The notes under the pieces were generated by a model. It did not search any database. It worked only from the letters and a program-made list of their open reading frames with translations, and had not been told where the DNA came from. The position numbers were made by a program, and so were the translations under genes. DNA of 42,373 nt from contig CAMCTV010000007.1 in the NCBI GenBank assembly GCA_945878635.1, positions 1-42,373 on the forward strand. Direction: 5' to 3'. Position 1 is the stretch's first letter, and each line of letters begins with the position of its first letter. The DNA comes from Chryseobacterium gleum. Lineage in GTDB: Bacteria > Bacteroidota > Bacteroidia > Flavobacteriales_D > Sanyastnellaceae. Positions 1-42,373 of this stretch are shown in pieces.

Positions 1-1
1 C

Positions 2-997
2 ACTGCTCACGTAGAGTATTCTACGGCTAATCGTCACTATGCTCACGTTGACTGTCCAGGTCACGCTGACTATGTGAAGAACATGGTTACTGGTGCTGCT
101 CAAATGGACGGAGCTATCTTGGTTGTAGCTGCAACAGATGGTCCTATGCCACAAACACGTGAGCATATCTTGTTGGGTCGTCAGGTAGGTGTTCCTCGTA
201 TCGTTGTATTCATGAACAAAGTGGATATGGTTGACGATGCTGAGTTGTTGGATTTGGTTGAAATGGAAATCCGTGAGTTGTTGTCTTTCTATGAGTATGA
301 TGGAGACAACACACCAATCATCCGTGGTTCTGCCTTGGGTGCATTGAACGGTGAACCATCTTGGGTAGCTAAATTAATGGAATTGATGGATGCAGTTGAT
401 ACTTGGATTCCAATTCCTCCTCGTGAAGTTGACAAGCCTTTCTTGATGTCAGTTGAAGACGTATTCACCATCACTGGTCGTGGTACTGTTGCAACTGGTC
501 GTATCGAGCGTGGTGTAATCAACACTGGTAACGAGGTTGATATCATTGGTTTCAATTCAGAGAAGTTGAAGTCAACTTGTACTGGGGTTGAGATGTTCCG
601 TAAGATCTTGGATCGTGGAGAAGCTGGTGACAACGTAGGTTTGTTGTTGCGCGGTGTAGATAAGGCTGATATCCGTCGTGGTATGGTTATCGCTGCTCCA
701 GGTTCAATCACTCCTCACACTGATTTCAAAGCTGAGATCTATGTATTGAAGAAAGAAGAAGGTGGACGTCACACTCCATTCCACAACAAATACCGTCCTC
801 AGTTCTATTTCCGTACAACAGACGTTACCGGAGAAATCAACTTAGAGGCTGGTCGTGAGATGGTATTGCCTGGTGACAACGTATCTATCACTGTTAAGTT
901 AATCGCGCCAATCGCGATGGACAAAGGATTGCGTTTCGCTATCCGTGAAGGTGGTCGTACAGTTGGTGCTGGTCAGGTTACTGAAATCATCGCCTAA
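2..997 (+). CDS. tuf: Elongation factor Tu, 3' part (5' end outside window)
   Basis: EF-Tu is the GTPase that carries aminoacyl-tRNA to the ribosome. The reading frame is open from base 2, so the N-terminus with the G1 P-loop lies upstream of the window. Visible are the G3 motif DCPGHADY, the G4 motif NKVD, the effector-side helix [15 protein letters not shown], domain 2 ([15 protein letters not shown]) and domain 3 ending in [14 protein letters not shown] before TAA. The 331 visible residues fit a protein of about 395. It is followed by tRNA-Trp, secE and nusG, the usual bacterial order. A perfect 12-bp hairpin lies just after the stop. Confidence 0.98.
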
Positions 998-1013
998 TTG
1001 AATTGCAAATATC

Positions 1014-1050
1014 AAGTGAAGGTGGCTCCTCGGAATACCACCTTCACTTT
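1014..1050 (+). terminator. Hairpin after tuf, candidate weak terminator
   Basis: AAGTGAAGGTGG (1014-1025) pairs perfectly with CCACCTTCACTT (1038-1049) around a 12-nt loop. The 3' side has only a short T run (TTTGGTGTTT), so this may be a partial terminator or an RNA-processing structure rather than a full stop. It lies between tuf and tRNA-Trp. Confidence 0.5.
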
Positions 1051-1075
1051 GGTGTTTAATAACTACAATTAATAA

Positions 1076-1146
1076 ACGGGCATAGTTCAATGGTAGAATA
1101 GCGGTCTCCAAAACCGTTGATCTTGGTTCGAATCCAGGTGCCCGTG
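1076..1146 (+). tRNA. trnW: tRNA-Trp (anticodon CCA)
   Basis: The 71-nt sequence folds into a full cloverleaf. The acceptor stem ACGGGCA/TGCCCGT is perfect over 7 bp. The D arm is GTTC/GAAT, the anticodon arm GCGGT-CTCCAAA-ACCGT carries anticodon CCA, and the T arm is CTTGG-TTCGAAT-CCAGG. The discriminator base is G, as expected for bacterial tRNA-Trp. The 3' CCA is not encoded. A tRNA-Trp between tuf and secE is a common bacterial arrangement. It is probably processed from the tuf or secE transcript. Confidence 0.97.
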
Positions 1147-1162
1147 CAAAAGAGAAAAAACA

Positions 1163-1387
1163 ATGGCTGACATCAAAACATATATCTCAGAATCTTACAA
1201 TGAGTTGATGACCAAGGTAACTTGGCCAACTTGGTCAGAGTTACAGGAAAGTACTGTATTGGTATTTATCACAACAATTGTTTTAACCCTTTCCATTTTT
1301 TTGATGGATTTTATTTTTGGCGTTAGTGGTGATTCTACATCCACATGGAAGGGTGTAGTTGGTTTTATCTATTCATTTCTCCAATAA
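1163..1387 (+). CDS. secE: Preprotein translocase subunit SecE
   Basis: SecE is the small essential subunit that clamps SecY in the SecYEG channel of the inner membrane. The protein has 74 residues, typical of the short single-span SecE. It shows the amphipathic helix with the signature KVTWPTWSEL (residues 18-27) followed by one membrane segment (about 32-54). It starts at ATG 17 nt after tRNA-Trp and is followed 7 nt later by nusG, as in most bacteria. Confidence 0.97.
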   Translation: MADIKTYISESYNELMTKVTWPTWSELQESTVLVFITTIVLTLSIFLMDFIFGVSGDSTSTWKGVVGFIYSFLQ

Positions 1388-1394
1388 CATTTCC

Positions 1395-1946
1395 ATGAGC
1401 GATATCGAAAAAAAATGGTATGTAGTCCGTGCCATAAGTGGTAAGGAGAAAAAGGTGAAGGAATTCATCGAGAGTGAAATCAAAGCCAGAGGGATGCAGG
1501 ATTATGTATCTCAAGTACTTATTCCTACAGAGAAGGTGTTTCAAATCCGCAACGGAAAGAAGATTAGTAAGGAAAGAAGTTATCTACCAGGCTATGTTCT
1601 TATTGAAGCCAATTTGATTGGAGAGATTCCTCATATTATTCGTAATATTACCAATGTTATTGGATTCTTAGGCGCTGAGAAAAGAGGAGAGCCCATTGCT
1701 TTGCGCATTTCTGAAGTCAACAGGATTTTGGGTAAGGTAGATGAGTTGGCGGAAAGTTCTGAAGAATTGAACATCCCATTCGTAGTGGGTGAGAGTGTGA
1801 AAGTGATTGATGGACCTTTCAATAATTTCTCTGCGATCATTGAGGAAATCAATGAGGAGAAGAAGAAGTTGAAAGTGAGTGTCAAGATTTTTGGTAGAAA
1901 AACTCCTTTGGAGTTGAGCTACATGCAGGTAGAAAAAGAAAGTTAG
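1395..1946 (+). CDS. nusG: Transcription termination/antitermination factor NusG
   Basis: NusG binds RNA polymerase and links it to Rho or to ribosomal protein S10. The 183-residue protein begins MSDIEKKWYVVRAISGKEKK, the start of the NGN domain, and includes the typical SYLPGYVLIEA stretch. A KOW domain occupies about residues 128-180 (VGESVKVIDGPFNNFSA). The frame is open further upstream to a GTG or ATG-like codon at 1359, but that would overlap secE and add an unrelated leader. The ATG at 1395, 7 nt after secE, fits the family. Confidence 0.97.
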   Translation: MSDIEKKWYVVRAISGKEKKVKEFIESEIKARGMQDYVSQVLIPTEKVFQIRNGKKISKERSYLPGYVLIEANLIGEIPHIIRNITNVIGFLGAEKRGEPIALRISEVNRILGKVDELAESSEELNIPFVVGESVKVIDGPFNNFSAIIEEINEEKKKLKVSVKIFGRKTPLELSYMQVEKES

Positions 1947-1963
1947 AAACAAAAGCGTGTCTC

Positions 1964-2009
1964 AGTTGCATTGTAACTTTTTAATGTTACGAAGCTTCCC
2001 TTTGCAACT
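1964..2009 (+). promoter_or_regulatory. Two-helix leader hairpin before rplK, candidate L1 autoregulation site
   Basis: In the 92-nt leader of rplK, AGTTGCA (1964-1970) pairs with TGCAACT (2003-2009). Inside it, GTAAC (1973-1977) pairs with GTTAC (1986-1990). The two helices are joined by an asymmetric internal loop (2 nt against 12 nt). In E. coli, ribosomal protein L1 represses the rplKA mRNA by binding a structure with two helices and an asymmetric loop. The pairing is seen in the sequence; the role is inferred. Confidence 0.4.
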
Positions 2010-2038
2010 AGAGAACGGATGATTAAATAAATAATAAA

Positions 2039-2476
2039 ATGGCGAAAGAAATAGCTGGATTTGTAAAACTGCAAATCAAAGGTGGCGCCGCAAACCCTTC
2101 ACCGCCCGTAGGACCTGCATTGGGTTCTAAAGGTGTAAACATCATGGAGTTCTGTAAGCAGTTCAATGCTAGAACACAAGATAAAGCTGGAAAGGTTTGC
2201 CCAGTGCTGATTACAGTTTATGCTGACAAGTCTTTTGACTTTGTTATCAAAACTGCACCAGCCGCGACACAGTTGATGGAAGCATCGAAAGTGGCCAAAG
2301 GATCAGCAGAACCTAACCGTAAGAAAGTAGGAACTGTGACCTGGGATCAAGTTCGTGCTATCGCAGAAGACAAGATGCCTGATTTAAACTGCTTTACCAT
2401 CGAATCAGCAATGAGCATGGTAGCTGGAACAGCAAGAAGCATGGGTATTCAGGTTACAGGAGACCGCCCATTTTAA
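2039..2476 (+). CDS. rplK: 50S ribosomal protein L11
   Basis: L11 forms the GTPase-associated centre of the large subunit together with 23S rRNA and the L10/L12 stalk. The 145-residue length matches the family. Hallmarks are the proline-rich N-terminal segment [20 protein letters not shown] and the C-terminal rRNA-binding domain with [13 protein letters not shown] and SMGIQVTGD. It opens the rplKAJL-rpoBC stretch. The start ATG follows an A/T-rich leader without a Shine-Dalgarno sequence. rplA begins 16 nt downstream. Confidence 0.98.
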
Positions 2477-2492
2477 TCTAAAAAACTGAGAA

Positions 2493-3185
2493 ATGGCAAC
2501 GATTACAAAGAACCGAAAAGCAGTAGCAGGGAAGTTTGACGCCAATAAGGCTCACACCTTGTTAGAAGCTGCTAATGTGGTGAAAAGCATCACCACCACC
2601 AAGTTCGATGCATCAGTGGATATCGCAGTTCGTCTCGGTGTAGATCCAAAGAAATCCAACCAAATGGTTCGTGGAACGGTATCTCTTCCTCACGGAACAG
2701 GTAGAACCGTTCGTGTTTTGGTATTGTGTACTCCCGATAAGGAGGCAGAAGCCAAGGCAGCGGGAGCAGATCACGTTGGTTTGACGGAGTACATCGACAA
2801 GATTAAAGCGGGATGGACCGATGTTGACGTTATTATTACCACACCCAGCGTAATGGGTCAGGTGGGAGCCTTAGGTAGAATTCTCGGACCACGAGGATTG
2901 ATGCCTAACCCCAAAACCGGAACAGTTACGATGGATGTCGGCAAAGCAGTTACTGAGAAAAAGGCAGGTAACATTGATTTCAAAGTGGACAAAGCAGGTA
3001 TCGTTCATGCTAGCATCGGACGTGTAAGCTTTGATTCCCAAAAGTTGGCTGAAAATGCCCAAGAACTTTTAGGTACCATCATGAAGCTTAAGCCCTCAGC
3101 TGCAAAAGGCACTTATGTAAAGAGCATTTATTTGTCCTCTACCATGAGTGCTGGTGTACCAGTAGATACTCGATCAGCTAACTAA
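2493..3185 (+). CDS. rplA: 50S ribosomal protein L1
   Basis: L1 binds helices 76-78 of 23S rRNA at the mobile stalk near the E site, and in many bacteria it represses its own mRNA. At 230 residues it is of normal length. It carries the conserved segments [33 protein letters not shown] and the C-terminal [15 protein letters not shown]. It lies directly after rplK, so the two are almost certainly co-transcribed and subject to any L1 feedback on the rplK leader. Confidence 0.98.
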
Positions 3186-3197
3186 TCAGGTCAAATT

Positions 3198-3211
3198 CGG
3201 AGGAACTTAAA
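3198..3211 (+). promoter_or_regulatory. Strong Shine-Dalgarno before rplJ
   Basis: CGGAGGA (3198-3204) lies 7 nt before the rplJ ATG. Most start codons in this window have A-rich upstream regions with no such motif, so this purine-rich site stands out and may give rplJ an SD-dependent start. Confidence 0.55.
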
Positions 3212-3730
3212 ATGAACAAAGACCAAAAGAATCAGCAAATTGCAGAGCTAGTAGACTTGTTGAATAATACCAACATTTTCTACTTTGCGGACACTGCAGC
3301 ACTGAACGCCGAAGCGACCAGCAACCTTCGTAGAGAATGCTTCAAGAACAACGTCACCATGCGTGTTGTAAAAAACACCTTGTTGAAGAAAGCTTTGGAG
3401 CGCATCGAAGGAAAAGAGATTTCACCATTGTTTGATGCTTTAAAAGGCAACACTGCTGTTATGACAGCTGATGTGGTAAATGTCCCTGCTCGTTTGATCA
3501 AGGAGTTTAGAAAGAAACACGGAAAACCTTTTTTAAAGGGTGCCTTCATCATGGAGGATTGCTATGTAGGTGATGATATGTTAGACACTTTAGTTGCTAT
3601 GAAGAGCAAAGAAGAGTTGGTTGGCGACATCATCGGATTGTTGCAATCTCCTGCAAGAAATATTATTTCAGCATTGCAGGCACACGCGGAAAAGAAATCC
3701 GAACCAGCGCAAGAGGAACAAAGCGCTTAA
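3212..3730 (+). CDS. rplJ: 50S ribosomal protein L10
   Basis: L10 anchors the L7/L12 dimers to the ribosomal stalk. The 172-residue protein shows the N-terminal rRNA-binding domain (VDLLNNTNIFYFADTAALN, MRVVKNTLLKKALE) and the C-terminal helix that binds L12 dimers (about 130-165). The tail is charged and alanine-rich. It lies 26 nt after rplA and 43 nt before rplL. The region before it would be the place for L10(L12) autoregulation known in other bacteria. Confidence 0.97.
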   Translation: MNKDQKNQQIAELVDLLNNTNIFYFADTAALNAEATSNLRRECFKNNVTMRVVKNTLLKKALERIEGKEISPLFDALKGNTAVMTADVVNVPARLIKEFRKKHGKPFLKGAFIMEDCYVGDDMLDTLVAMKSKEELVGDIIGLLQSPARNIISALQAHAEKKSEPAQEEQSA

Positions 3731-3773
3731 TTTGTTCCAAAAAAATTAAAGAACCTTTTAAAAATCAAATACA

Positions 3774-4142
3774 ATGTCAGATTTGAAAGCTATGGCGGAA
3801 AGCCTGGTTAACTTAACAATAAAAGAAGTTAACGAGTTGGCTACCATTTTGAAAGACGATTATGGAATTGAGCCAGCTGCAGCAGCAGTTGTAATGGCTG
3901 GTCCAGGTGCTGGTCCTGCAGCAGAAGAGAAAACTTCTTTTGACGTTATTTTAACTGAAGCAGGTGCCAACAAATTGGCAATCGTTAAACTTGTAAAAGA
4001 TCTTACTGGTCTTGGCTTGAAAGAGGCCAAAGATGTAGTAGATAAAGCTCCATCACCTTTGAAGAGCGGTGTTACCAAAGACGAAGCAAACGGCTTGAAA
4101 ACACAACTTGAAGAAGCAGGAGCAAAAGTTGAGATCAAGTAA
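3774..4142 (+). CDS. rplL: 50S ribosomal protein L7/L12
   Basis: L7/L12 is the multi-copy stalk protein that recruits translation GTPases. The 122-residue protein has the N-terminal dimerisation domain (about 1-35), an Ala/Gly/Pro-rich hinge (about 36-52) and a C-terminal domain with the conserved [24 protein letters not shown]. It precedes a strong hairpin at 4160-4196 that probably reduces read-through into rpoB. That would fit the much higher need for L12 than for RNA polymerase. Confidence 0.98.
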
Positions 4143-4159
4143 TTTACAACAACACTTCT

Positions 4160-4201
4160 AAGTTTAGGCCTCCCGCAAAACGGGGTGGCCTAAACTTGTT
4201 T
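4160..4201 (+). terminator. rplL-rpoB intergenic hairpin (attenuator-like terminator)
   Basis: AAGTTTAGGCC (4160-4170) pairs with GGCCTAAACTT (4186 onward), and CCCG pairs with CGGG inside, around a short A-rich loop. The helix is followed by GTTTT. This is a classic intrinsic-terminator shape placed exactly where E. coli has its rplL-rpoB attenuator. Because rpoB has no other obvious promoter in the short gap, partial termination is more likely than complete. Confidence 0.75.
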
Positions 4202-4262
4202 TCATGACAGTAGGTCTGTCAAATTGTTTAGAGTATTTCGTGAACCATTAATAGAACGACCC

Positions 4263-7200
4263 TTGGCAACGCTAAAAAAAACAGAGGATAGAGTAAATTT
4301 CTCGTCCACCAAAAGTTTCTACGATTACCCAGATTTTCTAGAAATTCAGTTGGCCTCATTCCGTGAGTTCTTCCAGTTGGAAACCAATCCAGAGAACCGC
4401 AGCAATGAAGGTCTATTTAAAGTATTTGCTGAGAATTTCCCCATCACAGACACACGCAATCAGTTTGTCTTGGAATTCTTAGACTATTTTATCGATCCCC
4501 CCCGTTACACCATTGATGAGTGTATAGAGCGTGGATTGACCTATAGCGTCCCGCTAAAAGCAAAATTGAAATTGTATTGTACCGATCCTGAGCATGAAGA
4601 CTTTGAAACCATCGTTCAGGATGTCTACTTGGGTACAATCCCATATATGACGCCCCAAGGATCATTCGTTATCAATGGAGCGGAGCGTGTAATTGTTTCT
4701 CAATTGCACCGCTCACCTGGTGTGTTCTTCGGCCAAAGCCGTCACGCCAATGGTACCAAGTTATACAGCGCCCGTATTATTCCTTTCAAGGGTTCTTGGA
4801 TTGAATTTGCAACCGACATCAACAATGTGATGTACGCTTACATCGATCGTAAAAAGAAGTTACCTGTAACAACTTTATTGCGTGCGATAGGATACGAAAG
4901 TGACCGTCAAATCCTAGAGATTTTCAATTTGGCAGAGGAAGTGAAAGTTTCCAAAGCCGGTTTGTCTCGTGTGCTTGGAAGAAGATTAGCAGCTCGTGTG
5001 TTGCGCACTTGGATTGAGGATTTTGTTGATGAAGATACAGGTGAAGTTGTTTCTATCGAAAGAAATGAAGTTGTGCTTGATCGTGAGGTTGTCTTAGAGG
5101 AACAACACATTGATCAAATCGTTGATAGTGGAGCAAAAGTGGTTATTCTTCACAAGGAAGAAAGCAATGCTGCTGATTTCACCATCATCCACAATACTTT
5201 GCAAAAGGATACTACCAATTCTGAAAAAGAAGCAGTAGAATATATTTATCGTCAGTTGCGCAATGCTGAGCCACCAGATTTGGAAACTGCTCGCAGCGTA
5301 ATCGACAAGTTGTTCTTTTCAGAGCAACGCTATGATTTGGGTGAAGTTGGTCGTTTCCGCATCAACCGTAAGTTGGGATTGAACATTGATCCCAACCAAA
5401 GAACGTTAACCAAAGAAGACATCATGTCCATCATCACTTATTTGATTGAGTTGGTGAATTCAAAGGCTGATGTTGATGATATCGATCACCTGTCCAATCG
5501 TCGTGTACGTACTGTTGGCGAACAATTGTATAATCAGTTCGCAGTTGGTTTGGCTCGTATGGCCCGCACCATCCGTGAGCGTATGAACGTTCGTGACAAT
5601 GAGGTATTTACCCCGATTGACTTGATCAATGCCAAGACCTTGAGTTCAGTAATTAACTCTTTCTTTGGTACCAATCAGTTGTCTCAGTTTATGGACCAAA
5701 CCAATCCTTTGTCTGAAGTGACGCACAAGCGTCGTATGTCAGCCTTGGGACCCGGAGGTCTTTCTCGCGAGCGTGCGGGCTTTGAGGTTCGTGACGTTCA
5801 CTATACGCACTATGGTCGTTTGTGTACCATTGAAACACCAGAAGGACCAAACATCGGTTTGATATCTTCATTGTGTGTTTACGCAAAAATTAATCGTCTT
5901 GGATTTATCGAAACACCTTACCGTAAGGTGGACAATGGTAAAGCCAATATGAATAACGAAGGAGTTATTTATTTAACAGCTGAAGATGAGGATTCAAAAG
6001 TAATTGCGCAGGCCAATGCAGATGTGGACGAGAAAGGTAATTTCCTTACTCCACAAGTTAAGGCCCGTTTAGAAGGTGACTTTCCAATTATTCCTCCAAC
6101 AGATTTGAGTTTGATGGACGTTGCTCCCAATCAGATTGCATCCATAGCGGCTTCTTTGATTCCGTTTTTGGAGCATGATGATGCCAACCGTGCTTTGATG
6201 GGATCAAACATGATGCGTCAAGCTGTGCCTTTGATGAGACCTGAAGCTCCAATTGTTGGAACAGGCTTGGAAGGTAGAGTAGCCAAAGACTCTCGTGTAT
6301 TGTTGACTGCAGAAGGTGATGGCGTTGTTGAATTTGTTGATGCAAATGAAATACGAATCCGTTATAAGCGCAATGAAGAAGATGAATTGGTGAGTTTTGA
6401 CTCAGCAGTAAAATCCTATAACATTCGCAAGTTCTCCAAGACCAACCAAAGTATGTGCGTAAACCTTCGTCCAATTGTGATGAAAGGTGATTGTGTAACG
6501 GAAGGCCAAATCATGGTTGAAGGATACGGAACACGTCAAGGAGAATTGGCTTTGGGTAGAAACTTGAAAGTGGCTTTCATGCCATGGAAAGGTTACAACT
6601 TCGAGGATGCTATTGTTATCTCTGAGCGCGTTGTACGTGACGATATCTTTACCTCTATTCACGTTGATGAGTATATCACTGAGGTAAGAGACACCAAGCG
6701 TGGGGTTGAGGAATTGACTGCTGATATTCCAAACGTTTCAGAAGAAGCAACTAAGGATTTGGATGAAAATGGAATTATCCGAGTTGGTGCAGAGGTGAAA
6801 GAAGGAGATATCTTGATTGGTAAGATTACTCCTAAAGGAGAGACTGATCCAACTCCGGAGGAGAAGTTATTGCGTGCCATCTTTGGTGACAAAGCGGGTG
6901 ATGTGAAAGATGCTTCATTGAAAGTTCCACCAGCAGCGGCAGGTGTAGTCATTGATAAGAAGTTGTTCCAACGTCAAATCAAGGAAAAGAAAGCGCTTAA
7001 AACAACTGAAAAAGCTCAAGTAGATCAATTGGATCGCGAGCATGAGAAAGAGGTTGCTGATTTGAAGCGCATCTTGGTCGAGAAATTGTTGGCTTTGGTA
7101 AAAGAAAATACTTCTCAGGGAGTCTTCAATTACTTCAAAGAAGAACAAATCAAGAAAGGAACCAAGTTCAATGCTAAGGCTTTGATGACCATTGACTATA

Positions 7201-8105
7201 GTGTAGTGAATGCTGATACTTGGACCAAGGATGATCATATTAATGAATTGGTAAAACGTGCTATCCACAACTACAACTTGAAATACAATGAGTCGTTGGG
7301 TGGATACAAGCGCAAGAAATTCCAATTGACAGTTGGTGATGAGCTACCAGCAGGAATCGTGAAATTGGCCAAAGTTTACATTGCTCAAAAACGCAAGTTG
7401 AGAGTAGGTGATAAGATGGCGGGTCGTCACGGAAACAAAGGTATCGTTGCTCGTATTGTTCGTGATGAAGACATGCCGTTCTTAGAGGATGGAACACCAG
7501 TAGACATCGTTTTGAATCCACTAGGGGTACCATCACGTATGAACTTGGGTCAGATTTATGAGACCGTATTGGGATGGGCAGGTTTGAAGTTGGGTAAAAA
7601 GTATGCTACACCCATTTTTGATGGAGCTAACTTTGACGACATTAATGCCTACACTGACGAAGCGGGAGTACCTAGATATGGTGTTACCTATCTTTATGAT
7701 GGAGGAACAGGTGAGCGTTTTGAGCAACAGGCTACAGTTGGTGTGATCTACATGATCAAATTGAGCCACATGGTGGATGACAAGATGCACGCACGTTCTA
7801 TCGGACCATACTCTTTGATTACCCAACAGCCTTTGGGTGGTAAAGCACAATTTGGAGGTCAGCGTTTTGGAGAGATGGAGGTTTGGGCATTGGAGGCGTT
7901 TGGTGCTGCCAATATCCTACAAGAAATCTTGACTGTTAAGTCAGATGACGTAATGGGAAGAGCCAAGACGTATGAGTGTATTGTTAAAGGTGAAAATATG
8001 CCAACCCCAGGAATCCCTGAATCATTCAATGTATTGTTGCATGAGTTGAGAGGATTGGGCTTGAACATCACTTTAAACCCGACCAATCCAACCAATCAAA
8101 ACTAA
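4263..8105 (+). CDS. rpoB: DNA-directed RNA polymerase subunit beta
   Basis: RpoB forms one half of the RNA polymerase active-site cleft. The 1280-residue sequence is full length for Bacteroidota. The rifampicin pocket reads [20 protein letters not shown] followed by [15 protein letters not shown]; the usual resistance positions (E. coli D516, H526, S531) carry the sensitive residues. One oddity is T in place of the usual P after the Cys of [10 protein letters not shown] (codon ACC at 5826). There is no in-frame ATG or GTG near the conserved start. TTG at 4263 gives [13 protein letters not shown], which fits the short N-terminus I recall for related RpoB. TTG at 4224 would add 13 non-conserved residues. 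Confidence 0.97.
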
Positions 8106-8133
8106 GTTATCGTAGAACTTTATATAGAAAGCA

Positions 8134-11100
8134 ATGCTTCAATCAAAGAAAGTAAATAAGCAATCAAGCGACTTTAAGTCGATAACCATCAGTTTAGCAT
8201 CACCAGAGAGCATCTTGGATCGCTCTCATGGTGAGGTGCTAAAGCCTGAAACCATTAATTATCGCACATACAAGCCAGAAAGAGATGGTTTGTTTTGTGA
8301 GAAAATTTTTGGACCAGTAAAGGACTACGAATGTCATTGCGGTAAATACAAGCGTATTCGTTATAAAGGAATCGTTTGTGACCGTTGTGGAGTAGAGGTT
8401 ACTGAAAAGAAAGTGCGTCGTGAGCGCATGGGACATATTTCCCTTACCGTTCCTGTAGCACACATTTGGTATTTCCGTTCATTGCCCAATAAAATTGGTT
8501 ATTTATTAGGGATGCCTACCAAGAAATTGGATCAAATCATTTATTATGAGCGTTACGTTGTAATCAATGTTGGTCCTGCTGTAAATGCTGAGGGTAATGC
8601 TTTCATGGAGAACGACTTCTTGACAGAAGAAGAGTATATGGATGTTTTGGAGAAATTGCCAAGAGAGAATCAGTTTTTGGATGACAAAGACCCCAATAAG
8701 TTTGTAGCCAAAATGGGGGCTGATGCATTGCATGAAATGTTGTCTCGCATCAATTTGGATGAATTGTCTTTTGATTTAAGACACAAAGCCAACACAGAAA
8801 CTTCACAGCAACGCAAAAACGAAGCTTTAAAGCGTTTGCAAGTAGTTGAAGCTTTCCGTGATGCCAATACCCGTATTGTCAACAAGCCGGAATGGATGAT
8901 TACCCGTGTGGTACCTGTAATTCCTCCCGAATTGCGCCCATTGGTTCCGTTGGATGGTGGACGTTTTGCCACTTCTGACTTGAATGACTTGTATCGCCGT
9001 GTTATCATTCGCAATAACCGTTTGAAGCGTTTGGTTGAAATCAAAGCTCCCGATGTGATTTTGCGCAATGAGAAGCGTATGTTGCAAGAGGCTGTGGATT
9101 CATTGTTTGACAATAGCCGCAAGTCTTCAGCAGTGAAGACCGAGAGCAATCGTCCTTTGAAGTCTTTGTCTGACTCTTTGAAAGGAAAGCAAGGACGTTT
9201 CCGTCAAAACTTGTTGGGTAAGCGTGTTGACTATTCTGCGCGTTCTGTTATTGTCGTTGGTCCAGAATTGAAATTGCATGAGTGCGGTTTACCCAAGGAC
9301 ATGGCGGCAGAATTGTTTAAGCCATTTATTATTCGCAAAATGATTGAGCGCGGTATTGTAAAAACCGTAAAATCAGCTAAGAAAATTGTAGATAAAAAAG
9401 AAGCCATCGTTTGGGATATTTTGGAGAACGTATTGAAAGGACATCCAGTTCTTTTGAACCGTGCCCCAACCCTTCACAGATTGGGTATTCAAGCATTCCA
9501 ACCTAAGTTGATTGAGGGCAAGGCCATTCAATTGCACCCGTTGGTTTGTACGGCCTTCAACGCTGACTTTGATGGTGACCAGATGGCGGTTCACGTTCCA
9601 CTAGGACCTGCAGCCATTTTGGAAGCCCAATTGTTGATGTTGGCTTCTCACAACATTTTGAATCCTGCCAACGGAGCACCGATCACGGTACCTTCTCAGG
9701 ACATGGTTTTGGGATTGTATTATATCACCAAATCTCGAGTTGGAACTCCCGAGCATCCTTGCAAAGGAGAGAACATGACGTTCTATTCTCCAGAGGAGGT
9801 AATCATTGCCTTCAATGAAGGTAAATTGGATTTGCACGCCAATATTAAAGTTCGTTGGACAGATTATGCTGGAAATGCATCGATCATCGAAACAACTTGT
9901 GGTCGTGTTATTTTCAATGAGGTTGTTCCTAAAGAAGTTGGTTTCATCAATCAATTGTTGACCAAGAAGGCATTAAGAGATATCATTGGAGACATCTTAA
10001 AGATTGTTGGTGTAGCACGTGCAGCCAAGTTCTTGGATTCAATGAAAGATTTGGGATACTATTGGGCCTTTAGAGGTGGATTGTCCTTTAAGTTGACAGA
10101 CGTAGTTATTCCAGCTGAGAAAGATAAGTTGGTAAGCTTGGCTACTGAGAAAGTAACGGAGGTATTTGAGAACTATAACATGGGTCTTATCACCAACAAC
10201 GAACGTTACAACCAGGTCATTGACATTTGGACCAATACCAACTCACGTTTGACCAATATATTGATGGATCGCTTGAAGTCCGATCAACAAGGCTTCAACA
10301 GCATCTACATGATGTTTGACTCTGGAGCTCGTGGTTCTAAGGAGCAGATTCGTCAGTTGGCTGGTATGCGTGGTTTGATGGCTAAGCCGCAAAAGAACGC
10401 AGCAGCAGGTGGACAGGACATGATTGAGAATCCGATCTTGGCGAACTTCAAAGAAGGTTTGTCGATCTTAGAGTATTTCATCTCTACCCACGGTGCGCGA
10501 AAAGGTTTGGCCGATACGGCATTGAAAACAGCGGATGCTGGTTATTTGACTCGTCGTTTGGTTGACGTTGCTCAAGATGTCATCATTAATGAGGTGGATT
10601 GTGGAACTTTGAGAGGATTGGTTACTTCAGCTTTGAAAAAGGCAGATGATATTGTTGAAAGTTTGAGAGATCGAATTTTGGGACGTGTGAGCGTTCATGA
10701 TATCTACCATCCAGAAACAGGGGAGTTGATTGTTGAAGCAGCTCAAGAAATTACTGAAGATTTTGCAGATGCCATTGATAATGCAGGAATAGAAGAAGTG
10801 GAGATTCGTTCAGTATTGACATGCGAAAGCAAACGCGGTGTATGTGCCAAGTGTTACGGCCGTGATTTGGCGTCAGGTAAAATGGTTCAAGAAGGTTTGG
10901 CGGCAGGTGTTATCGCAGCCCAGTCCATCGGAGAGCCAGGTACTCAGTTGACCCTTCGTACTTTCCATACCGGTGGTGCGTCTTCAGCAAGTGCCATTGA
11001 TAACGATATTCTTGCCAAGTATAGTGGTTTGGTTGAAATCGATGAATTGCGCACCGTAGAGAATGCTCAAGGAAAAACCATCGTTGTTTCTCGTTCATCG

Positions 11101-12405
11101 GAATTGAAAATCCTTGATGAAAAATCTGGAGCTACAGTGATGACTGTTAACCTTCCATACGGATCAACATTGATGGTGAAACACAATGATAAGGTCAAGA
11201 AGGGAGATGTGTTGTGTGAATTTGACCCATTCAATAGTGTGATCATTACTGAAGAGGATGGTAATGTTCAATTTGAAGCTGTAGAGGAAGGAATTACTTT
11301 CAAAACAGAGGTCGATGAGCAAACCGGTTTCTCTGAAAAGATTATCATTGAATCAAAGGATAAGAAAAAGAATCCAAACATCAAGATTGTTCGCAATAAG
11401 GAGGAAGTTCGTGAATACTCACTTCCAGTTGGAGCTCACTTGAATGTTGAAGCAGGACAGAAGTTGACCAAAGGTACCATCCTGGCTAAGATTCCAAGAA
11501 TGGCCGGTCGTGGTGGTGATATCACCGGAGGTCTGCCTCGTGTAACTGAATTGTTCGAGGCTCGTAATCCATCTAACCCTGCTGTTGTTTCTGAGATTGA
11601 CGGTATTGTGAAGTACGGAAATACCAAGCGTGGAAATCGTGAAATCACTGTTCAATCAAGAACAGGTGAGGAGCGCAAGTACTTGATTCCTTTGTCCAAG
11701 CACATTTTGGTTCAATCAGAAGACTTCGTTCGTGCGGGTATGCCATTGTCAGATGGAGCAGTTTCTCCAGGTGATATTTTGGATATCCAAGGACCAACAG
11801 CCGTTCAAGAGTACTTGGTGAATGAAATTCAAGAGGTATATCGTCTGCAGGGTGTGAAAATTAACGACAAGCACTTTGAGGTGATTGTTCGTCAGATGAT
11901 GCGCAAAGTAGAAATCACAGATGCAGGTGACAGCCGTTTCTTGGAGAATACTTCAGTAGACAAAGCTGAATTCTTGGAAGAAAATGATTTGTTGTTCGAT
12001 AAAGTAGTGATCATCGAGCCCGGAGAAACGGATCGTTACAAAGCAGGTCAGATCATCACAGTACGTCAAATGCGTGATGAGAATACCAATTTGAAACGCA
12101 ATGATCAGAAGGAGATGGAAGCAAGACCAGCGATTACAGCAACAGCTCGTCCAATGCTTCAGGGTATAACTCGTGCATCTTTGCAAACGGAGTCATGGAT
12201 TTCTGCAGCATCCTTCCAAGAAACGACAAAAGTTTTGAACGAGGCTGCGGTACAAGGAAAGACGGATTACTTGATTGGATTGAAAGAAAACGTCATTGTA
12301 GGACATCACATACCAGCAGGTTCTGGTGTAAGAAGATTCCAAAAGATGATTGTTGGATCCAATAAGGAGTATGTTGATCTAATGGCTAAAAGAGATAGTG
12401 AGTAA
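8134..12405 (+). CDS. rpoC: DNA-directed RNA polymerase subunit beta'
   Basis: RpoC carries the catalytic magnesium site. The 1423-residue protein has the N-terminal zinc ribbon (C67, C69, C82, C85), the absolutely conserved [12 protein letters not shown] loop (about residues 474-485) and the second zinc cluster [15 protein letters not shown]. The trigger-loop and bridge-helix regions include [19 protein letters not shown] and [18 protein letters not shown]. It lies 28 nt after rpoB and ends the transcription block; an intrinsic terminator follows 25 nt later. Confidence 0.98.
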
Positions 12406-12430
12406 ATAATCACTCATATATGAAACCTAA

Positions 12431-12456
12431 AAAACCCTCTACGCGCAGAGGGTTTT
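12431..12456 (+). terminator. Intrinsic terminator after rpoC
   Basis: AAAACCCTCT (12431-12440) pairs with AGAGGGTTTT (12447-12456) around a 6-nt loop and runs into a T tract. It separates the RNA polymerase genes from the receptor operon starting at 12475. Confidence 0.92.
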
Positions 12457-12474
12457 TTGTTGTAACTTGTAACG

Positions 12475-14430
12475 ATGTTGAGTAGAGTCTTTTTAATCAT
12501 TTTATTACTTTTTTGTAAATCAATGTTTGCTCAGCCAAACATTGATAGTTTGCTACTTCGTAAAGAGATAGTACAAATGTTGGCCATTGATTCAATGGCA
12601 AGAACTGGAAGTTCAATGACTTCCTTGATTGGATTTTCGGAACGGGATAGTCGTGAAATACCGGGTGATATTTTGGTCGTAACAGCAGAGGAAATTGAAG
12701 CGTTGGGGGCAACAGATCTTCTGGATGTAATTCTCTACATGACATCTACTTCGCTGGGTCGAGATGTGGAAGATGGCTTGGGCGTTGGAGTTCGAGGATT
12801 GTGGGCCCAAGAGGGTAAGGTTTTATTTATGTTTAATGGAATTCCATTAAATGACCTGGATTATGGCACTTATCTATTGGGAGGGAGATTGCCGCTGCAG
12901 ATGGTGAGTCGTATTGAGTTTAACTTTGGCCCAGGCTCTGTGAAATATGGTGGTACTGCTGCTTTAGGAGTTATTAATGTTATTCTAAAAACGAATTCTG
13001 AGTTTTCAGGTGGCGCTATTCGTTCAGACTTGAGTTTCTCGAATAAAACTTTCGATCGCCGGTATATTGGTTTTGTAGGTAATTATGAATTAAATGATAA
13101 TTACAAGATGACCATTCAGGTGAATTCCGGAAAAATTAGGAAAAGTACTCGGCTTCAAAAGTTGGAGAGAATTGGACAGATTAGCTGGAAGGATAGTTCA
13201 GATGTGGATTGTAACAATGTTTTTATTGGATTAACCAAGGGTAAATACAGAGGCACATTTTATTATTCAGATTTTCAGTCTCAAATTTCAGATGAACCTC
13301 AGCTTTTGCTGATGTCTACTTTGGGAATGGACAATTCTCTCAATTTTAAGTTGTCTGATCATACCAAAATGGAAGTGCAATTTACTTATTTGGATCAACT
13401 TCCATGGATTGATTTGAATACAACAGACTCAAGTTTGATTGGCTCCAATACGCATGCTCAGCGCATTAATCAGAATATTGTTTTCAAAAGTAAATTGGCT
13501 AAAAATTTGGATATTGATTATGGACTTCAAGGAACTTGGCAACAATCGACAATTCTTTTAAGAGAAGCTACTTTTGATTACAATGAAAAAAATGAAATCC
13601 GGGTGGGAGGAGGATCTGTTTTTTTTGATGGTTTTTATAAAGGTAGATGGGGAGCACTTTCCTTGGGAGCTAGATTAGAAAGTCACACATTTTCTAAAGT
13701 CCTTTTTGCTCCTCGCCTAGGCTACTCTTTTCAATTTCAGCATTTTTATGTGAAATCATTTGTAGCCCAAGCATTTAAAATTGCCACCATTCAAAATCAA
13801 AATGGTTCCATGTTTACTCAGGATTTGAATAATGAAACTGTTACGTCAATGGAGCTTGAAATGGGGTTGTCTTTCAAATTTTTTGATGTGAAGGCAAATA
13901 TCTTTCGAACAAATGTGATAAATCCAATTTTGTATGTTTTTGATCCTGAGCTAGGAATTGATAATTATATCAATAGAAGTATGGTTGGTTCAGAAGGGAT
14001 TCAATGCACGGCGCGTTTTAAAAGGAATAAGTTTCATTTTACTACTGCTGGTATTCTGAACAGGAATGTTGATCATGCCTTGGTTAAAGAAATGCAAAAT
14101 GAAATGGGAGATATGTACTTCGCATTTCCAAGTTATAAATTCAATTTTTATGGAACCTATCGGGTAACCAAATCGATATCTCTGTCTTTTGGAGGGGTCA
14201 AGCAGGGGGAAGTTCAAGTATGGGATTCAAAACCTATGTCAAATGGTATACTTCTTCATTCAGGCATTGGTGGTCAGTTTCTCAAGAGTAAGAATCTTCA
14301 CCTCAATTTGTTTGTGAAAAACGCCTTGAACAGTGAGTTTTGGGTAGCAAGTGCTTCTGACTTGGATTTGAATCCGATGCCTTTGCTTTCACGACAGATA
14401 CAGTGTTCTGTTCAATATTTATTTTACTAA
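12475..14430 (+). CDS. TonB-dependent outer-membrane receptor, first gene of a SiaABC-like operon
   Basis: The 651-residue protein has a signal peptide (MLSRVFLIILLLFCKSMFAQ), a plug domain at about residues 55-170 (GDILVVTAEEIEALGATDLLDVI, with GVGVRGL, MFNGIPLND and GVINVILKT) and a beta-barrel ending in aromatic residues (SVQYLFY), as outer-membrane barrels do. It is small for the family and lacks the carboxypeptidase-like N-terminal domain of SusC proteins. The substrate cannot be told from sequence. The next gene, a periplasmic-TPR/PP2C protein, starts 7 nt after its stop, so the receptor is probably the surface end of a signalling path, or its target. The start is ATG 18 nt after the rpoC terminator. 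Confidence 0.88.
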   Translation: MLSRVFLIILLLFCKSMFAQPNIDSLLLRKEIVQMLAIDSMARTGSSMTSLIGFSERDSREIPGDILVVTAEEIEALGATDLLDVILYMTSTSLGRDVEDGLGVGVRGLWAQEGKVLFMFNGIPLNDLDYGTYLLGGRLPLQMVSRIEFNFGPGSVKYGGTAALGVINVILKTNSEFSGGAIRSDLSFSNKTFDRRYIGFVGNYELNDNYKMTIQVNSGKIRKSTRLQKLERIGQISWKDSSDVDCNNVFIGLTKGKYRGTFYYSDFQSQISDEPQLLLMSTLGMDNSLNFKLSDHTKMEVQFTYLDQLPWIDLNTTDSSLIGSNTHAQRINQNIVFKSKLAKNLDIDYGLQGTWQQSTILLREATFDYNEKNEIRVGGGSVFFDGFYKGRWGALSLGARLESHTFSKVLFAPRLGYSFQFQHFYVKSFVAQAFKIATIQNQNGSMFTQDLNNETVTSMELEMGLSFKFFDVKANIFRTNVINPILYVFDPELGIDNYINRSMVGSEGIQCTARFKRNKFHFTTAGILNRNVDHALVKEMQNEMGDMYFAFPSYKFNFYGTYRVTKSISLSFGGVKQGEVQVWDSKPMSNGILLHSGIGGQFLKSKNLHLNLFVKNALNSEFWVASASDLDLNPMPLLSRQIQCSVQYLFY

Positions 14431-14437
14431 TGATAGC

Positions 14438-16936
14438 ATGAGGATAAAGTTTTGTTACCTATTTATTGTCTTATTCTTGTTGGCTCCATGTTTCGTTTCT
14501 GCACAGGTCAGAGATTCACTTTTCTTCATGAACGCGCGTTTGGATCAGGGGTTTGAAGTCTTAGCGAAAGGACAGTTGGAAGAGGCATCCAGAATGGGAC
14601 TCCATGTAATGCAGTTTGGTCGAAAAACCAATAACCCTCAACTCTATGCGCAATCTTGTTTATTGCTTTCAGAGGTTGCGTTACGATCTGGAACATATGG
14701 AGATGGTGTCAAGTTTGCTTCAAGAGCAATGGAAAGCGTTCGAGAAATTGATGAATTTTTGTGGTGTAACTTGGGAGTTACTATGGTCGATATTTATTAC
14801 CAGTATGGTGTTGCTGAAAAGGCGATCAGTTTATCTCAGAAGGTTTACAATAAACGAAAATTAACGAGGGATCAAGAAATGCGGCTTTTGCAGACATGGA
14901 CCTGGGCATTGTTGTCTATTGATGAATCTCAATCTGCAGAGTCATTACTTAATCAATATTTTGAATCAAAACAGGCTGATTTTTATAAAAATCCTACACC
15001 TTATTTGAGTCTTTTTGAACTTTGGTTAGATGCCAAAATAAATAATAACAAATACAATGAAGCTTATTTGCAGATCATTAATTTGATATCGATTACTGAT
15101 AGAGAGGCATCTGATGAGAAGCTATTAACGCTTCTCAACAAGGCCGGCGAATTGTGCATTCATCTAAAAGATTACAACAAGGCAATTTCCTTTTTTAATG
15201 AAGCCAATCAAATTGGTGAAAGTCGATGGTCAAATCAGGAGAATTATGTACTCTTGAATTTGGCTCGTGCATATTATTGGTCTGGTAATTATGCTCAGTC
15301 ATTTGATATCGCTGAAAAGGCCTTTTACATTGCCGAGAAACATAATCACACATTTCAAAAGGCAATCACAGCAGCATTCATTGCTCGATTGAAAGTGTCT
15401 TCTAATTCCATCTCATCAGCCATAGATTGGGCTAATTTGGCTTATAGATTGAGTGAAGAAATTCACGATTTAGCCCTTCAATATCAAGTGTCACTTTTGC
15501 TTTCTGAACTGTTTACTTTGAATAGTGAATTTGAGCGAAGTGCAAAATATAAGCTTAAGGCTGAGCAAATTAATGAAAAGATTTCTCTGGTCAAACAAAA
15601 TGAAAAATTGAAAAAGGCAAATCTGAATATAGAAATTGCCAACGCAGAGTTTGAAGCCATCATGGAACTGCAAAATTTTGAAAAACAGCGGTTGTTGTTG
15701 AATGACAAATTGAAGAAAATTCAATTTGAATCGGAAAGGCAACAAGAGAATTATAGGTTTGAACTCCAAATGGCCAATGAGAGCATTGAAAAGGAAAGGG
15801 CACTTAATCGGATTCAAAATTTGGAGGCTGAGACGTTAAGCCAAGCTCAACGGTATCAAATTTCAGAATTAGAAAATAAGAGGAAATCAAGTTTACTAAG
15901 CATTTCAGAATTGACCATTCAGAAACAGGACATTGCCAATAAAAATTTGAGTTTAAAATTAAAAAACGATAATCTTGCTGCGCAGGATGAATTGAATAAA
16001 AGGGAGATTGAATTTAGAAAAAAGCAGTCTGTTTTGGGTATTATTTTTACTGGAGGTGTGCTATTGATTTTGATTATTATTGTTTTCTTCTTCAGAAAAA
16101 CAAGAAGTCAGAATAAGATTATTGAACGTAACAATAAGGAGATTCAAGGTATTAATCTTGAGTTGGGAGAAAAGAACAATGAAATTGTTTCAGGAATACA
16201 ATATGCCAGTAAATTTCAGGAGATGGTATATCCAAAGGAATCCGATCTGAAAAAGTATTTTCAAGATGGATTTATCATACACAGACCATTGGAAATGGTG
16301 AGTGGAGATTTGCCCTTTGTCCTTTATGTCAATAATAATGTTTATATTGCTGCTGTGGATTGCATAGGCCATGGTGTTAGTGCCTCCATGTTATCCATTA
16401 TGACTTATTTTGGATTGACTGACATTATCAGAAATAATCCCAATGAAAATTGTGCTCAAGTCCTTAAACTTTTACATCAAAGGTTGGTTTTGCGACTGTC
16501 TCAGAGAGAGTCAAGAAGTTATATCGTTAGTGTCGATCTTTCCATTGTGAAATTAGATTTGGAATCAAAAAAAATGCAGTTTGCAGGAGCTAATTTGCCA
16601 TTACTTTTATTGAGGAGAGGAGAGGTAAGTATGTTCAAAGGAGCACACATTTCAATTGGTGAAGATGTGTCTGATAATCGTCTTGAGTTCATGAATTTTG
16701 ATTATCAGTGTTTGGAGGGAGATGAACTTTATTTATTCAGTGATGGTTTATTTCATCAATTTGGTGGGCTTGAAGGGAAACAAAAATTGTCAAAGAAGCG
16801 TATCATGAAAAGGTTGGATGAAGTTCATCAAACGTCTTTTGCTGAGCGAAAAGCTCAATTGAATAAGTTGTTTGATGACTGGAAAGGAGAATCACCCCAA
16901 ACAGATGATTTGGTAATTCTAGGAATGAAAGTATAG
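14438..16936 (+). CDS. TPR sensor with coiled coil, membrane span and cytoplasmic PP2C (SpoIIE/SiaA-like) phosphatase
   Basis: The 832-residue protein reads as a transmembrane sensor-phosphatase. A signal peptide (1-23, ending VSAQ) is followed by helical TPR-like repeats (about 25-370), a long coiled coil (about 375-525), one membrane span (about 531-552, VLGIIFTGGVLLILIIIVFFF region) and a PP2C domain (about 585-832). Metal-site motifs are present: VSGDLPFV, AAVDCIGHGVSASML, LYLFSDGLFHQFGG and QTDDLVILGMKV. Such domains remove phosphate from Ser/Thr of partner proteins. The SiaB-like kinase and SiaC-like protein follow within 3 nt and by overlap. In Pseudomonas SiaA the sensor part is different, so the TPR input is a variation. 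The TPR part is inferred to be periplasmic. Confidence 0.87.
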   Translation: MRIKFCYLFIVLFLLAPCFVSAQVRDSLFFMNARLDQGFEVLAKGQLEEASRMGLHVMQFGRKTNNPQLYAQSCLLLSEVALRSGTYGDGVKFASRAMESVREIDEFLWCNLGVTMVDIYYQYGVAEKAISLSQKVYNKRKLTRDQEMRLLQTWTWALLSIDESQSAESLLNQYFESKQADFYKNPTPYLSLFELWLDAKINNNKYNEAYLQIINLISITDREASDEKLLTLLNKAGELCIHLKDYNKAISFFNEANQIGESRWSNQENYVLLNLARAYYWSGNYAQSFDIAEKAFYIAEKHNHTFQKAITAAFIARLKVSSNSISSAIDWANLAYRLSEEIHDLALQYQVSLLLSELFTLNSEFERSAKYKLKAEQINEKISLVKQNEKLKKANLNIEIANAEFEAIMELQNFEKQRLLLNDKLKKIQFESERQQENYRFELQMANESIEKERALNRIQNLEAETLSQAQRYQISELENKRKSSLLSISELTIQKQDIANKNLSLKLKNDNLAAQDELNKREIEFRKKQSVLGIIFTGGVLLILIIIVFFFRKTRSQNKIIERNNKEIQGINLELGEKNNEIVSGIQYASKFQEMVYPKESDLKKYFQDGFIIHRPLEMVSGDLPFVLYVNNNVYIAAVDCIGHGVSASMLSIMTYFGLTDIIRNNPNENCAQVLKLLHQRLVLRLSQRESRSYIVSVDLSIVKLDLESKKMQFAGANLPLLLLRRGEVSMFKGAHISIGEDVSDNRLEFMNFDYQCLEGDELYLFSDGLFHQFGGLEGKQKLSKKRIMKRLDEVHQTSFAERKAQLNKLFDDWKGESPQTDDLVILGMKV

Positions 16937-16939
16937 GAA

Positions 16940-17440
16940 GTGAAACAGTCAGTAGTGAAATATCAGGTAAATTTAACTTCATTGGAGGTTGAATCTGTTA
17001 TTGATAAATTTTCAGCAGAAGCTAGTCAGTTGAATGTCCACAAGCGTTTTTTAAAAATTGCGGTGAACTGTCTTGTTGAACTTATTGATAATGCTTTCCG
17101 TTATTCTTCACCAGTTGCGGATGTTTTGGTTGAAACGCAGTTAACAGAGGAGTTGGTTACCTTTGTTGTAGTTAATCAATCCACCTTGAGCGATGTTGAA
17201 GTGTTGATGCTTCAGGTAGAAAGTTACAAGAGAATGTCTGAAGAGGAACTAGATTTTTTATACAGACAGAAATTATCAAATAACATCTTTAATGAAAGAG
17301 GTGGAGCAGGTTTAGGGTTGTTACAAATTATGCGTAAAGATTGTTTGAAAGAGATTGTAATTTCCCCGAAATTAGGTTTGTCCAGCAATGTTTATTGTAA
17401 AGTAGAATTGAAATTGAAAAAATGCAAACACGATGAGTGA
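16940..17440 (+). CDS. SiaB-like protein kinase (HATPase fold)
   Basis: The 166-residue protein resembles SiaB-family kinases, which have the histidine-kinase ATPase fold but phosphorylate a Ser/Thr of SiaC. Visible are an N-box (VELIDNAFRYS, with E47 and N51) and a glycine-rich lid motif (GGAGLGLLQI, 121-130). The start is GTG, 3 nt after the phosphatase stop; no ATG fits. The 3' end overlaps the SiaC-like gene by 8 nt, which suggests translational coupling and fixed stoichiometry. An anti-sigma-factor kinase is the alternative reading, but the neighbour favours SiaB. Confidence 0.8.
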   Translation: MKQSVVKYQVNLTSLEVESVIDKFSAEASQLNVHKRFLKIAVNCLVELIDNAFRYSSPVADVLVETQLTEELVTFVVVNQSTLSDVEVLMLQVESYKRMSEEELDFLYRQKLSNNIFNERGGAGLGLLQIMRKDCLKEIVISPKLGLSSNVYCKVELKLKKCKHDE

Positions 17441-17807
17441 ACTGATTTTACAAGCGTCTTCAAATACACCCAAAGTTGTATTTGCTTTGAAAAATGAAAT
17501 TCAGTCTGTTGTAGGATTGTCAACCCCTATAGATTCATTTGAGTTTTATCGTCCATTGATTAAATGGATAGAGGATTATCAAAATCAGATGTCTTCCAAG
17601 ACTGTTTTTAGATTTGAATTGAATTATTTCAATTCATCTTCAATGAAAGCCCTGTTGTGGCTGATACAAGCCATCGCAAACGGTATCAGTCAAGGGAAAG
17701 ATTGGACTATTGAGTGGGTTGTAACGGAGGAAGATGAGTTTATGGAGGAAGCAGGAGAGTCTTTCCAATCCTTAATTGATGTACCCATTTCTATTGTTAG
17801 GATGTAA
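17433..17807 (+). CDS. SiaC-like regulatory phosphoprotein (DUF1987 family)
   Basis: The 124-residue protein matches the SiaC pattern: STP near residues 30-32, FEFYRPLIKWIEDY (37-50), the FELNYFNSSSMKALL core (61-75) and the acidic end EEDEFMEEAGESF. SiaC in Pseudomonas is phosphorylated by SiaB on Thr68 and dephosphorylated by SiaA, and controls a diguanylate cyclase. Here the same region carries serines (N67-S68-S69-S70), so Ser68 is the likely phosphosite. That is an inference by family alignment from memory. Overlap with the kinase gene supports a switch pair. The stop abuts the stop of the convergent threonine aldolase gene. Confidence 0.82.
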   Translation: MSELILQASSNTPKVVFALKNEIQSVVGLSTPIDSFEFYRPLIKWIEDYQNQMSSKTVFRFELNYFNSSSMKALLWLIQAIANGISQGKDWTIEWVVTEEDEFMEEAGESFQSLIDVPISIVRM

Positions 17808-18806
17808 TTAGAAATATGTATCTATGTCCTTTCTTTGAACTCCCAGATGTGTCACAAATCGAACTTTATTCACGCCAAATGGAAAGCACAAAATGTTTTG
17901 ACTTTTCATCTCTTCAACAAACGTTGCAGCTCCGTTATCCTCTTTTGTTTCTGCTATTACAATGTTCGTGGAAACGGGATAAATGGATTTGATATCATTG
18001 TGCTTACTTAGTATTTCGGCAAGGTATTTTGCATTATCATGATCAATTTTCAATCGTTGAATATTGTTTTTTAATGCAAAGAGTCCTGCCGCGGCGATGA
18101 TTCCAGCTTGTCTCATTCCGCCACCCAATGATTTTCTGCGTCGGCGTGATTTTTCAATGAATGCTTTGTTGCCCAACAACAATGAGCCTACAGGAGCTCC
18201 AAGTCCCTTACTCAAGCAAATGCTGATGGAATCGAAATGCTTGGCGTATTCTTTTGGTTCAATGCCTGTTTCAACCAATGCATTGAACAACCTTGCGCCA
18301 TCACAATGCAGTTTTAGATCATTGTCTTCACAAACTTTTTTTATTTTTTTTATTTCCTCTAAATCCCAAATGGCTCCACCACCTTTATTCATGGTGTCCT
18401 CGATGCACACCAAACGTGTAAGGGGTAGGTGAATATCGTTTTTATTGTTGATGTTGGATACAACATCCTCAGCCGTGAACATTCCAAAAGGCTTTTCTAT
18501 CAAACGAACACTACAACCCGAATTCAAAGCAATTCCGCCACCCTCATAAATATAAATGTGGGCCAGATTGGAGCAAATAACTTCATCACCTGGTTGGGTG
18601 TGAACATTGATGGCAATTTGATTGGTCTGGGTTCCAGAGCTGCAATACAACGCCGCCTCCATTCCAAACAATTCTACCGCGTATTTCTGAAGCGCATTCA
18701 CTGTCGGATCTTCACCAAACACATCATCTCCCAGCGGAGCTTGAAACATGGCTTCTTTCATTTCTGTTGAAGGAAGCGTGAAGGTATCACTGCGTAAATC
18801 GAGCAT
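17808..18806 (-). CDS. ltaE: Low-specificity L-threonine aldolase
   Basis: This PLP enzyme splits L-threonine or allo-threonine into glycine and acetaldehyde. The 332-residue sequence begins MLDLRSDTFTLPS and has GDDVFGEDPTVNALQ, the cofactor-contact segment LHCDGARLFNA and the PLP lysine in ISICLSKGLGAPVGS (about residue 200), all typical. It starts 1 nt after the prfC stop (TGATATG), so it is translated from the same mRNA. The stop codon abuts that of the siaC-like gene on the other strand, with no terminator between. Confidence 0.95.
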   Translation of the reverse strand: MLDLRSDTFTLPSTEMKEAMFQAPLGDDVFGEDPTVNALQKYAVELFGMEAALYCSSGTQTNQIAINVHTQPGDEVICSNLAHIYIYEGGGIALNSGCSVRLIEKPFGMFTAEDVVSNINNKNDIHLPLTRLVCIEDTMNKGGGAIWDLEEIKKIKKVCEDNDLKLHCDGARLFNALVETGIEPKEYAKHFDSISICLSKGLGAPVGSLLLGNKAFIEKSRRRRKSLGGGMRQAGIIAAAGLFALKNNIQRLKIDHDNAKYLAEILSKHNDIKSIYPVSTNIVIAETKEDNGAATFVEEMKSQNILCFPFGVNKVRFVTHLGVQRKDIDTYF

Positions 18807-18807
18807 A

Positions 18808-20400
18808 TCAGTTGTTTTGCGTTTTGAATTCAGAAGTTAAGTGAAAGGTCAACTCGGGATAGTTGTTTTGTTCCATGTCTAAGATAAATTTACTTGGAGC
18901 CAAATACACATCATGCCCCTCCTTGTCAATCACCATATTGTTGCCTTTGATTCTTTTGAACTCTCCTAATTTGGCATCATCCGTTGATGTAATCCAGCAG
19001 GCTTTGTAAAATGCTTTGGTTTCAAAATCACACTTTGCACCATACTCATGTTCCAACCTATATTTGATTACTTCAAACTGCAATTCACCAACGGTACCTA
19101 CTACTTTCCTAGAGCCTGGTTCTTGCAAAAACAATTGAGCAACCCCTTCTTCTGTGAGCTGACGTATCCCTTTGTCCAGTTGCTTGGACTTCATCGGGTC
19201 CTTATTAATAAGCTCTTTGAATATTTCAGGTGAGAAGTTGGGGATTCCGCGGTATTGGAAATTTTCTCCTTCTGTTAATGTATCTCCAATTTTAAAATTT
19301 CCGGTGTCATATAATCCAATGACGTCCCCTGGATAGGCTTCTTCTACTGTGCTTTTGGCGGATGCCATAAAAGTTACAGGGTTGGGATATTTGAATTCCT
19401 TGGCCAATCGGGTGTGTTTGTAAAATTTGTTTCTTTCAAAAACACCAGATACCACGCGCAAGAAGGCTATACGATCGCGGTGACGAGGATCTATGTTGGC
19501 GTGAATTTTAAATACAAATCCACTGAATTTCTTTTCTTCAGGGGCTATAAACTTTAAATCACTCTCCCTGCCTTTGGGATAAGGAGCAATCTCAATGAAT
19601 TTATCCAAAAGCTCTTGAACCCCAAAATTGTTCATGGCAGATCCAAAAAAAACGGGAGCCAGCTCTCCATTCAGATAGCGTTCTGTATCAAAAGGCTCAT
19701 AGACCGAATCAATGAGTTCAACGTCCTCTCTCAATTGCGCTGCATACTCTCCACAAAACTGGTCAACCTTGTGGTCATTGATGTCATCAACAGTGACCAC
19801 TTCATCGTTGATTTTTGTTTTCAGCGATTCAAACAAGTTTAATGCTTTGTCATAGATCTTGTAAACACCTTTGAATGAATACCCTTTGGAGATGGGCCAT
19901 GATAAAGGTTGAACTTTGATGTCCAACTTCTTTTCCACCTCATCCAATAAATCAAATGGATCTTGTCCTTCCAAGTCCATTTTGTTAATAAAGACAATCA
20001 CGGGCGTGTTGCGCATTCTACAAACCTGCATCAGGCGTTCAGTTTGTGACTCAACACCTTTGACACTATCTATAACCAGAATTACACTATCTACGGCTGT
20101 TAGGGTTCTGTATGTATCTTCTGCAAAGTCTTTGTGACCAGGAGTATCCAGCAAGTTAATTTGCATACCGTTGTATTCAAAGACCATCACTGAAGTAGCC
20201 ACGGAGATTCCTCTTTGTCGCTCAATCTCCATAAAGTCAGAGGCCGCAGTTTTGGTGATCTTGTTGCTTTTTACCGCTCCTGCAGTTTGAATAGCGCCAC
20301 CAAATAACAATAATTTTTCTGTAAGGGTTGTCTTACCCGCATCCGGGTGAGAAATAATGGCAAAGGTCCTTCTGCGACCAATCTCTTGCAATCTGTCCAT
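18808..20400 (-). CDS. prfC: Peptide chain release factor 3
   Basis: RF3 is the GTPase that removes RF1/RF2 from the ribosome after termination. The 530-residue protein has the G1 loop SHPDAGKTT (17-25), the G2 region ([11 protein letters not shown]), G3 DTPGHKDF, G4 NKMD and an EF-G-like domain 2, plus the RF3-specific C-terminal domain ([17 protein letters not shown]). It is distinguished from EF-G by length and by the [17 protein letters not shown] segment. A -7 promoter box lies 4 nt before its ATG, which suggests a leaderless mRNA. ltaE follows 1 nt downstream. Confidence 0.96.
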
Positions 20401-20404
20401 TGGA

Positions 20405-20412
20405 CAAAGATA
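20405..20412 (-). promoter_or_regulatory. -7 box for prfC
   Basis: On the minus strand TATCTTTG matches the Bacteroidota -7 consensus TAnnTTTG and is followed by TCCA and the prfC ATG. No clear -33 TTTG is found at the right distance. Transcription would start at or next to the A of ATG. Confidence 0.5.
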
Positions 20413-20424
20413 AGCTTTCAGAAA

Positions 20425-22065
20425 TCATGTGAGTCGATACCGCTGCTCTTTATTTTTAAGATTGGTATTGTCTGTAAAGGTTACCAGGTGACGTTCAATC
20501 AATGGTGTTAAATAGGCGCGCTTGTTATTGCTCTGGTATGTTAATCCCAATACATCTTCTATCAATTCACGTCCAGATTTTGGACCGTCTTCGCATGCTT
20601 GCAAAATGCGAAGATGCTTTTCATTCAGCGCTGTTGACTTTAAGGGTTTTTGTTTTTTTGGTTGATAGCTTTTTAGTGATTCGTAAACGCCATGTGCAGA
20701 TGTCAATAGTTTTTGTCCCTTTTCTTGAACGATCCAATTCAAATAGTCTTCTATTTTGGATGCCAAGTAGTAGGGTAGGTTCAGTAAAGTAAAACTTTTG
20801 CCATTGGGTGTTGTTATCTCATCTATCGTTATTCGACCATCGTAGAATCTAACCGCCAAATGGATGGGAGATTGATCCATGAAAAGGTGCAATGATCTTA
20901 ATTTACCGGTTGGTCCTGACTTTACCTCAATGGGGATAACATGTCCATTGTAATTAAAGACATAATCCAGTTCCGCCTCTGATTGCTTCTTGTTGCGTAC
21001 CCAAAAGTTCAGTTGACTCAAACTTAATGTTTGTATGGATAACAATTCCTGACCTACCCAGTGTTCAATCATGCGACCTTGATATTCATGTTGCATTTTA
21101 ATACTACCCAATAGATCTTTTTGAGCACCCAAAAAATGGTTGACCATTCCAGTATCCAGGAATTGAAAACGTGGGGTTTTTTGGTGATCTTGAATGATGG
21201 GTATGGTTGCGGTTGTTGTGGGATAAATCAATTGAACAAGATGGGTTTTTTCCAGGTCCCTTATCACTTCTGCAATGGCCTTGGAAGTGTAATTATTTTG
21301 TCCAAATTTTTGAAATGAAGCTCTAAGTCCAGCCATTTTCATGGCCTGCGGTATGGCATATTTGATTAATTGCAATTGAGGTGAATTCTTGACATATCGC
21401 TCGGCATCGTGGAAATAGGACTGTATGAGACCATCATATATTTTCTTGAGCGCTGTGAGGTCTTTTGTTTCTTGATATACTTTAATTACTTCCGGCATAC
21501 CTCCGATAATGGCAAAAGAATGGAATGCTTGAAAAAGACTGTCTTGTGCGAAGGAGGGCATGGGTATGGTATGAAACGCTTCATAATGTTGATTCATATC
21601 CATCGCCATTAAGTATTCTTCAAAATTGAAAGGTCTAAGAACTTTGAATTCAACGCGACCTACAGGAAAATGCAATGACTTTCCCATAATGGTTTCTAGC
21701 ATGCTGCCTGCGGTAATCACGCAAAGCTCTGGTAGGTCTTCTATAAAATACCGAAGTCGGTTCAACATTTCAGGCATTTCTTGAATTTCATCTATAAACA
21801 AGAGGGTGTCTTTCATTTTTTGCAAAGACATTTTTTTCTCTAAGAATATTCTGGTAACCAATTCATTGATGTCATATTCTTTTTGAAAGAGAGCTTTATC
21901 CTTGTTGTTTTCTAAATTGAGGTAGATGTATTGTTTGAATTGTTTGCCAAAGGCGTTTATGGCTGTTGTTTTCCCGACTTGTCGAGCACCTCTGATGATC
22001 AAGGGTTTTCTCCAATTCGAAAAACGCCATTCCTCTAATTCCTTCAAGACTCTTCTTTGAAACAT
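20425..22065 (-). CDS. AAA ATPase with DUF4143 domain and extra winged-helix-like C-terminus
   Basis: The 546-residue protein has Walker A GARQVGKTT (26-34), Walker B LLFIDEIQEM (88-97) and sensor-1-like ITAGSML. A DUF4143 domain follows with a nuclease-like core (AELDYVF...PIEVKSG, about 350-375). Family members are commonly about 380-430 residues. The last roughly 80 residues (from LNEKHLRILQACEDGPKSGR) look like an added winged helix. The biological role of this family is poorly known, and it is often found as solitary accessory genes. Three 33-bp-spaced repeats lie just upstream, so the tail may bind them (inference). Confidence 0.85.
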   Translation of the reverse strand: MFQRRVLKELEEWRFSNWRKPLIIRGARQVGKTTAINAFGKQFKQYIYLNLENNKDKALFQKEYDINELVTRIFLEKKMSLQKMKDTLLFIDEIQEMPEMLNRLRYFIEDLPELCVITAGSMLETIMGKSLHFPVGRVEFKVLRPFNFEEYLMAMDMNQHYEAFHTIPMPSFAQDSLFQAFHSFAIIGGMPEVIKVYQETKDLTALKKIYDGLIQSYFHDAERYVKNSPQLQLIKYAIPQAMKMAGLRASFQKFGQNNYTSKAIAEVIRDLEKTHLVQLIYPTTTATIPIIQDHQKTPRFQFLDTGMVNHFLGAQKDLLGSIKMQHEYQGRMIEHWVGQELLSIQTLSLSQLNFWVRNKKQSEAELDYVFNYNGHVIPIEVKSGPTGKLRSLHLFMDQSPIHLAVRFYDGRITIDEITTPNGKSFTLLNLPYYLASKIEDYLNWIVQEKGQKLLTSAHGVYESLKSYQPKKQKPLKSTALNEKHLRILQACEDGPKSGRELIEDVLGLTYQSNNKRAYLTPLIERHLVTFTDNTNLKNKEQRYRLT

Positions 22066-22069
22066 ACTG

Positions 22070-22077
22070 CAAATCTA
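22070..22077 (-). promoter_or_regulatory. -7 box for the DUF4143 ATPase
   Basis: On the minus strand TAGATTTG fits TAnnTTTG and is followed by CAGT and the ATG of the ATPase gene. Its -33 region (near 22098) falls inside the first copy of the 33-bp-spaced repeat. Confidence 0.5.
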
Positions 22078-22088
22078 CAAAAATTTCT

Positions 22089-22172
22089 CAAAGTAAGGGT
22101 TATTTTTAATAATTTTAGATTCAAAGTAAGGGTTATTTTACATCTAAATGAACGCAAAGTCAGGGTAATTTA
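22089..22172. repeat. Three direct repeats at exact 33-bp period between divergent promoters
   Basis: The unit CAAAGTAAGGGTTATTTT occurs at 22089 and 22122; a diverged copy, CAAAGTCAGGGTAATTTA, occurs at 22155. Starts are 33 bp apart (about three helical turns), so all copies face the same side of the DNA. The first copy covers the -33 region of the ATPase promoter and the third abuts the cutC promoter region. This is the pattern of an operator for a cooperatively bound protein. The binding protein is not identified. Confidence 0.8.
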
Positions 22173-22197
22173 GAGCATGATTGGATTTGAAAGTCGT

Positions 22198-22205
22198 TAT
22201 ATTTG
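22198..22205 (+). promoter_or_regulatory. -7 box for cutC
   Basis: TATATTTG matches the Bacteroidota -7 consensus and is followed by GGC and ATG (22209). The mRNA would be leaderless or nearly so. The -33 element is not clear. Confidence 0.5.
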
Positions 22206-22208
22206 GGC

Positions 22209-22916
22209 ATGAAGAAAAAACTGGAAGTGATTGCCACTGATGTGATTCATGTATTGGAGGCGAATAAATTAGGTGTGGATCGCATTGAGTTGTGCAGTGC
22301 TTTATCTGCGGATGGTTTGTCTCCCAGCCATGGTATGGTTAAATGGGCGGTCAATCATGCTCAGATGCCCGTTATGGTTATGATTCGTCCAAGAGAAGGG
22401 GATTTTATTTACAATGATCAGGAGTTAGCAGTGATGCTTGATGAAGTGAGTTGGGCCAAAACCTGTGGCGCGGAAGGGATTGTAATTGGAGTTTTAACCT
22501 CAGATAACCAAGTCAACATTGCGGCCACGAAGCGCATTGTTCAGTTGGCTTATCCCATGGAGGTCACTTTTCATCGTGCGATTGATGTGGTGATGGATCC
22601 TTTGAAATCTTTGGAGGAGATTATTGATCTGGGGTGCACACGCATTTTAACCTCCGGACAGCAATCCTCTTGTATCGATGGGAAGGATTTGATACTTCAA
22701 ATGCAGCAAAAGGCTGAGGATAGAATTGTTATTATGGCGGGAGCAGGAATCAATGCCAATACCATTGATAAGATTTGTTGTAATGAAATAGCTGAGTATC
22801 ATATGAGTGGACTGAATAGAATGGAGCCTTGCAATAAACAAGAATTGGTCTTTGGCACATCAATGGTTTCGCGGGTATCAGATATTAGTCAAGTGTTGGC
22901 AAAGTTGCGGGCATAA
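22209..22916 (+). CDS. cutC: CutC family protein (copper homeostasis)
   Basis: The 235-residue protein is a TIM-barrel of the CutC family, linked genetically to copper tolerance in E. coli, though its biochemistry remains unclear. Seen are DRIELCSALSADGLSPS, the VMIRPREGDFIYND segment, VTFHRAIDV and RILTSGQQSS, all family signatures. A TTG at 22203 is also in frame, but ATG at 22209 gives the family-like start MKKKLEVIATDV, and the -7 box covers the TTG. It ends at a shared bidirectional terminator with rplS. Confidence 0.9.
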   Translation: MKKKLEVIATDVIHVLEANKLGVDRIELCSALSADGLSPSHGMVKWAVNHAQMPVMVMIRPREGDFIYNDQELAVMLDEVSWAKTCGAEGIVIGVLTSDNQVNIAATKRIVQLAYPMEVTFHRAIDVVMDPLKSLEEIIDLGCTRILTSGQQSSCIDGKDLILQMQQKAEDRIVIMAGAGINANTIDKICCNEIAEYHMSGLNRMEPCNKQELVFGTSMVSRVSDISQVLAKLRA

Positions 22917-22940
22917 AAAAGCCTCCCAAAGGAGGCTTTT
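22917..22940. terminator. Bidirectional terminator between cutC and rplS
   Basis: AAAAGCCTCC (22917-22926) pairs with GGAGGCTTTT (22931-22940) around a 4-nt loop (CAAA). An A run on one side and a T run on the other allow it to work for both convergent genes. Confidence 0.92.
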
Positions 22941-22958
22941 AAATATTTTGGATGTTCA

Positions 22959-23318
22959 TTAGTGTTGAACAGGTGCTTTTCTTTCTTGAATACGGCTAGC
23001 CTTACCAGTCAATTTACGCAAGTAGAAAATACGTGCTCTACGAACCTTACCACGCTTATTCACTTCAATGGTTTCAATGAAGGGAGTGTTGATTGGGAAA
23101 ATACGCTCTACACCAACACCGCCACTCATTTTACGGATAGTGAAAGTCTCAGTAGAACCTGTTCCACGACGCTGAATAACAACACCGGTAAAGGTTTGTG
23201 GACGCTCTTTGTTTCCTTCTTTAATCTTGTAAGTAACAGATATGGTGTCACCTGCTTGAAATGGCGTGAATTCACGTGCAGGATTCAATTGCTTTTCTAA
23301 TTCTTTGATGCGGTTCAT
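22959..23318 (-). CDS. rplS: 50S ribosomal protein L19
   Basis: L19 sits at the subunit interface of the large ribosomal subunit. The 119-residue protein includes [59 protein letters not shown] and [18 protein letters not shown], which are unmistakable. It is transcribed alone from a near-perfect promoter at 23349-23380. Two extended downstream residues (PVQH) are not conserved. Confidence 0.97.
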
Positions 23319-23348
23319 GACGTACTTTTTTTAACCTTTTAAGGGTTG

Positions 23349-23380
23349 CAAATATAAACTTAAACTCAGAATTTCCAAAA
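23349..23380 (-). promoter_or_regulatory. Promoter of rplS
   Basis: On the minus strand TTTG (23380-23377), a 20-nt spacer and TATATTTG (23356-23349) match the Bacteroidota consensus in both sequence and spacing. The start codon lies about 27 nt beyond the expected transcription start. Confidence 0.8.
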
Positions 23381-23386
23381 CCTTTT

Positions 23387-24364
23387 TTACTTTAATGTAA
23401 ATTTTATTGGAACAGTCATTTTAACCTTCACCGGTTTTCCATTTTGGTATCCAGGTTCAAAGCGTTTCAATGATCTTACAGCTTTGATGGCTTCTCGCTC
23501 AAGACCAGCACCGTCTTTGATTCCTCGGATGACTTTTACATCTTCTACATAGCCTTCTTTGTTTACAACAAATTGGACATAAACAGTTCCTTCTATGTTG
23601 TTTTCTTTTTCGATTTCAGGGTAATGTGTCAGCCGTGCAATGGCCATTTGAACATCCCCGTCACTGTATTTGGGCATTTGTTCTACCATGGTCATGGGTT
23701 CTTCCGTGTGGGGCTGAACAGGAATCACTGGTGAGTCATCCTTGACAGGTGCAATGGTATCAGTTGGTATATCATTGAACAGCGCGCTTGGTCCTGTCTT
23801 TTTGGGTTCTGGACTTGGCGCTGATGTCCATAATCGAACGAAATTCTTTTGGTATTCTGACCAAGCATCTTGTGTGGTGATTTTTTTGTATTCTCCTGAT
23901 GCGAAAACCTTTGCAAAAATCTCGAAATTTTCAACACTTTGAAATCCTGTAATGGGTGCAATTGGATTCAGGGCCTCATCAAAGAAAATTAAGGTAGGGT
24001 AGGCGTTGACTCCAAGATTCATAGTCAATTCATGAACACCATTTCTTCCCATTGTACCGGGTTTGAAATCTGGGTTTTTATAGGTTTTGCCTTTGAATAC
24101 AACTGAATCTCCGGATTCAGCATCAAATTTCACGCAGTAGAAATGCTCGTTCATGTATTTCACCACGTCTGGATGGGTGAAAGTCTGATTGGACATCATT
24201 TTACATGGTCCGCACCATTGTGTGTATACATCAACCATCACCACGCGAGGTTCCTTGGCTTCAGCTGCTTCTAGTTCATCGATTTTCATCCAATGAATTT
24301 TCTCTTGAGCAAAAGAAAATTGTCCCCACAGTAGCAGGGACAATAGGTAATTTATTTTTTTCAT
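23387..24364 (-). CDS. Periplasmic thioredoxin-fold protein fused to a TonB C-terminal domain
   Basis: The 325-residue protein has a signal peptide (ending FSFAQ), a thioredoxin domain with the redox motif WCGPCK (50-55) and the cis-proline segment VNAYPTLIFFD. A Pro-rich linker (about 190-220) follows, then a TonB C-terminal domain (about 235-325) ending GKPVKVKMTVPIKFTL. Ordinary TonB has an N-terminal membrane anchor; here only a cleavable signal is seen, so coupling to ExbBD is doubtful. ATG at 24364 is preferred to TTG at 24373. It starts 9 nt after the POT transporter stop and is probably co-transcribed with it. Confidence 0.85.
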   Translation of the reverse strand: MKKINYLLSLLLWGQFSFAQEKIHWMKIDELEAAEAKEPRVVMVDVYTQWCGPCKMMSNQTFTHPDVVKYMNEHFYCVKFDAESGDSVVFKGKTYKNPDFKPGTMGRNGVHELTMNLGVNAYPTLIFFDEALNPIAPITGFQSVENFEIFAKVFASGEYKKITTQDAWSEYQKNFVRLWTSAPSPEPKKTGPSALFNDIPTDTIAPVKDDSPVIPVQPHTEEPMTMVEQMPKYSDGDVQMAIARLTHYPEIEKENNIEGTVYVQFVVNKEGYVEDVKVIRGIKDGAGLEREAIKAVRSLKRFEPGYQNGKPVKVKMTVPIKFTLK

Positions 24365-24373
24365 GTTGTTCAA

Positions 24374-26092
24374 TTATCTTACACCATTCATCATGGTCAA
24401 TAATTTTTTGGATAACACAAATAGTACCAAAGATGCCGCACCAGCCATGAAAACAAATAGCAAGAAGAAATCATACAGTGTATCGATTTCGAAACCGATG
24501 AAATGTTTGGTGTTCTTTAAAGTTGAAGTTTCTAAAGTTTTTTGAATCTCCTCTTTTGCTGCAACATCTTTTACATTGGCCATTTGGATTTTTTCCATGG
24601 CAATGGCAGGAACATTTGAGATTACTGCTGCTTTTGATTTGTCAAATTCAGCAGGAAGCAATTGAACATTGTTTTTGGTTTGAAGGTCTTCAACCAAAGT
24701 GATGGAGATTACAGGTTCTGGATACAATGCACTCAAAGTACCGGCGAACTTGTTGGCAGCGGAAGTTGATAGGAACCAAACGCCCATAAGAAGAGACGCA
24801 AACTTGACAGGTGCCAATTTGTTCACCATGGAAAGTCCGATGGGAGATAAGCAGAGTTCACCTAGCGTATGAATGGTGTAAAGGCTGACGAGCCACATCA
24901 TGCTTACTTTGACTCCGGGTTGTAAATCTTTTACACCAAAGGCAATCACCAAGTATCCAATGGCCAACAGGAATAAACCTACGGACTGTTTGTAAGGAGA
25001 AGCTGGTTCCATGTTTCTTTTGCCCATCACTCCCCACAACCAAACGAAAATGGGTGCGAAGATGACGATAGCGATGGCATTGATACTTTGGAAATAAGAA
25101 GCAGGGATGATTTTGTTCATCACTGTTCTATTGGTCTGCTCCTCTGCAAAATAGGTCAATGAAGCGCCAGCTTGTTCAAATGCTGACCAGAAGAAAATAA
25201 CGAAGAATGCCACGATATAAATTACCCAGATTCTTTCTTGTTCGACCTTAGAGAGGGTAGGGTCAGAGATGATAAAACCAGGTGCAGCGATGGTCAAAGA
25301 GAAGATGAAACTTCCAATGATGTCCATTTCTGCGAATTTGAAGAAAATTAAAAATAAACCGACGAAAACAGATCCCCAAACAATCATGGATTTCGATGAT
25401 ACCGGTGCTGTTGAATCTTCCTTTTTCTCTTGACGAGCATTGTTGGGTATTTCACCAATTTGAACTCCTTCAGGAGTGACGATGTATTTGTTTTTTAAGG
25501 AGATGAATAAAATCAAACTCAATATCATTCCAAAACAAGCGGCTAGGAATCCCCATCTGAAATCGCCTGGATTTCCGGTATCTCCTAGGTATCCGCAAAG
25601 CAGCGGAGCAATGAATGCGCCTAGATTGATACCCATGTAAAAAATGGTGAATGCAGAATCCACACGTTTGTCACCTTCAGGATACAATTGACCGACCATG
25701 GTTGAGATATTCGGTTTGAAAAAACCATTTCCAAAAATCAAGAATCCTAAACCAGTGTACATGATCATGGATGCCATATCTACTTGTGTATAGAAAGTGC
25801 CAGCCAAGAACATGAAGAATTGACCAATGGCCATCAATATGCCCCCGATAATAATGGATTTTCTATTTCCCCAATAACGGTCAGCCATGTAACCGCCAAT
25901 CAATGGGGTCAAGTAAACCAATCCTGTGTAACTACCGTAAATCTCGGAACCAAAAGACTTATCAAATAAAAGCGCTTTGGTCATGAAAAGCACGAACAAC
26001 GCGCGCATTCCATAGTAAGAGAATCTTTCCCACATCTCTGTAACGAACAATACGTACAATCCTTTGGGGTGACCATTTTGTGTTGCTGACAT
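24374..26092 (-). CDS. POT/PTR2 family proton-dependent oligopeptide transporter
   Basis: The 572-residue inner-membrane protein has the proton-coupling motif E19xxE22R23 followed by FSYYG, the PTR2 signature FYMGINLGAFIAPLLCG, and about 14 membrane segments. It imports di- and tripeptides with protons. Between the last two helices is a long polar loop of roughly 70 residues (from about 460 to 535), larger than I expect for the family. A promoter lies at 26111-26140 and the thioredoxin-TonB gene follows downstream. Confidence 0.93.
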   Translation of the reverse strand: MSATQNGHPKGLYVLFVTEMWERFSYYGMRALFVLFMTKALLFDKSFGSEIYGSYTGLVYLTPLIGGYMADRYWGNRKSIIIGGILMAIGQFFMFLAGTFYTQVDMASMIMYTGLGFLIFGNGFFKPNISTMVGQLYPEGDKRVDSAFTIFYMGINLGAFIAPLLCGYLGDTGNPGDFRWGFLAACFGMILSLILFISLKNKYIVTPEGVQIGEIPNNARQEKKEDSTAPVSSKSMIVWGSVFVGLFLIFFKFAEMDIIGSFIFSLTIAAPGFIISDPTLSKVEQERIWVIYIVAFFVIFFWSAFEQAGASLTYFAEEQTNRTVMNKIIPASYFQSINAIAIVIFAPIFVWLWGVMGKRNMEPASPYKQSVGLFLLAIGYLVIAFGVKDLQPGVKVSMMWLVSLYTIHTLGELCLSPIGLSMVNKLAPVKFASLLMGVWFLSTSAANKFAGTLSALYPEPVISITLVEDLQTKNNVQLLPAEFDKSKAAVISNVPAIAMEKIQMANVKDVAAKEEIQKTLETSTLKNTKHFIGFEIDTLYDFFLLFVFMAGAASLVLFVLSKKLLTMMNGVR

Positions 26093-26110
26093 AATAATTT
26101 ATTGTTTTTT

Positions 26111-26140
26111 CAAATATAACCAAATTCAATCAATGACAAA
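26111..26140 (-). promoter_or_regulatory. Promoter of the POT transporter
   Basis: On the minus strand TTTG (26140-26137), an 18-nt spacer and TATATTTG (26118-26111) fit the Bacteroidota form, with the spacer 1 nt short. The -33 TTTG is the end of the T tract of the upstream operon's terminator. Confidence 0.65.
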
Positions 26141-26169
26141 AAAGAGGCTGTCCTTTTGAGACAGCCTCT
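26138..26169 (-). terminator. Terminator of the alpha-glucan operon
   Basis: AGAGGCTGTC (26143-26152) pairs with GACAGCCTCT (26160-26169) around a 7-nt loop. On the minus strand the helix is followed by six T residues. It ends the operon 21 nt after its last gene. Confidence 0.92.
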
Positions 26170-26190
26170 AACAATAATTTCCTTTAAAAG

Positions 26191-27021
26191 TTAATTACAA
26201 TTCAATACGGCGTATTTGGTTGTAACAGGTGGTACTGGCAAGTAACCTGGTTTCACGACATAGAACCAAATTTCTTGAACATTGGCTCCATTGGTTGAGA
26301 AGAACTCACTTGGAACAATGGTCAAACGGAATTTTCCCGGCTCTGATGCCAACGGTTCCATTTTTAATGCAGGGTTGCCGGTTACATCAGCGGGTTGTGA
26401 AATAGGAAAAATATTAATGCCAGAACGAGCTGCCATGTACAAATAACATTCATCAGCACCTAGATTTTGTAGGTTGGTATCAGCCTCTTTGCCATTGTCG
26501 TAGGTAATGGTGAAGAAATCATCGATGCGGGAAGCCTCTGGAAAATAGCAAAATTTGTCAGCGCAAAGTGCTGGTAAAATGTCAATTCGTAGATCCTCGG
26601 TTTTGGCCTCTCCAACACCATCACTTCCAAATGCATTTCCGTCGTCCAGTTTAGCCAAGCAAGAAATCCCTTTGCTATATAGATCCAATGGGGTGCAATT
26701 GTAAAAAGAAGTGGGGACTATTTTAATGGAATAAATCATTCCACTTACTCTTTTTAGTTTCATGCACTCATTGGAATTTCCCCATTCTCCATTTCCGCAT
26801 GCAGGTCCTGCAGGACTCCAAGTCCACATGTAGACTTCATCCTTTACTTCTGGATGCGCTTCAAGCATATGTTTTAGGCCATTGGAAGTGGATTTGCTGA
26901 TATCAATATAGATAGTGACTGAGTCATTGGCATTGGTAGGTGATGGAAGAACAAATGCTGCTTGTGACCATGCTGAGCAGGTCAAGACCATCATTGTAAT
27001 GAAAGACAATATTTTTTTCAT
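26191..27021 (-). CDS. Secreted SusE/F-like protein of the alpha-glucan operon
   Basis: The 276-residue protein has a signal peptide ending in AWSQ; no good lipobox is seen, since the Cys in VLTC lacks a small residue before it. It appears to hold two beta-sandwich units (about 22-145 and 155-276), each starting with a run like DSVTIYIDIS or DDFFTITYDN and containing IVPTSFYN or IVPSEFFS. The same pattern is at the N-terminus of the amylase of this operon. SusE/F proteins bind starch at the cell surface, so glucan binding is inferred. It has many cysteines (about ten). It starts 1 nt after the preceding lipoprotein gene. Confidence 0.65.
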   Translation of the reverse strand: MKKILSFITMMVLTCSAWSQAAFVLPSPTNANDSVTIYIDISKSTSNGLKHMLEAHPEVKDEVYMWTWSPAGPACGNGEWGNSNECMKLKRVSGMIYSIKIVPTSFYNCTPLDLYSKGISCLAKLDDGNAFGSDGVGEAKTEDLRIDILPALCADKFCYFPEASRIDDFFTITYDNGKEADTNLQNLGADECYLYMAARSGINIFPISQPADVTGNPALKMEPLASEPGKFRLTIVPSEFFSTNGANVQEIWFYVVKPGYLPVPPVTTKYAVLNCN

Positions 27022-27022
27022 C

Positions 27023-27502
27023 TTATTTGCGTGTCAAATTAAACTTGTAGGTAACATTTTTAAATCCACTGGAACACACCCTGTTAATGGAAAGATTCAT
27101 TTCACTGCTGTTGGCCGTAACCATTGAACCCAAAGCAATTTCAGTGGTATCACTGCTGTTGACCAGGTATAGGGCAGACGGAGCAATGACATCATCCAAG
27201 AACCACGTTCCTTGATCACCGAAGAAATTTCTTCCTTTTGTGATATCAACATGGTACTCATGGCTTGCGGCATCAAAATGAATCGTCATTGGCGTAATGT
27301 TCTCTCCGGTGTAAAAACTAGTGAAATCTCTTTGCTCTAGAATGGGACTGTTTGGATCTTGAATGGTGAATTTGGACAATTCCCACATGCCATCCATTCC
27401 AACTTCCTTGTTGGTGAGCTCGCCAAGGTCACCTTTTATTTCTGGCTTACAAGCTGCCACGCTCATGGCTAAGGCAGCGTATATAATGAATTTCTTTTTC
27501 AT
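27023..27502 (-). CDS. Small lipoprotein, lipocalin-like (DUF5004-like)
   Basis: The 159-residue protein has a signal peptide with lipobox SVAAC (lipid-attached Cys at 18) and a beta-rich body with GMWELSKFTIQD, the N-terminal style of DUF5004/lipocalin-like proteins in Sus-type loci. The function is unknown; by position it is a surface or periplasmic accessory of the SusCD pair. It lies 14 nt after susD and 1 nt before the SusE/F-like gene, clearly in the same operon. Confidence 0.65.
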   Translation of the reverse strand: MKKKFIIYAALAMSVAACKPEIKGDLGELTNKEVGMDGMWELSKFTIQDPNSPILEQRDFTSFYTGENITPMTIHFDAASHEYHVDITKGRNFFGDQGTWFLDDVIAPSALYLVNSSDTTEIALGSMVTANSSEMNLSINRVCSSGFKNVTYKFNLTRK

Positions 27503-27516
27503 TTAATTGAATGTTA

Positions 27517-29241
27517 TTAGTTACAACCACCTTCTGGGTTACCTACAAACAATGCGCTGGTGAACTCATTGTTTGGGAATTGCAAAGCCATTCCTGGACA
27601 ATTCCATGGAGAAGATCTGATTCTTAAATTAGAATTGCTTTCGATGGCAATTCGGCGGAATTGATCCAACCACTTTCCTTCACCGATGGTTTCCAAACGG
27701 TATTCTTTTCTGGCTGCGGCTTTTACTTGATCGACAGAAGATGAGGTAGATAAAGAATTGTCTTGGCTGTAGGCTCTAGCGCGAATGGCATTGATGTCAG
27801 CAATGGCCTCACTTAGTCGACCAGTTTGCGCATAGGCAATGGCCTCAGCACGCATCAACATCATTTCTGTTTGGTACATCAAAGGAATATTGAACGCTAC
27901 TTTGTCTTGGAATTTGGTCAACGTGATTTGTGATCCGCTGGTTGACATCCAAGCTTTTCTTTTGTCTGCGCTGTTCTGGTTGATCAATTGCACAAAAGGA
28001 ACCTCAACCTCATTGCTTGAAGCAAAAGATGCATCATTCCATAAAGTTAAGTTAGGAGGCAGCACGCCCGATGCATTGTAGTTTCCAATGAAATCATCGG
28101 TTCTCACATCGTTGCTAAAGCTAACAATTTTGAAAATGGATTCTTTGTTGTTGGAGGCTGTCAAAGCAGGCACACCGCCGGTCTCAGCAGTGAACGTTGT
28201 CAGAACTTTGCCAGCATTGTTTAATGAACCTCCAAATGAGTAAACAACTTCTCCGCCGGGATTCAAAACATCTAAGCTAATGTTGGATGTTTTTCCTCCA
28301 GGAACATCGCAAATGAGTTGATAGGTTACTCCGCTGATCATCGGAACTGATAATTCAACCGGAATGGTGTCATTATTGGCATTGTCAAATGTGGCAACGA
28401 CACCGCCGTTTCCAGTGATGGAAAGAGAGGTGTTGTTCCAAACACTGGTTGCATTTAGATTCAAACGAATGGTGTATTCAATCAAAGTGGGGAATCGATC
28501 AATGGAGTATTGCTCAAAGTTGTTGGCATTGATGACTTCATCACTGTATTGAATGGCTTTGTTGTAATCGCGCATTTGGAAATAGATCATGGCCAAAGCT
28601 GCTTTGGTAGCATTAGCATTAGCATAATTTCCATTGGATGATGGCAGTGTATTGGCTGCAGTTTCCATCTCTGAAACGATGAAGTTGTATACTTCCGCAA
28701 CTGTGTTTCTGGCTAGTGGCTCGTTGGAAGCTTTGTCACGAATAACAATACCCAAATGGCTGTTGTCTGAAGTGTAACCGAATGGTTGCGCCCAAATCTT
28801 TACGACATGCCAATGACAGAAAGCACGGATAAAGCGAGCCTCAGCTTCCATTCTTGAGCGATCAGCATCTGATAATCCTTCGATCAAATCAAAGTTCTCT
28901 AGAAGTGAGTTGCAGCGATAAATGGCATAATAAAGATCTGCGTATACACCATTGGTAGTAGGTGTAAAGAAGTTGGTTTCTTTGTTATAGATCGCTTGAA
29001 AGTCCAATCCAATGGGCGTTGCCAAGTTATTGCTTAAAAGTTCAGCCAAGTTTTGATATGAGCCGTCGAACACATTGGCCATCACATCGTAACAACTGTT
29101 CAATAATTTTTGTGCATCTTCAGGTGTCTTTAAAGCATCTTCCGCAAGGATAGCTCCATTGGGAGGGTAGTTCAACATTTTTTCGCACGACACCAATCCC
29201 AAAGTGGCGATGGATGCTGCAATGATGATATATTTTTTCAT
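27517..29241 (-). CDS. SusD/RagB family nutrient-binding lipoprotein
   Basis: SusD proteins are surface lipoproteins that cap the SusC transporter and bind the glycan. The 574-residue protein has lipobox LGLVSC (Cys19), TPR-type helices (about 40-245, with RFIRAFCHWHVVKIWAQPFG and ATKAALAMIYFQMRDYNKAI) and the C-terminal DINAIRARA and KEYRLETIGEGKWLDQFRR motifs. Between the helices and ESIFKI there is an unusual beta-rich insertion of about 105 residues (about 258-363). ATG at 29241 is used; the in-frame TTG at 29253 is unlikely. It lies 12 nt after susC. Confidence 0.93.
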   Translation of the reverse strand: MKKYIIIAASIATLGLVSCEKMLNYPPNGAILAEDALKTPEDAQKLLNSCYDVMANVFDGSYQNLAELLSNNLATPIGLDFQAIYNKETNFFTPTTNGVYADLYYAIYRCNSLLENFDLIEGLSDADRSRMEAEARFIRAFCHWHVVKIWAQPFGYTSDNSHLGIVIRDKASNEPLARNTVAEVYNFIVSEMETAANTLPSSNGNYANANATKAALAMIYFQMRDYNKAIQYSDEVINANNFEQYSIDRFPTLIEYTIRLNLNATSVWNNTSLSITGNGGVVATFDNANNDTIPVELSVPMISGVTYQLICDVPGGKTSNISLDVLNPGGEVVYSFGGSLNNAGKVLTTFTAETGGVPALTASNNKESIFKIVSFSNDVRTDDFIGNYNASGVLPPNLTLWNDASFASSNEVEVPFVQLINQNSADKRKAWMSTSGSQITLTKFQDKVAFNIPLMYQTEMMLMRAEAIAYAQTGRLSEAIADINAIRARAYSQDNSLSTSSSVDQVKAAARKEYRLETIGEGKWLDQFRRIAIESNSNLRIRSSPWNCPGMALQFPNNEFTSALFVGNPEGGCN

Positions 29242-29253
29242 GTTCAATTTCAA

Positions 29254-32200
29254 TTAGAAGTTAGCGGATAGGCGAAGGTTAAAGCTACGCTCTTGCATTG
29301 GGGTTAAGTATGTTACGTTGGGACTCAAGTTTCTATCTTGAGCGTTTTCAAAGTCACGAACAATTTCAGGATCCAATCCAGGGAAGTTGGTGATGGTGAA
29401 TACATTGGTAACAAAGAATCCCCAGCTCAAGGATTTCAATTTCATGCGCTCAACAATCTCTTTGTCCACATTGAAATCCAAAGAAAGGTTTCTCAATCGC
29501 AAGAAGTCTGCATTGTACATGAACAATGACGTATTCCACCAAGGGAAACCAGTAGGAAGGCCGTAGTTGGTTTCGTTCAAAGTCAATTGTCCATAGGTGG
29601 TTTCATCACCAGGATTTTGCCAACGGTCTAAGATTTCATCTCTCATGTTCCAACCTGTTACAACACCCAATTGACGCTTTGCAGAGGAATCAAAGATTTT
29701 TGCTCCTAAACTGTATGTACACAATGCAGAAAGCGTGATGTTTCTGAAAGTCCATGTATTGGTGAATCCACCATACATTTTGGGCAATCCACTTCCTACA
29801 TATTTTCTGATGCTGTTGTCATAATCATAAGTTTCATCTCCTTCAAGGTCCAGATAAACGGGTTTACCATTGGCAGGATCAATATGAGAGAATTCTACCA
29901 AATAGAATGAACCAATGGGCTTACCAACGATAACACGAGAGTCATTTGTTCCGCCACTTACGGCATCGGGTGTGTAATTACCGATGCTCACCAACTCATT
30001 GTAGTTGTATGAGAAGTTGGCCGTTGTTTTCCAAGACAATTTGCGATCTTTCAACCAGTTTACTGTGGTGGTTAATTCCAAACCTTGGTTTTTCACCTCA
30101 GCTACGTTGTCCCAGAAATTGCTGAAGCCAGTTGAGGCAGGCAAGCTAACATTCATGAGTACATCACGGCTGTATTTTCTGTAACCTTCAAGTATTACGC
30201 TCAAACGATCTTGCCAAAATCCCATTTCAATAGCAAACGAAGAGTTGTTGGTTGTCTCCCATCTCAAATCCGCATTTCCGCGTTGCGTAGGGAAGATGAT
30301 GGGTTGTTGATTGTAGAACAAACCATTGTCTGCTTGTGAATAGGTAGAATATTGCGCATTGGCAGGAATGCTGGAGTTACCTGTTAAACCAAAGCTCGCG
30401 CGAACTTTCAAGAAATTCATCACTTTGTTGTCTTTCAAGAATTTTTCTTCGCTAGCGATCCATGCCGCGGAAACAGATGGGAAATTACCAAATTTATTGT
30501 TGGCTCCAAATCGAGAAGATCCATCGCGGCGGAAAGTGGCATCCATGTAATACTTCTCTTTGTAGTTTAAACTTCCTTTGGCGAAGAAGCCAAGGAAAGT
30601 GAATTGTTCTCTGTTGTAGGTGTTGCGGATTTTTTCACCGGTCATGTCAACATCTGTAAAATCTTGAACACCTTGCTCAAGGTTCGCGTAGTAGTCATTG
30701 TAAGCACTGGTGGTGCTGGTTTGCAATTCATGACCTACCAATAAGTTTCCATTGAGGTGTTCATGCAATTCTTTGTTGTATTCCGCAGTAACGTTATAGC
30801 TGTAATTGCGGACAATTCTCTGATCACTGCTGAAATTACCGAGGCTATTGTTTTGATCTAGTGCGGCTGGATTTAATCTGTTCTCTCCAATGTGCATGTA
30901 ATCCAAACCACCTGTAGCAATGACAAACAAGTTTTTCATGGGGTTGTAAATCAAACGACCGGTATTGATCAAACGGCTTTCAACGTTAGCCCAGCGGCGC
31001 AACTCGCGCATGGCCACAGGATTTTTTGAACCACCAAACTCATCTTTCCAATAGAAATAATCTCCGGGTTTATTGACTACATTTCCTGAAGCGTCAAAAG
31101 TAGTGTCTTGGTGATAAACAGGATAGTAGGGAAGGGCATTGGACATGGCATCTCCTAATCCGCCTGACCAAGCTGCGTCAATACGGTCATTGGTACCTCT
31201 GGTTCCAGACAATGAAAGATTGACTTTCAATTTTTTACCCAACTTGAATTCAGGGTTAACGCGAACAGACAATCGCTTGTAGGCATTGCCAATCATGAAA
31301 CTTTCATTGTTATCATATCCCAATGAAAAATAGACATTGTGCTTTTCGCCACCATAACGAGCACCAAATTGCGCACCGTACTTTGAACCTAAACCTACGG
31401 TTTGTGAAACCCAATCGGTATTGGTTTCCATGGCCTTCATATAAGCTTCTTCTCTGACCGCAGCCGCATCTGTGGCAGTTGACATATTGGGTAACCAAAC
31501 ATATCCGGTTCCGCCATCATTTTCCCAAGCCTCTTGGCGAATGGTCAAATACTCTTCTGTATTCAACATGTTGGGACGCGATGCAGGTTGAGATGTTCCA
31601 TTGGTCAAGTTCAAATCAAAGTTCCATCCTTTTTTGCGGGCTTTTTTGGTGGTGATGATGATAACGCCATTGGCTGCACGAGAGCCGTATTCACCTGCGG
31701 CTGCGGCATCCTTGCGTACTTCTACGTTTTCGATATCTGCGGGATTGATTGAGGCCAATGGATTGTTGTTCATTGCTCCTGAATTGCCACGCAAGAAGTA
31801 ATCATTGGTAATCGGAATACCATCAACGATGTACAAAGGATCTCCACCTGCTGAGATAGAACTGATGCCTCGGATTCGAACAATAGACCCTGAACCTGCC
31901 ATTCCCGAACCTTGAGAGATTTGAAGACCTGCTGCTTGCCCTTGCAAGGCAGCTTCAAAAGAAGGAGTTCTTACTGCGGTGACATCTTTTCCGTTGATTT
32001 TTGAAACAGCGCCTGTTGTGGGCTTATTTCTTTCGATACCATATCCGACAATCTCTAAGTTGTCCAAGGTGATGTCATCATTGAGCATCTTTACGTCTAG
32101 CGGCAATTTTTGTCCTGCAATTAAATTGATGTTGGATTCAAAGTTTTTAAAACCAATCAATGTGTAACTTACAGTGTGACTACCAACAGGTAAATCCAAC

Positions 32201-32376
32201 GTGTACTTGCCGTTGACATCCGTTTGCGTCCCTCTGGCCAATTTGTTTACAGAAACGACCACCCCCGGCAAGGGTGCGTTCTTTTCGTCTTTCACTGTTC
32301 CACTGATGCTTTGGGACCAAGCTTGAATGCTCAGACCTGCCAGCAACAGCAACATCAGTCGTTTTACTTGAATCAT
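29254..32376 (-). CDS. SusC/RagA family TonB-dependent transporter
   Basis: The 1040-residue outer-membrane protein has a signal peptide (ending QAWSQ) and the carboxypeptidase-like N-terminal domain (SGTVKDEKNAPLPGVVVSV, about 25-100). The plug domain shows QGSGMAGSGSIVRIRGISS, DPLYIVDGIP and the family box GVIIITTKK. The large barrel ends in NLRLSANF. With SusD it imports oligosaccharides using TonB energy. The gene follows the amylase by 21 nt, so amylase, susC and susD form one operon, and alpha-glucan oligomers are the likely cargo. Confidence 0.96.
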   Translation of the reverse strand: MIQVKRLMLLLLAGLSIQAWSQSISGTVKDEKNAPLPGVVVSVNKLARGTQTDVNGKYTLDLPVGSHTVSYTLIGFKNFESNINLIAGQKLPLDVKMLNDDITLDNLEIVGYGIERNKPTTGAVSKINGKDVTAVRTPSFEAALQGQAAGLQISQGSGMAGSGSIVRIRGISSISAGGDPLYIVDGIPITNDYFLRGNSGAMNNNPLASINPADIENVEVRKDAAAAGEYGSRAANGVIIITTKKARKKGWNFDLNLTNGTSQPASRPNMLNTEEYLTIRQEAWENDGGTGYVWLPNMSTATDAAAVREEAYMKAMETNTDWVSQTVGLGSKYGAQFGARYGGEKHNVYFSLGYDNNESFMIGNAYKRLSVRVNPEFKLGKKLKVNLSLSGTRGTNDRIDAAWSGGLGDAMSNALPYYPVYHQDTTFDASGNVVNKPGDYFYWKDEFGGSKNPVAMRELRRWANVESRLINTGRLIYNPMKNLFVIATGGLDYMHIGENRLNPAALDQNNSLGNFSSDQRIVRNYSYNVTAEYNKELHEHLNGNLLVGHELQTSTTSAYNDYYANLEQGVQDFTDVDMTGEKIRNTYNREQFTFLGFFAKGSLNYKEKYYMDATFRRDGSSRFGANNKFGNFPSVSAAWIASEEKFLKDNKVMNFLKVRASFGLTGNSSIPANAQYSTYSQADNGLFYNQQPIIFPTQRGNADLRWETTNNSSFAIEMGFWQDRLSVILEGYRKYSRDVLMNVSLPASTGFSNFWDNVAEVKNQGLELTTTVNWLKDRKLSWKTTANFSYNYNELVSIGNYTPDAVSGGTNDSRVIVGKPIGSFYLVEFSHIDPANGKPVYLDLEGDETYDYDNSIRKYVGSGLPKMYGGFTNTWTFRNITLSALCTYSLGAKIFDSSAKRQLGVVTGWNMRDEILDRWQNPGDETTYGQLTLNETNYGLPTGFPWWNTSLFMYNADFLRLRNLSLDFNVDKEIVERMKLKSLSWGFFVTNVFTITNFPGLDPEIVRDFENAQDRNLSPNVTYLTPMQERSFNLRLSANF

Positions 32377-32397
32377 GATATAGGTTTTGGTTAGTTT

Positions 32398-35300
32398 CTA
32401 TTGTTTGGTGATGGTTGTATTAAAATACATTCCGTTTTGGTTGCGGATACGCAAGGTGTAAATGCCCTTGGCCAATTGGTTACCTTCTATTGTTAATTTT
32501 TCAATGGATTGATTGACTACTTTTTCAAACACCAATCGCCCTGTATTGTCGTATAGTTCTATGTTGTTAATCTCAACGGCAGCTTTGAATTGAACATTCC
32601 AATCTTGTTGGGTCGGGTTGGGATAAATCACTGATGTTGCAAAAATATTTTCTTCCACTCCGACAATACCTGAACAGCTGCAATCATTGTTGTAAACATC
32701 ATTGGTCGTGTTGGCGTTTCCATCGTCACAAGCATCGCCTGGGAAGGCACAGCTTCCATTGTCTACAACAGCTTGCGCGTTGTAATTGCAGGCGGCAACA
32801 TCCATGCAACCAGCAACCAATTCAGTTCCCTCACAAACACATACTTCATTGATGATGTCGTTGATGGTGTTCGCATTTCCATCATCACAAGGTTCATTGT
32901 AAGTTGAGCAAGAGATGAGGTCGGGCAGTGGTAAGGCTTGATCGGTATAAACGTGGTATTCACCAGGAGCAAAATTGAATGTTGCTGCGGTATTGGTGAC
33001 ATTGATGGATTCTCCAGTGAAGTAGTCATACCATGTTCCAGAATGCGTAAAGCCAGGAATCATGTTGATATTGATGACATCAAAGTTGCCCACCACAACA
33101 GCATCCATGCTGGAACCATCCAAAATCAAACGCTTTCCTTTACCTGAACCATCTAATGTGTAGGTGTTGGTACTGAATGTTTGGTAGTTCTTTTTCAAGT
33201 GGTTAAGTGCGGCTGTTACTTTGTAAAGATGCAATCGATTGGGATCATCGTAATATTCCCAATGGATGGGTTTGGGTGAAGTTCTGCAGTTGGTGTTGAT
33301 GGTTCCATTTTCACAATAGTTGATGGAATAGTCATACCCCAACTCACCAAATTGCCAAATCATTTTAGGACCAGGGATTGGAATTAATAGGCAATGGGTC
33401 AACTCTTGTCTTTGCAAAGCAGTAGCTAAATTCTGAACATCATAGCCACCATTGGAGTTTCCAAAGTTGATGTTCTTGTAGGTTAGGCGCTCCTCGTCAT
33501 GGCTTTCCGCATAAGAAACCAAGCGGGGCTGGCTCCAGCCGCGGGCTTGATACGAAGCCCAATTGATGTCGCCGGAATATCCCATACTGGCCTCGCTGTA
33601 GTTGTGGTTGATATTTCCCCAAAGCATAAAACCAATGTTACTCAATGCAATTTCTTCTGAGTTGTCAGCAAAATGCTCAAGTATGGCATAGGAACCTGCT
33701 GATGCAGATTGCATGTGGGAGTAATAGTCTGACCAAATGTTTACGCGACTTTGATCGTATGCTCCCCAAGCGGCGATGTTTCCAAGGGTATAGTTCTGCG
33801 TAAATCCTTTGGACAAGTCAAAACGATATCCATCAATGTGGTATTCCGACATCCAGTAACCCATAACACGTTTGCTGAAGTTGCGCGTGTGCGTGCTCTC
33901 ATGATTGAAATCGTATCCTACGTTGAAATCGTGGTAAGGCGTTTGATTGAACCATGGACTTTCAGCTGTGGGTTGACCATAATCTCCCGCATCTGGATTG
34001 AAGTACATGCGTACCATAGGATTTTGACCAAAGCTATGATTGAGAGCAATGTCCATGATTACCGCTATGCCTCTATTGTGGGCTTCATTGATAAAGGCTT
34101 TTAAGTCTTCTTCTTTTCCATAAGCTTTGTCTGGAGCGAAGTAAAACGATGGATTGTATCCCCAGCTGTTGTTTCCTTCAAACTCATTGATGGGCATCAA
34201 TTGGATTGCAGTGACACCGAGTGTCTCGAGGTAGTTTAACGTATCGATTAGATTTTGATAACTTTCTTCTTCCATGAAGTCACGCATCAACAATTCATAG
34301 ACCACCAATTTTTCTTTTGCTGGTTTTATGTAGGCTTGATCCGTCCATGCGTATGGAGTTTGGTTGGTTTCTAATACTGAAACAGGCTCAGTTGTTAAAC
34401 CGTATGGATAAGGTTTGATATTGGGGTAAATACTGGTGGAAATCCAAGGATCATTCCACTGATCCAATACTTTATCTGCATAAACATCAGCTACTCTTAG
34501 ACCTTCAGCATCAATATGGTATTGGAAACCATATTCCACATTGGGCTCTAAACCGGCAATTTGGATCCAATACCTTTGACCATCAGGTGTGCGGTTCATG
34601 TAGTAATCTAGATCTAAATTCCAGTTGTTGAAATCGCCAACAACAAATACGTAATCTTTATTTGGTGCGAAGAGCTGCAAAATAACGGTGTTGGCGTTGA
34701 TGTAATTGATTCCATCCACAACGCCTGCAGGACTTGCAGCAATGTTCACAGCTGGTAAAATCAAAAAGTAACATGTGTCTGTAATGGTTTCGGTTCCATT
34801 GTTGGCAGAAAATACAACTTGATATTCTCCAGCATTGGCGCTATTGAAATTGTAAGTGATGCTGGTGGCATTGCTCAAGCTGCTGACCACATTCCCATTG
34901 ACTGAAATTGACAAATTAGATGCGGTAGATGCTACACCGGTGATGGTGTTGTTTGAATTGGGTTGAACAATTGATGAAACTGCACTTGGAAGTTGTAAAG
35001 TGGCATTGTAACCACCTTGATAAATATCCAAGGAAATATCAGAACCATCGGCATTGCGACCTACAGTTGTTCCACTTTGATTTCTGAAAACAAACTTGAG
35101 TTGGCTTATTGTTTCTCCTACATTGAGATTGTAAAACGTTTGCGGAGTAATTACAATTTGGTGAAGGTTATTTCCCAATGGAGTCATAACTACAGTTGGA
35201 TCAGCCACTCCCCAGTTTCCCACTACATGTTGCCAATCATTGGGACCGTTGCTGTTACCCGTGATACAACCTGTGTGAGCATATACAGGTGTAAATCCTG

Positions 35301-35445
35301 TTAATGCGGCATTGCCAGTAGTGGTATTGTAATAAATGGTGATCTGATCGGTTTGCGTAGGAAACGCAGGACTGGTTGTCAAAATTTGTGCGTATGCAGC
35401 AGATAGCCCCATAAACGCTAGGATAGCAAGTGCAATCCGTTTCAT
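32398..35445 (-). CDS. Secreted multidomain GH13 alpha-amylase with T9SS sorting domain
   Basis: The 1015-residue protein has a signal peptide (1-20), an N-terminal starch-binding-like domain (about 21-130), an Ig-like domain (about 150-230) and a CBM48-like unit with VVGDFNNWN (about 235-330). The GH13 barrel (about 380-740) has DIALNHSFG, nucleophile Asp in GYRFDLSKGF (about 540), acid/base Glu in AILEHFAD (about 588) and AESHDEER (about 647). Two Cys-rich CDDGNANT repeats and a Por-type C-terminal domain (about 940-1015; YPNP, LYDNTGR, LAKGIYTLRI) end it. The latter marks export through type IX secretion. ATG at 35445 follows an in-frame TTG. Exact product specificity is not known. Confidence 0.93.
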   Translation of the reverse strand: MKRIALAILAFMGLSAAYAQILTTSPAFPTQTDQITIYYNTTTGNAALTGFTPVYAHTGCITGNSNGPNDWQHVVGNWGVADPTVVMTPLGNNLHQIVITPQTFYNLNVGETISQLKFVFRNQSGTTVGRNADGSDISLDIYQGGYNATLQLPSAVSSIVQPNSNNTITGVASTASNLSISVNGNVVSSLSNATSITYNFNSANAGEYQVVFSANNGTETITDTCYFLILPAVNIAASPAGVVDGINYINANTVILQLFAPNKDYVFVVGDFNNWNLDLDYYMNRTPDGQRYWIQIAGLEPNVEYGFQYHIDAEGLRVADVYADKVLDQWNDPWISTSIYPNIKPYPYGLTTEPVSVLETNQTPYAWTDQAYIKPAKEKLVVYELLMRDFMEEESYQNLIDTLNYLETLGVTAIQLMPINEFEGNNSWGYNPSFYFAPDKAYGKEEDLKAFINEAHNRGIAVIMDIALNHSFGQNPMVRMYFNPDAGDYGQPTAESPWFNQTPYHDFNVGYDFNHESTHTRNFSKRVMGYWMSEYHIDGYRFDLSKGFTQNYTLGNIAAWGAYDQSRVNIWSDYYSHMQSASAGSYAILEHFADNSEEIALSNIGFMLWGNINHNYSEASMGYSGDINWASYQARGWSQPRLVSYAESHDEERLTYKNINFGNSNGGYDVQNLATALQRQELTHCLLIPIPGPKMIWQFGELGYDYSINYCENGTINTNCRTSPKPIHWEYYDDPNRLHLYKVTAALNHLKKNYQTFSTNTYTLDGSGKGKRLILDGSSMDAVVVGNFDVININMIPGFTHSGTWYDYFTGESINVTNTAATFNFAPGEYHVYTDQALPLPDLISCSTYNEPCDDGNANTINDIINEVCVCEGTELVAGCMDVAACNYNAQAVVDNGSCAFPGDACDDGNANTTNDVYNNDCSCSGIVGVEENIFATSVIYPNPTQQDWNVQFKAAVEINNIELYDNTGRLVFEKVVNQSIEKLTIEGNQLAKGIYTLRIRNQNGMYFNTTITKQ

Positions 35446-35477
35446 TGGCAAGTTAGTTTTTTGTTTAGGTTAGGAAA

Positions 35478-35508
35478 CAAATATAAGAAAGTGTGATTTG
35501 TACACCAA
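35478..35508 (-). promoter_or_regulatory. Promoter of the amylase-susCD operon
   Basis: On the minus strand TTG (35508-35506), a 20-nt spacer and TATATTTG (35485-35478) fit the Bacteroidota consensus, with one base short of TTTG at -33. The leader to the amylase ATG is about 30 nt. No regulator gene lies next to it. Confidence 0.65.
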
Positions 35509-35516
35509 GGATGTTC

Positions 35517-35551
35517 AAAAAAAATAAAAAGGCTGCAAATGATGCAGCCTT
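35517..35551 (-). terminator. Terminator after the aminotransferase gene
   Basis: AAGGCTGCA (35529-35537) pairs with TGCAGCCTT (35543-35551) around a 5-nt loop. On the minus strand the helix is followed by a long T-rich tract. It lies 24 nt after the aminotransferase stop and before the amylase promoter. Confidence 0.9.
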
Positions 35552-35575
35552 CAATATTTGCTTTTCGCGTTCGAA

Positions 35576-36700
35576 TTAGAAAAAATCCAAAACACTTTCA
35601 ATGATGTACGACTGCATTTCTTCAGTCATTTCTGTGTGAATGGGCAATGAGATAACGTTTTGACAAAGAATTTCTGTAAGCGTCAATGACCCAGGTTCAA
35701 AGTGGGCTGATGCATATCCTTTCTGTTTGTGCGCGGGCAAAGGGTAGTAAATCATAGTAGGAACACCTTTGCCTTTAAGATATTCTTGCAGCTCGTCCCT
35801 ATTTACGCCACATAAGGTTAAGGTGTATTGGTGAAATACGTGCGTGCTGTTGGGATTGCGAACTGGAATTTTAATGTTGGGATGGTTATGAAAAGCTTGA
35901 TCATAAGCATCTGCGACAGCGCGTCTCGCATTGCTGTAACTTTCCAAATGGGGCAGTTTGCACAAAAGAATGGCAGCCTGTATGGTGTCTAATCTAGAGT
36001 TTACCCCAACAATATCATGGTAGTATTTGGTCTTTTGCCCATGATTGGCCACCATGTTGATCTTTTCGGCTAGTTCGTCATCATTGGTGAAAATGGCTCC
36101 ACCATCACCATAGCAGCCCAAATTTTTTGAAGGAAAAAAGCTCGTTGTGCCGATGGTTCCCATACATCCAGCTTTGCCTTGTCTTCCATCTGAAAAAGTA
36201 TAGGTTGCACCAATGGCTTGGGCAGTGTCTTCAATGATAGCCAAGTTGTGTTTTTTACCAATGGTCAAAATAGCTTCCATGTCCGCGCATTGTCCGTACA
36301 AATGAACAGGTACGATGGCTTTGGTTTTAGAAGTAATGGCCTTTTCAATGGCTACTGGATCTATGGTAAACGTATCGGGGTTGATCTCTACAAAAACGGG
36401 CGTTAGTTTTAACAAGGCAATGACTTCACAAGTAGCGATATAGGTATAGGATGTCGTAATTACTTCATCTCCTGGTTGCAGATCCAATGCCATCATGGCA
36501 ATTTGCAGCGCGTCTGTTCCATTGGCGCAAGGGATAACATGTTTAACCTGAAGGTGCGCGGCCAATTGAGAGGCAAACTGCTTTACTTGTGGTCCATTGA
36601 TAAACGCTGTTTGTTCAATGACATCTAAGATGGCTTGATCTACTTCAGATTTTATTTTATCGTATTGACCTTTGAGGTCAACCATTTGAATTCCGTTCAT
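35576..36700 (-). CDS. DegT/DnrJ/EryC1/StrS family sugar aminotransferase (WbpE-like)
   Basis: This PLP enzyme family transfers an amino group to a keto-sugar nucleotide in surface polysaccharide synthesis. The 374-residue protein has CANGTDALQIAMMAL, the VPVHLYGQCADM segment, the pocket IIEDTAQAIGA and the PLP lysine in SFFPSKNLGCYGDGGA (about 188). Closest by eye are WbpE/WlbC-type UDP-sugar aminotransferases, but the substrate cannot be fixed. No other sugar-nucleotide genes are nearby. It starts 1 nt after the coiled-coil membrane protein gene, an unusual pairing. Confidence 0.92.
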   Translation of the reverse strand: MNGIQMVDLKGQYDKIKSEVDQAILDVIEQTAFINGPQVKQFASQLAAHLQVKHVIPCANGTDALQIAMMALDLQPGDEVITTSYTYIATCEVIALLKLTPVFVEINPDTFTIDPVAIEKAITSKTKAIVPVHLYGQCADMEAILTIGKKHNLAIIEDTAQAIGATYTFSDGRQGKAGCMGTIGTTSFFPSKNLGCYGDGGAIFTNDDELAEKINMVANHGQKTKYYHDIVGVNSRLDTIQAAILLCKLPHLESYSNARRAVADAYDQAFHNHPNIKIPVRNPNSTHVFHQYTLTLCGVNRDELQEYLKGKGVPTMIYYPLPAHKQKGYASAHFEPGSLTLTEILCQNVISLPIHTEMTEEMQSYIIESVLDFF

Positions 36701-36701
36701 G

Positions 36702-37550
36702 TTACAATTTGGTTATCGCTCGCTGCACGGCATTGCTCAATCGCATGAAATCTTCTGCCGTCATCGTTTTGTTTTCTTGAATTTTTTTCAATTCGGCTTG
36801 TGCCTCTTTCAAAAATTGAACAGCCTCTAGGTTGATCTTTTGTTGCTCAATTTTCTCCGAATCTTGCATTTGAATGCTTTGTAAGCTTGTCTTGTATAGC
36901 TTTTCCAAATCTGCAATTTTTTGCAACATCTCACCTTGATCCTCTGCAGGCTGGTGAACAACTACTTTTTTTTCTTTGTATACAATTTCCTTTTCTGTTT
37001 TTCCCTTTTTCAAGAAATAAAGAATGGTAATGATGACGAGCAAGCATGCCAATACGATAGCGACAAAAAACCACAATTCTTGTTCTCCTTCTATTTGTCC
37101 AATCAACTCTTGTCCAAAGGAATATTTGGATTGTAAATCGATGCTCAATGATCGCAATGAATCTTCGTTCTTTTTCAAAAGTTCATTTTGACTGCGCAAT
37201 TCGTTTAATTCCATTTTTTGGATTTGAGCTTTGATCTGCGCCACTTCCTCGCTTTTCTTGTGGAAGGTGTAAAATGCAATTAAATCTTTGTACACTTTTT
37301 TAATCACCAATGGGTCCTTTGCCAATTCATTCAATTGTTTCAGGGTATCAATTTTAAGGATGTCCCATTTGTAGTTTTTAACGATGAGGGTATCCGCTTT
37401 CCAACCGGAAAGAATCAAATGAATTTGGTCTGTTCCCAAATCACTAAATGATGTTCCTTTGGACAAGATGGGACCACTAATGGTGGCCTTTTGACCATTT
37501 ACCGTGAAGCCCATGACCAATAGGCTAAGAATAATTATCACTTTTTGCAT
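36702..37550 (-). CDS. Membrane-anchored coiled-coil protein of unknown function
   Basis: I do not recognise a family for this 282-residue protein. It has a signal peptide (MQKVIIILSLLVMGFTVNGQ), a short beta/helix N-terminal part (about 20-90) and a coiled coil rich in K/E/Q/L (about 95-145). One membrane span (about 160-180, WFFVAIVLACLLVIITILYF) and a second charged coiled coil in the cytoplasm (about 190-282) follow. It resembles a periplasm-to-cytoplasm scaffold. It lies 12 nt after the S41 peptidase and 1 nt before the aminotransferase. Confidence 0.75.
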   Translation of the reverse strand: MQKVIIILSLLVMGFTVNGQKATISGPILSKGTSFSDLGTDQIHLILSGWKADTLIVKNYKWDILKIDTLKQLNELAKDPLVIKKVYKDLIAFYTFHKKSEEVAQIKAQIQKMELNELRSQNELLKKNEDSLRSLSIDLQSKYSFGQELIGQIEGEQELWFFVAIVLACLLVIITILYFLKKGKTEKEIVYKEKKVVVHQPAEDQGEMLQKIADLEKLYKTSLQSIQMQDSEKIEQQKINLEAVQFLKEAQAELKKIQENKTMTAEDFMRLSNAVQRAITKL

Positions 37551-37562
37551 AGCGTCCGCAAG

Positions 37563-38999
37563 TTAAATCTTTTTTCTAAATGCACTCCAATATGGATCGG
37601 TTCCTTGAAGAATATTTTCAAGGGTGTATTCTATTCTAAAGTCTGGACAAATATTGGGCGATTCAAATTTAAATGCTCTGCTGTAATTGTACCGAATTGT
37701 GGCAATGGAGATGGGTAAATTGGAATGGGGCAGGTTTGAAAGCGCCGCATTGCCGAATGTTCCTCTATCATTGCCCATGATGCATTGTCCCCAAATTGTC
37801 CCCAAATTATTTTTTTTCCAAGCTTGTGTGAAGTCGACAGATGCTGAGGCAGACAATCCATTCACCCAGAGATGCTTCTCTCCTTGATAAATCCAATTTT
37901 TTTGTTGAATTTTTTTGTTGAAAAACAAAGTGTCCACCTCACCATTTTTCAATTCCATTAGGTCAATGTAGCGCTGTATGTCCTCATTGCGTCTTAGGAT
38001 TATTTTGAGAAACGCTCTGACCAATTTTCTTTTCAATGGTTTAACTCGGCTATCAGCCAAAGCACTTCTTTTGGCAACGATGTTATCTGGTGCATTGTAT
38101 CCTTGCATTAATAAAAATGACACAAGGTATTCTACTTCTGTGCTTTTACCGCCGGTGTTGTCTCTTAAATCTATGACCAGATGGTTCATTTTTTTTCGAG
38201 CGCATTGTTTGAAGAATGAACGAATCATTCTGTTTTGCTTCCCCATTTTTTGTGGAGCAAAAGATGCAATGGCGATATAGGCGGTATCGTTGTGGAATTC
38301 AATTTTTGGAAGGTCGCTGTATAATACTTTGTTCTTTTTTTGATACCGTTCTTTGTCCCTTTTATCCCATGTCGTATACCAAGTGCTTTTTACTGCACCC
38401 GATAGATCCTTGTATTTTACTTGAATGCTGTCTTGTTGCTGAAGATAAAAAACGGAGTAGTAAACAGGAAACAATTCGTCTTGTTGTCTATTGAGTCCAT
38501 CATGGCTGTCATGCTCCATGAGAGCCAATGGTGCAGTTTTGTCGATAATGGATTGCAAAGCGACTCCATTGAAAGACAGGAGTTCTGATCCCAATGGTAT
38601 CCTGTTCAAGGGATCTTTGCTCAATCGATTTCCTATTTTTTTCAATGGAACAAAGCGATAATCATTGTTCAGGTGTTGGTTCCAAAGGCCTTTGATGTGC
38701 ACTTGTGTGTGGCTGTCCTCCATGTTTTGCAAAAGGCGACCCACAATCAAAGCAAATTCTAATTTGCTCCGTGCTCCTAGATTGCAGGAATCATGGGCCA
38801 TTTGGACAGCTCTTTCCCATTCCAACGGATCCGCATATCCCGTGGGATAAGGATGCGAAACTTTCAAAATGGAGATCAAAGAATCTATGTCATTGTTCAT
38901 TTCATCTGGAGAAAGCTTGGTCTCTCCTTGTTGTCCCCAAATACAAAAGGGTAGGAAAAATCCTACCCCCATTAAAATGTATTTTAATTTTTGAATCAA
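37563..38999 (-). CDS. Secreted S41-family (C-terminal processing-type) peptidase
   Basis: The 478-residue protein has a signal peptide (MIQKLKYILMGVGFFLPFCIWGQ) and an S41 fold. The motifs are ISILKVSHPYPTGY, MEDSHTQVHI, HLVIDLRDNTGGKS (about 275-285) and the nucleophile region VNGLSASASVDF (about 380-391). No canonical PDZ domain is obvious. The start is TTG, overlapping the paaZ stop as TTGA. Starting at the ATG (38972) would remove the basic part of the signal peptide, so TTG is preferred. A terminator-like hairpin lies inside the signal-peptide codons. Confidence 0.82.
   Translation of the reverse strand: MIQKLKYILMGVGFFLPFCIWGQQGETKLSPDEMNNDIDSLISILKVSHPYPTGYADPLEWERAVQMAHDSCNLGARSKLEFALIVGRLLQNMEDSHTQVHIKGLWNQHLNNDYRFVPLKKIGNRLSKDPLNRIPLGSELLSFNGVALQSIIDKTAPLALMEHDSHDGLNRQQDELFPVYYSVFYLQQQDSIQVKYKDLSGAVKSTWYTTWDKRDKERYQKKNKVLYSDLPKIEFHNDTAYIAIASFAPQKMGKQNRMIRSFFKQCARKKMNHLVIDLRDNTGGKSTEVEYLVSFLLMQGYNAPDNIVAKRSALADSRVKPLKRKLVRAFLKIILRRNEDIQRYIDLMELKNGEVDTLFFNKKIQQKNWIYQGEKHLWVNGLSASASVDFTQAWKKNNLGTIWGQCIMGNDRGTFGNAALSNLPHSNLPISIATIRYNYSRAFKFESPNICPDFRIEYTLENILQGTDPYWSAFRKKI
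38941..38970 (-). terminator. Terminator-like hairpin within signal-peptide codons
   Basis: On the minus strand GGGTAGGA (38968-38961), a TTTT loop, TCCTACCC (38956-38949) and TTTTGTAT form a perfect 8-bp helix with a T-rich tail. It lies 28 nt after the paaZ stop and within the first codons of the S41 gene. It may act as the paaZ terminator or as an attenuator for the genes beyond. Confidence 0.5.
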
Positions 39000-41038
39000 C
39001 CGTTGCGTTTTTTAACCATCGTTAAAATGGTGGCCAGTGCTACGGTTTCTCCGGTTTCATCATACACATCCACCAAGAACTTGACGATGCCCTTGGCTAT
39101 GTCCACTTCATTTCTTTTTTCTTGGTCCACTTTTTCTTTTACCGTGAATTTAACACCGATGGTCATTCCAGGATAAACAGGTTTGGTAAATCGGCAATCT
39201 TCTAATCCATAGTTCAACAATACAGGACCTTTCTTGGGGTCGACAAACAATCCAGCTGCTTTGGACAAAATGAAATATCCATGCGCCACGCGTCTTTCAA
39301 ATATGGTACCTTCCAAACTGGTGGCGTCCATGTGCGCGTAAAAGTTGTCTCCGCTGACATTGGCAAAGTTGACGATATCGGCATCATTCACAGTGTGCTT
39401 GTGTGTGAAAACTGTATCTCCAATCACCAAGTCTTCAAAGTATTGTCTGAACAAATGCGGATTGGCTTCACGTTGTTTTCCGCCGTATTGGTATACGTTG
39501 GTCAAATGGGATAGGGTAGTAGGCGTTCCCTGTATAGCGGTGCGCTGCATGTAATGCAATACGCCTCGCTTGCCTCCCATTTCCTCTCCACCGCCTGCAC
39601 GACCAGGTCCGCCATGCACCAGCATGGGCATAGGAGATCCATGTCCTGTGCTCTCCACGGCTGATTCTCTGTTGAGGACCAATATTCTTCCGTGGTGCGA
39701 TGCTGCACCAATGACAAAGTCTTTGGCTTCGTTATCATCAAATGTGGTGATGCTGGAAACCAATGATCCCTTACCCAATTTGCTGATAGCGACTGCTTCC
39801 TCAGTAGTACTATAGGGCAAAATGGTAGCCACTGGACCAAAAGCCTCCACTTCATGTGAGCTTAATTTGGTAAAGGGTTGGTTGTTCAAGAATACAACAG
39901 GCGAAATAAACGCGCCTTTGGTGTAGTCACCATCAATGATTTCAGGCTGCTGTCCGCCAATGACCATTTCTGATTCTTGTTTTAATATCTCCAATTTGGC
40001 CAATACATCCTCTCGCTGCGATTGCGAAGCCAAACAGCCCATGCGTACTTTTTCATTGAGCGGATTGCCAATGGCCGTTTGCGACAGCGCCTTACCCAAA
40101 GCTATCTGCACATCCTCAACATATTGCTCTGGAACAATAATTCTTCTGACTGCGGTACATTTTTGTCCGCATTTAACCGTCATTTCCTTTCTCACTTCTT
40201 TGATAAACAAATCAAACTCAGGTGTGCCGGGAGATGCCTGCAATCCTAGAATGGCAGAGTTCAGAGAATCGGCTTCCATATTAAATGGTACCGATTCAGT
40301 AATGATTCTGGGGTGGGCCTTTAGTTTCTTTCCGGTATGCGCGGATCCTGTGAAGGTCACCACGTCTTGTAAGGTCATATGATCCAATGCCGAATGCGCG
40401 CTGCCCATGATCAATTGCAATGCTCCTTCTGGTAGTATTTTGGATGCAATGATGTCTTTTGTGACAACTTCGGCCAAGTAGGAGGAAATACTTGCAGGCT
40501 TCACCACTGCGGGAACACCAGCCAAGAGGTTTACCGCAATCTTTTCCAACATTCCCCATACAGGAAAGTTGAAAGCGTTGATGTGAAAGGCCACTCCTTC
40601 TTTGGGAACCATGATGTGGTGTCCACCAAATGTGCCATTCTTGGACAACTTGGCCATCTCGCCGTCTACATAATATCTTTCGTTGGGGAATTGCCTGCGC
40701 AAACTTGCGTAAGCAAACAAGTTTCCAATACCTCCTTCAATATCAATCCAACTGTCCACTTTGGTGGCGCCTGTTTTGTAGGACCAATCATAATAGACAT
40801 TTTTTCTTTCCATGAGATAAAACGCCAAGGCCTTCAGCATATTTCCGCGCTCATGAAAGGTCATCTTGCGCAAAGCGGGTCCACCCACTGTTCTTGCATA
40901 GTTAAAGACAGCAGCGTAATCTACATCGGTGGTGCTGATTTCAAATATGGGTTCATTGTTGGATGCATCGGTTAATACTTGCGTATTTCCGGCACCTTTT
41001 TCCCACTGCCCCAATATGTAATGCTCTAAAGTTCTCAT
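38996..41038 (-). CDS. paaZ: PaaZ: aldehyde dehydrogenase fused to MaoC-type enoyl-CoA hydratase
   Basis: In E. coli, PaaZ opens the oxepin-CoA ring of phenylacetate catabolism with its hydratase domain and oxidises the resulting semialdehyde with its dehydrogenase domain. The 680-residue protein has the ALDH domain (about 1-520) with catalytic E255 (FNMEADSLN) and C294 (GQKCTAVRR). The MaoC domain (about 530-675) has the active-site pattern NVSGDNFYAHMD and the typical RVAHGYFILSKAAGLF. Both active sites look intact. No paaABCDE, paaG, paaJ or paaK gene is in the window. It diverges from purE. Confidence 0.93.
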   Translation of the reverse strand: MRTLEHYILGQWEKGAGNTQVLTDASNNEPIFEISTTDVDYAAVFNYARTVGGPALRKMTFHERGNMLKALAFYLMERKNVYYDWSYKTGATKVDSWIDIEGGIGNLFAYASLRRQFPNERYYVDGEMAKLSKNGTFGGHHIMVPKEGVAFHINAFNFPVWGMLEKIAVNLLAGVPAVVKPASISSYLAEVVTKDIIASKILPEGALQLIMGSAHSALDHMTLQDVVTFTGSAHTGKKLKAHPRIITESVPFNMEADSLNSAILGLQASPGTPEFDLFIKEVRKEMTVKCGQKCTAVRRIIVPEQYVEDVQIALGKALSQTAIGNPLNEKVRMGCLASQSQREDVLAKLEILKQESEMVIGGQQPEIIDGDYTKGAFISPVVFLNNQPFTKLSSHEVEAFGPVATILPYSTTEEAVAISKLGKGSLVSSITTFDDNEAKDFVIGAASHHGRILVLNRESAVESTGHGSPMPMLVHGGPGRAGGGEEMGGKRGVLHYMQRTAIQGTPTTLSHLTNVYQYGGKQREANPHLFRQYFEDLVIGDTVFTHKHTVNDADIVNFANVSGDNFYAHMDATSLEGTIFERRVAHGYFILSKAAGLFVDPKKGPVLLNYGLEDCRFTKPVYPGMTIGVKFTVKEKVDQEKRNEVDIAKGIVKFLVDVYDETGETVALATILTMVKKRNG

Positions 41039-41078
41039 GTCTGATAATTGATGGGCACAAGTTAAAATGGAAAGGGTT

Positions 41079-41086
41079 TATCTTTG
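41079..41086 (+). promoter_or_regulatory. -7 box for purE
   Basis: TATCTTTG matches TAnnTTTG and ends 17 nt before the purE ATG, giving an mRNA leader of about a dozen bases. No clear -33 TTTG is found at the proper distance. It lies in the 65-bp gap between the divergent paaZ and purE genes. Confidence 0.55.
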
Positions 41087-41103
41087 TCAAAAAATTATTG
41101 ATC

Positions 41104-41583
41104 ATGGTTGGAATTATCATGGGTAGCAAGAGTGATTGGCCCATCATGCAGGAGGCGGCGGATGTTTTAAAAATGTTGGGCGTAGCCTATGAAGCCGAAG
41201 TGGTTTCAGCACACCGTACACCTGAACGTATGTTTGAGTATGCACAGAAGGCACATTCAAGAGGAATCAAAGTCATTATTGCCGGAGCTGGAGGAGCAGC
41301 CCATCTTCCTGGTATGACAGCATCCATTACGCCTTTGCCTGTCATTGGTGTTCCCATAAAATCCTCCAATTCCATTGATGGTTGGGATAGTGTTTTATCC
41401 ATTTTGCAAATGCCCGCCGGCGTACCTGTGGCAACAGTGGCCTTGAACGGCGGCCGAAACGCAGGTATTCTTGCTGCACAAATCATTGGAGCACATGATG
41501 AAGCTTTGTTAAAGCGCATTGTTGCTTTCAAGGAGGAGTTAAAGAAAAAAGTATTGGACGCAGCTAAAGATTTGAAGTCATGA
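41104..41583 (+). CDS. purE: 5-(carboxyamino)imidazole ribonucleotide mutase (purE)
   Basis: PurE converts N5-CAIR to CAIR in purine synthesis. The 159-residue protein has the class I start GIIMGSKSDWPIM, VSAHRTPERMFEYA with the active-site His, IAGAGGAAHLPGM and GVPVATVALNGGRNAGILAA, all typical. The frame is open upstream to 40963, but that would overlap paaZ. ATG at 41104 gives the standard N-terminus. The stop overlaps the next start as ATGA. No purK is seen beside it in this window. Confidence 0.97.
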   Translation: MVGIIMGSKSDWPIMQEAADVLKMLGVAYEAEVVSAHRTPERMFEYAQKAHSRGIKVIIAGAGGAAHLPGMTASITPLPVIGVPIKSSNSIDGWDSVLSILQMPAGVPVATVALNGGRNAGILAAQIIGAHDEALLKRIVAFKEELKKKVLDAAKDLKS

Positions 41584-42373
41584 GTTTTTTATCAATTGAT
41601 CCCAAGTCGCTGAAAGTGGCGCAAGTGCATGGTTATTTGTTGGGCGCTGTTGCCCCAAGACCCATTGCGTTGGTGAGTACGGTAGATGCAGATGGTAATC
41701 CCAATCTTTCTCCGTTTAGTTTTTTCAATGTTTTTTCAGCCAATCCGCCCATCGCTATTTTCTCTCCTGCACGAAGAGGACGGGACAACACCACCAAGCA
41801 CACTTTTGAGAATGCCAAGGTGCACAAGGAGTGTGTGATTAACATTGTCAATTTTGACATGGTGCAACAAATGAGTCTTTCCAGCACTGAATATCCGCAA
41901 GGGGTGAATGAATTTGTGAAGAGTGGACTTACACCCATTGCTTCTGATGTGGTAAAACCACAACGTGTAATGGAGTCGCCGGTGCAGTTGGAATGCATCA
42001 TCAAGGAAGTGATAGCGTTGGGAACAGAAGGTGGAGCAGGCAATTTGATTGTTTCTGAAGTGGTGCGCATCCACATCAACGAAAGTGTATTGGATGACAA
42101 CGGAAGAATTGACCCCATCAAGATTGATCAAGTGGCCAGATTAGGCGGTGATTGGTATAGCAGAGCCAAGGATGGTTTGTTCTCTGTGGCCAAGCCATTG
42201 GAAAGAATGGGCATTGGTGTGGATCAAATTCCTGCCGATATCCGATTGTCAAAGGTGCTGACAGGTAATCATCTGGGCCAATTGGGCAATGTTGAATCCA
42301 TGCCCAATGAAACAGAAGTAAACGAATACAAGCTCACGGAATTGTCCGATATTTTCTTGGAACATGAGAAAGA
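41580..42373 (+). CDS. Flavin reductase-like FMN-binding protein (3' end outside window)
   Basis: The frame stays open for 264 codons to the window edge without a stop, so it is partial. It begins MSFLSIDPKSLKVAQVHGYL. It shows the flavin-binding split-barrel segments LLGAVAPRPIALVSTVDADG, NLSPFSFFNVFSANPP and ARRGRDNTTKHT, and continues with IVSEVVRIHINE and RLGGDWYSRA. Family members bind FMN and reduce flavin or act on small substrates, and the precise role is unknown. It overlaps purE by 4 nt (ATGA), implying coupled translation, though no shared pathway is evident. Confidence 0.88.
   Translation, partial: MSFLSIDPKSLKVAQVHGYLLGAVAPRPIALVSTVDADGNPNLSPFSFFNVFSANPPIAIFSPARRGRDNTTKHTFENAKVHKECVINIVNFDMVQQMSLSSTEYPQGVNEFVKSGLTPIASDVVKPQRVMESPVQLECIIKEVIALGTEGGAGNLIVSEVVRIHINESVLDDNGRIDPIKIDQVARLGGDWYSRAKDGLFSVAKPLERMGIGVDQIPADIRLSKVLTGNHLGQLGNVESMPNETEVNEYKLTELSDIFLEHEK

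Follow-up and report, generated by a model that had tools for sequence, protein, structure and literature searches.

The window (the whole 42,373-nt stretch of DNA analysed here) comes from an assembly of 2.35 Mb in 170 contigs that is 93% complete, and genome-wide checks in this genome were made as family searches. At 12475-17807 it holds an operon of four tightly packed genes, encoding a receptor, a phosphatase, a kinase and a phosphoprotein (Table 1). When the open reading frames were re-read, gene positions and intergenic spacing (7 nt, 3 nt and then an 8-nt overlap) matched exactly those given in a sequence-only reading of this DNA; the kinase ORF starts at a GTG, with an alternative GTG at 16955. 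The hairpin that precedes the operon was read directly, and it is missing from an automatic terminator scan because the T-run behind its full stem is short. The same element lies 3' of rpoC in two other genomes, G001 and G006. As it ends 16 nt 5' of the receptor ATG, little room is left for a promoter and leader.

Table 1. Features of the operon and of its 5' flank in the window.
Feature	Position	Strand	Description
Intrinsic-terminator-type hairpin with T-run	12433..12458	+	between rpoC and receptor gene
TonB-dependent receptor	12475..14430	+	651 aa; signal peptide, plug, barrel; without STN or CarboxypepD_reg
SiaA-type PP2C phosphatase	14438..16936	+	832 aa; predicted signal peptide, periplasmic TPR solenoid and coiled coil, one TM, cytoplasmic SpoIIE/PP2C
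SiaB-family GHKL kinase (DUF6272)	16940..17440	+	166 aa; N-box ELIDNA, G-box GGAGLG
SiaC phosphoprotein	17433..17807	+	124 aa; phosphoacceptor position Ser68 (Thr68 in P. aeruginosa)

Proteins of the operon

The receptor matches the Plug family in a Pfam search (PF07715, 3.7e-13) and the barrel family (PF00593) at sub-threshold level only. Its AF2 model, of moderate confidence (pLDDT 66), resembles FepA, Cir and BtuB in Foldseek; together, profile and model point to a plug domain in an outer-membrane beta barrel, as in a TonB-dependent receptor. Pfam and NCBIfam searches detected no STN domain, no clear TonB box was recognised in the N-terminal tail, and inspection of the operon neighbours by eye revealed no genes for sigma factors or FecR-like anti-sigma partners. 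The operon itself contains neither an inner-membrane transporter nor a periplasmic binding protein. Elsewhere in the window (27517-32376, - strand), a gene for a 1040-aa plug-bearing receptor is followed by a 578-aa gene; by eye, the two resemble an ordinary SusC/SusD-type pair.

Pfam profiles detected TPRs and a SpoIIE domain (PF07228, 1.4e-15) in the phosphatase, and residues 559-831 match the NCBIfam SiaA model at 7e-33, which is below the cut-off of that equivalog. Its AlphaFold model consists of a TPR solenoid at ~30-380, predicted with high confidence, a long helix or coiled coil up to ~597, and a PP2C domain at 600-832, with the coiled coil predicted to cross the membrane at ~532-552. 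As this is the single hydrophobic span besides the signal peptide, and lies after the solenoid, prediction places the TPR array in the periplasm and the PP2C domain in the cytoplasm. The best PDB match of the model is the SiaA-PP2C of Pseudomonas aeruginosa (6k4e; TM 0.85 on the target), which the PP2C domain also matches by sequence at 1.1e-21. The acidic residues D624, D641, D769 and D823/D824 are conserved; the protein is a SiaA-type PP2C, predicted to be membrane-anchored, that keeps its metal-binding acidic residues.

The third protein passes the Pfam cut-off for DUF6272 (PF19788, 1.9e-10), although it reaches only 32.9 bits (4e-8) with the NCBIfam SiaB-family model NF038262, whose cut-off is 85, and for that reason we consider it a putative SiaB-family GHKL kinase that is a divergent member. 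It has no significant sequence match in the PDB, where superantigen-like matches at E ~0.08 are noise. The fourth protein matches PF09345 above cut-off (1e-29), and its Ser68 aligns to the phosphorylated Thr68 of P. aeruginosa SiaC. This position is Ser or Thr in 27 of the 28 aligned homologues, and the protein is classed as a SiaC (DUF1987) with a phosphorylatable residue at 68. The domain calls made earlier by eye (receptor, TPR/coiled-coil/membrane PP2C, SiaB-like, SiaC-like) are thus supported by profiles and predicted fold, with the last two proteins falling inside the SiaB and SiaC families.

Two further observations concern this gene set in relatives. In G001, the operon behind rpoC consists of the receptor, a 994-aa membrane protein (L049:5298-8282) that fuses a SiaA-type phosphatase to a C-terminal SiaB-type kinase domain, and SiaC. 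SiaB seems to be absent from G043 (L056), but this probably results from the ORF filter and was left out of the argument.

Co-inheritance of receptor and phosphatase

Within a set of 100 relatives' genomes, the window's own included, seven others carry a receptor orthologue (E <= 1e-20), three of the same genus (G001, G005, G006) and four of three other genera of the family (G012, G031, G013, G026). In a set of 60 genomes, the best eight phosphatase matches were those of the window and of the same seven genomes. The first five stand well clear of other proteins, the last only narrowly: the last-ranked protein, from G012, matches at 6e-50 over residues 51-831, and the next unrelated one at 7e-48 over 436-832 only. 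The receptor gene lies directly 5' of the phosphatase gene in the window, G001, G005, G012, G013, G026 and G031. In G006, the receptor contig breaks off within the first part of a TPR protein gene, and phosphatase, SiaB and SiaC genes start at the end of another contig; receptor and phosphatase genes are adjacent wherever contigs allow.

The surroundings of the pair differ between genera. The operon sits directly behind rpoC in genus g1, and the set adjoins a rimO-like gene (named by eye) in G013 and G026. In G013, of genus g8, receptor and phosphatase are both placed between rimO and SiaB, whereas in three other genomes of genus g8 (G032, G052, G059) and in G022 only SiaB and SiaC are found between rimO and ftsY (the latter identified by Pfam), receptor and phosphatase both being absent. 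These sister genomes retain SiaB-SiaC in the same place, so the receptor-phosphatase pair behaves as a unit. In G012 and G031 the pair is followed by a histidine kinase, and SiaB-SiaC lies beside ftsY on a different contig; in genus g7 receptor and phosphatase share one contig and SiaB-SiaC is on another. SiaC proteins from all these loci group together (support 0.98), apart from the family's other SiaC paralogues. The simplest description is that of two units, receptor with phosphatase and SiaB with SiaC, which are usually joined.

A receptor profile searched against 399 genomes of the order gave strong matches in 12, seven of the above set and five of family f9, and eight of these 12 loci, the window included, are phosphatase-linked. 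One of the five f9 genomes, G149, thus of another family, has the receptor gene directly before that of a TPR-PP2C protein of 849 aa, which aligns to the window's phosphatase over residues 246-832 (8e-52). The phosphatase-linked receptors all fall into a single clade (support 0.82, or 1.0 without G149). A phylum sample gave looser receptor matches in seven other genomes, none with a PP2C beside it, and TPR-PP2C proteins without a receptor neighbour are common in the order. Altogether, the receptor-phosphatase pairing is real, conserved and restricted to a small lineage of uncultured Flavobacteriales. It is therefore not peculiar to this genome, as adjacency recurs in other genomes and genera; a link throughout Bacteroidota, which the sequence-only reading had raised for survey, was not found in these samples.

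Partners of the wider receptor family

In the remaining four f9 genomes the receptor lies beside a gene for a kinase-type sensor, and in three of them a YfiR-like protein precedes it. Farther afield, receptor, ABC_sub_bind protein and HAMP-PAS histidine kinase stand in a row in Elusimicrobia, one bacterium has receptor, ABC_sub_bind and an MCP, and in Cytophagales the receptor is accompanied by a YfiR-like protein. Counting same-strand genes within two genes of the receptor, a signalling or periplasmic partner was present in 26 of 44 receptor loci, as compared to none of 20 other receptors of the window's genome. When the phosphatase clade is left aside, 20 of 36 loci have such a partner, which is a histidine kinase, an MCP, or a periplasmic protein of YfiR-like or ABC_sub_bind type. 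These counts come from phylogenetically clustered loci, with a single genome with several contig ends as control; the profiles for YfiR and ABC_sub_bind derive from gene neighbours at these very loci, and those for kinase, receiver and PP2C are general.

Among the individual loci, L084, L085, L089, L095, L097 and L098 (Elusimicrobia) have a receptor relative with an ABC_sub_bind periplasmic protein and then a HAMP-PAS histidine kinase behind it, and an MCP takes the place of the kinase in L074, giving a recurrent set of receptor, periplasmic protein and transducer. YfiR-like (DUF4154) proteins adjoin the receptor relatives of L116, L117, L118, L173, L176, L079 and L090, several of them with hybrid histidine kinases. 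The N-terminal tail of the window's receptor (12532-12670) was compared with those of L117, L118, L173 and L176: a pre-plug motif resembling SLEELL...VAS.K..SLREAPG is kept by many relatives with other partners and lost in the phosphatase-linked receptors.

A candidate signalling module and its alternatives

Overall, we regard the operon as probably, on balance, encoding an outer-membrane-to-cytoplasm signalling module, which is the best explanation of the present observations. This reading is favoured because the receptor and the best phosphatase matches co-occur in eight genomes (the window included), because one site in genus g8 holds either both of them or neither, because the pair stays together apart from SiaB-SiaC in genus g7, and because the same pair recurs in G149, with the linked receptors in one clade. 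Moreover, the fusion of phosphatase and SiaB in G001, the signalling neighbours of related receptors (20/36 against 0/20) and a TPR solenoid that is confidently predicted and placed in the periplasm argue in the same direction. What the sequences show are the genes themselves, their predicted topology, catalytic and acceptor residues that are kept, and the co-inheritance of receptor and phosphatase; from these we infer a contact between receptor and TPR array, a direction of the signal, and dephosphorylation of SiaC by the PP2C of the operon.

In such a module, ligand binding or TonB-driven work would change the periplasmic face of the receptor plug or its N-terminal tail, and the periplasmic TPR solenoid of the adjacent phosphatase would read this change. 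The coiled coil and the single membrane helix would then relay the signal to the PP2C domain, which would dephosphorylate SiaC at Ser68, opposing the SiaB kinase, and unphosphorylated SiaC would bind a target other than a diguanylate cyclase. A path of this kind, independent of sigma factors, had been proposed from the sequence and stands as a hypothesis; the path from outer membrane to cytoplasm is a conjecture from gene order. Against the module, gene pairs can persist through a common ligand rather than through contact, and the many TPR-PP2C proteins of the order that lack this receptor show that such arrays can function on their own. In addition, the orthologous loci are few and mostly MAGs, and the correlation between receptor and phosphatase identities is modest (rho 0.54, 21 non-independent pairs), too weak to serve as an argument.

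The main rival, which we consider credible but rather doubtful, is that the receptor only imports a nutrient and that the TPR phosphatase itself senses the same nutrient or the envelope state, with the switch tuning the response and the genes expressed jointly. The absence from the operon of an inner-membrane transporter or periplasmic binding protein is at odds with this, and so are the co-inheritance of the receptor with the phosphatase, not with uptake genes, and the diverse signallers that adjoin related receptors; nevertheless, the fold is that of an ordinary TonB-dependent receptor, like siderophore and cobalamin transporters, an STN signalling domain is lacking, and TPR-PP2C proteins elsewhere do without a receptor. 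Moreover, in P. aeruginosa, SiaABC responds to carbon availability without a receptor (PMC7647112).

It is improbable that the TPR domain monitors the receptor itself, as an envelope-quality sensor of its folding or TonB energisation, instead of a specific ligand. The N-terminal tail of phosphatase-linked receptors, without the motif that relatives keep, would suit such monitoring, and binding of peptides and partner proteins is a general property of TPR solenoids, but this leaves unexplained why only one of the 21 plug-bearing receptors of the genome is partnered. That the genes are chance neighbours, or were parked behind rpoBC as their place just behind rpoC in genus g1 might suggest, is very improbable and can be set aside, because the gene order is conserved in several genera at different sites (beside rimO in G013 and G026, in other surroundings in G012 and G031, and in G149), and a hairpin separates the operon from rpoC.

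Known systems and output of the switch

Known signalling by TonB-dependent receptors runs via STN domains, anti-sigma and sigma factors. The module proposed here would resemble transducers of the FecA/FpvA type in that an outer-membrane receptor passes a signal inward; it differs in that profiles detect no STN domain, no FecR-like anti-sigma or ECF sigma factor is recognised by eye in the operon, and the inner-membrane partner would be a phosphatase. YfiBNR-type systems, in which an inner-membrane signal enzyme is under periplasmic control, share with it an envelope protein that acts on a membrane-spanning enzyme whose output is cytoplasmic, and related receptors adjoin YfiR-like proteins and kinases; here, in contrast, there is no YfiR-like protein and no diguanylate cyclase, and the output would be protein dephosphorylation. 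TPR-TM-PP2C (SpoIIE) proteins of Flavobacteriales have the same architecture as the phosphatase, but most of them have no adjoining receptor, and the receptor-linked ones are its best full-length matches. A literature search, which is not proof of absence, found no description of a receptor with a Sia switch, nor of TonB receptors with YfiR/DUF4154 or SpoIIE.

The pairing suggests, short of proof, a new route for outside signals into the cell. If true, direct coupling of a receptor to a switch based on a phosphatase would add a second solution to the STN/anti-sigma/sigma route, and the occurrence of the receptor family beside histidine kinases and an MCP suggests that the principle may be general. 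More tentatively, as a possibility somewhat short of probable, we propose a class of sigma-factor-independent trans-envelope signalling in which one TonB-type receptor family is combined with interchangeable inner-membrane transducers, here a TPR-sensing PP2C that sets a SiaB/SiaC switch with a non-c-di-GMP output.

SiaABC(D) is a threonine-phosphorylation pathway of P. aeruginosa (PMC7647112, PMC8457831), whose output runs via the diguanylate cyclase SiaD (PMC8457831). The operon shares with it a PP2C closest to 6k4e, a DUF6272/SiaB-type kinase, a SiaC acceptor (Ser) at position 68 and the gene order A-B-C, and differs in its predicted sensor, a periplasmic TPR solenoid with a coiled coil, in the TonB-dependent receptor that precedes the phosphatase, in the divergence of SiaB, in the fusion of A and B in one relative, and in that no SiaD was detected as SiaC target. 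No GGDEF domain was found in the window's genome, nor one above cut-off in 13 relatives, which include all receptor-bearing ones and G149. With incomplete assemblies as a caveat, the SiaD route is therefore not available here, and the analogy with the diguanylate-cyclase output of Pseudomonas finds no support. What SiaC controls in bacteria without diguanylate cyclases becomes a testable question.

Further Sia genes occur outside these loci. A second SiaC gene of the window's genome (L061:4399-4779, contig C108) adjoins a gene for a 1000-aa ABC transporter, with no receptor, SiaA or SiaB beside it. In other genera of the family (L121-L127), a separate set is composed of a ~100-aa ORF, a double-domain SiaB (~365 aa) and SiaC; most of these loci also have a TPR-PP2C gene next to the set, on the other strand.
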